From Acetomicrobium hydrogeniformans ATCC BAA-1850 (GTDB taxonomy: Bacteria > Synergistota > Synergistia > Synergistales > Acetomicrobiaceae), in assembly GCF_000160455.2 (NCBI RefSeq), contig NZ_ACJX03000001.1, positions 372,001 through 436,000 of the forward strand: 64,000 nucleotides of DNA, in the 5' to 3' direction. A program made the translations under genes and the position numbers. The notes under the pieces were generated by a model. It was given only the letters and a program-made list of their open reading frames with translations. It was not told the origin of the DNA and searched no databases. Shown piece by piece: positions 1 through 64,000 of the stretch (position 1 is its first letter; every line of letters begins with the position of its first letter).

Positions 1-978
1 ACTGAAAGTCATTCCCGGTTCCAAAGGTGTTTTATTACCTTCCATAATGTAAGGCGCTTCATGGATTGCAACGCCTATACCATGACCGAGGCGGGTATTG
101 AAGTATTCACCGTATCCTGCGTCTTCAATTACACTTCTTGCAGCTCTATCCACTTCTTCGGCCAGGACTCCGGGCCTTACGGCAGCTTCTCCTGCTTCCT
201 GGGCATTTAATACTACTTCATAAAGATTCTTTTCTTCATCTGATGGATCTCCGACGAAGATCGTCCGAGTGGTGTCAGAACAATAACTTTCATATCTACA
301 TCCAAAGTCAATCAGCACCAGATCCCGTTCTTCTATAACACCTTTTGTGCCGTTGTAATGTGGTTTTGAGGCGTTCTCCTTACGCGCAACTATGACATCA
401 AATGCAGGACCATCAGCTCCATGCTCTTCAAAAAGCTCTATCAGTTTTTTCTTTATCTCCCCCTCGGTCAATCCCGGTCTTATAAAGCCCAAAAGTTCTC
501 TAAAAGCTGCGTCGGAAATCTGCGTTGCCCTTTCGAGCTTTTCTATCTCCGAAGGGCTTTTAATTATTCTCATTCTCTCCAAAAAATGCCAACCGTTTAA
601 TAACTTTACTCCCTGTCGATCGGAAATCTCTATGGCGTCCACGGCTCTAACTCCAAAGTTGACGGCAAGTTTCTTATCGTTTAGGTTAAAATCGTTCATT
701 GCCTTTGCTAAAACTGGATAAAACCAATCTTTGTCATTCCACACATAAATGGGAGCCTCACTGCCGAATGCCGCCTCAAATTCTTCTAAATAAAGATGGG
801 GCGTAATACAAAAATAACTGCCGTCGGCCAAAATAAATAGCCCTTTGAATCGCTCACACTCACCAGTTTTAAGCCCGCAAAGGTACTCCAAGTCGTCTCC
901 CGGACCCAAAAGAAAAGCATCGATTCCTCTCTTTTGAAGATCCTCCGAAATTTCCCTTATCTTTCTTTTGTCCAACAT
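1..978 (-). CDS. M24 family metallopeptidase (Xaa-Pro aminopeptidase-like), C-terminus cut off by window edge
   Basis: Reading the minus strand from the ATG at 976-978 gives MLDKRKIREISEDLQ and an open frame running out of the window. The N-terminal ~130 residues look like the creatinase/prolidase N domain. The catalytic pita-bread domain follows, with LIDFGCRYESYCSDTTRTIF (two metal-binding Asp) and RLGHGIGVAIHEAPY (metal-binding His). The last Glu ligands would lie beyond base 1. The family removes N-terminal residues before proline or cleaves X-Pro dipeptides in the cytoplasm, using two metal ions. A GGAGG-type site (about 988-995) sits 8-10 bases before the ATG, which fixes the start. A paralogue with the same fold lies at 28776-29876. 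Family assignment is firm; the exact substrate cannot be told. Confidence 0.9.
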   Translation of the reverse strand, partial: MLDKRKIREISEDLQKRGIDAFLLGPGDDLEYLCGLKTGECERFKGLFILADGSYFCITPHLYLEEFEAAFGSEAPIYVWNDKDWFYPVLAKAMNDFNLNDKKLAVNFGVRAVDAIEISDRQGVKLLNGWHFLERMRIIKSPSEIEKLERATQISDAAFRELLGFIRPGLTEGEIKKKLIELFEEHGADGPAFDVIVARKENASKPHYNGTKGVIEERDLVLIDFGCRYESYCSDTTRTIFVGDPSDEEKNLYEVVLNAQEAGEAAVRPGVLAEEVDRAARSVIEDAGYGEYFNTRLGHGIGVAIHEAPYIMEGNKTPLEPGMTFS

Positions 979-1054
979 TCTCAAAATGCCTCCTCCCTTC
1001 AAAGTAACTTGCAAATGCCAGTAAATATCTTCATGCAGACGCAAAGAGCAAGAT

Positions 1055-3475
1055 CTATCTTCGTTCCACAGAAACCGAGTTTTTGCCTCTGGATTTTGAA
1101 TTGTACAAGGCTTTATCGGCTCTTTCTATTGCTCTTTCAAAGGGTTCGTCGGGTAAATATTGGGATATTCCGATACTTATAGTTACGTGCATACCTGAGA
1201 ATGAGCGACTTTCCACGTTTTTCCTTAACCTATGGGCAATGTGCAAAGCTTGGTTTAACGATATCATTGAAATAAGTAAAAATTCATCTCCACCCCATCT
1301 GACGAATACATCATCCTCTCTTATAGTTTTCCTAACGGTTTCGCTCAACTCTTTCAGCACTAAATCTCCTACCAGATGGCCGTAAGTGTCATTTATCAGT
1401 TTGAAACCATCAATATCAAATAAAAAAATACTGATATCTTTTCCATAATCCCGGCACTTGGTTATCAAATCGGACAGCTTGTCCTGTAATCCCTTTCTGT
1501 TCAAAGCACCAGTTAAGGCATCTATTGTAGCGCTTGTATAAAGTCCTTCAATTAATTGCTTTGTTTTCATTTCTCGAATTTTATCATCAGTTATATCCCA
1601 AAATATTCCGGCTAGAAATAAAGGCCTTCCATCGAGATCGCGTTCAGTTACAACGGCTGTGGTCTCAACCCACATATATGTTCCGTTTTTCTTCCTTATC
1701 CTGAGTCTGTTGTTGTAAATACCCCTATCTTGTTCCAATGCCTGCTTTATAGTTGATTCATACGATTGACGATCATCGGGATGTATTAGTGCTTTAAATT
1801 GAGATATTGATTTAATCTCTTCTTTATCATATCCTAAAATCTCATAAGCAAGAGGGTTCAATTGCAACTCACCCGTTTTAATGTTTCGTTCGTAGTAAGC
1901 AACTTTACTTCGCGCCAACGTTAATTCTAATCGTCTTTTTTGCCCTCTCAAGGATTCCTGCATCTGAACTAATTGTGTAATATCGGTCATGACTATGAGA
2001 AAACCCAACGTGCCGTCACCATTTGTAACCTGTTTTTTATTGATTTTCAAATAATGAATCCTTCCATTTCTATCTTTAAAAAGATGTTGACTTGCTTTGA
2101 AATCACCATCTGATGTTAAATTAGAACCTTCTAGTTCTAAATCTCCCCTAAGCGATATATCTGATATACAGTCGAATAATTTACATTCTCCGATTTGGCC
2201 GCTATCTGAGGAAAGGTAGTTTTCAAATGCTTTATTGTATAACTTGATATATCCCTCGTTGTCAATATAGCATATTGCTTCAGGGATTGTTTCAATTAAT
2301 TGTTTTAAAAATGTTATTTCGCGATTGAGCGATATTTCCGCATTTTTTCGCTTTTTAATATTTATTAATAATAAAAACACTATAACTGATAAAACAAATA
2401 ATATACATACTGCCGGGAGAAGAACTCTTTTATATTTCATATAAAATGTCTCTGGAATATTTATTAATATATGATTTTGAGGAAGCGAAGATTTATGGAT
2501 TTCAAATCTTTTAAGCATAGGATAATTAACGATTAAATTTTTAGGAAGGTTCATAGTAATTGGGATATATCTTATATCGTTACCAGCCAATATAGAATCT
2601 AAAATTTCTATCATCGCCTCTATCTGCACCTCAGGTGTAGGGACATACGATGCAAGGGCACCTCCGAGATTAACAAGAGGGGTTAATAACGTAAACACCG
2701 GCAGCGATATATCATTAAGCAGCTCGTTTACCCTTTCCAATGAATATACATTATCATTATCATCCCTCAAGTAAGAAATAAGAAATAATGCAGATTTATC
2801 TGGCGCCTTTTGTAGTTTTTTGGTTATCTCTTCCCATGGCACCCCTATCAGATATTCTACTGAAATATCTTCCATGTTTTTGAACACAAGCCTGGCCTTC
2901 TCATAAAGATCCATGCCCAAAGTGGTTCTGTCGCTAATAACAAATATGTTCTTTGCCGTAAGTATTTGAAACATCATCTCCACATTTGCAGCGATATCTA
3001 AATCTTCAAATACTCCCGTCATATTACTTTCCAAGGAAGAGAAATATACCAATTCCCTATTGGCAATGCTTCCAAAAATAACAGGAATAGAGGATATACT
3101 CCCTAAATTTTTCCGCTCAGCCAATAAATATTGAAGTGCATCGTCGTCAAAACATAAAATAAAATCTATTTTTCTTTTTTTGTATTTTATATTTATATAT
3201 TCATTAAATTGTTGATAATATTGATTATAGTCAAATCTCTTTGCATCTAAATATTCAAAATATATATTCACTGGTTTCTCATATTCGCCAAATTTTTCTT
3301 TAAGAAAAGAGTTAAATATCTTAGTGTATACATATTCAGGATTATAGGAATGTAGAACCAATACATTGTAATAATCCTTATATGCATCAGATCGATGGCA
3401 AAATATCAACAGCAATATGATCAATGTCAAACAAGTATGGCAAATATAATTATATTTGGAAAATAATTTCTTCAT
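1055..3475 (-). CDS. Membrane diguanylate cyclase with periplasmic ABC-substrate-binding-like sensor, two PAS domains and GGDEF
   Basis: 806 residues. A hydrophobic N-terminal segment (about 5-30) acts as signal/anchor. Residues ~35-340 resemble the ABC_sub_bind family (VLVLHSYNPEYVYTKIF at its start). A transmembrane helix at ~350-372 follows, then two PAS/PAC modules (~385-505 and ~510-635, the second with KKNGTYMWVE and WDITD). The GGDEF domain (~645-803) carries RWGGDEFLLI. The product-binding I-site RxxD (R-E-D-D) is present five residues before GGDEF, so feedback inhibition by c-di-GMP is expected. Predicted role: making c-di-GMP in the cytoplasm in response to an extracytoplasmic ligand. 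No EAL domain is present. It is monocistronic and divergent from the chemoreceptor at 3871. Domain calls come from motif reading; the ligand is unknown. Confidence 0.88.
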   Translation of the reverse strand: MKKLFSKYNYICHTCLTLIILLLIFCHRSDAYKDYYNVLVLHSYNPEYVYTKIFNSFLKEKFGEYEKPVNIYFEYLDAKRFDYNQYYQQFNEYINIKYKKRKIDFILCFDDDALQYLLAERKNLGSISSIPVIFGSIANRELVYFSSLESNMTGVFEDLDIAANVEMMFQILTAKNIFVISDRTTLGMDLYEKARLVFKNMEDISVEYLIGVPWEEITKKLQKAPDKSALFLISYLRDDNDNVYSLERVNELLNDISLPVFTLLTPLVNLGGALASYVPTPEVQIEAMIEILDSILAGNDIRYIPITMNLPKNLIVNYPMLKRFEIHKSSLPQNHILINIPETFYMKYKRVLLPAVCILFVLSVIVFLLLINIKKRKNAEISLNREITFLKQLIETIPEAICYIDNEGYIKLYNKAFENYLSSDSGQIGECKLFDCISDISLRGDLELEGSNLTSDGDFKASQHLFKDRNGRIHYLKINKKQVTNGDGTLGFLIVMTDITQLVQMQESLRGQKRRLELTLARSKVAYYERNIKTGELQLNPLAYEILGYDKEEIKSISQFKALIHPDDRQSYESTIKQALEQDRGIYNNRLRIRKKNGTYMWVETTAVVTERDLDGRPLFLAGIFWDITDDKIREMKTKQLIEGLYTSATIDALTGALNRKGLQDKLSDLITKCRDYGKDISIFLFDIDGFKLINDTYGHLVGDLVLKELSETVRKTIREDDVFVRWGGDEFLLISMISLNQALHIAHRLRKNVESRSFSGMHVTISIGISQYLPDEPFERAIERADKALYNSKSRGKNSVSVERR

Positions 3476-3870
3476 TTCCAGTGTTCCTCCGAAAACGCGA
3501 AACTATCTTTAAAATACATCAATCAAACATGGCCATTTATTCACATATATAATATCAGCTTACGATTATGCACTACCCGCATCAACAACCCTTGTCTTTT
3601 ATTTGCTATTATTATACTATAATAGCATGAAAACTGAAAGAACTTAGCTTTGCGAAAGCTGATTAATCATATGCAACGTCTATTCCCATAAAATATTTAA
3701 ATAATGCTACACTTGCCTTAAGAGGATCGAATTGACTGTTGTTAGCTTAGGAATTTTAGATACAGATGTGCCAGCGTTCTTTTGCGATACACATTAATAA
3801 AGCTTATAATAGCATAAATGGCCTAAAAACAATAACTTAAAAACACCCAAAAATTAAGGAGGCATGACGC
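3476..3870. other. Divergent intergenic region between diguanylate cyclase and chemoreceptor
   Basis: 395 bases, AT-rich, no credible gene. It holds a perfect 9-bp inverted repeat around TATACT (3604-3627, TGCTATTAT/ATAATAGCA), which may be an operator or a weak hairpin, and the chemoreceptor promoter listed separately. Confidence 0.6.
3782..3810 (+). promoter_or_regulatory. Predicted sigma-70 type promoter of the chemoreceptor gene
   Basis: TTGCGA (3782-3787), a 17-base spacer and a consensus TATAAT (3805-3810). The ribosome binding site AAGGAGG (3856-3862) lies about 45 bases downstream and the TTG start at 3871. Confidence 0.6.
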
Positions 3871-5919
3871 TTGAGTGTAAAACGTAGGCTAATTGTGTTG
3901 GCAATAGGTATTTTGATAACAATATGTGCGATGGGGTTCTTTTCCTACCGCGGTAGTCGAGCCATCATAATCGACCAAATAAACCAAGGAGGCAGGCTAG
4001 CAGCAGATACGGCAACAGCTTCCATTTCTAACTGGATCAATACACGCACGAGCGTCGTTAAACTTATGTCGGAAAACATTACCTACATGTGGGAAAATTA
4101 TGGCATTTCCGGCTATCTGATAAAAGACTACCTTGCCAAAACACTTGAACACTATGCAAATTTAGGTTTTATAGAAATTTACATGTGCACCCCAAAAAAC
4201 GAATTCATCAGCGCCACAGGCTGGGAGCCGCCGGCCGACATGGACATGCGCCAAAGACCCTGGTACGTCATGGCGGAAAAATCCGAAGGAGTAATATTTA
4301 CTGAACCCTACGAAGCAGTAAATGTAGACGGCCTAGTTGCCACTGTTGCCATCGCGGCAAGAGGCAAAAGAGGCGAACTTTTGGGAATAGTGGGTGCCGA
4401 TATCCTGATCGATGACATTATCAACTTTGTGACATCTCAAAAACTGCTTGGATACGGTCACGGTATCCTGTTAGACCAAAACGGCAATGTAATAGCACAT
4501 CCAAATAGGGACTATATCATGAAGCTTAATTTGACAAAACCATCGAACATTGTCTCTCAGGGCTTGGCTGACATTGCACTAAAGATGACAGAAGGCGAAA
4601 AGTCTAACGGTGTATATATTATGGAGGAAGAAAGAAAACAAATATATTTTGCTCCCCTGGATAACGGATGGAGCATAGGGATAACTGCAAATACTGACGA
4701 CATATTTTCGCCGCTAAAGGCGGTGGGAATAAAACTTCTGTTAATTGGACTCATATGTATGATCGCTTTAGGACTGTTTATTCTGCTCATTGCCAAGGCC
4801 ATAACCAATCCCATAGGCAAGCTGTTGAGAGTATCGCAAAGCGTTATAAAAGGCGAGCTTACAGCGAGGACATCTATGTCAGGAAACGATGAACTATCTC
4901 AAGTAGGCAAAGCTTTGGACCAACTAATAGAACACCAACAACAGACATTGTTAAACTTGAGACATCGCAGTGACCAATTATCACAAGAAGCATCAGCACT
5001 AGATGATATATCTGAAGCAACGAGATCTTTCGTCGACATTGTAACAAATGAAGCAGAGGAGCTTAAAAACATCGCAGAAGATAATGCCGATGCCATTTCT
5101 TCAGCAAATGCCGGAATCGAAGAGGTTGCTTCTGCAGCGCAAGGTGCTGCAAAGGCAGCAGCCGAAGCCTCAAATCAGGCAGAGTTGCTGAGAGGAAATG
5201 CACAACAAACGGGAGACCTGATTTCCAGCGCAGCTATGAGGGTAAAAGATATGGCCGACTCCTTCAGACAAATTGCCGATGTCATATCTCAACTTAACGA
5301 AAGGGCCGGGCAAATAGGAAACATAGTCTCTACCATTTCAGGAGTCGCTGACCAAACGAACTTGCTCGCATTAAACGCAGCTATCGAAGCGGCAAGAGCC
5401 GGCGAACACGGTAAAGGATTTGCTGTCGTTGCCGATGAAGTAAGAAAGCTTGCCGAAGAAAGCAACAAAGCGGCCATGCAAATTGGCTCGTTAGCTAAAT
5501 CCATAATCGAGGAAACAGCACAGGCCGTAAACGTTTCAAACAAAGGCGTTGAACTGGCAGCTGCCGGAGAAAGAGAAGCACGGATGATGGAAAAACACAT
5601 TGAAGATGTTTTGAGGGCCATTGAACTGATCGTCGATCAAATTCAAAACGTCGCCGCCACAGCAGAAGAACAATCTGCAAGCACGCAAGAGATGGCAGCA
5701 TCGATCGACAGAGTTGCACAAGGAGTTGACACTACCAGGGAAAAAGCTGAAAGCATGTCAAAATCCGTGAAAGAACTGGAAGAACGCGTAGAAGCATTAA
5801 AGCAGGCATCAGAAGACTTGGAAAAACTGGCGAATGATCTTCAAAAAGAAATCAGCCTTTACAAGTTAGATTCAGCTACCCCCTCAGGCGGGCCAGCGGG
5901 CTTAGTTCCAATCGAATAG
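3871..5919 (+). CDS. Methyl-accepting chemotaxis protein with dCache sensor
   Basis: 682 residues: TM1 (~8-27), a large periplasmic dCache-type sensor (~35-280, with [11 protein letters not shown] and [13 protein letters not shown]-like strands), TM2 (~288-310), HAMP (~311-363) and a long cytoplasmic coiled-coil signalling domain. The highly conserved hairpin tip is visible ([19 protein letters not shown], then [17 protein letters not shown]). It should bind a small ligand outside the cell and control CheA/CheW. The start is TTG 3871: AAGGAGG at 3856-3862 is 8 bases away. The tempting ATG at 3864 is only one base from that site and opens a seven-codon frame ending at TAG 3887. The gene is monocistronic, followed by a strong hairpin. 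Ligand unknown. Confidence 0.93.
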
Positions 5920-5928
5920 GATCCTTAC

Positions 5929-5969
5929 ATAGACAAATGCGGCGGATATAACTCGCCGCATTTGTCTAT
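5929..5969. terminator. Strong 16-bp hairpin, bidirectional terminator
   Basis: Perfect inverted repeat: the arm at 5929-5944 pairs with 5954-5969 around a 9-base loop, with AT-rich flanks on both sides. It lies between the convergent chemoreceptor and pstS-like genes and probably serves both. Confidence 0.8.
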
Positions 5970-5996
5970 TATTTACTAACTATTCAACTTAACAAC

Positions 5997-6812
5997 CTAT
6001 CTTATTGAAACAAACCCTGTTTCCGATACAATTCTTTGGCCCTCATCGCTTAGCATAAAGTTTATAAACCTCATCGTTTCCCCTGTGGGCCAACCTCGCG
6101 TGAACATAAAAAGGTATCTCGATATCGGAAATTCACCGGTTCGAGCTGTTTCGGGCTTAGCCTCGATGTTTTCGACTGTGATTCCTTTTACGCTGCTATT
6201 TAGATAGCCTATTCCAATGTATCCAATGGCTAGTTCGTTTGTCGACACCGCTTGGACTATTGCGCCGTTAGATGCCATGACCTGTGCTCTTGGTGTGATT
6301 CTTTCGCCTTTCATAACCTTTTCTTCCCAAACCTCATAGGTCCCTGAACTGGTATCTCTAGTTATAACGGCAATTCTCTTATCCGGACCGCCTACATCCT
6401 CCCAATTGGTGATCTTGCCGCTATATATATCCTTTAATTGTTGCAAAGTTAAGTTGTTGACGGGATTTTTTGGATGGATAATTGGCACTATAGCGTCTAT
6501 GGCAATTCCAAAGGGGACGGGATACGCACCTTTTTCGAAAGCCAACTTTGCTTCCTCAAGTTTTATGAATCTCGAGGAATTAGCTATATCACATGTGCCA
6601 TCTATTAGCGCCTTAATACCATTGCCGCTTCCCTCTCCAGTAAGGGAAAATTCGGTATTAGGATAAAGCTGAGCATAAGATTCAATTGCCGCTTGCGCTA
6701 TTGGCAAAACGGTAGTAGAACCCTTCATAGTCAGACCGGCTGCCCACGCAGCACCCCCAAAACCCATTCCAAACAATACAACCAATATCAAAAGCGAAAC
6801 TAATTTCTTCAT
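5997..6812 (-). CDS. PstS-like phosphate ABC transporter substrate-binding protein
   Basis: 271 residues. Signal peptide at ~1-24 (MKKLVSLLILVVLFGMGFGG, then AWA|AG). The mature part is a class II periplasmic binding protein of the PstS type: it starts LTMKGSTTVLPIAQAAIESY and contains TGEGSGNGIKALIDGTCDIANSSR and RDTSSGTYEVWEEKV, the phosphate-loop regions of the family. It should capture phosphate, or a related oxyanion, outside the membrane. No pstC, pstA, pstB or phoU is adjacent, so it is an orphan here and must work with a transporter elsewhere or act as a sensor partner. It follows the yjiH-like gene on the same strand, separated by a hairpin. Confidence 0.88.
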   Translation of the reverse strand: MKKLVSLLILVVLFGMGFGGAAWAAGLTMKGSTTVLPIAQAAIESYAQLYPNTEFSLTGEGSGNGIKALIDGTCDIANSSRFIKLEEAKLAFEKGAYPVPFGIAIDAIVPIIHPKNPVNNLTLQQLKDIYSGKITNWEDVGGPDKRIAVITRDTSSGTYEVWEEKVMKGERITPRAQVMASNGAIVQAVSTNELAIGYIGIGYLNSSVKGITVENIEAKPETARTGEFPISRYLFMFTRGWPTGETMRFINFMLSDEGQRIVSETGFVSIR

Positions 6813-6865
6813 TTCTTACCCTCCCCCGCATTTTTATTGACTTCATATAAATATTAACAAAGATG

Positions 6866-6905
6866 CGTAACGCCTATATCACATAGAGGTAACGAAGGCG
6901 TTACG
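6866..6905 (-). terminator. Hairpin downstream of the YjiH-like gene
   Basis: CGTAACGCC (6866-6874) pairs with GGCGTTACG (6897-6905). A competing smaller hairpin GTAACG/CGTTAC sits inside (6889-6904). It lies immediately after the minus-strand stop at 6916 and before pstS; there is no strong T-tract, so the terminator call is moderate. Confidence 0.5.
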
Positions 6906-6915
6906 TCGCCTTATA

Positions 6916-8271
6916 TCAACAAAACAGCCAAACGAAGGGAGCAAGTAAAAACACCGAAAGCACGGCCCTCATAAAGTAGATTGCTGTCAATTTCGGAAAA
7001 TCCAGAGGGATAGAGGAATTTAAAATCAACACACCAATTTCAGTCATGTATATTAACCCCGTAGCTGATATACAAGCACACATAAACTTAGCGGCAACTG
7101 TAGTGCACGTAGCCCCTATAACTGCGGCCAAAAACTGATCGGCAAAAGCCAACACAAATGCGGGTGCAACTTTGTAAGCTTCAGGAATTTTCACTAATTC
7201 CAGCATGTATGCAAAGGGCAGGGAAATCCATTGAAAAATAGGCGTATAGGTTGCAATTATCAGAACTATCGTTCCCCAAGAGACGACAAGAGGCATGGTG
7301 GAGACTATTAAAAAACAAAAGGTTTGATAACAAGTCCTTATTACTGTATGTATGCCCTCCCTTTTGGCCCTCTCTACTGCTGTCTTCAAGGCCCATGAGT
7401 GAAGAGTATGATCAGGGGGAATCTCTGCCTCAGGCCTCTGTTTACCGGATCTTCCCGAATAGCTGTCAGGAATGCCTTTAAGGGGCCAAAAACGAGGGGC
7501 CAAAATGGCCAAAATGAACGACACGGCGTAAATTGTGATCAAAATTTGGAAATACATATTCGGCAAACCCACGAAGTCAGCCATAACATAAATATAGGCA
7601 ACACTTAAAATTGAAAAGGAGGTGGAAATTATGGCCGCTTCTCTATCGCTGTAATATCCTTCGTTGTGCAATCTAGTGGTGATCACAACACCGACGGAAC
7701 TGCTTCCGAGCCACGAAGCCAAAGTATCGATAGCAGATCTGCCTGGTAACGTAAAAAGAGGATGCATCAGCGGACGAGCCAGCGTCCCAACATACTCCAT
7801 CAACCCAAAATCCGTAAGCAGGGAAACTGCAGCAGCCAAGACACTAAAAATTACCAAAAGTGACGGCGCAAGCACCAGCACCGGAGTACCTCCCGTATCC
7901 ATGCTCCAGATCGCCTCGGGGCCGATTTTATAATATACCATTACAGAAAATATTGCTCCCAATATACGAGAGATGCTCCACAACGGACTAACTACAAATA
8001 AATCTTTGAAAAATTGGCTTTTCATAATAAAAGAGGGCTTAAACAATGAAGCATAAATAGTGATAATTGCGCTCGCCACAACCAATGTCATGGCTGTGAC
8101 TACCAGAATTGGCTTTAATGCCTCTTTCCCCCAATCGATAACTATTCCAAGGACAGTATTGAATGTTCCGTCTTGAGGAAAGGGAACAAGGAAGAAGAGG
8201 ACACCTAAAGCAGAGGGAATTAAAAAACGCATAATTTCGACAGAACTAAAAGCTTGTTTTCGCACTTGCAT
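6916..8271 (-). CDS. YjiH-like polytopic membrane protein with nucleoside-recognition (Gate) domains
   Basis: 451 residues from the ATG at 8271, chosen because a GGGGGG ribosome binding site lies 7 bases upstream; the frame is open 18 codons further without such a site. The protein is almost entirely hydrophobic, with roughly ten predicted membrane segments. The pattern (FLIPSALGVLFFLVPF at the start, WLGSSSVGVVITTRLHNEGYYSDREAAIISTSFS in the middle) matches the YjiH/nucleoside-recognition family, whose members are thought to be transporters or gates. Substrate not established. It is divergent from the trehalose operon at 8537 and probably monocistronic. Confidence 0.75.
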   Translation of the reverse strand: MQVRKQAFSSVEIMRFLIPSALGVLFFLVPFPQDGTFNTVLGIVIDWGKEALKPILVVTAMTLVVASAIITIYASLFKPSFIMKSQFFKDLFVVSPLWSISRILGAIFSVMVYYKIGPEAIWSMDTGGTPVLVLAPSLLVIFSVLAAAVSLLTDFGLMEYVGTLARPLMHPLFTLPGRSAIDTLASWLGSSSVGVVITTRLHNEGYYSDREAAIISTSFSILSVAYIYVMADFVGLPNMYFQILITIYAVSFILAILAPRFWPLKGIPDSYSGRSGKQRPEAEIPPDHTLHSWALKTAVERAKREGIHTVIRTCYQTFCFLIVSTMPLVVSWGTIVLIIATYTPIFQWISLPFAYMLELVKIPEAYKVAPAFVLAFADQFLAAVIGATCTTVAAKFMCACISATGLIYMTEIGVLILNSSIPLDFPKLTAIYFMRAVLSVFLLAPFVWLFC

Positions 8272-8455
8272 GCAACAACCCCCCAAAGTATAATTATAGT
8301 GACACCTTAGCAATATAATATGCATCGTTAAACCCTAGATAAACGGGAATTATTATACTAAAAAATAGTTACACAATCCAGCAAGAAGGTTTAAACATAA
8401 TCGCGTTATATCGCATAGCAATATGTTATTATATCAATACTATGACTAATTTGCA

Positions 8456-8485
8456 TTGACTCGGGTAGAAATATTGTTGTAAAAT
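8456..8485 (+). promoter_or_regulatory. Predicted promoter of the alpha-glucan/trehalose operon
   Basis: TTGACT (8456-8461), an 18-base spacer and TAAAAT (8480-8485) in the 265-base divergent region, followed by AAGGAGG at 8519-8525. It is the only good promoter-like pair seen before treS, so it probably drives the five-gene run to 19808. Confidence 0.5.
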
Positions 8486-8536
8486 AAAGAAAATTTATTC
8501 TTTCTTCCTCATCTTTATAAGGAGGTTTTGTGCTTA

Positions 8537-11500
8537 GTGAGAAGCATTCCCGCCACTGATAATAACCCTTTATGGTATAAAGACGCCATAATCTACGAAA
8601 CCCATGTGAAATCCTTTTACGACAGCGACGAGAACGGCATAGGGGACTTCCGCGGACTTACGGAAAAATTAGAGTACCTTAAAAACCTAGGCGTGACGGC
8701 AATTTGGCTTTTGCCCTTCTATCCTTCCCCTTTAAAAGACGATGGCTACGACATAGCGGACTATTTCAACATTCATCCAGATTATGGTACTTTAAGAGAC
8801 TTTCGCTCTTTTCTAAAAAAGGCACACGATATTGGCTTAAAAGTAATTACGGAGCTGGTGTTAAATCACACTTCGGATCAACATCCTTGGTTTAGGCGGG
8901 CTCGCGAATCCAAAAGGGGCTCTCGCTGGAGAGATTTTTACGTATGGAGTTCCGATCCCAATAAATTTTCCGAGGCAAGAATAATATTTAAGGACTTCGA
9001 AAATTCAAACTGGACCTGGGATCCTGTGGGTAATGCCTATTTTTGGCACCGTTTTTACTCTCATCAACCGGATCTTAACTACAATAATCCGAGGGTAAAA
9101 AAAGAAATTTTTAGGGTTCTAGATTTCTGGTTCGATATGGGCATTGACGGAATGAGGTTGGATGCCGTGCCCTATCTTTACGAGCGCGAAGGAACAAATT
9201 GCGAAAACCTTCCCGAGACTCATCAGTTTTTAAAAGAACTGCGCGCTCATATGGATGCCCGCTACTCCAACAGAATGCTTTTAGGAGAGGCGAATCAGTG
9301 GCCTGAGGACGCCGTAGCTTACTTTGGGGAGGGTAACGAATGTCACATGGCCTTTCACTTTCCCATCATGCCAAGGATTTTCATGTCGCTTTGGATGGAA
9401 GATCGCTTTCCGATAGTGGATATACTCGAGCAAACGCCGCAAATTCCGGAAAACTGCCAATGGGCGATGTTTCTACGCAACCATGACGAGCTCACTCTTG
9501 AGATGGTAAGCGATGAAGAGCGCGATTACATGTACCGCGTATATGCAAAAGATGCGCGGGCAAGGATTAATCTTGGAATCCGCAGGAGACTGGCCCCGCT
9601 AATGGGAAATAATAGGCGCAAAATAGAGCTTATGAATGTTTTGCTTTTTTCTTTGCCCGGCACACCTATCATATATTATGGCGATGAGCTTGGAATGGGA
9701 GATAACTATTTCTTAGGCGACAGAAACGGAGTTCGCACTCCCATGCAATGGAGCCCCGATAGAAACGCAGGCTTTTCTAAAACAAACCCCCATAAACTTT
9801 ACCTTCCGGTAATAATAGATCCAGAATATCACTATGAAATGATCAACGTAGAGACGCAGGAACGCAATCTTTCCTCAATGCTCTGGTGGATGCGTAGGGT
9901 TATCTCGGTACGAAAACGCTTTAAATCCTTTGGCAGGGGAGATATAAATTTCATAGATTCGGGCAATCCGAAGGTATTAGCCTTTACCAGGAATTTCGAG
10001 GACGAAACGATATTGGTAGTCATAAATCTCTCTCGCTTTTGCCAGGTCACAGAGCTCAATCTATCCCAATATGAAGGATACGTGCCGGAAGAAATTTTTA
10101 GCGGAAACCGTTTCCCAAGAATTGAACCGAATAAACCATATACTTTGACATTGGGAATTCATGATTATTTTTGGTTTAACCTGCTGAATAAAAGAGAATA
10201 TATCTCCATCAAGGCGGAGGATGAACCACTTTCCACCATAGAAATTAATAAAATTGCAGATTTATCTGTCAATATCCTTTCAAGTAATTCTTTTCAAGAT
10301 GCGATAAAAAAATACCTTAACAAATGTCCATATTTCGGCGGTAAAAATAAAAATATTAGGAATATCGATATTTTTGATATCATCTCCATATCGGGAAATC
10401 AATATTTTGAAACCGGTTTCTTGTTTCTTAATATCTCCTATCCTCAGGGAGAGAAAGATCGATGCCTTTTGCCCTTTACTTTAAAGATGGATAACGAAGC
10501 GTTATACACAAGACAAAACCATCCGGAATGCATTATTGCAAATGTCTCAATCGGGGGCCGCAACGGTATTTTGTGCGATGGTACTTATTCTCCCGACCTG
10601 ATCGAAAACCTCATCGACCTTATGTCGAAGAGGAAAAGGGTTCAGGGTAACATAGGGCAGATAATATGCAAAAAAATTAATTTATCCAGCGATCTCGACA
10701 TTACAGAAGATAGAAAAACATCACAATTAAAAATAGAAATATACTACCCCTGGTCTAACCTGATAACTTACGGTCCTTCCGTCGCCATCAAACTTTATCA
10801 CAAACTGGAAGAGGGAATAAACGTAAGCGAGGACATTTTGCGCTATCTAACAGAAATGCGTTTTAAAAATATATTGCCCTACATCGGTTCCTTCAGGTAT
10901 TTATCTAAAACCGAAGAAACCACTATCGGCATTTTGCAAAGAAACATTCCAAATCAAGGGAACGGATGGGAATATGTCCGTAATATGGGTGAGCTGTTTT
11001 TCGAGCGCCTGCTTTCATTGGGCAAAGCGGAGTTACCGAAAGAGACTGCTTCAGATTGCATAGACGGACTATTCCTAGAAATGATATCTCTGCTCGGAAA
11101 GCGCACTGCCGAGCTTCATAAAGCTCTCAGTTCTTCCCGCAAAGTTCCGGAGTTTGCTCCAGAACCCTTCACAAAACTATATCAAAGGTCAGTGTATCAG
11201 TCGATGAGAAATGAGTTGGGGCATTCTATCAGAACACTGTCGTATAAAATTGGCTCACTTCCCGAAGACCTTGCGACGCAAGCCGAGGAGGTCATGAAGA
11301 TAAAAAACGACATTCTCGATAAAATTCGCCTTATCTACCAGGATAAAGTCAAGACTCAAAAGATAAGAATTCACGGCAATTATCATCTTGGGCACGTACT
11401 TTTTACCGGCAAAGACTTCCTCATTACGGGTTTTGAGGGTGATATGACAAAGTCTCTAGGAGAAAGAAAGATAAAGCGCTCATCTTTAAGAGATGTTGCC

Positions 11501-11812
11501 TCTATGCTTTACTCTCTAAACAGAGCTGCCAGGATCTCGTTGCGAAAAGCCTCATCTTTCGCAGAAGAAACAGAATTGATTTCATCGTCTATGAAGTTAT
11601 GGCGTGAACTCGTCGGAGAGACTTTCCTAAAAAGCTATGTTGATAACTCCCGGGGCGAGTCTTTCCTGCCGGAAGATGATAATTCCATCAAAATATGGCT
11701 TAACGCTTTTTTGCTGGAAAGAGCCCTTCTCGAGCTGGATCTGGAGCTTTCCCACGAAAAAGGACAGTCCGATATTCCCATTGGAGAGATAATGTCGATA
11801 ATGAAAATATAA
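8537..11812 (+). CDS. treS: Trehalose synthase (maltose isomerase) fused to a degenerate maltokinase-like domain
   Basis: 1091 residues from GTG 8537, which is 11 bases after AAGGAGG; the in-frame TTG at 8528 is only 2 bases from it. Residues ~1-550 are a GH13 trehalose synthase that interconverts maltose and trehalose: AIIYETHVKSFYDSD start, ELVLNHTSDQHPWF, nucleophile in GMRLDAVPYL, general acid in LLGEANQWP, and FLRNHDELTLE. Residues ~600-1091 match the maltokinase domain often fused to TreS. In this copy, however, the phosphotransferase loop reads HGNYHLGH (N948 replaces catalytic Asp) and the metal-binding DFEG reads GFEG (G965). An intact maltokinase is encoded separately at 16364. The fused domain is therefore probably a non-catalytic, structural or glucan-binding part. 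First gene of the operon; the next gene is 26 bases downstream. Confidence 0.93.
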   Translation: MRSIPATDNNPLWYKDAIIYETHVKSFYDSDENGIGDFRGLTEKLEYLKNLGVTAIWLLPFYPSPLKDDGYDIADYFNIHPDYGTLRDFRSFLKKAHDIGLKVITELVLNHTSDQHPWFRRARESKRGSRWRDFYVWSSDPNKFSEARIIFKDFENSNWTWDPVGNAYFWHRFYSHQPDLNYNNPRVKKEIFRVLDFWFDMGIDGMRLDAVPYLYEREGTNCENLPETHQFLKELRAHMDARYSNRMLLGEANQWPEDAVAYFGEGNECHMAFHFPIMPRIFMSLWMEDRFPIVDILEQTPQIPENCQWAMFLRNHDELTLEMVSDEERDYMYRVYAKDARARINLGIRRRLAPLMGNNRRKIELMNVLLFSLPGTPIIYYGDELGMGDNYFLGDRNGVRTPMQWSPDRNAGFSKTNPHKLYLPVIIDPEYHYEMINVETQERNLSSMLWWMRRVISVRKRFKSFGRGDINFIDSGNPKVLAFTRNFEDETILVVINLSRFCQVTELNLSQYEGYVPEEIFSGNRFPRIEPNKPYTLTLGIHDYFWFNLLNKREYISIKAEDEPLSTIEINKIADLSVNILSSNSFQDAIKKYLNKCPYFGGKNKNIRNIDIFDIISISGNQYFETGFLFLNISYPQGEKDRCLLPFTLKMDNEALYTRQNHPECIIANVSIGGRNGILCDGTYSPDLIENLIDLMSKRKRVQGNIGQIICKKINLSSDLDITEDRKTSQLKIEIYYPWSNLITYGPSVAIKLYHKLEEGINVSEDILRYLTEMRFKNILPYIGSFRYLSKTEETTIGILQRNIPNQGNGWEYVRNMGELFFERLLSLGKAELPKETASDCIDGLFLEMISLLGKRTAELHKALSSSRKVPEFAPEPFTKLYQRSVYQSMRNELGHSIRTLSYKIGSLPEDLATQAEEVMKIKNDILDKIRLIYQDKVKTQKIRIHGNYHLGHVLFTGKDFLITGFEGDMTKSLGERKIKRSSLRDVASMLYSLNRAARISLRKASSFAEETELISSSMKLWRELVGETFLKSYVDNSRGESFLPEDDNSIKIWLNAFLLERALLELDLELSHEKGQSDIPIGEIMSIMKI

Positions 11813-11838
11813 GAACTGATTTCGCGGAGCGTGATCGA

Positions 11839-14259
11839 ATGGAAAAATATGTGTGTATTCACGGACATTTCTACCAACCGCCAAGAGAAAACCCATGGCT
11901 TGAAGAAGTGGAGTTAGAAGAATCGGCATTACCCTTTCACGATTGGAACGAGCGCATTACGGCTGAATGCTACGCTCCTAATGCTGCTTCAAGGATCCTT
12001 GGTAACGACAGACATATCATTGCAATTACGAACAATTATTCCAAGATAAGTTTTAATATTGGCCCTACCCTGCTTCTTTGGATGAAAAAACATGCGAAAG
12101 AAACATATGAAGCAATAATAAATGCTGACGAGGAATCCAAAAAACGGTTTTCGGGCCACGGAAGTGCCATTGCTCAAGCATTCAACCATATGATCATGCC
12201 CTTGGCAAACGATCGAGATATACGCACTCAAGTTTATTGGGGATTAAAGACCTTCGAGAGTAATTTCAACCGAAAACCTGAGGGAATGTGGCTACCCGAA
12301 ACAGCCGTAGACATAAGAACCTTAGAAACATTGGCAGAGTTCGGCATCAAGTTTACGATATTGGCTCCCCATCAGGCTGCAAGATACAGGGCAATAGGGG
12401 CGCAAGAATGGCAAGACGCAAGCGGCGCTAAAATCGACCCAAGACTTCCTTATCTCTGCAACCTGCCGTCCGGAAAAAAAATAAACATATTCTTTTACGA
12501 TGGCCCGATATCTAACGATGTCTCCTTTGGCGGTCTACTAGTCAATGGCGAAAAATTAGCCAATCGCCTCATTGGATGTTTTTCCGACAGCAAGGAAGCT
12601 CAATTGGTCAACATTGCGACGGATGGAGAAACCTATGGACATCACCATCGTTATGGGGACATGGCCTTGGCCTATTGCTTATCTTTCATCGAATCTAATA
12701 ATTTGGCCAAAATAACGGTTTACGGCGAATATCTCGAAAAATATCCTCCCAATCACGAAGTCGAAATAATAGATGGTTCTTCCTGGAGCTGCGTTCACGG
12801 AATCGAACGCTGGAGAAGTAACTGCGGTTGCAACAGCGGACTACACCCCGGTTGGCAACAGGAATGGAGAAAACCCCTCAGAGAGGCAAACGACTGGTTA
12901 AGAGACAAACTCTCCCTTTTATATGAGGAAAAGGCAAAGGATATCTTTTCAGATCCCTGGAAGGCAAGAGATGAATATATACGCGTTATTTTAGACAGAT
13001 CGGATGATGACGTTTACGCCTTTCTCGAGGAACAATCGTGCAAAAAACTCTCAGATGAAGAGGTTGTCAATGCGCTCAGACTCTTGGAGATGCAACGTCA
13101 TGCCATGCTCATGTACACGAGTTGCGGGTGGTTTTTCGATGAGATTTCCGGTATCGAATCAACTCAGGTGATGAAATACGCTTCAAGGGCAATCCAACTA
13201 GCTTCTTACTTCACCGATTCGCAGCTCGAAGCAAAATACCTCTCCATTTTGGAAAAAGCACCGAGCAACATCGAGCACATAGGAAACGGGAGAAAAGCTT
13301 ATGAAGTATACGTCCGCCCATCTCAGGTTGATATGCTAAGGGTTGGTGCTCATTATGCGATATCCTCGATCTTCGAAGAAAAACAGGAGGATATAGATAT
13401 CTACTGTTACAATGTGCAATGCGACCGCTTTGAAAAAGTGCGCGCCGGTAAGCTGACTTTATGCGCAGGTGAGGCTTCCTTTTTCTCCAACGTCACCTTT
13501 GAAGAAAAGGAAATTGCCTTCGCTGCACTTCATATGGGCGAGCACAATGTTCTCAGCGGTTTAAAAGTACATAGCGGTAACGGCGAATTCGAAGACCTTA
13601 TTTCAAAAATGAAAGAGGCGTTAAAAATAGGAGATATTTCCACTTTGGTCCAGCTTATGGACGATTTTTTCGGGACTCATAATTATACGCTTAGACATTT
13701 ATTCAAAGATCAGCAAAGAAGGGTTATAAATTACATCTTCGAAGAACCCCTACACAACATTATAGACGTAGTATTTCGCGGCATCTTGGAATCGAACTAT
13801 ACGACTATGAACTTTATGAAAGAAATCGGCACCCCGATCCCGAAACCGTTGGAAAAGGTAGCGGAAGTTACGCTTAATGCCGATTTTCTGAAACTCTTGA
13901 ATTACAATACCTTCGACCTTAAAACTTTAAAAGGAGTTGCAGAAGATGCCAAACGTCTTGATATACCTTTAGACAGGGATGCGATTGGCCTCGCCTCTTC
14001 CTCTTTGGTGGACACTTTCTTTGCAATGCTCAAAGATAAACCTTTCGAAATAGAGATTTTAAGCAAAATTAACGACACGCTTGATTTGCTCAACGAACTT
14101 AAATTGCCACTATATCTATGGAGAGCGCAAAATGTATATTTTCATCTGACAAAGGACGCCTATCCTAAAGTCAAAGAACAGCTGGATGAAAAAGATGCCG
14201 ATAGGTGGGCAGAACTGTTCAGGAAAATCGGAGAATGCTTGGACGTGAGGGTAGGATGA
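11839..14259 (+). CDS. GH57 family glycoside hydrolase with DUF3536 domain
   Basis: 806 residues. All four visible GH57 signature regions are present: HGHFYQPPRENPW at the N-terminus, GHGSAIAQAF, GMWLPETAVD (putative nucleophile E154) and NIATDGETYGHHH (putative acid/base D262). The long C-terminal part (~400-806) corresponds to DUF3536. GH57 enzymes cleave or transfer alpha-glucans (amylase, amylopullulanase, branching, 4-alpha-glucanotransferase). This subfamily has no firmly assigned activity that I know of. It lies between treS and glgE in the same operon (26 bases after treS, 69 before glgE), which points to trimming or remodelling of the GlgE-made glucan or release of maltose. No signal peptide, so it is cytoplasmic. 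The length suits the DUF3536 group rather than classical GH57 amylases. Confidence 0.85.
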   Translation: MEKYVCIHGHFYQPPRENPWLEEVELEESALPFHDWNERITAECYAPNAASRILGNDRHIIAITNNYSKISFNIGPTLLLWMKKHAKETYEAIINADEESKKRFSGHGSAIAQAFNHMIMPLANDRDIRTQVYWGLKTFESNFNRKPEGMWLPETAVDIRTLETLAEFGIKFTILAPHQAARYRAIGAQEWQDASGAKIDPRLPYLCNLPSGKKINIFFYDGPISNDVSFGGLLVNGEKLANRLIGCFSDSKEAQLVNIATDGETYGHHHRYGDMALAYCLSFIESNNLAKITVYGEYLEKYPPNHEVEIIDGSSWSCVHGIERWRSNCGCNSGLHPGWQQEWRKPLREANDWLRDKLSLLYEEKAKDIFSDPWKARDEYIRVILDRSDDDVYAFLEEQSCKKLSDEEVVNALRLLEMQRHAMLMYTSCGWFFDEISGIESTQVMKYASRAIQLASYFTDSQLEAKYLSILEKAPSNIEHIGNGRKAYEVYVRPSQVDMLRVGAHYAISSIFEEKQEDIDIYCYNVQCDRFEKVRAGKLTLCAGEASFFSNVTFEEKEIAFAALHMGEHNVLSGLKVHSGNGEFEDLISKMKEALKIGDISTLVQLMDDFFGTHNYTLRHLFKDQQRRVINYIFEEPLHNIIDVVFRGILESNYTTMNFMKEIGTPIPKPLEKVAEVTLNADFLKLLNYNTFDLKTLKGVAEDAKRLDIPLDRDAIGLASSSLVDTFFAMLKDKPFEIEILSKINDTLDLLNELKLPLYLWRAQNVYFHLTKDAYPKVKEQLDEKDADRWAELFRKIGECLDVRVG

Positions 14260-14328
14260 CTTCGCCTATATCCCGAAAGATTTAAACTATACAATATGGT
14301 AAAAGTATAAAAAGACGGAGAATAACTC

Positions 14329-16326
14329 ATGGATGGAATGGATGGAAGAAACAGGGTTGTCATAGAAAATGTATATCCCGAAATAGACTGCGGGAGATTT
14401 CCAATAAAAAGAACTGTGGGTTCCGGCGTTTACGTCGAAGCCGACGTATTCTCTGACGGACACGATGAAGTGCTGGCCTTTTTGCTTTATCGCAAATCTG
14501 ACGAAGAGGATTGGAAGGAGGTCCTTATGTATCCTCTTTTCAATGACAGATGGCGCGCCCACTTTCCCGTCGAACGTATGGGAGAGTATTTGTACACTAT
14601 AAAAGGAGGCGTCGACCATTTTTCAACATGGCGAAAGGACCTTTTAAAAAAGATAGATTCAGGACAAGATGTTTCTGTCGAATTAATAATTGGAGCAAAC
14701 ATGCTGCACCATGCCTCCAAAAGACATCGGGACAATGAAAAAAATATCCTGCTGGAATTCGCAGAAAGACTTGACCGCCTCTCGTCTAACATAAATACAC
14801 ATGCCATAGTCTCATTATTAAACACAAAGGAATTTCAACGCCTTAACATGTCATGTTTCGATGAAGCTTTTACTTCCTTTTACGAAAAAAATCTTCGGGT
14901 TACAGTGGACCGAAGGAAGGCAAGTTTCAGCTCCTGGTATGAGTTCTTTCCGCGATCTAATCCGGGGAAAGGTAAGGTGCACGGATGCTTTAACGATGCG
15001 ATGCAGTTTTTACCCGAAATCGCTAAAATGGGCTTTGATGTTGTGTACCTCCCCCCCATTCACCCAATTGGCAAAACAAACCGTAAGGGCAAAAACAATT
15101 CCTTAGAAGTTACTCTCCATGATCCGGGAAGCCCCTGGGCCATTGGCTCATCGGAGGGAGATCATAAGGACATAGATCCTCAACTAGGCACAATGGACGA
15201 TTTTGCCTCCTTCGTTAAACAAGCAGCCGATCTGGGTCTAGAAGTCGCCCTAGATTTGGCTTTTCAGTGTTCTCCCGATCATCCATACGTAAAGAAACAC
15301 CCCGAGTGGTTCAGGTGGCGACCCGATGGAACTATCCAGTACGCAGAAAACCCGCCAAAAAAATACCAAGATGTCGTCCCCTTCGACTTTGAGTGCGATG
15401 ATTGGAGATCACTTTGGGAAGAGCTCAAGAGCATAGTTATGTTTTGGATAGGACAAGGAGTAAAGATCTTTAGAGTTGACAACCCCCACACCAAACCCTT
15501 TGCTTTTTGGGAATGGCTTATCGGAGAAATAAAGAAAATTTACCCCGACACTATCTTCTTATCCGAAGCATTCACGCGACCTAAGGTCATGTACAGGTTG
15601 GCGAAGCTCGGTTTCAATCAATCCTACACATATTTCACATGGCGCAATACCAAGTGGGAAATCACGGAATATATGAAAGAACTGACACAAACTCAGGCCA
15701 AAGAATTTTTCCGACCCAACTTTTGGCCCAATACACCTGATATACTCCCCGAATACCTTCAATACGGGGGGAGACCTGCATTTATCGTAAGGTTGGTGTT
15801 GGCTGCAACCCTTTCTTCCAACTACGGAATATACGGACCTCCATTCCAGCTTTGTATATCCGAAGCGGTGCCTGGCAGGGAAGAATACCTTAACTCCGAA
15901 AAGTACGAGATCAAACATTGGGATTGGGATGCACCGGGTAATTTGAAAGAAATAATAGGAAGAATTAACAGGGCAAGAAAAGAAAACGCTGCCCTGCAGG
16001 AGACTAATAACATATTTTTTTGTGAAGCTGATGACGAAAACGTGATATCTTATTCAAAGGTCACCGAAGATCTATCCAATGCCATCCTGGTGGCGGCCAA
16101 CTTGGATCCCTTTCACGTTCATGAAGCAACACTGCACATCCCTTTAAAAACACTCGGCATCGAGGAAGGGCAATCCTATTTGCTGGAAGACCTGTTAGGG
16201 GGAGAGAAATTCATCCTCCATGGAGAACACATGCGGTTGAAGATCGATCCCTTCGTCATCCCTGCCTATGTCTTCAAGGTGCACCGAAGGTTACGCCGAG
16301 AGTCGGATTTCGACTACTTCATGTAA
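14329..16326 (+). CDS. glgE: Alpha-1,4-glucan:maltose-1-phosphate maltosyltransferase
   Basis: 665 residues. The N-terminal ~190 residues form the GlgE-specific domain (it starts RVVIENVYPEIDCGRFPIKR). The GH13_3 catalytic domain follows, with the diagnostic FRVDNPHTKP (nucleophile D384) and IFLSEAFTRP (acid/base E413), and VVYLPPIHPIGKTNRKGKNN earlier. It extends linear alpha-1,4-glucan with maltose from maltose-1-phosphate, releasing phosphate. Substrate would come from the maltokinase encoded next, and product would go to GlgB two genes on. The start is the ATG at 14329 (GGAG 8 bases upstream). The ATG at 14338 is a possible alternative. Length and motifs are normal for the family. Confidence 0.96.
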   Translation: MDGMDGRNRVVIENVYPEIDCGRFPIKRTVGSGVYVEADVFSDGHDEVLAFLLYRKSDEEDWKEVLMYPLFNDRWRAHFPVERMGEYLYTIKGGVDHFSTWRKDLLKKIDSGQDVSVELIIGANMLHHASKRHRDNEKNILLEFAERLDRLSSNINTHAIVSLLNTKEFQRLNMSCFDEAFTSFYEKNLRVTVDRRKASFSSWYEFFPRSNPGKGKVHGCFNDAMQFLPEIAKMGFDVVYLPPIHPIGKTNRKGKNNSLEVTLHDPGSPWAIGSSEGDHKDIDPQLGTMDDFASFVKQAADLGLEVALDLAFQCSPDHPYVKKHPEWFRWRPDGTIQYAENPPKKYQDVVPFDFECDDWRSLWEELKSIVMFWIGQGVKIFRVDNPHTKPFAFWEWLIGEIKKIYPDTIFLSEAFTRPKVMYRLAKLGFNQSYTYFTWRNTKWEITEYMKELTQTQAKEFFRPNFWPNTPDILPEYLQYGGRPAFIVRLVLAATLSSNYGIYGPPFQLCISEAVPGREEYLNSEKYEIKHWDWDAPGNLKEIIGRINRARKENAALQETNNIFFCEADDENVISYSKVTEDLSNAILVAANLDPFHVHEATLHIPLKTLGIEEGQSYLLEDLLGGEKFILHGEHMRLKIDPFVIPAYVFKVHRRLRRESDFDYFM

Positions 16327-16363
16327 TCGTGCAATAAATGGGGTTAGGAGTGATATCAAGACA

Positions 16364-17881
16364 ATGTTTGAAACCAATTTTAATGATATTTCTGAGGGAT
16401 TAAAAAAACATTTGCCTGCCTACCTGCCAAGCTGTCGCTGGTTTGCCTCCAAGACTAAAGACATCGCAGAGGTGGATATTTTAGACTGCTTGCCCATGAA
16501 AAGAAATTTAAAGACATACATGCTGATTTTGAGGGTCGTTTTAGACGACGACTCCATCGAGCATTACTCAATGCCCCTTTCTGTTATTGAAAAAACACCC
16601 TCGAAGGAACAAAAAATAGGACTCATTTTTGCTCTAGACAACGGCACACATATAATTGAAGGCATTTTTGACGCTGGCTTCAGGGATGCCTTGTTCGAAA
16701 CATTAATCGGGGGCAAAACTGTCGAGGGGATAAATGGCGTGCTTTCAGGTTTTGTCAATGCCAAAAGTATTTCCCATTTAATCGAACAAGGCAAAAACAT
16801 TTCATCTAAAGTTCTACCGGCGGAACAGAGCAACTCATCCGTCATTTATAATGACAGCTTTTTCTTAAAACTTTACAGAAGGCTCGAAATCGGACCCCAT
16901 CCTGAGGCAGAAATGACGCACTTCTTGTCTGAAGCCGGATTTACTCATGTGCCACCCTTTATTGGCTCCATGAAATATATGCTGAACGAAGAAAAATCCT
17001 GGCGCGAAGTCGCTTTACTTCAAGAGTACGTTAAAAACATAGGCGACGGATGGACATACTTCACTGCAGTACTCAAAAATACAATCAAAGCACTTAAATC
17101 GGCCGATGATGCCGACAAATATTTTTTGTTGCCTTTAAAGGAAGAAATAAATAGGACATATGCAATGGCCTCTTTGCTTGGAAAGCGGACGGCTGAAATG
17201 CATTTGGCCTTATCTTCGGACAGAAAAAACGATAGCTTTACTCCCTTGCCATTCAAAGGAGAAACCCAAAAAGAGGCTTATGCTATAGCACGTTTATGGA
17301 TGAAACAAGCGATGAAGATTTTAAAAGATAACATACAAATGCTTCCCTCTCCAACAGACAAGCTGGCAAGAAATATTATCGACAACGAAAAATTACTTAT
17401 AGACAGATTGAAATATTATTTCACTGCCTCCGGTGGAGAAATTTTAAGGATACATGGCGACTATCATCTGGGACAGCTGCTCTTTACGGGGGATGATTTT
17501 TTCATTATAGATTTTGAAGGGGAGCCGGCAAGAAGCTTAATAGAACGCAGAAAAAAGCAAAGTCCTTTGAAAGACGTCTCGGGAATGATACGTTCTCTTC
17601 ATTACGCTGCCAATTACGCCCTCAAAAGCCTGGCCTGTGACGACGAGGCTTCTTCTTTCTGGGCAAAGATATGGTATGATAATGCATACTCATCATTTTT
17701 GTCTTCTTATCGTCAAGAGGCAATGAATGCTTCCTTTTTGCCCGCTGATGACGAAGAATTTAACGCTACTTTAAAAGCTTTCCTGATGGAAAAGGTTTTT
17801 TATGAAATATGTTACGAATTCAATAATCGCCCTGACTGGGTTTACATTCCCCTCAAGGGAATTGAATCTGTTATAAATTAG
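16364..17881 (+). CDS. mak: Maltokinase
   Basis: About 505 residues from the ATG at 16364. The frame is open for 32 more codons into the end of glgE, but no start there has a ribosome binding site. Even the chosen start is 13 bases from TAGGAG, so it is slightly uncertain. The C-terminal kinase lobe is fully intact: HGDYHLGQ (catalytic D366) and [16 protein letters not shown] (metal-binding D383), followed by [22 protein letters not shown], the maltokinase signature. It phosphorylates maltose with ATP to give alpha-maltose-1-phosphate, the GlgE donor. The intact site contrasts with the mutated maltokinase-like half of TreS in the same operon. Cytoplasmic. Confidence 0.93.
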
Positions 17882-17906
17882 ACAAGTCAGGCGAGGGGGG
17901 TTATGC

Positions 17907-19808
17907 ATGAATAATCGTAAAGAATCAACTTGGACTTCTCCGTTTACAGATATGGATATATATCTTTTCAAAGAGGGCAATCACTTTCGTCTCTACGAAA
18001 AGTTGGGCGCGCATATTTGCAACGGCGGAGTTCGCTTTGCCATATGGGCTCCAAACGCCAAATCCGTTTCCGTCATAGGCGAATTCAATAACTGGGACAA
18101 AAAAGCACATCCTTTAAGCCCAAGACAAGACGAGACAGGAATCTGGGAGGGTTTCATAGAGGGAATTGATTCGGGAACGCTTTATAAATATCATATCGTG
18201 TCAAACTACAACAACTACGAAGTAGACAAAGGAGATCCCTATGCTTTTTATTGGGAAAGGCCACCCAAGACAGCCTCGATTGTTTGGGACTTAAACTACG
18301 AATGGAAGGACGAAAAGTGGATGAAGGAAAGGGCTAAACGCAACTCTTTCAAAAGCCCTATGTCCATCTACGAGGTGCATCTTGGTTCTTGGAGACGCTT
18401 CCCCGAGGAAGGCAACAGGTTTTTAACCTATCGCGAATTGGCGTCGTTTTTGCCAAATTACGCGAAAGAAATGGGATTTACCCATGTCGAGTTCTTGCCG
18501 GTAATGGAACATCCTTTTTACGGTTCATGGGGATACCAGACACTTGGCTACTTTGCTCCAACCGCCAGATACGGTTCTCCTCAGGATTTTATGTATCTCA
18601 TCGATGTATTGCACCAAAACGAGATAGGCGTGATCCTCGATTGGGTACCATCTCACTTCCCAAACGACGGACATGGATTGGTCTTTTTCGACGGAACACA
18701 TCTTTATGAACACGCCGACCCTAGAAAGGGCTTTCATCCCGACTGGAAAAGCTGTATTTTTAATTACGGCAGAAATGAGGTGCGAAACTTCCTAATTTCA
18801 AGCGCTCTTTTCTGGCTGGATAAATACCATGTAGACGGATTGAGAGTCGACGCCGTAGCTTCTTTGCTTTATCTCGACTACTCAAGAAAGGATGGCGAAT
18901 GGATACCTAACGAGTACGGCGGAAGGGAAAACCTAGAAGCGATACATTTTCTAAAGCGTTTCAACGAAGAGGTCTACAAAAACTATCCTGACGTTCAAAC
19001 TATTGCAGAGGAATCTACCGCATGGCCTCAAGCAACCAGGCCTACCCATCTGGGCGGATTAGGATTTGGCATGAAGTGGAACATGGGATGGATGCACGAT
19101 ACGCTCGAATATTTCTCTAAAGATCCCATATTTAGGAAATATCATCATAATCAGTTAACCTTTAGTATATGGTATGCCTTTTTCGAAAATTTTGTGCTGC
19201 CATTATCTCATGATGAGGTCGTCCACGGCAAAGGTTCGCTTATTGCTAAAATGCCGGGAGATGATTGGCAAAAGTTCGCTAATTTGCGGGCTCTTTTAGG
19301 TTATCAGTGGCTTCATCCAGGGAAAAAACTACTTTTTATGGGTGGGGAATTAGGCCAGTGGAGAGAATGGAATCATGAATCGAGCATTGATTGGCATTTG
19401 TTGGAATACCCTAATCACGAAGGTGTAAGGCACTTTGTCCGTGACTTAAATCACCTTTTAAGCAGTGAGCCTGCTCTTTATGAAAGAGATTTCGAGAATA
19501 CCGGATTTGAATGGGTGGACTTTTCCGATTGGGAGAGCAGCGTTATATCCTTTTTGCGGAAGTCAGAGGACCAAACAGTATTGGTAGTCTGCAACTTCAC
19601 GCCCATACCTCGCTATAATTACAGAATAGGTGTTCCAAGCGGTGGATTTTGGAAGGAAATCTTAAACAGCGACGCAAAAGAATACGGTGGAAGCGGTCAC
19701 GGCAACTTCGGCGGTCTTGAAGCAACTCCTGTCCCAATTCACGGCAGGTTTCATTCGTTGGTAATGACCCTTCCTCCTTTGTCTGTAACGGTTTTCAAAA
19801 AAGCATAA
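17907..19808 (+). CDS. glgB: 1,4-alpha-glucan branching enzyme (GH13)
   Basis: 633 residues. An N-terminal CBM48-like beta-sandwich (~20-120, [20 protein letters not shown]) is followed by the GH13 barrel with [25 protein letters not shown], the nucleophile in [17 protein letters not shown] (D315), the acid/base in [10 protein letters not shown] (E368/E369) and [15 protein letters not shown], then an all-beta C-terminal domain. It introduces alpha-1,6 branches into the linear glucan made by GlgE. A strong GAGGGGGG site lies 6 bases before ATG 17907. Last gene of the operon; a hairpin follows. Motifs match GlgB closely, including the family-specific YSR and NEYGGREN segment. Confidence 0.96.
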
Positions 19809-19826
19809 TCCGCTAAAAATAAAGGA

Positions 19827-19856
19827 TTGCCAAAAAGCATGCGTGCTTTTTGGCAA
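19827..19856 (+). terminator. Hairpin after glgB
   Basis: Perfect 13-bp stem TTGCCAAAAAGCA / TGCTTTTTGGCAA with a 4-base loop, 18 bases after the glgB stop. It probably ends the alpha-glucan operon, although the downstream T-run is poor. Confidence 0.7.
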
Positions 19857-20115
19857 CATTCCCTTAAGATTACCGCACAAATATGTTTTTGAAGGATAAA
19901 GTATATATGGACATATTGGTACGTATTTCGATCCACCTTACAGAGGACATGAAAATTCAGTCAAATGGGAGCAGAAAAACTTCTTTAGGGGCATCATCAC
20001 TCAGAATATGGATGCCCCCATCACCACTATCCCCTTGACAAGGTGAGATAACAAATACGCTAGAAATCATTGACTAAATATTTATAGAAACGACGCTATA
20101 GTAGTAATATTAGAT
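19857..20115. other. Convergent intergenic region between glgB and treT, with a second hairpin
   Basis: No gene seen. GGGGCATC (19988-19995) pairs with GATGCCCC (20011-20018), an 8-bp GC-rich stem that could end transcription of the minus-strand otsAB-treT operon, although no T-run is obvious. Confidence 0.45.
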
Positions 20116-21363
20116 TTAATGAATACATGAATTTAGTTCTAGTATATCACCACCATTATATAGCGATAAAAATAGGAGCAGATAATCCTTGATATGCCTG
20201 GTTATGAGAAAATTGTTTTTTATGTGTTCTTTACCGTTCTGGGCCAAACCCTTAGCATATTCCGGTTCATACAAAAGCTGTTTGAGATAATGAACTGTGC
20301 CATCAATGGAGTAAGTCAGTATTCCGGAGTGCTTGTGAGCTATCTGTAGAGGAATGCCTCCGACTGCCGAGGCTATTACCGGTTTTTCCTTCCATAAAGC
20401 TTCCGCAACCGTTAACCCAAATCCTTCTTTAAGTGATTTTTGCAAGATTACACTTGACGCTCTCTGTAGCGCGTTTATCTCAACGTCACTTTTCGGGGGA
20501 AGTAACAATACGAAAATGTCAGGATCATCGGCTGCTGCGTTTTTGACCTCTTCTAACACTTTAACTCCCTCAGGGTCGTCGGTGGCGCCTCCTCCGGCAA
20601 GCACCAATTGACAATCCAAGTGTCTTTTGACTCTTTTGTAAACCTCGATGACTCCTATCGGGTCCTTTAAGTAATCAAAACGAGAAATCTGGGTTACTAT
20701 GGGTCGAGATTTGTCTATCCCGAACTTTTCGAGAACCGAGTCAATTTCCTCCTGAGACAAATCTTTATTTTTGTCGCTTAATGGATCAATGGAAGGAGAG
20801 ATCAAAACCTGCGGTACGCGCAATTTCCTGGCGAAGGCGGGTGCAGAAAAGACTGCGCTGTCGTATTTTTCTATATATAATTTCAGAAAAGCCATTACTT
20901 CTTCCTTGGGCGTCGTAAAATCTACATGACATCTCCAAACCCATTTATTCCCCAGCGATTCCTTTAGTTCAACCAAAACGATGGGCTGTGGGTCATGTAT
21001 AAAAAAGATATCGCCCGTAAAATCCATCTCTTTGGCGTTTTTGCGATTGATTTCGAGAAAATACATAAATTCTTCCAGGGATATTTCGACGTCGACGCCA
21101 TGAAGGGCATTATGCATTTTTTTGGTGATGTTAAAAAAATTTTCGTCACCTTTTATCGTATCCCAACGGGCATCTACGCTCAGCTGCTCTAATAAGCTGA
21201 TCATTCGATTTAATATTTCGGCTACTCCACCACCAACCTTTGTCGAATTTATATTTCTTATCACCTTTCCCTCGAGCTTGCCAGCCAACAAATACAGCTC
21301 ATCTATGATATCCTGTCCCACTATCGAAGAGTATTCTTTAATGTTAGTTGTCAAAGTAATCAT
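20116..21363 (-). CDS. treT: Trehalose glycosyltransferring synthase (TreT), GT4 family
   Basis: 415 residues. The N-terminus (ITTLTTN-like start, then INSTKVGGGVAEILNRMISLL, DARWDTIKGDENFF, FFIHDPQPIVLVEL) is characteristic of TreT. The C-terminal GT-B half has QISRFDYLKDPIGVIEVYKRV, ILQKSLKEGFGLTVAEALWKEKPVIAS (the EX7E-type nucleotide-sugar motif) and AVGGIPLQI. TreT forms trehalose from NDP-glucose and glucose in one reversible step. Its first 20 bases overlap the end of the DUF5752 gene, with GAGGAG just before the ATG, so translation is probably coupled. Together with OtsAB and TreS this gives three possible trehalose routes. Direction in vivo is unknown; in some organisms TreT mainly breaks trehalose down. 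Confidence 0.9.
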   Translation of the reverse strand: MITLTTNIKEYSSIVGQDIIDELYLLAGKLEGKVIRNINSTKVGGGVAEILNRMISLLEQLSVDARWDTIKGDENFFNITKKMHNALHGVDVEISLEEFMYFLEINRKNAKEMDFTGDIFFIHDPQPIVLVELKESLGNKWVWRCHVDFTTPKEEVMAFLKLYIEKYDSAVFSAPAFARKLRVPQVLISPSIDPLSDKNKDLSQEEIDSVLEKFGIDKSRPIVTQISRFDYLKDPIGVIEVYKRVKRHLDCQLVLAGGGATDDPEGVKVLEEVKNAAADDPDIFVLLLPPKSDVEINALQRASSVILQKSLKEGFGLTVAEALWKEKPVIASAVGGIPLQIAHKHSGILTYSIDGTVHYLKQLLYEPEYAKGLAQNGKEHIKNNFLITRHIKDYLLLFLSLYNGGDILELNSCIH

Positions 21364-21994
21364 CTCTCCTCAATATTTTAATGATCTTTTTTCTTAAACC
21401 TTCCAATGTAAAGGCATAGGGATCCATCCGCGATATCCTGTCTGCCAATTCATGCTCGCCAATATTCCTCAACCATGCAGAAAAATCATTCTCTCGCTTT
21501 TGGTAACGCAATCTTGGCTCAAAAATATGAAAACATATGGATGTGATTGGAATTTTCTCCATTGCCTCCGCAAACTCCGCCAAGGTATTTGCTGCAAAGT
21601 CCGTCTGAAAGACAAAAGTTTTGCAATCCATGAAGTGAAATTCATGCCCCTCTATGCAGCCGCTGATGTGCTTTCCGCTCAATATATGATCTTCTAATTT
21701 CTTTATATATCTTGTTCTCAGCTCTTCGATGGATTTTATATTAACTATATCCACACTGGTAATGCTTTCCCCTAACTCTCTCAGTCCCAAGATATTTGTT
21801 ATCCAGTAGGCAAAATCGTTGGGCGGCTCGGGAGAAACGCGATAATGCTGCTGTAAGAAGCGGTGTGTATGGTAGTACATCGAAGATTCCGGTATTTTCC
21901 TGAGACCATCAAGAAGTTGAATTGGATCTTTCGCTTTCATTCCCAGCAATCTAGTCTGGTGGGTCTCCGAAAAAAAACGAAACTCATTGCTCAT
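21344..21994 (-). CDS. DUF5752 family protein
   Basis: 216 residues. The ATG at 21994 shares its A with the TGA stop of otsAB (TGATG overlap). A TTG one codon earlier is a less likely start. The protein appears to contain two similar halves. Each has a YYHTHRFLQQH / ICFHIFEPRLRYQKREN-type segment followed by DFAYWITNILGLRELGESI / DFSAWLRNIGEHELADRIS, so it looks like an internal duplication. Soluble, no signal peptide. DUF5752 has no assigned function. Being tightly held between a trehalose-phosphate synthase/phosphatase and TreT, it may regulate or assemble those enzymes (inference). Confidence 0.8.
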   Translation of the reverse strand: MSNEFRFFSETHQTRLLGMKAKDPIQLLDGLRKIPESSMYYHTHRFLQQHYRVSPEPPNDFAYWITNILGLRELGESITSVDIVNIKSIEELRTRYIKKLEDHILSGKHISGCIEGHEFHFMDCKTFVFQTDFAANTLAEFAEAMEKIPITSICFHIFEPRLRYQKRENDFSAWLRNIGEHELADRISRMDPYAFTLEGLRKKIIKILRRDDYFDN

Positions 21995-24228
21995 CAAACT
22001 TCACCTCTCGCTCTATTCTTCAGCATATCGAGCAAATTCCTCACATCTTTGTAGCTCATCACATTGGAACGTGCATTTGAATGGGTCATCCCGACCTTGA
22101 CCGTCCATGCCTGAGTGGACAGGCTCCTGAAGAAATCTTCATCTGTTCTGTCATCCCCTATGGCAAGAACAAAGTCGTAATTTTTCTTGGAAAGAAAATA
22201 AAGTGCTGCTTTGCCCTTGTCAATACCCGCATTTCTTACTTCTATAACCTTGCGACCCTGTATAATCTGCGCATCCGTATTGGCCGTATATTGTAAAAGC
22301 AGGTCCGTTAATTCCCTTGCTGCATCGGCTGCTTGTTCCGGATCGGCCTTGCGGAAATGCCAGCTGACAGAATACTCTTTTTCTTCCAGAAAAGATCCCG
22401 GCACCTTATCGACATAATGCTTCAAAAGTGAAAGCACGTCTTTCTTCCATTCGCTGCTCGCGTGTCTCAATAACTCCCAATCCTTGCCCTTCTCTTTAAT
22501 CCAAACGCCGTGTTCGGCCACGAAGTTTATATCGAGATCCCCGAGCCATTGCTGGAGGATACTTCTTTCCCTGCCGCTGATTATCACGATATCTACTTTA
22601 TTTATTTTTGAAAGTTCGCGTAAAAGATCCAAAAGCTCCCTCGGCGGGATAGCTTTCTTGGGATCCCCGGAAAAGGGAACCAAGGTGCCATCGTAATCGA
22701 GGAAGAAGATGCAATGGTTGGCCTTTTCAAACTCGTCTAACATCTTGGCTGTAGCCCTTTTGTCGAGAATTTTGGTTTGGAATCTTCTCTGCTCGTCCTT
22801 GATATAATCCAATTCTTGAATAAACTCCGAGGCCCATTTCACCACATGATAGTTTTTCAACCTCTGTTGCATTCTTTCCAGCCTGTTTTGCTGCTCTTCA
22901 ACGGGCATTTCCAAGGCCTCTTTAATCGAAGCAGCGATCTCTTCTCTGTCATTTGGATTTATCAAGATGGCCTCTCCCAACTCTTTGGAAGCACCTGCGA
23001 GCTCGCTTAAAATCAACACTCCGGTCATGTCCTTTCTAGATGCAACGTACTCCTTTGACACCAAATTCATACCGTCTCTTAGAGGTGTAATTAAAGCTAC
23101 ATCGCTAACTGAATAAAGGGCAACCAGCTGATGAAAGGGAACATGGCCGTATTTATAGTTAATTGGCACCCAGTTCAGCGTACTGTAAGCGCCGTTGATA
23201 TTTCCAACCATCTGATCTATCTTTGTCTTAATCGCTTGATACCTATCAACGCCAATCCTCGATGGCACAACAACTAAAAGCAGAGTAACCTTCCCATGCC
23301 ATTGAGGGTTGTTGGCAAGAAAGAGCTTATAACCCTCAAGTCTATTTAAAAGCCCCTTTGAGTAATCCAGCCTATCGACGGAAACTATGGTCTTTAAACC
23401 GGAAAGAATATTTTGAAGTTTTTCCCTCTCTATTTGCGTCTCCCTTGAGTTAACGGCATTGTTGAACCTATAGAAATCGATGCCCATTGGGAATGTATCG
23501 GCTTTGACCAGTCGGTGATCGATAAACATTTTACCCATGTTGTTCTCGTATCCTAAGAGGCGAAGGGTAGACCTCAAGAAATACTGTGTGTAATCATGGG
23601 TATGAAAACCTATCACATCTGCACCAAGTAACCCCTGTAAAATTTCTTTTGCCCAATTTTTGGGCAAAAGGCGGAACAACTCATAGGAAGGAAAGGGGAT
23701 GTGCAAGAAAAACCCTATCGAAACCTCCGACATTCGCTGTCTAATAAGGCGGGGTAACAGCATCAGATGATAATCATGTATCCATAAGATATCGTCGGGC
23801 CTCAAAATTTCCATGATGGTTTCGCAAAAATGTTCGTTGACTTCTTTGTAAGACTCCCAACTTTCCTTTTCATAAACAACATATGTCGGAAAATAATGAA
23901 ATAGCGGCCAAATCGTCTTATTGCAGAAACCGTGATAAAAGGCGTCCATCGTTTCCTCTTCCATGAACACCGGATAGGCATTAAATTGTGATTCCGCTAT
24001 TTGTTTTATGTGTTCTTTATGTTCATCGCTAATTGAAGCCCCTGGCCATCCAAGCCACACATATTCGTTCCCTTCGGTAAATGAAGAGTGTTGCAACGAA
24101 TCCAAATAGGCGCTCAGGCCTGTTACCAAGCCGCCTGCGCTCGCTTTTAACTTCAAATCCCCTTTATCGTCTTCTTCTACAGTAAAAGGAAGTCGATTGG
24201 AGGCGATTATCAGCCTCTTATGGTTCAT
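21994..24228 (-). CDS. Bifunctional trehalose-6-phosphate synthase / trehalose-6-phosphate phosphatase
   Basis: 744 residues. Residues ~1-475 are a GT20 synthase: LIIASNRLPFTVE, SAGGLVTGLSAYLDSL, ILWIHDYHLMLLPRLIRQR, GFFLHIPFPSYELFRLLP and TPLRDGMNLVSKEYVASR. Residues ~490-740 are a HAD-family phosphatase with FFLDYDGTLVPFSG (nucleophile Asp), VIISGRERSIL and AIGDDRTDEDFFRSL. The protein makes trehalose from UDP-glucose (or another NDP-glucose) and glucose-6-phosphate through trehalose-6-phosphate, with both steps in one chain (OtsA-OtsB order). The start is supported by GAGGTGA 7 bases upstream of ATG 24228. It is the first gene of an operon with DUF5752 and treT. Both catalytic halves look intact. 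Confidence 0.93.
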   Translation of the reverse strand: MNHKRLIIASNRLPFTVEEDDKGDLKLKASAGGLVTGLSAYLDSLQHSSFTEGNEYVWLGWPGASISDEHKEHIKQIAESQFNAYPVFMEEETMDAFYHGFCNKTIWPLFHYFPTYVVYEKESWESYKEVNEHFCETIMEILRPDDILWIHDYHLMLLPRLIRQRMSEVSIGFFLHIPFPSYELFRLLPKNWAKEILQGLLGADVIGFHTHDYTQYFLRSTLRLLGYENNMGKMFIDHRLVKADTFPMGIDFYRFNNAVNSRETQIEREKLQNILSGLKTIVSVDRLDYSKGLLNRLEGYKLFLANNPQWHGKVTLLLVVVPSRIGVDRYQAIKTKIDQMVGNINGAYSTLNWVPINYKYGHVPFHQLVALYSVSDVALITPLRDGMNLVSKEYVASRKDMTGVLILSELAGASKELGEAILINPNDREEIAASIKEALEMPVEEQQNRLERMQQRLKNYHVVKWASEFIQELDYIKDEQRRFQTKILDKRATAKMLDEFEKANHCIFFLDYDGTLVPFSGDPKKAIPPRELLDLLRELSKINKVDIVIISGRERSILQQWLGDLDINFVAEHGVWIKEKGKDWELLRHASSEWKKDVLSLLKHYVDKVPGSFLEEKEYSVSWHFRKADPEQAADAARELTDLLLQYTANTDAQIIQGRKVIEVRNAGIDKGKAALYFLSKKNYDFVLAIGDDRTDEDFFRSLSTQAWTVKVGMTHSNARSNVMSYKDVRNLLDMLKNRARGEV

Positions 24229-24576
24229 TAGAATTCACCTCTCTTGTCTGGAGTTGCTGATGTAATTGACGAAAAAAGTTGTGGCAAACATATTTGGAAG
24301 TTTGATTAAGCGAAACCTTATTTCACATTTTCACGAAAGTGATTAGGAAAGAATATCTGCTTAAAAGGATCTAATAACGCATGCAATAAATGTCAATGTT
24401 TTGATATCTAATTAGTTTTTCGATTCTGTTAATATGAACAATCTAGAGTTATAATAATACATCAAATGACAGGTAATTGTCGATAATAGTTAAAGAAAAT
24501 TCTAGCAAGTACAACATTGTCATGGTTATGGGGCTATGATTGTTAGGTGTAAAACCCTTAAGGAGCCAAGTTAAAC
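24229..24576. other. Divergent intergenic region between otsAB and the radical SAM gene
   Basis: 348 AT-rich bases without a gene. A TATAAT at 24450-24455 could be the -10 of the plus-strand radical SAM operon, but I see no good -35. AAGGAG at 24560-24565 serves the ATG at 24577. Confidence 0.5.
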
Positions 24577-25749
24577 ATGGGTATTATGAAGAAATTATCA
24601 ATCCTTGCTCAAGCAGCCAAATACGACAGGGTCTGTGGCAAAGATAGGAAAGGAGCAATAAAAGCAGGGACGAGCAACGACATCAATAATTTCATCTTTT
24701 ATAGCCCCTGCAACGGTGGAGGCTATGTTCCGCTTTTAAAGGTCCTTTTCACTAATATTTGCATTAATGACTGCAAGTACTGCTACAACAGACGCTCAAA
24801 TGATATCGAAAGAGCGATCTTCAAGCCCGCGGAATTGGCCAAATTAACCTATGAACTATATAGGAAGGGCCAAATAAAAGGCCTTTTTTTGAGTTCAGGA
24901 ATCTACAAAAATCCCGATTACACAATGGAACTCATGATCAGTACGGCAAAAATCTTGAGGCGTATATTTGGCTTTGACGGCTATATACACTTAAAGATCA
25001 TACCAGGAACTTCACCAGACCTTATTAAAGTGGCAATGTCATTGGCTACACGGGTTAGTTGCAATATTGAACTTCCGACAGAAGAAAGTTTAAAGCTCTT
25101 AGCCCCTGACAAAACTTCAAGTGATATTATCAGAGCACTTAAATCGGTTAGGTATAACTCTTTAGAACATGATATTAATATATCCACAACAACCCAGCTG
25201 ATCATCGGGGCAACCCCGGAATCCGATGCAACAATCATAAAATTGGCCAATGCATTATATTCTGACAATTTGGCAAAGAGAGTATATTATTCGGCATACA
25301 TTCCGGTAAATCCTGGGGTTTTACCCGACGTAACCAATCCTCCTCTATTGAGAGAACACAGGCTATATCAGGCCGACTGGCTAATTAGATTTTACGGTTT
25401 CAAAGTAGAAGATATTTTTCAGGGAACGGAAAACCTCTCGAACGAAATGGATCCAAAAATGTTATGGGCTTTGAGAAACATGCATTTATTCCCGGTAGAT
25501 ATAAAAAGGGCTCCATATGAAAGCCTCATACTTGTTCCCGGCATAGGCCCAAAAACTGCAAAAAAGATCATAAAAGCCAGGCGCGAAGGTTACCTTGATG
25601 AACAGGGATTAAAGGTACTTGGCACGTCCCTTAAACGAGCCAGAAACTTCATAACGATCGGCGGAAAACCGCTCCCGAAGGAGACTCTTTTACAAAAACG
25701 TCATAAAAAGGCTCCATCTCCTTCTTCAAAACAGCTTGCCTTGTTTTAG
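24577..25749 (+). CDS. Putative DNA modification/repair radical SAM protein with C-terminal HhH motif
   Basis: 390 residues. The radical SAM cluster motif is CINDCKYC (CxxxCxxC, ~residues 64-71). The surrounding LKVLFTNICINDCKYCYNR and GLFLSSGIYKNPDYTMELM match a family usually annotated as putative DNA modification/repair radical SAM protein. Near the C-terminus SLILVPGIGPKTAKKIIKARREG is a helix-hairpin-helix, suggesting DNA contact. In many genomes the partner gene is a UDG-like protein; none is adjacent here. The next genes, 33 bases on, are a THEP1 NTPase and an MBL hydrolase on the same strand. The start has AAGGAG 11 bases upstream. Reaction unknown. Confidence 0.85.
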   Translation: MGIMKKLSILAQAAKYDRVCGKDRKGAIKAGTSNDINNFIFYSPCNGGGYVPLLKVLFTNICINDCKYCYNRRSNDIERAIFKPAELAKLTYELYRKGQIKGLFLSSGIYKNPDYTMELMISTAKILRRIFGFDGYIHLKIIPGTSPDLIKVAMSLATRVSCNIELPTEESLKLLAPDKTSSDIIRALKSVRYNSLEHDINISTTTQLIIGATPESDATIIKLANALYSDNLAKRVYYSAYIPVNPGVLPDVTNPPLLREHRLYQADWLIRFYGFKVEDIFQGTENLSNEMDPKMLWALRNMHLFPVDIKRAPYESLILVPGIGPKTAKKIIKARREGYLDEQGLKVLGTSLKRARNFITIGGKPLPKETLLQKRHKKAPSPSSKQLALF

Positions 25750-25782
25750 GCAAAATATTAAGGAGGAAAAAGAATAACCACA

Positions 25783-26328
25783 ATGCCCGCGAAGAACATA
25801 CTCATCACCGGTCGCCCCGGGGTGGGAAAAACCACTCTGATATTTAGGCTTATCAAGCAAATCAATTTGCCCTGCGTGGGCTTTTACACGGCAGAAATAA
25901 GGGAAAGCGGAAGGCGAACTGGTTTTGAAGCAATAGCCCTGCACGGTCCGAAACTTATTATGTCCCACGTTGACATTAAAAGCCCCTATAGAGTAAGCAA
26001 ATACAGCGTAGACGTAGCGAACTTCGAACAATTCTTAAAAGAAATCCCTTTCTTCGACCCCAAATATGCTTTTATCGTAATAGACGAGATAGGAAAGATG
26101 GAATGTTTCTCGCCCCTCTTTAAGAAATTGATCTTAAACCTCCTGGATCGCAATACACCTTTGATTGCCACGATCGCCTTAAGGGGAGACGCCTTCATCG
26201 AATCCATAAAGACAAGGCATGACGTTCGAGTTTACACCGTTACGTATGACAATAGAGATAAACTTGCCATGGAATTATATCCAGTTCTCAAAGAACTTGC
26301 GAAAGGCCGCAATAAAGAGGCAAATTAA
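25783..26328 (+). CDS. THEP1-type nucleoside-triphosphatase
   Basis: 181 residues. Walker A GRPGVGKTTL (~8-17), a THEP1-type GFYTAEIRESGRRTGFEAIAL segment, and Walker B with the family signature FIVIDEIGKMECFSPLFKKL. Members hydrolyse NTPs and dNTPs with low specificity; the cellular job is uncertain. AAGGAGG about 17 bases before the ATG, with a second weak purine tract, leaves the start slightly uncertain, but the Walker A distance from the N-terminus is right. It follows the radical SAM gene by 33 bases and probably shares its transcript. Confidence 0.88.
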   Translation: MPAKNILITGRPGVGKTTLIFRLIKQINLPCVGFYTAEIRESGRRTGFEAIALHGPKLIMSHVDIKSPYRVSKYSVDVANFEQFLKEIPFFDPKYAFIVIDEIGKMECFSPLFKKLILNLLDRNTPLIATIALRGDAFIESIKTRHDVRVYTVTYDNRDKLAMELYPVLKELAKGRNKEAN

Positions 26329-26492
26329 CTTCTTTGACATCTTCCAAACTTTTACGGAAAGGCTGTGCTTTGAGACTACGTAAAGCATTTAATTCTATCT
26401 TAATTTATTTTGACCATTCCGCTTTATTTGAGACTAAAATAGATATCACGATAACACAAAAGAAGATAACGAAACAAGCGGGGGTGAATTAT

Positions 26493-27371
26493 ATGAAGGG
26501 CGTGAACTTGCTCAAGATAACCGTTTTGATGGATGATGCCGTTCCGGGAAATACCGACCTCGTTGCCCAACATGGCGCTTCGTTCTTCTTGGAGATAAAG
26601 GCTGAGAAAGAAAAAACGTGCGTGCTCGTGGACGTAGGCCAGTCTTCAAAAGCGCTTTTTCATAACATGAGCAGGTTAAACATTGACCCCGAAAGCATCG
26701 ACATTTTGGTTTTAACACATTGCCACTACGATCACACCGGGGCAGTCGTCGATCTGCTTCGAGCTTCGAAGAAAAAAGACCTGCCCATCATCGCGCACCC
26801 TACCCTCTTTCGGCCTCACTTCGCTTGTAAACCCGTCATCAGCTACATTGGAGTCCCGCAAGGAAATGGGCCTCTGGAAATCGAAGCAGCGGGAGGAAGG
26901 CTGCTGCTATCGAAAGATCCTGTCCAGGTGCGCGAGGGTGTTATCGTTTTAGGCGAAATCCCCAGAAAAACGGATTTCGAAGAACCCAGCATTAAAGCGA
27001 TTACCATAGAAGAAGGCCATGTAAAGAAAGATATGCTTTTCGATGACACCGCTCTTGCTGTAAACGTGGAAGGACATGGTATCGTCATCGTGACGGGCTG
27101 TTCCCATTCCGGCATAGTAAACATCACCCTCCATGCCAAGGACATATTCTCAGGCATCCCGATTGAAGGCATATTAGGAGGTTTTCACTTAAAGGACGCA
27201 GATCCTGAACACATCGAAAAAACCGTATCGCAGCTAGCTTCCTTAAAACCCCGCTGGATAGCGGCAGGACATTGCACGGGGTTTGATGCAATGGTGGCTT
27301 TCAAAAACTATTTCGGCGACGATTTCACCCCCCTTCACGCAGGCAAAACAGTCACCATCCCAAAATCGTAA
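26493..27371 (+). CDS. MBL-fold metallo-hydrolase, COG1237-like (dihydropterin/RFA-P synthase-like)
   Basis: 292 residues from ATG 26493 (GGGGGTGA 6 bases upstream). The frame is open 53 codons further, but that part is low-complexity, non-conserved and lacks a ribosome binding site. Metal-binding motifs: LTHCHYDHTGAV, GHGIVIVTGCSHSGIVN and a late His in AAGHCTGF. This is the pattern of the subgroup related to the archaeal methanopterin enzyme (beta-ribofuranosylaminobenzene 5'-phosphate chemistry), but in bacteria the substrate is not known. Ends at a strong terminator and is probably the last gene of the radical SAM-THEP1 run. Confidence 0.85.
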   Translation: MKGVNLLKITVLMDDAVPGNTDLVAQHGASFFLEIKAEKEKTCVLVDVGQSSKALFHNMSRLNIDPESIDILVLTHCHYDHTGAVVDLLRASKKKDLPIIAHPTLFRPHFACKPVISYIGVPQGNGPLEIEAAGGRLLLSKDPVQVREGVIVLGEIPRKTDFEEPSIKAITIEEGHVKKDMLFDDTALAVNVEGHGIVIVTGCSHSGIVNITLHAKDIFSGIPIEGILGGFHLKDADPEHIEKTVSQLASLKPRWIAAGHCTGFDAMVAFKNYFGDDFTPLHAGKTVTIPKS

Positions 27372-27465
27372 AATATGCCAAGTTACTCGCGGCAAAAGCC
27401 TTTTTGGAACTTATGACATGTCAGCTATGCCCAGCAACGCAACCCTTTGAGTATTTTTGTAATCT

Positions 27466-27500
27466 AATAAAAAGAGGGGAAATGTTCCCCTCTTTTTATT
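27466..27500. terminator. Bidirectional terminator hairpin
   Basis: Arms 27466-27481 and 27485-27500 pair perfectly (AATAAAAAGAGGGGAA) with a 3-base loop. The stem begins with an A-run and ends with a T-run, so it can work on both strands for the convergent MBL and DUF3798 genes. Confidence 0.85.
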
Positions 27501-27539
27501 ATTACACTTATTGGATTAATTTATCTATTAGATAATTTT

Positions 27540-28733
27540 CTATTTTATTGAAAGATATTTTTGCGGGACCTCAAGTTCGGTCATGCCAAGATATCCTTTT
27601 CCAAAGACATACGTGTCCTGATAAACCATGATGTAATTGGATTTCTCAACTCCCGTACTCATATCAACATAAGGGCTCCCATTCACCTTGATGCCTGGTG
27701 TAATGCCTTTACAGGCATCAATGAAATCATCTATGGTTAATTCTGCCTTTCCTTCTACCACCCTTTTAGCAAGCTCGCCTAAACCAGCTGTAACCACATA
27801 GGGGTGGGAGTAAACCCATGTGCCTAGCCGTCCGCTGGCTCCTTTTTCTATTATCACTGCTTCAATCTTTTTAACTATTGCCGGGAAATCTCCTTTCTCC
27901 GCCGTCAAATCCAGGCCTAGTGCACCGGGATACCCCATAAGCGGAGACGCGTAATCGGGCTCAACGAAATAACCGCCATAATTTACAATCTGCCTTATTA
28001 ACGGCTCGGTCTGGGCATCGTTAGTGCAGAAGAAAGCTGTTTCCTTCCCGTATTTTTCCAGCCATGCAGGAACTTTCTCAAGTATAAACTGTTGCGCACC
28101 GGCTACTCCAACATCGCTAACAGGGTCCGGAGCTGTCTCGAAATGAAAATTAACTCCAATATCCTTGCACACGACCTCCATTATGTTTCGTCTTCTCGAC
28201 AGAAGTTCATAGCTCATGTGCCTGGGGAAGGAAATATGGACAAAATTTTTGGCACCCATTTTTTGTGCTGCCACGGGAAGTAGATAGCCCCTATATATGT
28301 CATTTGGGTTTACGGTCAAATCGGCTACCGACGATATAACGCCCGGGTCTTCCTGGGAATTGCCAGCTAAACATATGATATCCGGCCTTCTTTCTTTAAC
28401 TCTCCTAAAGGCCTCTGTGGTTCCGGGCACAGCAGTACTGGCAATAATTGCTTTCATCATTGGATCGTCCGCCATTCCAACGATTTGGCTTATAGTAGTT
28501 TCCATCTCCTGCATGAAGTTGTCCGGGTATGTGACATGCTTAATCATGCCTCCCTGGGCTTCATTGCCATATATCTCCATCATCTTTTCGGCACCGCGAA
28601 GCTCATCTTCTTGTTGAGAAACTGTCCCAGTCATAATTCCAATATGAAAGGGTGCTTCTGCAAAAGCGAAACCACTACTCATCAAAAAAACAACAGTAGC
28701 TAGCATTACCATAAAACGCACTGCCGACTTCAT
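27540..28733 (-). CDS. DUF3798 family periplasmic solute-binding-like protein
   Basis: 397 residues with a clear signal peptide (MKSAVRFMVMLATVVFLMSS..AFA|EAPF). The mature part starts FHIGIMTGTVSQQEDELRGAEKMM and has the two-lobed layout of a type I periplasmic binding protein (AVPGTTEAFRRVKERRPDIICLAG, FCTNDAQTEPLIRQIVNYGG). It matches DUF3798, a family common in Synergistota. No transporter permease or ATPase is next to it. It lies just downstream of an M24 peptidase gene on the same strand (42 bases), so the two may be co-transcribed. Ligand unknown. Confidence 0.82.
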   Translation of the reverse strand: MKSAVRFMVMLATVVFLMSSGFAFAEAPFHIGIMTGTVSQQEDELRGAEKMMEIYGNEAQGGMIKHVTYPDNFMQEMETTISQIVGMADDPMMKAIIASTAVPGTTEAFRRVKERRPDIICLAGNSQEDPGVISSVADLTVNPNDIYRGYLLPVAAQKMGAKNFVHISFPRHMSYELLSRRRNIMEVVCKDIGVNFHFETAPDPVSDVGVAGAQQFILEKVPAWLEKYGKETAFFCTNDAQTEPLIRQIVNYGGYFVEPDYASPLMGYPGALGLDLTAEKGDFPAIVKKIEAVIIEKGASGRLGTWVYSHPYVVTAGLGELAKRVVEGKAELTIDDFIDACKGITPGIKVNGSPYVDMSTGVEKSNYIMVYQDTYVFGKGYLGMTELEVPQKYLSIK

Positions 28734-28775
28734 AAATATCTCTCCCCATTATTTATTTGCGCGTTTATTATAATA

Positions 28776-29876
28776 CTACACTACAAATAACTCCATGGGG
28801 ATTTCGGCAGTTAATCTTTCTGCTCCACTTTTAGTGATCAAATAATCGTCCTCTACCCTCATGCCTCCATAACCTTCCACATATACCCCCGGCTCGATGG
28901 TCACAACGTCTCCCTCTTCAAGTACATCCGTTGAATTGGATGCCAATCTCGGCATTTCGTGAACTTCAAGACCGATTCCGTGCCCCAGACTATGAATGAA
29001 AAAGTTAGCCATATCACCGTCGGCCAGGACATTTCTCGCAACCATGTCCACTTCCCTGCCCGTAACACCTGCTTTTAATCTCGATGCAGCTTCGACATGG
29101 GCCTTGCATAGTAAATCATGCATCTCAACCGCTTTGCTGGGGGGTGTTCCAAAAATAATATTTCTCGTGATATCCGAGACATAACCGGCAAACCTGGCAC
29201 CAAAATCCAATGTCGCCCATTCTCCAGATTGCCAGACTCTTGAGGTAGGCCTGCCATGCGGCAATGCCGACCTAATTCCGGAAGCCACGATAAAATCGAC
29301 ATTACCCCATCCGCCCTCCGCTCCAAGCATTTTCATTTCATACTCTAGCCTAGCAGCAACTTCGGTCTCTTTAATACCCGGCTTTAAATTGTCCAGCAAC
29401 TTTAAAAAAGCCCTGCCGGCAAGTTGGGCTGCAATTTTAATAAGCTCAATTTCTTCTTTGCATTTCTTACGCCTACATGAAGCAAAAACATCGCATATAT
29501 CGACCATCTCGAAGGCTGGTTTTTCAAATTTTAGATACAAACTAGTCGGAAGAGTTTTTGCGTTAAAACCGACTACTTCTGCCCCTAAATCTGCAAGCAG
29601 GGATTTCACAACTGAGACTAAATCCTGATCTTTTCTGTCCACAACTTTAAAGGGGGTTTGCTCCTTAGCCTGCAGAATATATCTCCCGTCGGTGATCAAT
29701 ACACATTCATTGCGGCTTTCCACCAGGGCTCCGCTGGTTCCGCGAAACCCGGAAAAATAGTAAAGATCTTCCCAACCCAACCCTTCAATATTAAATAAGA
29801 CTGAAGCATCGATACCTTTACTAAACAGCTTTCTCCACAAAACATTACTACGTTCCAGTAAAATCTTGCGATTCAT
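28776..29876 (-). CDS. Xaa-Pro peptidase, M24 family
   Basis: 366 residues, complete. The N-terminal creatinase-like domain (~1-130) is followed by the M24 catalytic domain with all five metal ligands visible: two Asp in [20 protein letters not shown], His in [16 protein letters not shown], Glu in [10 protein letters not shown] and Glu in [10 protein letters not shown]. The reaction is metal-dependent cleavage of X-Pro bonds at peptide N-termini in the cytoplasm. AGAGGT lies ~9 bases before the ATG. It is a paralogue of the partial gene at the left end of the window and is divergent from the chemoreceptor-like gene at 30063. Confidence 0.93.
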
Positions 29877-30062
29877 CGATTAATGACCTCTTTTCTAAGA
29901 ATTTTGCAATTAATGTCACAAAATGCCTTTCAAAGGATAACAAGGGGTTGGATTATAGGCAAGAAAAACTTTATACTAGTTACAGAGAATAGAGAGCAGC
30001 CTCAAGTGCCTGTTGATAATCAGCAGGCTACAAAATTTTTTATTGTTGAGGTGAAATGGCTC

Positions 30063-31988
30063 ATGACATTCGGAAAATTATGGTTAGAAAGCGTCATAGG
30101 CGTCGCTGTTTTGGAATTAGTGTTGCTTTTCCTGCCCTTTTCCAAAGTCATAGCAACCATAACCACAATAGCCGGCACCGCCGTTATTTTGTTCCTATTA
30201 TTTAAATTTCATAGCAAAAAGGATACCCCTTTAAGCACAGACAAACCAATGTTGCCGGCAACAACACGACAATCCTCTCGGGCAACAGATCAACAAAAAT
30301 CGAGTTTAGATGAAAAAGTTCACGATAATCTCTTTTCCGTAACAGAAACTATGGGATTTGATACACAGCAAGTTTCCTGGCTGTCGAAGGACACGATCAA
30401 AACCTTTGAACAGATCTCGAAGATCTTTGCCGAAATAGAGGAAGGCAGCCATCAAAATGCTGCTAGCACTCAGGAAATAACTGCCAGTATCAATGAGCTC
30501 TCAAATATATCTGCGAAGATGCGAAACGATATTTTAGGCATAGAAAATAACGCATCGGAAGCCACAAACATGTTACAACACAACAAAGATTCCTTGGAAA
30601 GTTTATCCCCTCTTTTAAACGAACTCATAACCTCTATTAAAAGCGCCTCCGATGATAACTTGAAGCTAGAGGAATCTTCAAAGAAGATCTACAAGATAGT
30701 AGAATATATTAATTCAATAGCTAAACAGACAAACCTCTTGGCACTCAATGCCTCTATAGAAGCGGCCAGAGCAGGCTCGGCTGGTAAGGGATTTTCTGTA
30801 GTATCATTAGAAATCAAAAAACTTGCCGACGAAACCAAAGAGTCCATCTCAGAAATTACTCCCATCATTAGTGAAATAAGCAACCGCGTATCAGCGTCAA
30901 ATAAAGCTATGGAATACTGTATAAACAAGCTTAAAGACGTAGAAACGGCTTCAGCCTCTTCAATTGAAATCATCTCCAAAATAGAACATTCCGTCAACAT
31001 GATTAAAAAAGCTTTAACCGACCTCACAGATATGTCATCTACGCAAATGAATGTGGTTTCGGAAATAGAAACAGCTTCCAATGCCATAGCAAAATCCGTG
31101 GAGGAAACATATAACACCGTAGTCAAGCTATCTAAGGATATCGAGATTCAAAAAGAAAAAAACGTGCAGCTGGCGCAGTTTAGCGACAAATTATCAGATA
31201 CCGCTTTAAACCTTCAAACCATCATGACAAAACTCAAAACCAATAAAGAAATAATATTTGGCGTAAATCCCTTTACCTCTCCAGATAACATAAGGCAAAT
31301 GTACGTTCCAATTCTCGAAAGGCTGTGCAACAATCTTGGGTACAAAGTCAGAACAATTATTGTCAAAGATTACGATGCTTTGATAGAGGCTATGGCAAAA
31401 AACATTATTGACATCGGATGGTTTTCGCCCTTTGCATATGTAACGGCACGGAAGAAAATTGGAATTAAACCTATAGCTACTCCAATGGTAAACGGAAAAG
31501 CTTCATATAAAGGCTACATAATTGCAAAAGCCTCCGGCGACATAAAATCATTGGAAGATTTGAAAGGCAAACACTTCGGTTACGTAGATCCAAAAAGTGC
31601 ATCCGGCTATCTTTATGCAAGACACATATTAAAATCCCATGGCCTCGACCCCGATAAACTTTTTGGCAAAGTTTCTTTTATGGGAACACATGACACTGTC
31701 ATTAAAGCCGTATTAAACGGTGAAATTGATGCCGGTGCGACCTTTAATGAAGCTATAGATTTAGCAAAGTCAAGAGGACTAAACATAAACGCACTGAGAA
31801 TAATAGCAGAAACTGAGGATATTCCAAAGGATGCTTTAGCTTGCAATCCAAACATGTCGGAGGAAATGATATCCTTATTACAAAAAGCCTTCATCGAATT
31901 TAAAGATTTCCAGGGCCTAAAAACCAACGTCAATGGATTTATAGCAAGCGACGATAAAAGATACGACGTGATAAGAGCTATTATGTAA
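30063..31988 (+). CDS. Chemoreceptor-like signalling protein with C-terminal PhnD-like binding domain
   Basis: 641 residues from ATG 30063 (GAGGTGA 8 bases upstream); the frame is open 60 codons further without a good site. Two closely spaced hydrophobic segments (~10-27 and ~30-52) form a membrane hairpin with almost no periplasmic loop and no HAMP. An MCP signalling domain follows (~100-395) with the hairpin-tip core [18 protein letters not shown] and [18 protein letters not shown]. The last ~235 residues are a PhnD-type phosphonate/phosphite-binding fold ([72 protein letters not shown]). With this topology the binding domain would be cytoplasmic. Predicted role: sensing an intracellular phosphonate-like or other anion and signalling to CheA/CheW. 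Unusual architecture; monocistronic. Confidence 0.85.
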
Positions 31989-32022
31989 TAGCTACAGGAC
32001 ATTATCTTGCATTTTAATTATA

Positions 32023-32811
32023 TTAACCATATAACACCAGTTGGGCTCTGTCGTTGAAAAAGGTCTTACTGCCCCAAACGACTAATATAAACACGGTAAA
32101 AGCAACGCTTGCCAGTATGGCAAACATGATTGCCATTTGATATTTAATCGCAGTAACGGCGGGAACACCCGATAGGATTTGCCCCGACATCATTCCCGGC
32201 AAAAAGACGATGCCCATTCCAACCATAGAATTGATCGTGGGCAGTATGGCCGCCGTGAAGGATTCGTTAACAATTTCTCTAGAGGCTCTTTCGGGAGTTG
32301 CTCCAAGCATGAGCGCTCCCTCTATTAGTTCCTTTTTATCATGAAACCCCCTAAGCAGGCGCTCTGCTCCCAAGGTGATGCCCGTCATCGAATTGCCAAT
32401 CAGCATTCCAGACAGCGGTATTACATATCTGGGCGAATACCAGGGCTTTACAGATAGAAGGACAAAAAAGAAAAATATCATAGTAATTATAGTACCAAAA
32501 GCCATACTGCAAGCTATTATACTGCGAAAACGCGGCGTCATATCGATTTTGACCCTTTGATAGATGTTTTGTACAGCAAAAGCCTCCATGATAGCCACAG
32601 CTGCCAGAGTCATCCACATCCTCTGAGAACCCAATATATAATCCAAAATGTAGCCCACAAGCACTAATTGGATGGTCATCCTCATAACGGCAATTAAAAG
32701 CTCGGTTTCTTTTTTTATGTAGCGTTGTCTGAGCATAACAAGGACAACAAGAATCAAAGCATATCCTGCCAATAAATTAAAAAACCCTATATCGACTACT
32801 CCCATCATCAT
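32023..32811 (-). CDS. fetB: FetB/YbbM-type ABC transporter permease (UPF0014)
   Basis: 262 residues from the ATG at 32811, 8 bases after GAGGAGGG. The open frame extends into the ATPase gene but those codons belong to the other frame. About seven membrane segments. The family core is visible: VIPLSGMLIGNSMTGITLGAERLLRGF, EGALMLGATPERASREIVNESFTAAILPTINSMVGMGIVFLPGMMSGQILSG. In E. coli the FetAB pair is linked to iron export and oxidative-stress resistance; here the substrate is inferred only from family. It starts one base after the ATPase stop, so the two are translationally coupled. Confidence 0.85.
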   Translation of the reverse strand: MMMGVVDIGFFNLLAGYALILVVLVMLRQRYIKKETELLIAVMRMTIQLVLVGYILDYILGSQRMWMTLAAVAIMEAFAVQNIYQRVKIDMTPRFRSIIACSMAFGTIITMIFFFFVLLSVKPWYSPRYVIPLSGMLIGNSMTGITLGAERLLRGFHDKKELIEGALMLGATPERASREIVNESFTAAILPTINSMVGMGIVFLPGMMSGQILSGVPAVTAIKYQMAIMFAILASVAFTVFILVVWGSKTFFNDRAQLVLYG

Positions 32812-32812
32812 T

Positions 32813-33454
32813 TTATAAGCCCTCCTCTGCCACAACTCCGCCGCCTTGTATTGTAACTGCAACATCGGCAAAACGTTGGGCAATACTTTTAGAATGCACA
32901 ACCATTATCAAAGTTCTTGTCTTCCCCTTTGCGAACTCCACAACGCTTTCGATGACCCTTTCCTCCGTCCCCTCATCAAGAGCGGATGTGGGTTCGTCCA
33001 GCAATATGACCTCTGGTTCTAAAAGCATTATTCTAGCCAATGCCAGGCGCTGTTTTTCTCCGCCAGAAAGAGTTGAAGCAATAGTCGAAAGAGGTTTATC
33101 CAGCTGTGCCAACCTCAGGATTTCGGATAAAACATCGTCTCTTACTTTGTCTTTTTCTGCAAATTCAAGCCCTATTAAAAGATTATCCTTCACGCTTCCG
33201 GAAAAAACAGTAGGATTTTGAGGAAGCATTACCACTTCCCTGCGAAGCTGGATTGGATCTATGTCTTCAATGTTACGACCTTTATAAAATATCGAACCTT
33301 CATCAGGAGAAATCAGATTATTAAGAAGACGCAACAGCGTTGTCTTTCCGCTTCCGCTTTCACCTATTATGCAAGTTATTTTAGCCTCGGGTATTTGTAA
33401 TTTGTCGATTTTTAAAATGTCTTTATATTGGACTTGTTCCAATTGAAAAGCCAT
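32813..33454 (-). CDS. fetA: ABC transporter ATP-binding protein, FetA-like
   Basis: 213 residues with a complete ATPase core: Walker A GESGSGKTTL (~33-42), Q-loop MLPQNPTVFSGSV, signature LSGGEKQRLALARIM, Walker B VILLDEPTSALDE and an H-loop His in MVVHSK. It works with the FetB-like permease encoded directly downstream. AAGGAAG lies 8 bases before the ATG. A PadR-family regulator gene lies 26 bases upstream on the same strand. The short length is normal for FetA. Confidence 0.88.
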   Translation of the reverse strand: MAFQLEQVQYKDILKIDKLQIPEAKITCIIGESGSGKTTLLRLLNNLISPDEGSIFYKGRNIEDIDPIQLRREVVMLPQNPTVFSGSVKDNLLIGLEFAEKDKVRDDVLSEILRLAQLDKPLSTIASTLSGGEKQRLALARIMLLEPEVILLDEPTSALDEGTEERVIESVVEFAKGKTRTLIMVVHSKSIAQRFADVAVTIQGGGVVAEEGL

Positions 33455-33480
33455 TTAAATTCTTCCTTTCGTTTTTAAAA

Positions 33481-33774
33481 TTAAAGCACTTCTTCGACCA
33501 ATTCACGAAGTTTACCTATTGCTTGATTCAACACATCTGATCCTTTCTCGGTTATCGTATAGTATTTTCTCACTTTGCCGTTCACCACTTTAGATTCGCA
33601 TCTTAAATATCCATCCCTTGTCATCAAATGTAGCGTTGGATAAATCGTGCCAGGACTAAACCGATATCCGTGTCGTTCGAGCTCCTCGATTACCCATAAC
33701 CCATAGATAGGTCCCTTGCTAGCGTGATGAAGAATGTGAATTTTTACAAACCCCAAAAAAAGGCTACGAAGCAT
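33481..33774 (-). CDS. PadR family transcriptional regulator
   Basis: 97 residues. Typical PadR winged helix: LFLGFVKIHILHHASKGPIYGLWVIEELERHGYRFSPGTIYPTLHLMTRDGYLRCES, then GKVRKYYTITEKGSDVLNQA. It has only the DNA-binding core and the first dimerisation helix. First gene of the padR-fetA-fetB run, so it probably controls that exporter and itself. GGAGG lies 9 bases before the ATG, and a dyad operator candidate lies just upstream. Confidence 0.9.
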   Translation of the reverse strand: MLRSLFLGFVKIHILHHASKGPIYGLWVIEELERHGYRFSPGTIYPTLHLMTRDGYLRCESKVVNGKVRKYYTITEKGSDVLNQAIGKLRELVEEVL

Positions 33775-33787
33775 AAATATCGGCCTC

Positions 33788-33808
33788 CAATATCGATAAT
33801 TAATATTG
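33788..33808. promoter_or_regulatory. Candidate PadR operator
   Basis: Inverted repeat CAATAT-N9-ATATTG, 14-34 bases before the padR start. Location and symmetry suit an autoregulatory site, but PadR operators vary and the match to a known consensus is loose. Confidence 0.35.
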
Positions 33809-33911
33809 AAATCATTTTACATAAATGCTCAGCTTGACGCAACATCTAAAATTAAAATGCATTCCTGCAAAAGGTATTCCCTATCATTTTTGACAACATT
33901 TTTAGGCACAC

Positions 33912-33943
33912 AAAAGGCGCGCTTTTTAAAAAGCGCGCCTTTT
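33912..33943. terminator. Palindromic hairpin between padR and the CRISPR array
   Basis: Perfect 32-base palindrome made of AAAAGGCGCGCTTTTT and its complement. It has A-run and T-run flanks, so it can terminate on either strand. No protein gene converges on it from the right; only the CRISPR array, read on the minus strand, does. It therefore probably ends the pre-crRNA transcript before padR-fetAB. Confidence 0.75.
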
Positions 33944-34172
33944 CAACTTTATCCTTCTGGATTTCATTAGCATAAGTCACTAAGCATTTTTCCTGGTCAC
34001 CTTTTCTTCTGTCGTTCACGAAACATCGCTACAACCATTAAGCTTATTATGTGCGCATTAAACTACCAAAGTGAAGCTAGCAATGAGACAATGCACAGCG
34101 AAATTTTTTTTCATCTTATAGGAAGGCTACTAATCCATCTACTGCTCTTTTAATATTAATGGGAATAAACTC
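33944..34172. other. Leader-distal flank of the CRISPR array
   Basis: About 230 bases with no gene, no repeat copy beyond the degenerate one at 34173, and no recognisable remnant. Confidence 0.5.
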
Positions 34173-37100
34173 ACTTCAATCCCTCATAGGTAAGCTACAA
34201 ACACATGGAGCATGCTACCTTAGAAGGTGGCAAGTTCGTTTCAATCCCTCATAGGTAAGCTACAAACGCCAGCTTGCAACCAGGGTCAAACCCCCATGTT
34301 AACGTTTCAATCCCTCATAGGTAAGCTACAAACTTCAACGAAGATAGAAGACATGCCGACTCGTTATAGTTTCAATCCCTCATAGGTAAGCTACAAACTT
34401 ACCTCTGCCTCAATTTTTGTCGACACTCGACCGCCCTGGTTTCAATCCCTCATAGGTAAGCTACAAACTTAACATGAAAGTATTAGCAACATACGAAGTC
34501 CAAGTTTCAATCCCTCATAGGTAAGCTACAAACGTAACTTGCCCACAGGACACCAGACCACTGTAGCTACGTTTCAATCCCTCATAGGTAAGCTACAAAC
34601 TTGAGACCACGGGGCTTCAAAACATAAAGCTAGACGAGTTTCAATCCCTCATAGGTAAGCTACAAACACGAACGAGGTGCAAAACCGTCTATCAAAGGCA
34701 CATGTTTCAATCCCTCATAGGTAAGCTACAAACGCCAGCTTGCAACCAGGGTCAAACCCCCATGTTAACGTTTCAATCCCTCATAGGTAAGCTACAAACT
34801 TCAACGAAGATAGAAGACATGCCGACTCGTTATAGTTTCAATCCCTCATAGGTAAGCTACAAACAAGATGAAGATAATTGGGATAATTGTTGGGAGAATG
34901 ATGTTTCAATCCCTCATAGGTAAGCTACAAACTCATCATTTAATTTAGATAAAAATCTTGATAAAACTTGTTTCAATCCCTCATAGGTAAGCTACAAACT
35001 TTGAGAAATATTCAATCTGATATAGTTTTATAATAAGTTTCAATCCCTCATAGGTAAGCTACAAACGGTGTGAGTACTACGACGAATATACTTTGAAAGA
35101 TGTGTTTCAATCCCTCATAGGTAAGCTACAAACAACCACAAATAGCAGGCGGAAGGAAGCAAAAACTAAAAGTTTCAATCCCTCATAGGTAAGCTACAAA
35201 CTTTGAAAAGCACGTATGATCTCGTTATGCCAATCCTCGTTTCAATCCCTCATAGGTAAGCTACAAACTGTCTAATAAGTATTTTGTATACTAAAAACGG
35301 AAGGGTTTCAATCCCTCATAGGTAAGCTACAAACTTAAACTACATGCGTCGATAATGTATTGCGGGTTTAGTTTCAATCCCTCATAGGTAAGCTACAAAC
35401 CGTTGTCGTACCCTGTACCAGAAGAAGAAAATTAAAAGTTTCAATCCCTCATAGGTAAGCTACAAACCCTTGATATTAATGTTCTGCAGCAGCCTATCTT
35501 AAAGTTTCAATCCCTCATAGGTAAGCTACAAACTCGACTTCATCTTCAGCAATGTAATCGGGCAATATCGTTTCAATCCCTCATAGGTAAGCTACAAACA
35601 TGGTACGACAGAATATATATATGTCGCTGGATATTAGTTTCAATCCCTCATAGGTAAGCTACAAACGAGTAAGTAAAAAACTTATTGAAGTGTTGAAATA
35701 GTTTCAATCCCTCATAGGTAAGCTACAAACTTTGAAATGGATAGAATTTTGACTAACCTTATAAAAGGGTTTCAATCCCTCATAGGTAAGCTACAAACTC
35801 GATTGTGTTTTCAGCAATGAGATAATAGATGTTAAGTTTCAATCCCTCATAGGTAAGCTACAAACCAGGGTTTCGGATGCTTCGTTAAGTTATCTCCAAT
35901 GTTTCAATCCCTCATAGGTAAGCTACAAACACTTCACCTTTCAAACTAATCCTGCTGACAACAAGAGTTTCAATCCCTCATAGGTAAGCTACAAACTTAA
36001 TTTTAACAGGTACACCTATCTCGCAAGGATATGGTTTCAATCCCTCATAGGTAAGCTACAAACAGGCGGAGAATGTAACTGCTATTATTGGAGACAATTT
36101 GTTTCAATCCCTCATAGGTAAGCTACAAACATGGGTTATTAAATCGCTTAGGCAGCAATATAAGCAAGGTTTCAATCCCTCATAGGTAAGCTACAAACCA
36201 CCCCTTTACGCTGCAAAAAGCGTCTCAAGATATTGGTTTCAATCCCTCATAGGTAAGCTACAAACGAACGCTAATAGCTTGCGCTTCCTACAAGATGCGA
36301 AGGTTTCAATCCCTCATAGGTAAGCTACAAACGAATTACGTAAAAAATCACAAATAGAGTCAACCAGATCAAGTTTCAATCCCTCATAGGTAAGCTACAA
36401 ACTTGGGCCAGACCCGAAACCATACACGATTGATACTACGTTTCAATCCCTCATAGGTAAGCTACAAACATGTACCAACATAAGTAACCCCATCCATTTG
36501 TATGCGGTTTCAATCCCTCATAGGTAAGCTACAAACTCCGCATCTGTCTTGCACATGACTCCTGCTAACTGAGGTTTCAATCCCTCATAGGTAAGCTACA
36601 AACGTATGCTCCTTGCTCTGGACCAAGCATGACTTCATGTTTCAATCCCTCATAGGTAAGCTACAAACTGGGATGTCGCAAGAGGACATTGAGAACGTTC
36701 TCAGTTTCAATCCCTCATAGGTAAGCTACAAACCTGTGAAGGCTTCTCCGCTTGTGTGCTTTACTGTCAGTTTCAATCCCTCATAGGTAAGCTACAAACG
36801 ACGTGATGTTCTCACAGGAGCGATGGCAGAGCACGGTTTCAATCCCTCATAGGTAAGCTACAAACCTCGTTACTGGATTCTTAGGATGATTCTTGTTCCA
36901 CGGTTTCAATCCCTCATAGGTAAGCTACAAACCTGCTACCCCATATTGTTTCCCTATTTCCTCAGCAGGTTTCAATCCCTCATAGGTAAGCTACAAACTA
37001 CACAATGCCGTTCATTCCGTCTTCGACGGACTTTGTTTCAATCCCTCATAGGTAAGCTACAAACCGCTTTTTCGTTGCAATTCATGAGCGGCATGAGACG

Positions 37101-39451
37101 AGTTTCAATCCCTCATAGGTAAGCTACAAACGAGGTGCAGCAGGTAAGCATTGGAGCTTGCATTACGAGTTTCAATCCCTCATAGGTAAGCTACAAACAA
37201 AATAAAGAAAATGCTTGACTCTTCAAATAAAGAAGTTTCAATCCCTCATAGGTAAGCTACAAACGCCCAAGTGACCCATTACTTCATGCATATTTCTATT
37301 GTTTCAATCCCTCATAGGTAAGCTACAAACGTTAAAGAAACTTCATGATGAGTATGGGGTCGACGTGGTTTCAATCCCTCATAGGTAAGCTACAAACGAT
37401 TTAGAACCCACTTCTTACCGTCCCATACATGGTGTTTCAATCCCTCATAGGTAAGCTACAAACTAAAAATCTATGATCCCACGTATACCCCCTCATTATG
37501 TTTCAATCCCTCATAGGTAAGCTACAAACTGAATTGAGGATCACTCCAACAGGAAAATCAGTTTGCGTTTCAATCCCTCATAGGTAAGCTACAAACAAGC
37601 TTACCATCAGACCTAACAACCCACAATACACTCCAGTTTCAATCCCTCATAGGTAAGCTACAAACCTAGCAAGTTGACTACAGTATCTATCTTGCCCTTA
37701 GTTTCAATCCCTCATAGGTAAGCTACAAACTCCATCCTTTAGTTTTTGCTGAATTTAGTGTGCTAGGTTTCAATCCCTCATAGGTAAGCTACAAACCGAC
37801 ATGGTATCGATAGAATACTGTATCTTAACCTCGTTTCAATCCCTCATAGGTAAGCTACAAACGATTTCTGGGGCTTCGGTTCTTTTTGTTCAGAAATTGT
37901 TTCAATCCCTCATAGGTAAGCTACAAACATCAAGAGCTTCTCCTGCTGTATCTCCACAACCTCAGTTTCAATCCCTCATAGGTAAGCTACAAACATCTTG
38001 CATCTCTCACAGAAGCAGCTATAGCATCTAGTTTCAATCCCTCATAGGTAAGCTACAAACTCTGATGCATCATTAAGTTACTTGCAGTCAGACGAGCGTT
38101 TCAATCCCTCATAGGTAAGCTACAAACTGGAATGAATGGTACAGGCTGAAGGCTTTGCATTTGTTTCAATCCCTCATAGGTAAGCTACAAACTTAAGCGT
38201 GCCATTTTCCTGGAGATGACCATGACAAGTTTCAATCCCTCATAGGTAAGCTACAAACCCAAGCGGAGAAAACCAGTATGTTTCAGCGTGTCAGTTTCAA
38301 TCCCTCATAGGTAAGCTACAAACTAGAGAAGGCAGCCGCCGAGGAACGTAAGCGTCTCGGTTTCAATCCCTCATAGGTAAGCTACAAACGGAGGGAAGGG
38401 TAACATTTATACACAGGGCACTTACGTTTCAATCCCTCATAGGTAAGCTACAAACGAAAATTATGATATACCAATTCTCTTTGAAAAAAACAGTTTCAAT
38501 CCCTCATAGGTAAGCTACAAACTCTTCCAGCTTTTTCTTTTCCTCGTCTACTTTCTTCGTTTCAATCCCTCATAGGTAAGCTACAAACATTGCATGACCT
38601 TGTTCTTCGCTGTGTTGAAGAAGAGTTTCAATCCCTCATAGGTAAGCTACAAACCTGTTTGATCCAATCTACAAGCGTTGTGTATCATGAGTTTCAATCC
38701 CTCATAGGTAAGCTACAAACAATTGCATGACCTTGTTCTTCGCTGTGTTGAAGAAGAGTTTCAATCCCTCATAGGTAAGCTACAAACATCTCTGCCATAC
38801 ATCCTCACCACTTTTCCAGCACGCGTTTCAATCCCTCATAGGTAAGCTACAAACAAGAGTTAGCTAAGAAACTGCCGAAACTTTATAGTAGTTTCAATCC
38901 CTCATAGGTAAGCTACAAACTTGTAGCAAACTTTCATGCAAAACTTGGACGTCAACCGTTTCAATCCCTCATAGGTAAGCTACAAACTGATGTCTAATAT
39001 AAGCGTAGATGAACTCAAAAAAAGTTTCAATCCCTCATAGGTAAGCTACAAACCTGTTCTCAATTCAATGGGAGCAGCTAGCTTTATCGCGTTTCAATCC
39101 CTCATAGGTAAGCTACAAACTCATGGTACGTGGTAAAAGTAGGACACGAGAATACAGTTTCAATCCCTCATAGGTAAGCTACAAACAAATTGGTATGGTC
39201 ACAAAAGGCGAAGCAACTTTTCGTTTCAATCCCTCATAGGTAAGCTACAAACTCGCATATCAGAAGAACTAGCACGTGAATTCAAGTCAGTTTCAATCCC
39301 TCATAGGTAAGCTACAAACCTATTGCTATTAACGATAGATGAATAAAGCTCCACTGTTTCAATCCCTCATAGGTAAGCTACAAACCAAAGCCGAAGGCAT
39401 CTAAGTTGAAGACCACTTCCGGTTTCAATCCCTCATAGGTAAGCTACAAAC
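34173..39451 (-). CRISPR. CRISPR array, 80 repeats of 30 bp and 79 spacers
   Basis: Repeats of 30 bp read GTTTCAATCCCTCAT followed by AGGTAAGCTACAAAC on the plus strand. Spacers are about 34-38 bases. I counted 80 repeats starting at 34173, 34238, 34304 and so on to 39422. On the minus strand the repeat ends in ATTGAAAC, the usual 8-base 5' handle of type I-B/III crRNAs, so the array is read leftwards from a leader beside cas2. Two facts agree: the leftmost repeat (34173-34202) has AC instead of GT at its first two positions, typical of the leader-distal end, and the cas genes lie on the right on the same strand. A two-spacer block at 34268-34368 recurs exactly at 34734-34834. Spacers at 38589 and 38721 differ only by one extra end base. 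Both effector modules probably use this single array. Confidence 0.98.
34268..34834. repeat. Duplicated two-spacer block inside the CRISPR array
   Basis: The 101 bases at 34268-34368 (36-nt spacer, repeat, 35-nt spacer) are identical to 34734-34834. The copies begin 466 bases apart, seven repeat-spacer units. This is most simply explained by recombination between repeats rather than two independent acquisitions in the same order. Confidence 0.95.
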
Positions 39452-39627
39452 CAATTTCATATTCTATGGTTGTCATGATTATAGGATGTTAGCAATGGGG
39501 AGTCAAATCGCTTTTTCGTAATAAAGGAATGTGATCATCACTAAGAAGAACATCAATTTTAGGCTGTGTCGATCCCTTGGTGTTTTTGCACTATCGGAGG
39601 TCGACAAAATTTATATCATCATAATAT
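39452..39627 (-). promoter_or_regulatory. CRISPR leader
   Basis: 176 bases between the first repeat on the transcription side and the cas2 stop. AT-rich, no gene. A direct repeat TTATATCAT occurs at 39611-39619 and 39628-39636, the second copy reaching into the end of cas2. Function as leader/promoter is inferred from position and from the degenerate repeat at the opposite end. Confidence 0.75.
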
Positions 39628-39900
39628 TTATATCATTATCGTCTGGCCACCTTTTTCTAAGCCCAAAATTTGTTTGTCGAGATATTCTTGTCTCCGTAAG
39701 ACGTAAAAAACAACTGAATCTTCCTCCTCGTTAATTATTTTATGTAAGTCAGCTTTGAGTCTTGCAAACTGCGCGTTAGTGAGCTCGCCCTCAAGCAAAG
39801 AATTTTGAACCCAGTTAAGATACCGTCTCCCAACGTGAAGTACCTTAGTTACACGTTCTACGTTGACATCATAAGCCATAATTACAAACATTTTTACCAC
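39628..39900 (-). CDS. cas2: CRISPR-associated endonuclease Cas2
   Basis: 90 residues. Typical start MFVIMAYDVN (metal-binding Asp) and VLHVGRRYLNWVQNSLLEGELTNAQF, then EEEDSVVFYVLR, the ferredoxin-like fold of Cas2. With Cas1 it forms the spacer integrase. It overlaps the end of cas1 by 7 bases and is the last gene before the leader. Confidence 0.95.
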   Translation of the reverse strand: MVKMFVIMAYDVNVERVTKVLHVGRRYLNWVQNSLLEGELTNAQFARLKADLHKIINEEEDSVVFYVLRRQEYLDKQILGLEKGGQTIMI

Positions 39901-40892
39901 CTTGAAGCATAGGGCTCATAGGGATGGTCTTCTAAAAGATGTTTTTCAATTTTATATAAATCGAGCCTGATCAATCTGCGATAAGATACCTTTCGTCTTA
40001 ACGTTGGATGATCTATGGTCGTCCTTAACCTCTTCTCCCATTCCTCTATAAACTTTTGTCGTCCAGTTTCAGATAGATAAACTCCCTCAACACCGGAGGA
40101 AAAGTCCTTTGCCTTCAATTGATTTTTATTTATTAAAGAAAATATTAACCTATCAACAAAAATGGGTTTAAAAATTTCTGCAACGTCCAAATTTAAGCTA
40201 AAACGCCTGAAGTTGGTAGTATGCAAAAATCCTATCCTTGGATCGAGGTGAGTTCTGTAAATCTCACTTAAAACCGTGACGTAAAGCAAGGAGTTTCCAA
40301 AGCTAATTAATGCGTTCAGACGATTCTGCGGCGGCCTCCGCGTTCTTTTTGCGAAAGCAAAATCCTCATTATCGACAATGATATCAAAGGCACTGTAATA
40401 AATCTCACGGGCATTACCTTCGACTGCCATTAATGCTTCAGGGGAATTTTGCATTTCCACCGCAAGGTTAATTTGATTTAATTCTTCCAACGTATTCGAA
40501 AGGTCATCGATTCCTCTTCTTGCATAATATTCTAAAACTTTTTTCATATTGTTAATTGCACCAGAGACGAATCGCCTCGCAAGGTCCATTCTTTTGTGTG
40601 AATCCAAATAATGTTCTGATTGTTTTAAAATTAAGTAACCAGAATTATAGTATTCTCGAGGATAAAACGAACCTATATAATAACCATAATGGTTAAAGAA
40701 ATGCATCGTGATTTCGTTTTGCGTCAAAAACTCAAGAAATCGTTTATTAAAGTCCAGTTCGCCAAATATCTGTATATTAGCTATCGTTTCTACCGGCATG
40801 TAGCGTTTTTTGCCGTCGCCGTCCTTGAAAACTATCGTGTTTTGTTGTCTTTCTAGTGTTCCGCTTGAAAGTATATACATCGTCTGTTTCAT
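39894..40892 (-). CDS. cas1: CRISPR-associated endonuclease Cas1 (type I-B like)
   Basis: 332 residues from the ATG at 40892 (GGGGGT about 9 bases upstream; the longer frame runs into cas4). Starts MKQTMYILSSGTLERQQNTIVF, the usual Cas1 N-terminal beta domain. Catalytic residues are in VEGNAREIYY (Glu), FLHTTNFRRFSLNLDVAEIFKP (His and Asp). It integrates new spacers with Cas2, with Cas4 just upstream for PAM-side trimming. Overlaps: cas4 ends at 40900, cas2 begins inside its end. Confidence 0.95.
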   Translation of the reverse strand: MKQTMYILSSGTLERQQNTIVFKDGDGKKRYMPVETIANIQIFGELDFNKRFLEFLTQNEITMHFFNHYGYYIGSFYPREYYNSGYLILKQSEHYLDSHKRMDLARRFVSGAINNMKKVLEYYARRGIDDLSNTLEELNQINLAVEMQNSPEALMAVEGNAREIYYSAFDIIVDNEDFAFAKRTRRPPQNRLNALISFGNSLLYVTVLSEIYRTHLDPRIGFLHTTNFRRFSLNLDVAEIFKPIFVDRLIFSLINKNQLKAKDFSSGVEGVYLSETGRQKFIEEWEKRLRTTIDHPTLRRKVSYRRLIRLDLYKIEKHLLEDHPYEPYASRW

Positions 40893-40899
40893 ATTTTTT

Positions 40900-41451
40900 C
40901 TACCCCCAACAGAACTCCACATAAGCACAAGAGCGACACATACCAGACCATTCAACAACAGGCGGGCTAGGAAGTCCTATTAGTTGCGTTATATCTTCTA
41001 AGGCTGCCTCAACTTCCATTTCCTTTTCTTTGGTCAGTATCACGTCTTCTTTTCTTTTCTGCCGTGGAAAACGTAATTCACCGACAAGCCCATCAAACCC
41101 CTTATGCTTCAAGTAGTAAAGATAATAAAGCACTTGTAATCTTGAAGCTTCTATCATTTTATTAGAATACTTTACTTCGAGAACTTTACCGCTCTCTTCC
41201 AAAATATCAACTTTAATTAAAGAATCGATCAACACCTCGTGTTTCTTTAAACGGGGGTAACTTGTCTCGTGAAGGAGAGATCCTAAAGCAACCCTATCGC
41301 TCGCTTTTTCCATTTCTAAGTGGTGCGAGTAAAGCCAAAGCTTTCTATGGCACACCTCGTAATAGTAAACTTGGGTGCCGGTATAGAGAAATTTTTCCTC
41401 GCTATAGATATTACCTTCATTATTTTGATATGATTCATTATGCTGTTCCAT
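40900..41451 (-). CDS. cas4: CRISPR-associated exonuclease Cas4
   Basis: 183 residues. RecB-like nuclease with iron-sulphur cysteines: YYYEVCHRKLWLYSHHLEME near the N-terminus and MCRSCAYVEFCWG at the C-terminus. The nuclease core has GSLLHETSYPR, IKVDILEESGKVLEVKYSN (Asp and ExK) and LQVLYYLYYLKHKG. It processes prespacers and defines PAM length with Cas1-Cas2. It sits between cas3 (2 bases) and cas1, the usual type I-B order. The ribosome binding site is weak, so translation may depend on coupling to cas3. Confidence 0.93.
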   Translation of the reverse strand: MEQHNESYQNNEGNIYSEEKFLYTGTQVYYYEVCHRKLWLYSHHLEMEKASDRVALGSLLHETSYPRLKKHEVLIDSLIKVDILEESGKVLEVKYSNKMIEASRLQVLYYLYYLKHKGFDGLVGELRFPRQKRKEDVILTKEKEMEVEAALEDITQLIGLPSPPVVEWSGMCRSCAYVEFCWG

Positions 41452-41453
41452 CG

Positions 41454-43646
41454 TTATTTGATTATATTGCTTAAATCCTGGTCTTTATGTGTATCATCTT
41501 GATCTTCCTCTAAATAAGGTGGCAGTAATCCAATCTCATTGTCATATCTAAGGTTTGTAATAAGGTATCGGATGTCTTTGCATGGCGGAAACTCTTCAGG
41601 AAAACGATTAATCCACCAAATCGGTATAGGCGTCAGATATTCTACTATGCGCCATGTTTCGCCTCTTTCGTAAAGACCGTAAACGTCTGGTAAAAATGTT
41701 TTGGGTATTACGTCAATGGAAATCTGACCCCGGCGAGTGGTAAATTTGCTGCGCATACTTTCATCCGACAAATCTATCGTATAGCAACCTAACGCCTTTT
41801 GAATTTCTTCTACTGTTTGGGCTCCTTCATTAAATTCCCTCTTCCAGCTATCCAGGGCCATGATATATGCATAAAGCCGCTCAGTAGCACTAGCTAAATC
41901 GTAATCTGTCGGTAATTCAGGTAAGTCTCTTAAAATTTCAAGGCTGTAATCAAGTATCTCTTTTCCGTAAACATGCCTAGAATTTTCGGAGTACCTGCAA
42001 CATATCATTACGGGGGCTGGAGGTTGATCGTCAAATCGGTTAACTCGTCCCATACGTTGAACTAGAGCATCAATCGGGGCTATTTCAGTCAAAAGAACAT
42101 CATATGAGATATCCAGGCTAACTTCAACTATTTGAGTAGCGATAAAAATGGTGCCTGGTTTGGGATCTTTGACTTTTTCTTCCCTATTTTGTCTGTCTTG
42201 AAAGGTAAAACGAGCATGTAACAAATAGCATTCATCCCAATTTAACTCATTTTTCAATGTTTGATAAAGCATTTGGGCTTCGCGAATAGTATTAGCCACT
42301 ATAAGGACCCTTTTGCCGCTAATAGCGAAAGATAAAGCTCTTTCCAAAAAATTTTGCAACAAGTTATCTTCAAGGTGTAATCGATGACGAGTCCGTCGCC
42401 ATAGGTTGTGTTCGGCTTCTATCAGCGTTCCTTCGGGGAATAACTCTAATAACGATGGCGGGAGTGTAGCGCTGGCTATCGCAAGGCAAGCAGGTGGATC
42501 TGTCTCAAGCGCTTTCAAAAGGAGTCCTAAGGTATAAGGTTCATAGGCGTGAATTTCATCTAATACAATCTTAGATTGTTTGGCAAGGCATCTGCGCTCT
42601 TCCCAGTGACGCCCGTTAAGATGTGAGATCAAATATTGGTCTAGGGTGGCTACTGTAACTGGTTTTGCAAAAACAGATCCAAATAGCCGCTCCTCCAAAG
42701 GATCTTCGTCGCTCTCATTGCGAAGCATATAACTAGCTCTTCCATGCGCCAGTGCTACATTGTCGTTGCCATAAATCCGTCGCATGCGCCTCCACATGGC
42801 GTTTACGGTTGCTTGAGTAGGAAGCAGATATATTAAGCGATCCGTGTCATTTGCCCATAGCAAAAGTGCTTCAGTTTTACCGGTACCTGTGGGGGCTCGA
42901 AGTTGAATATTCTCGTCACAACTACATTCTGCTTGTAGCTGGAAGTTACGTAATGGGAATTTGCTTGTATGGGATTTGACTATCTGCTTTCCACTATTCA
43001 AAAACAATATAGAAGTATCATGCTTACCTGCCGATGCTAACCAATCAGCGAGGTGCAACACTGACTTTACTTGGGCAAAATCGCGCGTAGGAAGGCTTTG
43101 AAACAAGCCTCGTAGTGTGCTTCCAATGCTTATTTGAGTATCGTCAAGCATCGAGGCAGGCGAGTTATCTAACAGCGACCGTATTGAATCCATAAAATTA
43201 TTTGATTGTGGCAATTTGTCTACTTTAAACTGATATAGCAACCCCCAGGTTGCTTCTATAATTTTGTCCAGATCTGGATGAAAGTTCGGCTTTCCATAAC
43301 CCATGTATAACCTAGGAGACAATGGAGAATGATGCGTCAAAACAGCTGAAGTAGCAATAAGATCATTGGTATTCCAACCATAACTACGATTCAAACAAAT
43401 CTCTGCTACAAGCACAAATGGCATAGATGCTAGTGCGTGAGGATATGCCTTGTTGCGTTTCCCGCGAATATGTTGTTGAAAATCAACTGTGGCTTTGCCA
43501 ATATCATGTAATGCACAAGATAGTGCTATTTTCATTAATATGCGTTGGTCTAAATTAAAGTAGTTCGAAATATCACTTCCTAATCGCAAAACATCTCTTA
43601 GATGATCGATGAGCAAGACATCGGGCTTTGCTAAGAGTTTATCCAT
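41454..43646 (-). CDS. cas3: CRISPR-associated helicase/nuclease Cas3 with N-terminal HD domain
   Basis: 730 residues from ATG 43646 (AAGGGAG 10 bases upstream; an ATG seven codons earlier is possible). The HD nuclease is at ~1-220, with HLRDVLRLG, ALHDIGKATVDFQQH, YPHALASM and LTHHSPL. The SF2 helicase follows: LRAPTGTGKTEALLLWA (Walker A), KIVLDEIHAYEPYTLGLL (DEIH box), AIASATLPPSLL, then FIATQIVEVSLDISYDVLLTEIAPIDALVQRMGRVNR. It unwinds and degrades DNA marked by the type I-B Cascade. The first 16 bases overlap the end of cas5. Confidence 0.95.
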   Translation of the reverse strand: MDKLLAKPDVLLIDHLRDVLRLGSDISNYFNLDQRILMKIALSCALHDIGKATVDFQQHIRGKRNKAYPHALASMPFVLVAEICLNRSYGWNTNDLIATSAVLTHHSPLSPRLYMGYGKPNFHPDLDKIIEATWGLLYQFKVDKLPQSNNFMDSIRSLLDNSPASMLDDTQISIGSTLRGLFQSLPTRDFAQVKSVLHLADWLASAGKHDTSILFLNSGKQIVKSHTSKFPLRNFQLQAECSCDENIQLRAPTGTGKTEALLLWANDTDRLIYLLPTQATVNAMWRRMRRIYGNDNVALAHGRASYMLRNESDEDPLEERLFGSVFAKPVTVATLDQYLISHLNGRHWEERRCLAKQSKIVLDEIHAYEPYTLGLLLKALETDPPACLAIASATLPPSLLELFPEGTLIEAEHNLWRRTRHRLHLEDNLLQNFLERALSFAISGKRVLIVANTIREAQMLYQTLKNELNWDECYLLHARFTFQDRQNREEKVKDPKPGTIFIATQIVEVSLDISYDVLLTEIAPIDALVQRMGRVNRFDDQPPAPVMICCRYSENSRHVYGKEILDYSLEILRDLPELPTDYDLASATERLYAYIMALDSWKREFNEGAQTVEEIQKALGCYTIDLSDESMRSKFTTRRGQISIDVIPKTFLPDVYGLYERGETWRIVEYLTPIPIWWINRFPEEFPPCKDIRYLITNLRYDNEIGLLPPYLEEDQDDTHKDQDLSNIIK

Positions 43647-44338
43647 ACATAATTTCTCCCTTGACATTGATAGGCTGGTAAGTCTGGTATCTCAATTTCC
43701 AGCTCCAGCGGTAAGAAACTTAGTGTGACGGGGTTCCTCGGTTGGCGGAGTCTCTTTTTATCCAACTCAAAGCCTAGCGGTAAAGTCTCCACTAGCGGTG
43801 GTTCAAAGCAAATTCCCGACTTTAGTACAGGACGAATTTGCATCTGCCTAATGTCACCCGGTAATACAGTGCCACGAAAATATGATTCACCGATATTCAT
43901 TGCCTCTATGGCAACCTCCCCGATCGATAACAACTCATCTTCTCGTCCGAGCGAAAGCGCGTAAGCCGGATCTTTAAAAGCTTGTTCTAATTGTTTAAGT
44001 AGCTCTTCACTTCCACTATAAATTAGAGTATAAGACACACTAAATAACAATTCTCTCATATAAGGTGATCGTTCCATCTTGTTACCTTTAATTTTAAGTA
44101 AAGTCCACATATCACGGGCATGTCCGGGCACGATATTCATAAGAACAGAAACTTTTATATCTCGGAGAGGGCTATCGTGTGCCCAAAGCTTTTGGTCAGA
44201 CAACCCTAACGCGGCTCCTGCAATACCAAGAAGCGTCGTTGGAGGGGGCATGGGAAGAGTACGTTGATAGTTATGATCCAAAGGCCGCCTAAACGATGCA
44301 ACGGGGGCTTTAACTGTCACGCAAAGTATCCGTTCCAT
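43631..44338 (-). CDS. cas5: Type I-B Cas5
   Basis: 235 residues. Begins ILCVTVKAPVASFRRPLDHNYQRTLPMPPPTTLLGIAGAALGL, the Cas5 N-terminal ferredoxin-like segment that caps the crRNA 5' handle. It overlaps cas7 by 22 bases and cas3 by 16. Part of the Cst1-Cas7-Cas5 Cascade set. Confidence 0.9.
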   Translation of the reverse strand: MERILCVTVKAPVASFRRPLDHNYQRTLPMPPPTTLLGIAGAALGLSDQKLWAHDSPLRDIKVSVLMNIVPGHARDMWTLLKIKGNKMERSPYMRELLFSVSYTLIYSGSEELLKQLEQAFKDPAYALSLGREDELLSIGEVAIEAMNIGESYFRGTVLPGDIRQMQIRPVLKSGICFEPPLVETLPLGFELDKKRLRQPRNPVTLSFLPLELEIEIPDLPAYQCQGRNYVWINS

Positions 44339-45246
44339 AATTTGCTCACATCTGACTTGGCTTTTTCGATGGTCTCATGAACGGAAAAAACATCACCGTA
44401 GCCCTGTAGGGTTGCCCTGAGGTCGGCCTCGTTATCGAAAATACTAGGTTCTAAGCCAAAAAATATACTTTCACTGTAATCTTTAAACTTATTCAATGCA
44501 TTTTTAAGAGGCTCTATTTCAAGACAATACTTGTTATTTTCGTAGCTGGCAGTAAAGGCTTCTAAAAATACTGGATGTTTAACCATAAGTCGACAATAAG
44601 CTATAAATCTTGGAGAGAGATCTGCCAGCATTCGCGCAGTGCGCCCACCGCCCCAGAGGAGTTTCAAGGCTTCAAGGAGAGTTTGCAAACGCTTTCTGCG
44701 TTCGTCAGCGGCAAGTTCTCTTTTGTCCTTTTCGCCCGTTTCCAGAGGCGTAAATATGCCCACTCGATCCAACTCTACAAGTATTGTGCCTTTAAAGAGG
44801 TTGGCATAGAGCTCGGTTTCAAATACGTTGCCTCCTGCTGCCATCGTTTGCCCAAAACGCTCAAATGATCGGGTCCCAAGGTCACGATCACCTTGAAAAG
44901 GGAACAACCCTACCGCAGCGGAAACTCTAACAGGAGATGTTCTACGCTTCCCACCGGAAGGATCAAGATAGCCAAAGAGGTCTTCGTCTACAAATTCCCA
45001 TGGGCGAACCGGAGGCGTCACCTCCTGTCCACTCACCTTCGCAAACGGCTCAGACAATGTATAACCAAGTTCTTCCAATCGATCACGGAGCATTCGCCGA
45101 ATAGCTTGACCAGAGATGTATGGTATCGTGCTACCATCCGGCAGAGTAACTTTTTTAGTAACAACTACATTACCTTCTGTGTGCGAGGCGTTTACATTTG
45201 CCGCTGATACCTTTATCAGATAACCGATAGCGATTGCTTTACTCAT
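44317..45246 (-). CDS. cas7: Type I-B Cas7 (Cst2/DevR-like backbone subunit)
   Basis: 309 residues. GYLIKVSAANVNASHTEGNVVVTKKVTLPDGSTIPYISGQAIRRMLRDRLEE is the classical Cst2/DevR start, with later RTSPVRVSAAVGLFPFQGDRDLGTRSFER. It should polymerise along the crRNA in the type I-B Cascade. GAGGAGG lies shortly before the ATG. It follows cst1 by 4 bases. Confidence 0.93.
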   Translation of the reverse strand: MSKAIAIGYLIKVSAANVNASHTEGNVVVTKKVTLPDGSTIPYISGQAIRRMLRDRLEELGYTLSEPFAKVSGQEVTPPVRPWEFVDEDLFGYLDPSGGKRRTSPVRVSAAVGLFPFQGDRDLGTRSFERFGQTMAAGGNVFETELYANLFKGTILVELDRVGIFTPLETGEKDKRELAADERRKRLQTLLEALKLLWGGGRTARMLADLSPRFIAYCRLMVKHPVFLEAFTASYENNKYCLEIEPLKNALNKFKDYSESIFFGLEPSIFDNEADLRATLQGYGDVFSVHETIEKAKSDVSKLWNGYFA

Positions 45247-45250
45247 GGCT

Positions 45251-46744
45251 TTAATCCTCCTCTGCTATTTGAGATTCCACTGCTTGAGGCGCGCTCTTAC
45301 GTAAGAATCTGTTCATGGCGTAAATAGAAAGTAGTGTTTTAACCCGCACCCATGTTACTCCAGCGATACGCTCACCCTTCTCGATCCTGAGCAGTGCCTC
45401 TGGGATTGTAACATCCAAACGAAATTGGGCATCATTTAACACGCGATAGAATTCCTCTGGGTTTTTAGCGTTGCGCAGGGCATAGAGTATGCCCATCTCA
45501 TTATGCTCCTGCGCTTTTGCTCCAAGGTTATGACCAAAGCCTGCCAGGGTTCGTTGGAATTGTTCATCCATACCAAGCACCTCCCGAAGGTATAAGTCTA
45601 AAACATCTAACGTGCCCCAAACCAAGGGTCTAGGGTTTTGCTCTTTTGCGCGTACTTCAAATAGAAACTGCTCTATAAACGGAAAAGGGTCATTAAACTC
45701 TAACACAGCCCAAGCGATTTTATCCCGCCAAATCGACTCTCGTTTAGCTCTCTGATATGCTTCAAACTGCTGTAAGATCCGCACAATTTGCTGATGTGGG
45801 TTATCGACACTGGGTTTTTGAGACATTATGTTTACCCAACGATCATAGAGGTGGTATAGCGCTTGAAATTTAGTGAACTCCCTTAATGCCTTCATATCAA
45901 AAGCTTGCCCAGGTATGCCTGTTACTGCATAGAGAGTAACAGGTGACGGCGGCGTGCTATCTGAAACGACCCCAAAAAGAGCTGCTAAATAACGGCGCCC
46001 TTCTTCAGAAAGTTGGTCTGACTGGCGGATATGGGCGAAAAGAGCTAAAAGCAGTCCTAAAGTGGTCTCGTGAATGTAAGGGCCAAAGAAAGCAACGGGT
46101 GCATTGCCACCTTTTCCACCTTCTACGCGTAATGGTTGGAGAACTTCACGATGTAGGCGTTCCATTTCTTTAAGGTTGGAGTGAAAAACAAAAAAATGAA
46201 AAACGTCACGTCCCTGAGCCTTCCACAGCCAGCCCAGATATCCGGCCAGTCCAGCAAGTGCACAACGAGCACATAGCCTCAGACCCCTTTTAGCACCGGA
46301 ATAGAAATTACCAAATTTATTTGGATCTACAATGAGCGGGAACATCCACATTTTAGCGTCGATAAGGGGAGCTTTGTCTCCACATAGGTCACAAACATCA
46401 AGTTTTTTGCTGAGTTGAAGCTTAAGTTCAAATTTGGGAGGTTGCGTTGGATATTCTTTACCGTTTAGCTTGACCTTTTTACCGGGATTCCCGGCAACCT
46501 TAATAAATAAATTCGTGGGATAAACCCAGTTCGTTTTTTCGTATTCACGGAGTTGTCCCGTGGCTTCATCGTAGTAGTTATCCTTATTGCCGGTTTTTTG
46601 CACTAGTTTATCGAGTAGACACTGAAGCACATCGTCTGCCTCATATTCTCCTTCTCCGAATTCCCTTATTAGGACAATTAAACCATTGTCTATCCAAAAG
46701 TTCCCAGTGGGGTGGCTTAAGTCAATTGTTATAAAGTGACTCAT
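45251..46744 (-). CDS. cst1: Type I-B large subunit Cas8/Cst1 (CXXC-CXXC)
   Basis: 497 residues. Zinc-binding CXXC pairs are seen in KLDVCDLCGDKAP and LRLCARCALAG, the hallmark of Cst1. The N-terminus TIDLSHPTGNFWIDNGLIVL is also typical. As the Cascade large subunit it should recognise the PAM. The spacing to the upstream CARF-HEPN gene is only 28 bases, so the I-B genes appear to be transcribed together with the III-D and signalling genes. Subtype assignment rests on the Cst1-Cst2-Cas5-Cas3 order. Confidence 0.88.
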   Translation of the reverse strand: MSHFITIDLSHPTGNFWIDNGLIVLIREFGEGEYEADDVLQCLLDKLVQKTGNKDNYYDEATGQLREYEKTNWVYPTNLFIKVAGNPGKKVKLNGKEYPTQPPKFELKLQLSKKLDVCDLCGDKAPLIDAKMWMFPLIVDPNKFGNFYSGAKRGLRLCARCALAGLAGYLGWLWKAQGRDVFHFFVFHSNLKEMERLHREVLQPLRVEGGKGGNAPVAFFGPYIHETTLGLLLALFAHIRQSDQLSEEGRRYLAALFGVVSDSTPPSPVTLYAVTGIPGQAFDMKALREFTKFQALYHLYDRWVNIMSQKPSVDNPHQQIVRILQQFEAYQRAKRESIWRDKIAWAVLEFNDPFPFIEQFLFEVRAKEQNPRPLVWGTLDVLDLYLREVLGMDEQFQRTLAGFGHNLGAKAQEHNEMGILYALRNAKNPEEFYRVLNDAQFRLDVTIPEALLRIEKGERIAGVTWVRVKTLLSIYAMNRFLRKSAPQAVESQIAEED

Positions 46745-46772
46745 AGCACATCACTCCCTTGTACTGATATCA

Positions 46773-48326
46773 TTATGTAGAATGGTCGAAGATCAGAACT
46801 TCCCCAGTCGTTGGCGAAGAGTAAAGCAACCTACGAGCCTTTCCATGTATAGCATGAGCGACAGCAAGATATAACCAGATTGGCGCTTGACCTGTCAGCA
46901 CAACCTCGTTGCCTTCTCCTGCGAGCTCTTTTGCCCTCTCAAGGTAATTTGACAGTTCGTCCAGTTTAGCAACGCCACCATAGAGATCTTCAAAATCAAT
47001 TACAATACGCCCTCCGTAAATCGTTCGACCAGAAGCATTATTAAGCAATCCGCTTAAGTGCTTTAGGATTTCTCTTGTCCTTTGCTCAATATTCTGGATT
47101 CTTGCGACATCACGACGCATGCCACAGTGAGCCAAATCGTTACGAAGGTTCGTCAATTCGTCCCATAATCTAGCTACTTCATCGCTATTTGTTAGCTCAT
47201 TAAACCATTCAGGCACATTAGATTGTGAATCCCAACATTCTTTGGCTGCCACTCCGAGTGTTTTTTCGAGTTCCTGCTCGCGATAATTTCTATCAAGCCA
47301 ATCTCCATCGCCATGTTGTAGCGCGGTCCAATTGACAAGCCACTCCCGAGCCAACAGAACAGCCTGTATAAGTAAACCTTTTTCAAGAAAGTGTTCTATA
47401 ATAGCCAATTGCTTATTAAGATTATCTTTGTCTAAGCGATCGGGTTCCTTATGAGCGAACTTTGTTGCTTCAGAACAAATTTGCTCGAGTATTACGGCAA
47501 AAGGTCTCGCCCACCGCATAACTTCAACAGTAGTTTTATCTAATAGTGGTAGCAAATCATGAGCATATTGCATCGCATCACGTGGACGAGCCAATTGTAA
47601 GGCTTGAGAAAACGATTGTAATTTACTTGCGACATTTTGCATATACCTTGGCAGGTCATCGTTAGAGGATCGACTTTGCCATGCTCGTTGGTGAATATTC
47701 CTCAAACGCTCTGCCAACAAAGTAGCGTCGCTACGCTTAAGCAAAAACTCCGCTCCACTAAGCCAATCGAGTAAATCCAGAAGAGGCGTCAGGTCAAAGA
47801 TGGGTGCTCTGTCTTCAGGGTTAGGGGGAACATTGAACGGCTTTCGGGCTTCATAAGCGCCGTAGACTATGTGTTCTACGGTCACTTCCTTTGTCCGCCG
47901 TAAGTAGGCAGCGATGGCAAGTACAAGCATTGGGATTGACCGGAGGGCATGTGTAATGTCCAATACGATTTTGTCACCCTCGTTGACCGTTGAGACAACT
48001 CGATCAAATATCTTCCAAAGCTCAGCTTCCGAGCGCCCTTCTGGAATATCTACTGGCTCAACAATGGCACCCAGGCGATCTTGAAGGATTTCTAAATAAG
48101 TTCTCTCTTCTTTGGGTCCTGGAGTTGTCTGGTTATGTGCAGAGTGCCGACTACTACATGGCAGTTTATTTTTAGCTGTTTCCGTTACAAAGACCAGTAG
48201 CTTTTCTGGCTCAAATATGTGAGTGACAGCCTCTGGGAAAAGATATGTCTGTACCGCCTTTTCTTCCTGCCATACATATGTAACCTCCTTGTAATCACCG
48301 GTTCCAAGGAATGTTAAAACTTTCAT
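46773..48326 (-). CDS. CARF-HEPN RNase (Csx1/TIGR02221-like) with C-terminal Csx3-like domain
   Basis: 517 residues. The N-terminal CARF domain (~1-190) has FLGTGDYKEVTYVW and IVLDITHALRSIPMLVLAIAA (DxTH motif at 123-126). The helical HEPN region (~200-420) ends with the RNase motif LRNDLAH (R395, H400, R-x4-H). This is a Csx1-type RNase switched on by cyclic oligoadenylate from Cas10. Beyond the HEPN, residues ~436-517 form an added domain: GGRIVIDFEDLYGG, then VVLTGQAPIWLYLAVAHAIHG, then RLLYSSPTTGEVLIFDHS. These match the Csx3 pattern (sGraPiWLY..l.H..h, a tyrosine strand, a final His). The acidic YDP segment of Csx3 reads YSSP here, so catalysis is uncertain. ATGA overlap with the ring nuclease upstream. 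Csx1-Csx3 fusion is inference; CARF-HEPN is firm. Confidence 0.85.
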   Translation of the reverse strand: MKVLTFLGTGDYKEVTYVWQEEKAVQTYLFPEAVTHIFEPEKLLVFVTETAKNKLPCSSRHSAHNQTTPGPKEERTYLEILQDRLGAIVEPVDIPEGRSEAELWKIFDRVVSTVNEGDKIVLDITHALRSIPMLVLAIAAYLRRTKEVTVEHIVYGAYEARKPFNVPPNPEDRAPIFDLTPLLDLLDWLSGAEFLLKRSDATLLAERLRNIHQRAWQSRSSNDDLPRYMQNVASKLQSFSQALQLARPRDAMQYAHDLLPLLDKTTVEVMRWARPFAVILEQICSEATKFAHKEPDRLDKDNLNKQLAIIEHFLEKGLLIQAVLLAREWLVNWTALQHGDGDWLDRNYREQELEKTLGVAAKECWDSQSNVPEWFNELTNSDEVARLWDELTNLRNDLAHCGMRRDVARIQNIEQRTREILKHLSGLLNNASGRTIYGGRIVIDFEDLYGGVAKLDELSNYLERAKELAGEGNEVVLTGQAPIWLYLAVAHAIHGKARRLLYSSPTTGEVLIFDHST

Positions 48327-49327
48327 AAGTCAATCTCCTTTACAATCCAACGTTCAACTTCTTGGGCAGCCCGCTTTAATTGTCCATCGGTTTGAGCTGT
48401 TGTAGTAAGTCGGAACCCAATTCCAGAGATGCGACGACCTGGCAGATAAACTATCAACCTGTTTGGCAACTCTTGTCGGACTTTTGGCTCCCCTTGCCTC
48501 CATCCGATGTCTTCTATACGCTTCACAAAAAGGAAACGGCGGCAGATCTTGTCTGCCCAATCCTGGGTAGCCCGTGCCTCTTTTGGTTCCTTATGTGCAA
48601 GATTTTTCTCGCACTCTTCAGTTTGTCGAGGTGGCGGAAGGGTTTCTACGCTTTCTAAGATCTCAAGGATGCGACGACCGAGTTCCGTTATTCTCCCGCC
48701 CTCCCATAGGTTATTTTGTTCTAGTAATTTCTGCATCTCAGGACGTTCGGGTTTTTCATTTAAAGCACTGAGTAAATCGTCTAATAAAGGAAATAGCCCT
48801 ACAAAGGGCATACGAATGATCTTGATTTTATCTATGTGCGGGTGAAAGATGCGATTATGATGTTCTGTAGGTATATTCTTCAGTTTAGAGATATTGCCCT
48901 TTTCTTCTATTTCCGGGTCACTTACAAGTATGTGGAAAAGCATATTAGCGCCGTAAAACTGAACCGCAAGGGCGAGTAGGGCCGACATTACTTTGCGTCC
49001 ACCAGCTATACAAGTGTAAATTTCCCAGTTTTTCTTCCGGTAGTCCCGCAAAGCTGCGCAGGTCTGCTTCATAAATTCTAGGGCTGCTTCGTCTGTGTCT
49101 ACGTCATAAAATGTGTCCAGTACTCGGGCATCAAAAAGGCATACTTCATTGTTATAATAAACAGGTATATGTTCGCTGAGCAATGCAAGGGCGTCCTGAG
49201 CGTCAGTATCTTTTGTTGTAAGAATTACTACGTAGTCTATGCGTATGCCGTCTATTTTTAGGCGATCGATGGCTTCTGTGACGACCACCGGTGTTTCACC
49301 GAGGGTTGCTAGTAAGACTTTTTTCAC
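48323..49327 (-). CDS. CRISPR-associated ring nuclease (NE0113-type CARF protein)
   Basis: 334 residues from GTG 49327, one base overlapping the TAG stop of the PIN gene. The N-terminal ~170 residues match the Cas_NE0113 family: VLLATLGETPVVVTEAIDRL at the start and YTCIAGGRKVMSALLALAVQFYGAN (AGGRK-MS motif). Members bind and cleave cyclic oligoadenylate, turning off type III signalling. Residues ~210-334 are an addition of unknown function; WEGGRITELGRRILEILESV could be a winged-helix segment, and a low-hydrophobicity linker separates it from the end. It is placed directly before the CARF-HEPN effector it would control. The ring-nuclease role is inferred from family. Confidence 0.82.
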   Translation of the reverse strand: MKKVLLATLGETPVVVTEAIDRLKIDGIRIDYVVILTTKDTDAQDALALLSEHIPVYYNNEVCLFDARVLDTFYDVDTDEAALEFMKQTCAALRDYRKKNWEIYTCIAGGRKVMSALLALAVQFYGANMLFHILVSDPEIEEKGNISKLKNIPTEHHNRIFHPHIDKIKIIRMPFVGLFPLLDDLLSALNEKPERPEMQKLLEQNNLWEGGRITELGRRILEILESVETLPPPRQTEECEKNLAHKEPKEARATQDWADKICRRFLFVKRIEDIGWRQGEPKVRQELPNRLIVYLPGRRISGIGFRLTTTAQTDGQLKRAAQEVERWIVKEIDL

Positions 49328-49803
49328 TACATTTCATCCCCTTCAATATTGTAGTTGGGCTTTTCTGCGTTAAGCTCTGTTATCCACTGGAAGTGGCTCA
49401 GGTTCTGTGTAAATAAAACTAATTTATACTTTAGTGCGGTAGCTGCGATAAACATATCACAGATCAGGGCTTCCATCCTGCCATGCTTTGGAGGAGGGGT
49501 ATACTTCAAGCAATATTGCCCAAGAAGGTTATATGCTATTTTGGAAATATCCCGAGTAATTGGCAAAATGCGGCGCATTTTTCCTCCCTTTAACATTAGT
49601 TGAACCCGAGACTGAAATTCATGTAAAACAAGTTGCCTGTTGTACTGCAACCCCGAAACACCTTTTAATCTCTCCATGCAAGTAATAAGTGAAATATTTA
49701 ATTCCCAATCTTCTTCTAACTTGGTTTCCCACCAGTCAATTGCTGCTGAGTGGCCATTGTCATAATGCATTAGAACTTGGCTATCTGCGATGCCTTCCCT
49801 CAT
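49327..49803 (-). CDS. PIN-domain (VapC-like) ribonuclease in the CRISPR operon
   Basis: 158 residues from ATG 49803 (AAGGGG 9 bases upstream). The longer frame to 49917 lies over the previous gene. PIN pattern: IADSQVLMHYDNGHSAAIDWWE (first acidic site), ISLITCMERLKGV (Glu) and EALICDMFIAATALKYKLVLFTQNLSHFQWI (third Asp and the TxN-HF region). All acidic positions are kept, so it is probably an active Mg-dependent RNase. The preceding 108-aa gene overlaps its start by 23 bases, like a toxin-antitoxin pair. It sits between the type III-D genes and the ring nuclease, in the same run. Confidence 0.75.
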   Translation of the reverse strand: MREGIADSQVLMHYDNGHSAAIDWWETKLEEDWELNISLITCMERLKGVSGLQYNRQLVLHEFQSRVQLMLKGGKMRRILPITRDISKIAYNLLGQYCLKYTPPPKHGRMEALICDMFIAATALKYKLVLFTQNLSHFQWITELNAEKPNYNIEGDEM

Positions 49804-50107
49804 CGGACATTCCCCTTCGGGCAATAATCCATCGCCCTGTGTAACCGAGCACTTCGGCAAGTTCAGTTGGAGGAAGATGTTCCAGCTGCTGGCGAAATTT
49901 TCCCAAGACTTGAGCAATGGCTCGATAAGACTGTTTAGGCCCTGGTCTTACAGAAGGTGAGTCCTGCATAACCTGTGCGAATTGAAGAGCTCTTCTAAAA
50001 CCAAATCTTTGAGCATAAGCGCACCATTTAGACCATTCAGAGTAAACGATTCCAACGAGTGGCCCTTCTATCTTATGGGCTAATTCCACCTTCTCGTCTG
50101 TCGTCAT
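49781..50107 (-). CDS. Hypothetical 108-aa protein paired with the PIN nuclease
   Basis: No family recognised. Mostly helical and basic at the C-terminus (RWIIARRGMSDEGRHRR). It contains YAQRFGFRRALQFAQVM, faintly like the nGLgqAlaF segment of the Cmr5 small subunit, so it could be a second small subunit. Alternatively, since it overlaps the PIN gene start, it could be that toxin's antitoxin. Its ATG overlaps the TGA stop of the upstream RAMP gene (TGATG). Neither role is supported beyond position and weak pattern. Confidence 0.6.
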   Translation of the reverse strand: MTTDEKVELAHKIEGPLVGIVYSEWSKWCAYAQRFGFRRALQFAQVMQDSPSVRPGPKQSYRAIAQVLGKFRQQLEHLPPTELAEVLGYTGRWIIARRGMSDEGRHRR

Positions 50108-51102
50108 CAGTAAACCCCCCTCGGGCAGGGTTCGTTTTGAGGTTTAAGTCCTTTTATTACCGCATCCCAGGATTGAGAGTGAAGCAGATTGCTTCTTTGG
50201 CACTCCTGCAAACATTCTATGAAAAAGCGAAACATCTCTTCCGTCTGATGGATTAATGGTTTAAGTCCGTGTGTCAAGTCGTCATTTTGCCATAATTGCA
50301 GATAGGCAGGATTAAACTTCACCGCACCTAAACACCTTGGCTTGGCTCCACCGAGTTTGGGTGCAAAAGCAGGTACTACCCTGTCATTTTCTACATTCAA
50401 TCCTAAGGCATAGCATACAAGACCCAGTTCTGCTTTGCTCAAATTCTCAAATTGTAAAGTAGTACAAAATTTACTTTCTTTGGGGACAGCCTCTACGAAC
50501 CTAAAATTGCTCTCAGGTCGCTGATTAGCTATTGGTTGGAATTTTTTTACTTCATAGAAACGGCGCACGTTTGCATGACGCTTTGGCTCCCAGAGTTCGC
50601 TTATCTTCACAATTTCCATTTGCACATCGTCACGTGGTGTTGAATCGCTAAAATACACTCTTCCTCGGAATCCTGTGGTTCCAAATAAACGACAAGCAGG
50701 GCATAGAAGACTTTTTTCATCTTTATATTTGCAAGGTTGGTGAGCAGAATCTATTTGGACTCGTTCTTGTCCGCGTCTCTGTGAGACGCAGGAATTTGAA
50801 ATTGACTCAACAATTGCTCGGATAGAACCCTTTATGCTGGTGCCCGGAATACAAACTTGCCCGTTTCGGCGATAGAACGTATACCATACGTCTGGATGAT
50901 CTTTTCCTGCTTTAGGATCAAATTCGTATTGTCCCGAACCAACGAATAAATATTCAGATTGCACTGTAATACCTAATTTTATTTGCCCTGTTATCCCGCG
51001 AAACTTCTCGTGCGTAACGACCTTTTCCCGCATAGGTTCTTCCCTTGGAATAGATACATTGAAGAAGGGTTTAGGTTCAGCTTCAGGTTGTCTGGGACTC
51101 AT
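50107..51102 (-). CDS. Type III RAMP protein, Cas7/Csm3-like
   Basis: 331 residues. RAMP hallmarks: VCIPGTSIKGSIRAIVESIS (glycine-rich thumb-side loop) and LLCPACRLFGTTGFRGRVYFSDS (CxxCrlFG). Asp residues before the IPG motif (GKDHPDVWY) may be the target-RNA cleavage site. It is the last of four Cas7-like genes of the III-D module and carries the longest C-terminal extension, so it may be the subunit at one end of the backbone. GAGGTG lies about 7 bases before the ATG. It overlaps the csx19-like gene by 20 bases. Confidence 0.82.
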   Translation of the reverse strand: MSPRQPEAEPKPFFNVSIPREEPMREKVVTHEKFRGITGQIKLGITVQSEYLFVGSGQYEFDPKAGKDHPDVWYTFYRRNGQVCIPGTSIKGSIRAIVESISNSCVSQRRGQERVQIDSAHQPCKYKDEKSLLCPACRLFGTTGFRGRVYFSDSTPRDDVQMEIVKISELWEPKRHANVRRFYEVKKFQPIANQRPESNFRFVEAVPKESKFCTTLQFENLSKAELGLVCYALGLNVENDRVVPAFAPKLGGAKPRCLGAVKFNPAYLQLWQNDDLTHGLKPLIHQTEEMFRFFIECLQECQRSNLLHSQSWDAVIKGLKPQNEPCPRGVY

Positions 51103-51523
51103 CGTCTAACACCTCTCTTGGGCTTACAAACATCGCAATATTATTTCTATAAAACACTTTATAATTCAATCTAGCGCTAGCGGTGTTTACTGTTGGGTAT
51201 TTCTTAAACTGCGGCGAAAACTGATGATCGTTCATGGAAATTGTTGTAGTTTTGCCATCCTGTATCCTCCAATCGCCTTGGACTAACTCAAAACCGATAT
51301 TTGGTCTTTCATCGTCACTCAGAACTAGCACCCGGAAGATGCCTCCCACCCGTTGCCAGCGAATTTCAGTCTTGGAGTTAAAAGCACAGCCAGCATCGCG
51401 TAGACCCCCTGAGAAATCCAGTTGGGATAAGTCCCAACTTAGAAGTATCGCATTGGGAAGGCTTTGAAGCAGTCTTTTAAGTGTTTCAGAATCCAGTTGA
51501 CCGGTGTAAACATATCCCTTCAT
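51083..51523 (-). CDS. Csx19-like protein (type III-D)
   Basis: 146 residues. The central AFNSKTEIRWQRVGGIFRVLVLSDDE resembles the rlFn..gElrw.r..ggfr segment of the Csx19/TIGR03984 family, which accompanies III-D systems. Its exact role in the complex is not known to me. The start overlaps the stop of the preceding RAMP (ATGA) and its end overlaps the next RAMP. It is short for the family, so the assignment is moderate; otherwise it is an unassigned III-D accessory protein. Confidence 0.6.
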   Translation of the reverse strand: MKGYVYTGQLDSETLKRLLQSLPNAILLSWDLSQLDFSGGLRDAGCAFNSKTEIRWQRVGGIFRVLVLSDDERPNIGFELVQGDWRIQDGKTTTISMNDHQFSPQFKKYPTVNTASARLNYKVFYRNNIAMFVSPREVLDDESQTT

Positions 51524-52413
51524 TGCATTATCTCCGTAAGTCCAGCAAGAGTTTCAATAGCCTTATCGGCAATGGACTTCCACTGGTCTTTATTATATGT
51601 TCGGCGAAGGAGCACGGCGAAATCCTTCTCTTCGATTGGTTCAATGACTTCACGTAAGCAATCGTTAGAATGCAAGCCGTATCTGGCACTTTCTTCACCT
51701 GAAACATAGGAACCAATTCCCCAGATATCCGTTTTGCCGATCCCTGGCCGTTTTGCTAGCTCAACAATTGCGCTCATAACTTTAATCGAAACATCGCCGA
51801 ATCCTCGATTCTTCCCGAAACCGATTTTTACGAGTCCCTCATCGAGAGCTTGTAATGTAAGCGAGACAAGCCCTATATGCCATACTTCAAAGTTTTCCAG
51901 AACCAGTGATGTTTTAAAGCTCCCCTGTACTAATACTTCAATATCAAAAGGACCTGCTGCTACAGCATTGGTCAAACGGGAGATCGCTACTCCATATCGA
52001 GTTTCAGTCTTCACGTCTTCGTCGGGGAATGCATCGGTGAAAGAAAGGCGCCCTTTTAAGCGAGTGTTGCCGTAAATTTTGCAGGCAAGACACGACTTCT
52101 GGTAAACCTTGGCCGTGTCTTTTTCGTCCTTGATTTCTCCCTTTTTGGCGCAGTAGTCCTTACTCGAGGGGAACGGCTCACATGCCAAGTCCGAGCTAAT
52201 CGTTCGAAGCACTTTTTCGCTGAAACCCCGAAATACCCCTTTGATGGAAGAACCTGGGATGAAAACCTTTTCGCCATGAGAAGTCATCGTGCGGACAAAC
52301 TGCATATCAGGTAAGGATGGATTAGGCGAGAGCGTTCCTGATTTTATGAGGATGGGGGATCGTGGCTCTATTTCTACCTCTAATTTTAACGCATTCCATA
52401 GTTGTTTATGCAT
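51520..52413 (-). CDS. Type III RAMP protein, Cas7/Csm3-like
   Basis: 297 residues from ATG 52413 (GAGGTG 6 bases upstream); the GTG at 52422 is inside that site. Core: SPILIKSGTLSPNPSLPDMQFVRT with an Asp at the place of the Csm3 cleavage residue, then KVFIPGSSIKGVFRGFSEKVLRT and SCLACKIYGNTRLKGRLSFTDAFP, and GLVKIGFGKNRGFGDV (Gly-rich loop). A backbone subunit of the III-D complex that probably cuts target RNA. 10 bases after the previous RAMP gene. Confidence 0.85.
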   Translation of the reverse strand: MHKQLWNALKLEVEIEPRSPILIKSGTLSPNPSLPDMQFVRTMTSHGEKVFIPGSSIKGVFRGFSEKVLRTISSDLACEPFPSSKDYCAKKGEIKDEKDTAKVYQKSCLACKIYGNTRLKGRLSFTDAFPDEDVKTETRYGVAISRLTNAVAAGPFDIEVLVQGSFKTSLVLENFEVWHIGLVSLTLQALDEGLVKIGFGKNRGFGDVSIKVMSAIVELAKRPGIGKTDIWGIGSYVSGEESARYGLHSNDCLREVIEPIEEKDFAVLLRRTYNKDQWKSIADKAIETLAGLTEIMQ

Positions 52414-52423
52414 GGTTATCACC

Positions 52424-53242
52424 TCATGATTTCAGGTCAGTCACTAATGTTTCAAGGATGTCTTGAGAAGACCTTTCGGTAGGTTGCTCTTTGCCGGCAA
52501 GATAACCAAGCAAAATGTCTTGGCTAATAAGCTGGACCTTGAGTTCATTCAATTTCCCCCAACCTAACCCGCGTGTTGTTTTGCCGCCGACGGGCAGTTC
52601 GCCCTTCTCCATCGTCTCGAGGGCAAGGACCAAAAGTCCTATTTCCCATTCGTCGGCGTTTTCGGCAATGATGTGGATGCCAAATTCTGCCCCCTGCGGC
52701 ACGGTCTCAAAATCGTATTTGAGCCCAGGTTTTGCAGAACCCAAGTCGCGATCTATGCCAACGCCATCCCGCACCTCCGTTAAGCGGAGCAAACAATCGC
52801 GGTTTTTTAGCATCGCATCTTGAAATGAGAGCCGAGAGGCCAGCCACTGAGAGCCAAAAAGACGACATGCAGTACATGAATTGTGCCAAATGAGTTGAGT
52901 AAACCTTTCATCGTCGTTCCCGGCTTCTTCAAGTAACATCTTCTTTTGGTCAGCTGTTATACAGCAATTTCCCTTATCCAGTGGATCGCAAGCCCAAATT
53001 CTTTCGCCTCGATGCTGTTTGTTCAGTGCGTTTATTGTCCTCAGAATTCGCTCTGTGTATGTCCGTACGACGCCTTTGAGCGAGGAACCAGGTACAAAAG
53101 GGATGCCTTCTGGAGTCTTAACGACTGGTAGGTCGGAGCCTGCTGGTAGAATTGAAGTGCGGTTTCCCACTGAAAGGGCTGTCTCCATATGTAAGACTGC
53201 TGTGATGACCCATTGATTTTCAAACTGGAAGAAAGATTTCAT
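52424..53242 (-). CDS. Type III RAMP protein, Cas7/Csm3-like
   Basis: 272 residues from ATG 53242, which overlaps the TGA of the 89-aa gene (ATGA) and has AGGAGGGGG 8 bases upstream. Core: LPAGSDLPVVKTPEGIPFVPGSSLKGVVRTYTERILRT, the Csm3-like Asp followed by the PGSSLKG motif, then SCTACRLFGSQWLASRLSFQDA and GGKTTRGLGWGKL. It carries four cysteines in a WACDPLDKGNCC insertion that could bind zinc. A backbone subunit with a probable RNA-cleavage Asp. Confidence 0.87.
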   Translation of the reverse strand: MKSFFQFENQWVITAVLHMETALSVGNRTSILPAGSDLPVVKTPEGIPFVPGSSLKGVVRTYTERILRTINALNKQHRGERIWACDPLDKGNCCITADQKKMLLEEAGNDDERFTQLIWHNSCTACRLFGSQWLASRLSFQDAMLKNRDCLLRLTEVRDGVGIDRDLGSAKPGLKYDFETVPQGAEFGIHIIAENADEWEIGLLVLALETMEKGELPVGGKTTRGLGWGKLNELKVQLISQDILLGYLAGKEQPTERSSQDILETLVTDLKS

Positions 53243-53508
53243 TGTGTTACCCCCTCCTGTTGGGTATTGAACCAAAGTTGAATCTCCTGAGCAGACGATT
53301 TGAGTTGATTAATAGGAGCATGCAAAACCTCCAACAAATGCTGGAGATCGGTTCGCAAGTGTTTGTGTATCAATAAGATGTTTTTGGGTTCTCTCGATCT
53401 ACTAAGAGCTATATACAGCGGTTCTATAATTGCCCCACAGGAGCGCAAGTTACGGAGTAGACAACCATGGGAGTGCAGAAGTTTGGCGTATTCTTCTTGG
53501 AGACTCAT
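53239..53508 (-). CDS. Hypothetical 89-aa helical protein in the III-D module
   Basis: Not recognised. All-helical composition, no membrane segment. It overlaps the Csm2-like gene by 4 bases and the next RAMP by 4 bases (ATGA at both ends), and AAAGGAG precedes its ATG, so it is very likely translated. Its size and position next to the Csm2-like gene suggest an extra small subunit or accessory factor. Confidence 0.65.
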   Translation of the reverse strand: MSLQEEYAKLLHSHGCLLRNLRSCGAIIEPLYIALSRSREPKNILLIHKHLRTDLQHLLEVLHAPINQLKSSAQEIQLWFNTQQEGVTQ

Positions 53509-53900
53509 TTCTCTTCTCCTTTGCGCTCAGCAACGAATTTACGGACGAGAAAACCTAGGTACATCTGTATCATTTCAATCAATAACTTGCGCTCGAATTG
53601 TTCATCGGCCTTTTCGTTATTGGCAATTTCTTTCGCTTTTTTATAAAGGTACTGGAAGTCCTCCATGATCTGGTTTCCTACCTCTTTGGGAATATTTCCG
53701 CGTCCCATTTGATATGCTATGAAGTTTTCCAGAGCACGTAAGGAATTTGTAGCAGCTGCCAAGTTTTGAAGATTTCTCAGCTGGGATCCCGTTATTTCTT
53801 TCTGTGTTGCATTAGTCTTTGCTATACACTCCTCAGCTAATTGAACAATGTCGTCTAACTGATCCTCAACATTTCGAAGAAGCTTAACTTGCGTTATCAT
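53505..53900 (-). CDS. Csm2-like small subunit (Cas11)
   Basis: 131 residues, fully helical. TGSQLRNLQNLAAATNSLRALENFIAYQMGRG, followed by a C-terminal FERKLLIEMIQMYLGFLVRKFV helix, resembles the Csm2 layout (tsqiRk.., Y..gR, then a late F..F helix). Small subunits bind along the target strand in the type III complex. ATGA overlap with csx10. Similarity is by pattern only. Confidence 0.62.
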   Translation of the reverse strand: MITQVKLLRNVEDQLDDIVQLAEECIAKTNATQKEITGSQLRNLQNLAAATNSLRALENFIAYQMGRGNIPKEVGNQIMEDFQYLYKKAKEIANNEKADEQFERKLLIEMIQMYLGFLVRKFVAERKGEEK

Positions 53901-55087
53901 ACAGGCATTACCTCCTTGTGGAATGGATGACAGACTAAAATTTCACCCAGCCCTTCATCAGTTTGGTCACCAACCCCTTTAGCTTCCAGGTCTTCCAACC
54001 ATGAAACAACAGCGTCCTGCGGCTCATCAGTCCAAAAAACATATACGCTCCCCATGGCTGCCCCTAAGCGAGTAGGCTTAGGTAGTCCCCAAGCGGTGGA
54101 AAACCCACTGATAAAATCGGGCCGTGTAGCCCAGAAGACGGGTTCTAACCATTTCCCATTGATCTCTAAAAAAAGCTTGAGCGTTGGCATTCCATAGGAG
54201 TTCGATAATACTGCTGGAGACAGAAGGCTCACACTGAAATAGGTTCCTTCAGGCCTATTAGGGGCCGTGCTGTTTACTTGGTAGGCTAAATCGACAAGAT
54301 CACACCAGACTTCTGACAATTTTTCGTTGAATGCTTTGAGGCGTTCCGAAACGGATTCCCACGTTGGATTTACCACTTTAGCACGGGCAGTGCCAAAGCC
54401 CCTGCCCGTGAGAGCGCCTACCCCGACTGTTTCTATGGCTTCTTCAATTTCTTGGACAATGGCCTCAGATTCCGACCAAATTCGCCCGACAAAGGTGCAT
54501 TTTGGGCGAATTCCCACTACTCGGTAGAGCATGGCTTCTTGTGTTGTCCGCCGATGTCGGCTAAGGGCCACTTTGGTTTGGAGCATCTTTGGGGTTTCAA
54601 TTTTAAACCAGCCTTCCGGCATATGCGCGTAAAACCCGTTTACCCGCTCCATACGGCCTCCACATTTTGAGCCTCCTTCTGCGGAAGCACATCGTAGAAG
54701 CATTGGAACGGGAAAGTGAGCACCTCTTTTTTCGAGTTCTGCATAGGCAAGGGCCACAAGTAAACTATCCCTGATGCCATGGCCACGCTCATCATTTCGT
54801 GGTACGTTTTGAAACCCGCCATGTAATTTACACTCCAGTGCGGTCATCGGAAAAGGTAGAGCAGGGGTACGTTCTGAAGGAGACGGAAAAAAGTTTCCAA
54901 AACGTATTTTCCACACCATCGGTACGATTTGGCTATCTTCGCCTTGTAGTTTAAGCCATTCAGCAAGAGTTCCACGCAAAACGCTTCCTGGCAAATAACT
55001 TTTGGTATCCAAGTAGTCTCCTTTGGATTTGAGTGAACTTGTATGAAGAGGGGTCTCAGGAGTCAAACTGAGGAAGTATTCTGTCAT
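53897..55087 (-). CDS. csx10: Type III-D RAMP protein Csx10
   Basis: 396 residues. DTKSYLPGSVLRGTLAEWLKLQG near the N-terminus, VGVGALTGRGFGTARAKVV in the middle and KPTRLGAAMGSVYVFW near the C-terminus are the Csx10 hallmarks. It contains two RAMP units and acts as the Cas5-like subunit that holds the crRNA 5' handle. A possible zinc site is seen in LRCASAEGGSKCGG. AAGGAGG lies 8 bases before the ATG; ATGA overlap with the upstream RAMP. This gene is the main reason for calling the module type III-D. Confidence 0.85.
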   Translation of the reverse strand: MTEYFLSLTPETPLHTSSLKSKGDYLDTKSYLPGSVLRGTLAEWLKLQGEDSQIVPMVWKIRFGNFFPSPSERTPALPFPMTALECKLHGGFQNVPRNDERGHGIRDSLLVALAYAELEKRGAHFPVPMLLRCASAEGGSKCGGRMERVNGFYAHMPEGWFKIETPKMLQTKVALSRHRRTTQEAMLYRVVGIRPKCTFVGRIWSESEAIVQEIEEAIETVGVGALTGRGFGTARAKVVNPTWESVSERLKAFNEKLSEVWCDLVDLAYQVNSTAPNRPEGTYFSVSLLSPAVLSNSYGMPTLKLFLEINGKWLEPVFWATRPDFISGFSTAWGLPKPTRLGAAMGSVYVFWTDEPQDAVVSWLEDLEAKGVGDQTDEGLGEILVCHPFHKEVMPV

Positions 55088-55731
55088 TTGTCCACCTCCT
55101 TTTGAAGTGTCAAATTCGTAATCGTATCGGTCATCTCATTGTAAGAAAGCAAAGAGTCATCAGTTTGCGCTTGGAATTCTGCTAACTCTAACCAACCCAG
55201 TCCACGCGATCGTGCTGCTCCAATAGCAAATCCTGCCTTTGCGGCAAACCACAAAAGTGCCGCTGCCTTCTTAGCATCTATTTCAGAGGTAAAAAAGCCC
55301 AAAACTTTGGCGTTAAGAGCATAATGCCAGGCAATTTCAGTCGAAAAAAGGCGTTCCTCGTGCGTTGTTTTCCGGTATCGGCTAAGCGAAGCATTCATCC
55401 TAACATCGGTCAAAGCATCCGACAGTACAGCATCCTGAAAACGTAGAGAAGAACGCTTCTTCGGAGATCCAAATAGATCACAAACTGGGCAAGTCCCACA
55501 TATCGTCATCGCAGTGGACCCGTCGCATGCATTTATGCCTAATCCTCGTAATAGTCGCTCCGCGCTCTCTCTTAGCCAGCCTTTGAGAGTCGTTGCAGGG
55601 ACTATTGGGTGTTCACCATGATGCCAATCCACCATGAGAGCTTTGTCCACCCAGAGTTTCCCCTGTTCTCCGGTAACGTGCACCCCAGATAGTAAATGGA
55701 ATTGCATATCAACCCACAATCTGTAAATCAT
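55084..55731 (-). CDS. Type III RAMP protein, Cas7/Csm3-like
   Basis: 215 residues from ATG 55731 (GGAGG 7 bases upstream, ATGA overlap with cas10). The longer frame reads into cas10. Core: LLSGVHVTGEQGKLWVDKALMVDWHHGEHPIVPATTLKGWLRESAERLL (PATTLKG replaces PGSSLKG), TICGTCPVCDLFGSPKKRSSLRFQDA and FAIGAARSRGLGWLEL. An Asp in MVDWHHGE is in the cleavage position. It is the shortest of the four Cas7-like subunits. Confidence 0.85.
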   Translation of the reverse strand: MIYRLWVDMQFHLLSGVHVTGEQGKLWVDKALMVDWHHGEHPIVPATTLKGWLRESAERLLRGLGINACDGSTAMTICGTCPVCDLFGSPKKRSSLRFQDAVLSDALTDVRMNASLSRYRKTTHEERLFSTEIAWHYALNAKVLGFFTSEIDAKKAAALLWFAAKAGFAIGAARSRGLGWLELAEFQAQTDDSLLSYNEMTDTITNLTLQKEVDK

Positions 55732-57974
55732 GATTTTCCTCCATAACCTACTTTTGTGGCACCGAGCTCGATCAGTTCCAGAGCATCTAAAAGCGCAGTT
55801 TGCCACCCTTTATCCTGGTTATCTTCCTGCCAAAACCAGAACTTTTTTAAGTTTTGCGACTTGGTATTTTTGCTCATAAAAGTGCCAAGCTTTTCGAACG
55901 TTTCAATAATTGTCTCTTGCTTATCTTTATCAATGCGCGCTGCCTGATAAAGCGCATAGTTCAATGATACATGGATGCCTTTTTCAATGGACTCAGCGAG
56001 GGACTTTCGCTGAGAAGTGGCAAGCGTTGAAAGTTCTCGTGCGATTCCAATGAGTTCTTTTGCCTGATCTTTTGTATAAGGACGAGCTGTGAGATATCGT
56101 CCCTCTCGCTTATATAGTTCATCCATAAGAACCTTGGCACTTTCTGAAATGACCGGTGCGCGAAGCCAAAGATGACAAATAGTGCCATTTTGCGTTGTCC
56201 GAGCCAAGCGCTTGGCTTCTTTAAGGAGTCCCTCTGCCAAATCAAAGAGAAAGCGTACAGGGTACTTGACATCGGCGATTGCGAGCCCCGCTGAGAGACT
56301 TAAATGAGCAGCCTTTAAGAGTGCATCCTTAAGACGCTCGTTTAATTCACATTCCAGTTTCTGGACGCCTAAGTTCTTTTCAAACTCTTCAAGGACCTGT
56401 ACGGCAAGTGCCCATCCATAAGAAGCAGGCACAATCGCTACAAGATCGTCACCTCCGAGTGCTATGATCTCAAAAGGCAAAGATAGGTTTCTGAGGCGCG
56501 CCTCGCCGAAAGCGTTCCAGAATGCCGAAAAAAGTGCGTCGCTTATGGCACTATGCAGTACTTGCGAGAAGTGGCGGTACGAAGCTGGAGAAGGCATGAG
56601 TTGTAGTAGATCTCCCATGTTATTTCCGTCAACATATAAGAAAGCGATTCTGCCTTCATCACCTGCAAGGGCGTCAAGATCTTCTGGGAAGCGCGGCTTT
56701 CCCTCACTGTTTTTTAGGGGGATTTCTACGCCTTTATTGGTCTTTGCCCACTCAATGAAACGCCTGACAAAAACACGCCGCCCCTTTCGGCCATTGCACC
56801 TTTTTTCATAACATATATCACAAAGCCATTCTGCTTTTACATCGTCCTGTTTCGCCGATGCCCGTTTCCCACAGGAATGACACCGACTGTAAATTGGTAA
56901 AGCCTCAAGGAATGAAGCCTCTTCTTTTTGTCGTTTTGCTTGCTGGAGTTGGCTTGAAAGTTTTGCAACTACTTCACCAAAGTTCTTGCGTCTTGCTCGG
57001 TTTTGTAAGAGTGCTTCGAAATGACTAAAGAGTAAGTCGCCAGCAATACCTCTACCGACGAGCTTTCTTACTTGTTCATCGTCGTAGGGTATGAGCCCTC
57101 GCCCGATGTCCATGTAGCCGACAGGTTCAGAAATTACAACCGTTATGGTTGCAATATGGGTCTCTTTAAGATACAAAGCCTCGATATGTTTCTGCCATTC
57201 TTCAGCTTGACTGGCAGGAACAATGGCCAGAAATCCACCTCCACCACAGTAGATTAAAGATTCTGCCGCTAAATGCTCTCGAAAAAGCTCTCGTACTTTT
57301 TCATCCAAGCTCAGGAGTATTTCACTAGCCCCGCGAATTTCAGGTAATGAGCTTGTTTCGTAAATATATTCTTTAATGGCATCCGTATCGCCCAAGAGAA
57401 AACAAAGGGGCTTATGGTCACCAAATAAGGAATGCTCCAGATCCAGATTTTCGTTAGCTGTCTGCACTAGCTCTGAGACAGTACTTGCTTTCGAAAGTTC
57501 TGGACGATCTCCAGCTGAGGCATAACTATCAGCCAGACAGATAACTTGTTCAAGAATTGTTTGTGGCCCATCGCGAAGATGGTGACGTCCTATAGCGTTG
57601 AGGATAACGGATCGTAGATGATTCTGAATATTCTTACTCTCAAGCCATTCTTGAGCATATTTGATGCCTTCTTGCACATGATTGTAATATTTTGTCTCAC
57701 CCATGCGGGCCTTTCCAATGTCGTGAATAAACCCACAGAGACAAGCCAGTGCCCTTAGTTCATTTTCTGGAAGATCTATACCACAAATGTTATTAGGGCT
57801 CCGCCCGCGAGACAGAAGTTCCTTTGTCATCGTTACTGCGATGCCAGCAGTAAGGCTGAGATGGTCATAAAGTGAAACCCAAGGGATGCGGGTATCAGCA
57901 AGCATGTAATCCGCTTGGCTAAGTCGGTTAGAAAATTCTTGCTGAAAATCAGTAAAAATACGATATACGCTCAT
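55728..57974 (-). CDS. cas10: Type III Cas10 with HD nuclease and GGDD cyclase motif
   Basis: 748 residues from ATG 57974 (GGAGG 11 bases upstream). The frame is open to 58067 but that part lacks a ribosome binding site. The N-terminal HD domain has YDHLSLTAGIA (His ~38), GFIHDIGKARMG (H84-D85) and AIGRHHLRDG, so the DNase appears intact. The first palm has YCGGGGFLAIVP; a zinc ribbon follows, RCHSCGKRA..LCDICYEKRC (365-388). The second palm has IIALGGDDLVAIVP (GGDD at 507-510), the site for making cyclic oligoadenylate. That fits the CARF-HEPN RNase and ring nuclease further down the same run. First gene of the 18.3-kb operon. Confidence 0.95.
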   Translation of the reverse strand: MSVYRIFTDFQQEFSNRLSQADYMLADTRIPWVSLYDHLSLTAGIAVTMTKELLSRGRSPNNICGIDLPENELRALACLCGFIHDIGKARMGETKYYNHVQEGIKYAQEWLESKNIQNHLRSVILNAIGRHHLRDGPQTILEQVICLADSYASAGDRPELSKASTVSELVQTANENLDLEHSLFGDHKPLCFLLGDTDAIKEYIYETSSLPEIRGASEILLSLDEKVRELFREHLAAESLIYCGGGGFLAIVPASQAEEWQKHIEALYLKETHIATITVVISEPVGYMDIGRGLIPYDDEQVRKLVGRGIAGDLLFSHFEALLQNRARRKNFGEVVAKLSSQLQQAKRQKEEASFLEALPIYSRCHSCGKRASAKQDDVKAEWLCDICYEKRCNGRKGRRVFVRRFIEWAKTNKGVEIPLKNSEGKPRFPEDLDALAGDEGRIAFLYVDGNNMGDLLQLMPSPASYRHFSQVLHSAISDALFSAFWNAFGEARLRNLSLPFEIIALGGDDLVAIVPASYGWALAVQVLEEFEKNLGVQKLECELNERLKDALLKAAHLSLSAGLAIADVKYPVRFLFDLAEGLLKEAKRLARTTQNGTICHLWLRAPVISESAKVLMDELYKREGRYLTARPYTKDQAKELIGIARELSTLATSQRKSLAESIEKGIHVSLNYALYQAARIDKDKQETIIETFEKLGTFMSKNTKSQNLKKFWFWQEDNQDKGWQTALLDALELIELGATKVGYGGKS

Positions 57975-58287
57975 ATTCCCCTTTACCTCCATGCCAATCT
58001 TGGAACGATAAGTCTTCATTTGTCGCTTCAGGATCACATATGACGATCCCATCACCAGACCAACCATATTAATTTAATAATATCTATCCTTCAAAAATCA
58101 CCTCTGTCATATTTATATTACATACCTATTTAGGTTGGTATATATTGAAATTCACCTCTAACGACTACTTTTCTTTCTACACCATTTGGTCTAATCATCT
58201 TAAATCCTTTACTATATTCGAGACTCGTGCTCTCAAGTCGACTCTCAATTTTTCTTTAATTTGACGCACATTAGATTCGTTCTTACA
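57975..58287. other. Upstream region of the cas10 operon
   Basis: 313 bases without a credible gene. It contains a 12-bp perfect palindrome ACCTATTTAGGT (58124-58135) and, on the minus strand, two copies of AGAGGTGA (at 58098-58105 and 58152-58159) without matching start codons. The palindrome is a candidate operator for the cas10-cas2 operon. The -10/-35 boxes are not clear. Confidence 0.45.
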
Positions 58288-59055
58288 TTACTTATATCTT
58301 TCATCTTTGGAATCCGTCACTTCAATCATCCCAAACCCCTGACTATTCTTTGCTCCCAAACCTGCATCATAGGCGAGATAGAAAAATTCTTCCGGCAGGT
58401 CCAATTCGTAAATACCTGTCCAACCCTTGATTACGGTGTCGCGATATTTCATTATCCTAAGGTCTTGTTTGCCAACCTTAACTGGCCTTATCCTTGATCC
58501 TGCTAAATACGCTGGATCACTGGATCCCATGCCTAACGCCTGACTTTTCCTCCATAAGTTTGTGAAAATTTGAATTTCCCAATCTCGTTCTGTAGGACTG
58601 TAGTAATAGGTCTTTTTTCGTCCATCTCCTGCGGTCAGTGTGCTGTAAACAGTAATTGGAGAAAGGGTTTTAACTTGGATTGGTCGGGCAAATTTTGGTT
58701 TTTCTTCGACATCTATTCGAAGTAACTCGCACTGTTGTGACCCTAATTCTATTTTGCCTTTTATTAAGAGATGTTTTACAAAGGATTCGAGCACATCTTC
58801 GTGAATGGAACTTATATGTAATTTTAGTGGGCCGGTGAATTCGATAGTTTCGCTATTAATAAAGTATCTTCCATATATACGACTATAGGTAAAGAAACGA
58901 AACTGTCTTTTTCCGAAAGCAACTCCTTTATTATGCAAACTATCTGAGATTAGATTGTCCAAGTTGGCATATACAAATCCCTGAATCAAACTGTTATAGT
59001 GAATAGGAAGAATCAACCTATCCACAAGCGGCGAAAATTCGATCGTTATCCTCAT
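58288..59055 (-). CDS. cas6: CRISPR pre-crRNA endoribonuclease Cas6
   Basis: 255 residues. MRITIEFSPLVDRLILPIHYNSLIQGFVYANL is a standard Cas6 N-terminus, with the candidate catalytic His in the first ferredoxin-like domain. The C-terminal Gly-rich loop is LAYDAGLGAKNSQGFGMIEV. It cuts the repeat to leave the ATTGAAAC-type 5' handle. It is the only cas6 in the window and must serve both the I-B and III-D complexes unless another exists elsewhere. It is separated from cas10 by 313 bases, so it has its own transcript or a leader region between. Confidence 0.93.
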   Translation of the reverse strand: MRITIEFSPLVDRLILPIHYNSLIQGFVYANLDNLISDSLHNKGVAFGKRQFRFFTYSRIYGRYFINSETIEFTGPLKLHISSIHEDVLESFVKHLLIKGKIELGSQQCELLRIDVEEKPKFARPIQVKTLSPITVYSTLTAGDGRKKTYYYSPTERDWEIQIFTNLWRKSQALGMGSSDPAYLAGSRIRPVKVGKQDLRIMKYRDTVIKGWTGIYELDLPEEFFYLAYDAGLGAKNSQGFGMIEVTDSKDERYK

Positions 59056-59595
59056 GAATTATTTGATTCACCCCCCGCTACTGAAAAGTCATCATATATA
59101 TTGATCATAAACTCATAGGTTTACCTTTGCCGTGCTTGCCCATAAAGTTTATGTTATTTGCAAATATCCTTTGTTTCGATCGAACATAAATTACTCTATT
59201 ATCAAGTAAACAGTAATTTTAAAGTCAAAAGAATTAAATGTAGACTAATGATATTTGAGGTATTATAGGGCAGTAAATATTAATTTTTCCTTCCCAAAAC
59301 CAACTTATCGCCGGATTTTACCTTAAACAAAAACCTTAATCTCATATAAAAATCACTTCCTGTACACTTACTTTAAAACATTAATCGACACATCGACCTC
59401 CATATTTTGTAATATCATTAATTATTGGTTCGAACCAGCCGCAGACATCAACAATTTACTATAGTATACTAAATTGTTATCTCACGGTCAAGCAAAAAGT
59501 AAACATTTAGCTGTAAAAATATTTTTGAGGTTGTATTGCTTCCATCTGGTGACATGTAATTTAGCAATTCAAATAATCCGCCTACTTTGGCGCTG
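59056..59595. other. Intergenic region right of the CRISPR-Cas locus
   Basis: 540 AT-rich bases. No gene I can support, no repeats shared with the CRISPR array, and no transposase remnant. It is probably the boundary of the CRISPR-Cas island and holds the cas6 promoter. Confidence 0.5.
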
Positions 59596-60513
59596 TTATT
59601 GACGCCACTGAGATTGAATTCCGCCACAAACTCGGCAATGATCTCTTCCTCGGCTAATACCGGCACCGCAATAGAGACATCTTTGCTCTTCTCCGGAAGG
59701 TTGAGGAATTTCACCTACTACCCGTCTATATATCTCATAGTAATACAGATGCTCTTTGCTCCTGAATTTAATCTTGTAATCTTTTTCTTTTGTCCCGAAT
59801 TCTACGTCAGTTATCTTAGATTCTAATATGTCGCGAAGCAAAGTCATTCCGGAACCTTGTTCAAGAGGTGATTTTTGTCTCCAAACGATATCGTGGGGCA
59901 GAAAATCCTCGAAGCTTTTTCGAAGTATCCATTTGTTATATATTTTACCGTCAATTTTCTTTATTTTATCATCGCAATCGATCTTAAGAGCATAGCCGAT
60001 AAACTCTTTATCAAGGAATGGTTGCTTAATTTCTAAATCCATGACTTCGCCCAATTTATTAGATGAAAAGGAGAGGTTATGCGCTATTTTCGGTATATAT
60101 TCGTTTAAATTGAGATCTGCCATATATGAATATCCTCCAAACAGCTCATCGCCTCCATCCCCTGTCATAACACTTACGCACCCCTTTTCTTTTGCCAGTT
60201 TCAAGCCGAAATAGACGACGATATCGTTAGGTATGGCAGGGTCAAAGGTTTTAAGGATTTTTATGACGATAGGTATTGCTTCTATGGCTTCTTCAGTAGA
60301 CACCCTCAGGCAAAAATGTTTCATACCTAAAATTTCAGTTACCCTTTTAGCATATTCAATATCTTTACCCTTGGACTCAAAATCTATCGTAAAGGCAATC
60401 GCTGAAGGTACAAGGCATGCTAATGCCGTAGAATCTATGCCGCCCGAAAGCAGCAAACCGTCGCCTAAATTGGTTTCGACGACCTTTTTAAGAGTCCTTA
60501 CAAATTCATTCAT
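59596..60513 (-). CDS. Asparagine-synthase-like PP-loop protein without glutaminase domain
   Basis: 305 residues. PP-loop GLLLSGGIDSTALACLV (ATP pyrophosphatase) and MTGDGGDELFGGYSYMADLNLNEYIP match the C-terminal synthetase half of AsnB. The N-terminal glutamine amidotransferase domain (~200 residues) is absent, so ammonia or another amine donor must come from elsewhere. The C-terminus carries a zinc-ribbon-like CLYCGAGISRGRDHCRVCGG, not part of AsnB. It overlaps the Dph6-like gene by 8 bases, so the two PP-loop enzymes are coupled. Substrate unknown. Confidence 0.82.
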   Translation of the reverse strand: MNEFVRTLKKVVETNLGDGLLLSGGIDSTALACLVPSAIAFTIDFESKGKDIEYAKRVTEILGMKHFCLRVSTEEAIEAIPIVIKILKTFDPAIPNDIVVYFGLKLAKEKGCVSVMTGDGGDELFGGYSYMADLNLNEYIPKIAHNLSFSSNKLGEVMDLEIKQPFLDKEFIGYALKIDCDDKIKKIDGKIYNKWILRKSFEDFLPHDIVWRQKSPLEQGSGMTLLRDILESKITDVEFGTKEKDYKIKFRSKEHLYYYEIYRRVVGEIPQPSGEEQRCLYCGAGISRGRDHCRVCGGIQSQWRQ

Positions 60514-61198
60514 TTGCCGCTATCTCTTTCTTTTTTGTAATTAATTCCACCATATCGTAAAATATATAGCCACCTTTATGTATAATTTGACCTTTAGTAA
60601 TTTCTATTTTCTTTTTGAACAAAGGCCCATCGATGACGAAGGTATGGTATTCTCCGTTTTCGCCATTAATGTCTATGGCTATTTCCTTGACATATTCCAC
60701 GAACGAAGGGTCAACAGGACACCCCAGATATTTCTCGTTAATCAATTCTGCCTTTGCAGCCACCACAATGGCCTTAAATCCAGAAAAAATCAATTCTTCC
60801 AACAGGCTCGATCTATCTTTTTGCCATAGAGGAAACATGGGTTCGATGCCAATATCGGCACATACTCTCTCTATCCATGTTCGGTGCTCCTCGAGATCTA
60901 TGTCGCCAAAAATGCCGGCTTCAATTCCTTCTTTCTTCAACCTCCCTGCCACATCTTTAAAGTTTCTCTCATAGGTATTCCAGGTTGTGGTTTGTTGAAT
61001 CAACGGCAATCCTATACAGTCGGACTGCAGTCGCAGGGCTTTACCGGAAAGCCCGTGTGTCATGGACCTTCCTGCATCTTCCGTAACCATGTTTAAAAGA
61101 ACGATGGGTTCTGTATCCCTCGCCATATGCATGGCCAGACAACAATCCTTTCCTCCGCTCCAGGACACAAAGGCTTTGGCTTTTTTAGATAACTTCAC
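60506..61198 (-). CDS. Dph6-like ATP pyrophosphatase (diphthine-ammonia ligase family)
   Basis: 230 residues from GTG 61198 with GGAGGTGA 6 bases upstream. PP-loop AFVSWSGGKDCCLAMHMA, then MTEDAGRSMTHGLSGKALRLQSDCIGLPL and GIFGDIDLEEHRTWIERVCADIGIEPMFPLW, and LIFSGFKAIVVAAKAELINEKYLGCPVD, the layout of Dph6/MJ0570-type proteins. In archaea and eukaryotes this family amidates diphthine on EF-2. Bacteria lack diphthamide, so the substrate here differs. It overlaps the AsnB-like gene. Confidence 0.87.
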   Translation of the reverse strand: MKLSKKAKAFVSWSGGKDCCLAMHMARDTEPIVLLNMVTEDAGRSMTHGLSGKALRLQSDCIGLPLIQQTTTWNTYERNFKDVAGRLKKEGIEAGIFGDIDLEEHRTWIERVCADIGIEPMFPLWQKDRSSLLEELIFSGFKAIVVAAKAELINEKYLGCPVDPSFVEYVKEIAIDINGENGEYHTFVIDGPLFKKKIEITKGQIIHKGGYIFYDMVELITKKKEIAANE

Positions 61199-61261
61199 TC
61201 TTTCACCTCCGTTTATTTAACGTAAAAATGATACTACAAAAACGCATATGAGCTTGAATTT

Positions 61262-61303
61262 ATTTATCCCCTGAGAATATCGAAAAAGTCTCAGGGGATA
61301 AAT
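61262..61303. terminator. Hairpin between gltS and the Dph6-like gene
   Basis: Perfect 15-bp stem: ATTTATCCCCTGAGA (61262-61276) pairs with TCTCAGGGGATAAAT (61289-61303), 12-base loop. It lies downstream of the minus-strand gltS stop (61359). Confidence 0.75.
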
Positions 61304-61358
61304 AGTAATTATATGGTTTAGTATAGCCTTATACGTTTATATTACATTCGTATATGTG

Positions 61359-62597
61359 TTAATTTGCAAAATAATTTATAAACCATACTATAGAAGGAAT
61401 ACCAACAAGATCTATGAGCACAGCCCCACATAAAGGTATGATTAAAAAAGCCTTGTAAGACATGACATTGTAATGTTCGCAAACAGCGCTCATGTTCGCC
61501 ACCGCATTAGGAGTAGCTCCCATTCCGTGCCCCACAAATCCGGCACACATTACAGCAGCATCATAATCCTTGCCCAATATCCTGAAAAGCAAAAAGGCAG
61601 CTATCAACAAAATTGCTACCGTCTGCATTACAAGAATTACAATCAAGGGAACAGCCAGATCGTATAATTCCCATATTCGCAGACTCATCATCGCCATAGT
61701 TAAAAATATACCCAAAGATACATCTGAGATTAACTCTATGGCTTTGTCGTGCAATTTTACGAACCCCACATGATCATTTATGTTGCGAAACACCACCGCC
61801 ACAAACATGGCAGCCACGTACCCGGGAAGACTGAAATTGTACAACTCCTTAACTTTACCCGTTACAAAACTACCGAGAGCCATTATCACTAATACGAGCG
61901 CCAGCATCTTTATAAAATCGAAACTGGCAAACCCCTCGCGCTTTTCCTCCTTACCCTCTTGTAGATGTTGCATATAAACTACATCGTCATTCGGACTAAT
62001 CGTTACTTTATAGCGATCTATCAACCACCTGGCTACAGGGCCTCCCAAAAGACCTCCTGCAATCAGCCCGTATGTAGCTGAAGCGATTGCAACTACTTGT
62101 GCTCCAGAAACGCCTAAACTTTCTGCAACAGGGCCGAAGGCTGCTGCTCCTCCATGCCCTCCTTCCAATGATACAGCACCGGCCATGACACCCAAAACAG
62201 GATGTATGCCCAACAGCTTCGCCAAGCCGACCCCGAAGCCATTTTGAAAAAGCGCCATTCCCCAACAAAACACCAGGTAGATGATTAGGGCTTTCCCGCC
62301 TCGCTTGAGCAGTCCAAAGCTGCCTCCGATGCCAACGGTCGTGAAAAAGGCTATCATCAAGGGAGACTGAAGAGCAGTGTTGAATTTAATTGAACTGCCA
62401 CCCCGGTGGTGCAAGAACAAGACTAATAGCGACATTAAAACACCACCTATAACAGGTGCAGGGATGCAAAAATGCTCTAAAATGCCTATTCGTCGCCTCA
62501 AGCCATAACCAACCAAAAGCAGTACAGCAGCTAAAGCTGTAGTCCACATGCCATCCAGATTGATTGTAAATATGCCGTTAATCAGACCCCAAGACAT
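61359..62597 (-). CDS. gltS: Sodium/glutamate symporter
   Basis: 412 residues, about ten membrane segments. GltS signatures: IPAPVIGGVLMSLLVLFLHH, TVGIGGSFGLLKRGGKALIIYLVFCWGMALFQNGFGVGLAKLLGIHPVLGVMAGAVSLEGGHGGAAAFGP and CAGFVGHGMGATPNAVANMSAVCEHYN. It imports glutamate with sodium ions. AAGGAGG lies 8 bases before the ATG. Monocistronic. Useful to an amino-acid-fermenting anaerobe. Confidence 0.95.
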   Translation of the reverse strand: MSWGLINGIFTINLDGMWTTALAAVLLLVGYGLRRRIGILEHFCIPAPVIGGVLMSLLVLFLHHRGGSSIKFNTALQSPLMIAFFTTVGIGGSFGLLKRGGKALIIYLVFCWGMALFQNGFGVGLAKLLGIHPVLGVMAGAVSLEGGHGGAAAFGPVAESLGVSGAQVVAIASATYGLIAGGLLGGPVARWLIDRYKVTISPNDDVVYMQHLQEGKEEKREGFASFDFIKMLALVLVIMALGSFVTGKVKELYNFSLPGYVAAMFVAVVFRNINDHVGFVKLHDKAIELISDVSLGIFLTMAMMSLRIWELYDLAVPLIVILVMQTVAILLIAAFLLFRILGKDYDAAVMCAGFVGHGMGATPNAVANMSAVCEHYNVMSYKAFLIIPLCGAVLIDLVGIPSIVWFINYFAN

Positions 62598-62978
62598 TCG
62601 ATGAACCTCCTTTTAAATTGATATTAAAAACCTTGACAATTAACAGGCCGTTTTACATAAACGATCCCTCCAAACACCTTTTCTGGGGTAAAATTTAACC
62701 AACGAAAGCACATAACCTCGCCGATATATATTACATAGCGACATCAAGATGTGCAATAAAGAACAACATTTTTGCTCCTATAATTCATATTTTTTCGTTG
62801 CTATGATAAAATATGAATACGACATATTAATAGTTTTTTATATAAATTTTAGTCATCTAGTTATCCTAAACTAATTAGAAAAACTATAATTTAAATTATT
62901 AATATAATATTGACAAGTCATAATGATGTATTTCGTGGTGCTGGGAGAGTTATCTAAAATTATTCTCGTCAATCAATA
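62598..62978. other. Intergenic region upstream of gltS and of the livG remnant
   Basis: 380 AT-rich bases. It holds an 11-bp inverted repeat (ATTCATATTTT at 62783-62793, AAAATATGAAT at 62808-62818) of unknown role. I find no Walker A or other livG start here, which supports truncation of that gene. Confidence 0.5.
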
Positions 62979-63525
62979 CCTCTATAGGGCGAAGCTCGGG
63001 ATAGCGCGTACATTCCAAATAGCTAAACCCTTTAGTTTATTGACAGCAGAAGAAAACGTACTTGTCGGTATGGGCTGCAAATTACATGGCAACATCTCTT
63101 CGTTGTTTAAAAACTGTCGAAAAAAGGAAATCCTGCAAAAGGCAGATGAGATTATAAACCTGATCGGCCTTTCCGATTCTAAAAATCAGCTGGCCTCCTC
63201 TTTGCCCATAGGTTTATTAAGAAAACTTGAAATCGGAAGGGCCCTGGCAACTGCCCCTTCGTTGTTATTATTGGATGAACCTGCATCGGGGCTGAACAAC
63301 CAGGAGAGAAACGAACTTGCCGAGCTGGTAGAAAAAATCAGAAAACTGGGTATTTCGATCATCCTTATAGAACATACAATGAGTTTTGTGATGAATTTGA
63401 GCGACATAATTGTCGTGCTCCATAGGGGAAATAAAATTGCAGAGGGAACTCCGCAAGAAGTTGCCAACGATCCTTTGGTGATTGAGGTGTATCTTGGAAC
63501 AAAGGGGGTTAAATATGCTTCTTAA
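62979..63525 (+). pseudogene. 5'-truncated LivG-type branched-chain amino acid ABC ATPase
   Basis: The reading frame (open from 62923) starts to match LivG only at RAKLGIARTFQIAKPFSLLTAEENVLVG. It then continues with a modified signature (LPIGLLRKLEIGRALA in place of LSGGQ), Walker B LLLLDEPASGLNNQE and IILIEHTMSFVMNLSDIIVVLHRG. The first ~60-70 residues, including Walker A, are missing, and the sequence upstream is AT-rich with no ribosome binding site. A full LivG is ~255 residues; about 180 remain. LSGGQ is also changed (SSLPIG). It therefore cannot bind ATP normally. It overlaps the intact livF start by 11 bases, so it could still be translated. Confidence 0.75.
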
Positions 63526-64000
63526 CGTTCAAGATATTGAGATTGCTTATAATCGCATTAAAGTCCTATGGGGCGTTACTTTATGTGTAGGCGAAGGTGA
63601 AATTGTCTCCTTACTTGGTGCCAATGGAGCAGGAAAAAGCACTTTGCTAAAAGGCATCATGGGTATAGTTCCTCTACAGAGGGGATCTATATCTTTCCTA
63701 GAAAAGGATGTTTCAAAAAAACGTCCCTGGGAAAAAGCTAAAATGGGGGTTGCCTATATACCTGAAGGGGGCAGAGTTTTTCCAGATCTTACAGTGGAGG
63801 AAAACTTGATGTTAATAGCCAGCCTTCATAAAGAAGCCTTCGACGTAAAGGAAAATCTGGACTTGGTTTATTCTTTATTTCCCGTCTTAAAGGAAAGGTT
63901 GCAGCAAAAGGCCGGAACTTTGAGCGGCGGGGAGAGACAAATGCTTGCGATCGGAAGAGCATTGATGTCGAAACCAAAGCTGCTTTTGATTGACGAAGTA
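63515..64000 (+). CDS. livF: LivF-type branched-chain amino acid ABC transporter ATP-binding protein, truncated by the window end
   Basis: ATG 63515 with AAGGGGG shortly upstream; open to the window edge. LLNVQDIEIAYNRIKVLWGVTLCV, Walker A LLGANGAGKSTLLKGIMGI, VAYIPEGGRVFPDLTVEENL (the LivF-type P-E-G-R motif), signature LSGGERQMLAIGRALM and Walker B KLLLIDEV. It should power uptake of branched-chain or other amino acids with LivG, LivH, LivM and LivJ partners. It overlaps the truncated livG by 11 bases. No permease or binding-protein gene lies upstream here; more of the system may lie downstream. Confidence 0.9.
   Translation, partial: MLLNVQDIEIAYNRIKVLWGVTLCVGEGEIVSLLGANGAGKSTLLKGIMGIVPLQRGSISFLEKDVSKKRPWEKAKMGVAYIPEGGRVFPDLTVEENLMLIASLHKEAFDVKENLDLVYSLFPVLKERLQQKAGTLSGGERQMLAIGRALMSKPKLLLIDEV

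Follow-up and report, generated by a model that had tools for sequence, protein, structure and literature searches.

The locus raises the question of what is sensed, and on which side of the membrane, by a chemoreceptor that carries a transport-type binding fold behind its signalling core. The gene lies, as an original prediction made from the letters alone had it, at 30063-31988 on the + strand of a 64,000-nucleotide stretch of the Acetomicrobium hydrogeniformans ATCC BAA-1850 genome (hereafter, the window); it encodes 641 residues (ORF and Pfam). The best explanation, to which we assign a probability of roughly 55%, is that the receptor senses a C3 phosphate in the cytoplasm, most likely glycerol-3-phosphate (G3P) or DHAP, made from glycerol or triose catabolism.

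A GAGGTG upstream of 30063 fits a start at this position, and in the G004 orthologue an in-frame stop just upstream of the matching point supports the same start; the alternative in-frame start at 29883, which gives a longer ORF, has no counterpart in this orthologue. The Pfam search revealed two stretches of MCPsignal (PF00015; residues 199-344, E 5.5e-33) and, behind them, Phosphonate-bd (PF12974) over residues 399-634 (E 9.7e-67), the latter match covering the profile at full length (1-242 of 242). The predicted order of an MCP core and a PhnD-type fold is thus borne out, as is the predicted lack of HAMP, for which the window protein has no Pfam match at E<=1. In NCBIfam, the protein scores above the cut-off of TIGR01098, the phosphate/phosphite/phosphonate binding-protein subfamily (201.7 bits; cut-off 112.05), and below the curated cut-off of the PhnD equivalog TIGR03431 (170.6 bits; cut-off 261.1). 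The selenate family score is also under its cut-off, and none of the 25 NCBIfam families listed spans both MCP and PhnD. A chance join or a frame error can be rejected because a protein of 72% identity occurs in a second species of the genus, and because the same architecture is met repeatedly within the phylum and outside it.

The protein has exactly two hydrophobic segments, at about residues 6-24 and 29-47 (Kyte-Doolittle 2.28 and 2.40), forming a two-helix membrane hairpin (30078-30203, + strand). The loop between them has four residues, and the earlier statement that no room is left for an outside sensor stands. The KFHSKKD charges after helix 2 suggest that the C-terminus is inside. A low-complexity linker separates the membrane hairpin from the coiled coil. 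The coiled-coil N-terminal cap ([16 protein letters not shown], residues 89-118; 30327-30416, + strand), in which E95 and Q103 are invariant in a 13-row alignment, takes HAMP's usual place. The MCP signalling coiled coil (residues 90-397; 30330-31253, + strand) matches Tm1143 (2ch7) with a phmmer E of 5e-21. Its hairpin tip ([11 protein letters not shown]; 30744-30776, + strand), located by alignment, is the CheA/CheW contact region of MCPs and is present in 36 of 36 aligned members of the family. The original prediction of no usual adaptation layout holds only in part: the C-terminal CheR/CheB pentapeptide is absent from the window protein, but a motif search located a consensus methylation site in the N-helix ([10 protein letters not shown], residues 133-142; 30459-30488, + strand). 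The strict motif occupies this position in 11 of 36 members, and the soluble members from dha operons are without it. The PhnD/PtxB-type two-lobed ligand-binding domain (PF12974; PtxB 5o2j, E 3.6e-29) occupies residues 399-634 (31257-31964, + strand).

The search for the same architecture, which had been proposed, was run and gave 38 loci with fused MCP:PhnD genes, in Synergistota and one Bacillota phylum. For Synergistota, the search covered 61 relatives first and afterwards a set of 185 genomes from the phylum, G000 being in both sets; the fused gene was found in 15 genomes, a remnant in two more, and separate shorter binding proteins in others. In the Bacillota phylum of a Cellulosilyticum genome, 15 of 299 genomes contain a match between 1e-86 and 1e-108, in frames of 579-672 residues, with binding proteins set clearly apart at 1e-58 and weaker. 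In the class of one Bacillota carrier, G459, 14 of 26 genomes have the fused gene, eight of these being new loci. The presence of both MCP and PhnD was verified by Pfam in nine relatives. L164 and L167 are fused genes; the 516-residue frame of L168 (G368) was rejected as a fusion and is a lone binding protein. A scan of genome contigs returned only an ordinary MCP (L004) and no fused gene. In viral contigs, the full-length profile gave matches to the MCP part only among the best 80 of 167, and the PhnD profile gave no match. The PhnD domain is matched by 1112 plasmid records, all below 60% identity; among the 25 of these matches listed, identity does not exceed 35.1%, and wherever a feature is named, it is an ABC binding protein.

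L052, whose protein is identical to that of L051, was left out of the alignments and the tree, while L056, a broken assembly with X letters, was left out of the alignments and the spacing and anchor counts and kept in the tree. In the tree, the PhnD domains of 37 fused genes group in a single clade apart from the 22 binding proteins included (support 95/89, and 96% of 200 bootstrap trees), and by this phylogeny they are of one origin. The window protein and its G004 orthologue are nested in the Bacillota group with two-helix anchors, with L153 as the sister (99/96). Given this nesting, the window gene was probably acquired from Bacillota. One radical-SAM family (24577-25749 in the window; L153:2286-3419) neighbours the receptor gene not only here but also in G004 and in G230, a relative from Bacillota; this common neighbour is a trace of shared transfer.

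The original prediction placed the C-terminus in the cytoplasm, and the relatives of the protein agree. The PhnD domain is almost certainly cytoplasmic, because 26 of 36 judged members have neither a membrane segment nor an export signal, and because the MCP core meets CheA in the cytoplasm with no further membrane segment before PhnD. One hydrophobic segment is found in four of the members and two in six, and the anchored/unanchored label switches four times on the tree. From the topology of the relatives, the two-helix hairpin therefore serves the window protein as a membrane anchor and does not belong to the sensor.

When comparing the members of the family, a constant spacing can be noted. 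The hairpin tip is separated from the first PhnD strand by 170 residues in 34 of 36 members (in L198, one of the 34, counted by eye) and by 163 residues, one heptad less, in L155 and L157. In the latter two, the N-terminal cap is likewise seven residues closer to the tip; in most family members, it keeps a constant distance from it. MCP bundles change length by seven-residue steps in both helices. The constant spacing and the paired heptad step thus make the PhnD domain appear locked in register to the coiled coil, and at the level of sequence this implies a rigid coupling of the two. The PhnD domain sits at the membrane-proximal end of the bundle, at the level that HAMP has in ordinary receptors. 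A single-sequence AlphaFold2 model of this domain was set aside (pLDDT 38).

For the ligand pocket, the phosphoryl contacts of E. coli PhnD are taken to be Y47, Y93, S127, S129 and H157. Alignment with E. coli PhnD (L060) gave the expected letters at these positions, which correspond to Y437, Y482, S512, S514 and H543 of the window protein. The predicted phosphoryl contacts Tyr437 (31371-31373) and Tyr482 (31506-31508), both serines of Ser512-Ala513-Ser514 (31596-31604), which form the S-x-S of the STS-H phosphoryl motif, and His543 (31689-31691), the H of this motif, all on the + strand, are present in 37 of 37 fused domains. The original prediction had named loss of ligand-binding residues as its refutation; when this was checked, the pocket residues proved to be kept throughout. 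The cap has two acids: Glu563 (31749-31751, + strand; E. coli PhnD E177), which is E in 27 and D in 10 of the 37 domains, and Asp590 in IPKDA (31830-31832, + strand; E. coli PhnD D205, Tyr in PtxB), which is D in all 37. K589 is found in 36 of 37 fused domains versus one of 22 binding proteins. The ligand is accordingly predicted to have a phosphate or phosphonate head and a polar tail larger than hydrogen, and so not to be phosphite. By itself, the pocket sequence does not favour a hydroxylated over an amino tail, or the reverse.

The gene neighbourhoods of the relatives were compared by neighbour clustering over 30 loci, with the representatives named with NCBIfam and Pfam. A recurrent Bacillota operon consists of glpK, a G3P oxidase/GlpA-like gene, an FAD oxidoreductase, DUF1667, an HPr-sigma54 activator, MCP:PhnD, dhaK, dhaL and dhaM; an aquaporin or a DUF6905 pair lies upstream of glpK in many of the operons where that part was read, and in L162 and L163 there is no sigma-54 gene before the receptor. 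A glycerol or glycerol/DHA operon holds the receptor gene at 15 of 23 Bacillota loci, which are not 15 independent events, L159 and L160 being near-identical. Six of the first 15 Bacillota loci are in a glycerol/DHA operon and L155 belongs to a glycerol operon that includes glpP, while the eight loci newly found in the class of G459 all (8/8) sit in a glycerol/DHA operon. The receptor gene adjoins glpP in L154, and in L157 it directly follows the genes of pyruvate kinase, GAPDH, PGK, TPI and enolase. The remaining six of 23 (L153, on a 6-kb contig, L156, L158, L164, L166 and L167) have no glycerol or glycolysis neighbours. In the class of G459, 12 of the 14 genomes with a fusion have dhaK directly next to it, and six genomes have dhaK without the fused gene. 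As a control, the five readable sister operons were inspected; in five of five, it is the same operon, and no MCP separates the sigma-54 gene from dhaK (the contig of the sixth sister genome is too short for the operon to be read); the receptor is therefore a plug-in of the operon.

Several genes of these loci can be mentioned in their own right. The sigma-54 activator just before the receptor gene in L159 (L159:10325-12007) has an N-terminal PTS HPr domain. The pyk, gap, pgk, tpi and eno genes of L157 (L157:26-9385) form a lower-glycolysis operon followed by the receptor gene. Small DUF6905 (PF21846) pairs precede glpK where the aquaporin is missing (L159:16885-17223 and 17253-17681; L162:2139-2860), and such a pair is a candidate glycerol facilitator.

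In Synergistota, glp or dha genes beside the receptor were found at none of 15 loci, the window's included, three of the contigs being short. The genome of the window has a GlpP-DhaK-DhaL-DhaM-GlpK-G3P-oxidase operon without the receptor gene inside, as well as three CheW-domain genes, one of them in a 685-residue, CheA-sized frame. DhaK is present in 12 of 15 fused Synergistota genomes versus 85 of 170 others, and GlpK in 11 of 15 versus 78 of 170. Fisher tests, weak and free of phylogeny, gave p 0.031 for DhaK and p 0.058 for GlpK in Synergistota, and p 0.026 for DhaK in the class of G459; these values are not taken as proof. The co-occurrence of the receptor with DhaK and GlpK in Synergistota is only suggestive. 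The 99% complete genome G062 has the receptor and neither DhaK nor GlpK.

In the window, the receptor gene stands alone between one divergent and one convergent gene. Its neighbours (M24 peptidase, DUF3798, UPF0014 with ATPase, PadR) were considered as a hint to the ligand and rejected, as they suggest nothing. Features of an ABC binding protein are missing: the domain has no export signal, and the M24 peptidase and UPF0014/ABC neighbours lie on the other strand. The overlapping UPF0014 permease and ABC ATPase genes (32023-33454, minus strand) are FetAB-like and are adjoined by the PadR regulator (33481-33774). The DUF3798 protein (27540-28733) has an export-signal-like start, and two such genes lie near the receptor at the G004 locus. 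According to blastn of the flanks, the stretch 30101-31824 is absent from G066, of the same species, and from G003, of the same genus. The 1.7-kb deletion has the same end points in both (G066:C4 and G003:C24; L059, L015), and its ends carry the short imperfect matching letters CATAGG/CAAAGG. The receptor is therefore dispensable.

A C3 phosphate is the preferred ligand because the genes of the relatives sit in glycerol/DHA operons and the phosphoryl pocket is invariant. Glycerol or dihydroxyacetone would enter the cell and be phosphorylated; the C3 phosphate would then make the two lobes of the PhnD domain close where the MCP bundle has its base, and this closure would be transmitted directly to the C-helix of the four-helix bundle, altering CheA activity. 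Swimming would in this way be steered by what the cell actually metabolises. The ligand and the sign of the response are what we infer, as is the sharing of a ligand between the window copy and its operon-linked relatives. Several points weaken the choice of G3P or DHAP. GpxB, a PhnT-family protein that binds G1P/G3P with a Kd of 1-2.5 uM, contacts the glycerol hydroxyls by Arg/Thr, according to the available part of PMC12718374; these tail contacts, Arg223/Thr247, are absent from the fused family, and the equated positions carry an acid and Asp. In E. coli PhnD, it is this acid pair that contacts the amine of 2-aminoethylphosphonate (2-AEP). No Synergistota locus adjoins glp/dha, DhaK is lacking in 3 of 15 fused genomes and GlpK in 4 of 15, and 6 of 23 Bacillota loci are without such neighbours.

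The same receptor and topology might instead serve a cytoplasmic amino-phosphonate or amino-phosphate, for example, 2-AEP or phosphoethanolamine. The cap acids E/D563 and D590 match E177/D205 of E. coli PhnD, the amine contacts of 2-AEP as given in the accessible portions of PMC5700983 and PMC12718374, and the PhnD domain is the first profile match. However, the genome of the window has no strong PhnD-type importer (its other PF12974 matches score a weak 21.9 and 19.3 bits), the neighbour clusters of the 30 loci showed no recognisable phn gene next to the fusions, and the Bacillota genes are linked to the glycerol/DHA operon, which together make such a ligand unlikely.

Another central metabolite of the same operons, for example, phosphoenolpyruvate (PEP), could report the phosphoryl supply of the PTS and DHA kinase. 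DhaM uses PEP, the operon regulator bears an HPr domain, enolase directly precedes the receptor gene in L157, and pyruvate kinase is present in L155 and L157. Nevertheless, the two invariant cap acids would be unfriendly to a carboxylate, and L154, L155 and L163 instead have GlpP, an antiterminator that responds to G3P; we regard PEP as improbable.

The ligand named in the original prediction, phosphonate or phosphite, is not supported by the comparison, and a cytoplasmic sensor of phosphite, phosphonate or an inorganic anion is very doubtful. The nearest solved relatives are indeed the phosphite binders PtxB, and the STS-H motif is described together with a phosphite-specific Tyr cap in PMC5700983, as far as its available text goes. 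However, this capping Tyr (Te_PtxB Y208) is absent, Asp590 standing in its place in 37 of 37 fused domains; a strong importer is lacking, and the neighbourhoods of the relatives point to glycerol and triose phosphates. Hardly any weight can be given to a PhnD domain that binds no small molecule and acts as a dimer or protein-docking module, which would agree with its constant spacing to the coiled coil but not with invariant pocket residues in a domain whose mean column identity is 63% versus 48% for the whole chain.

Returning to the C3-phosphate reading, its broadest form would be that a binding protein of the transport type was relocated to the cytoplasm and wired, heptad for heptad, to an MCP, giving a dedicated intracellular receptor for glycolytic C3 phosphates whose gene is plugged in between the HPr-sigma54 regulator and dhaK; the chances for and against this seem to us evenly balanced. 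If true, this would explain directly, in molecular terms, how sensing works in metabolism-dependent chemotaxis. Metabolism-based steering has so far mostly been explained by indirect inputs, such as redox and the PTS; with a receptor for one named intermediate of the cytoplasm, encoded in the operon that makes this intermediate, the question would become directly testable. It would also be a ready fusion for studying how the hinge of a binding protein drives an MCP from its C-terminal end.

In the literature, supplements being beyond reach, no paper was found on an MCP with PhnD/PF12974 or on a dedicated glycerol receptor. Chemoreceptors with a C-terminal ligand-binding domain (LBD) are known as a subfamily that is poorly characterised and comprises at least 17 types of domain, according to the part of PMC7390727 available, and PhnD may be among its 17 types. 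Like the window protein, these receptors, for example, MCP-CZB, have a cytoplasmic sensor domain after the MCP core; unlike the MCP-CZB type, the window protein has a complete, rigidly spaced two-lobed binding protein of the transport type and operon evidence for a C3 phosphate. With PtxB, HtxB, PhnD and GpxB of the PhnT family, the fused domains share the fold, the STS-H-type phosphoryl motif and both Tyr contacts, whereas they have no signal peptide, are carried on an MCP and form a separate clade; the cap has the acidic pair and Lys589 in the fused family, Tyr in PtxB and Arg/Thr in GpxB. Tm1143, a soluble Thermotoga MCP signalling domain, has the same coiled coil and hairpin tip, while its structure is without a PhnD domain. 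GlpP (PF04309) is likewise a cytoplasmic G3P-responsive regulator in the same operons; however, it controls transcription, whereas the receptor of the window would control motility. In E. coli, chemotaxis to glycerol needs GlpK and runs via the PTS (PMC4996493, in its accessible part), so that there, too, the sensing is internal and concerns phosphorylated glycerol or what is made from it; in that account the signal is carried by the PTS with no dedicated receptor, whereas the system of the window is proposed to be a dedicated one. The class of receptors with a C-terminal LBD is thus known, and what is added to it here is a binding fold of the transport type placed in the cytoplasm, the rigid coupling of this fold by heptads and the operon-based assignment of the ligand.
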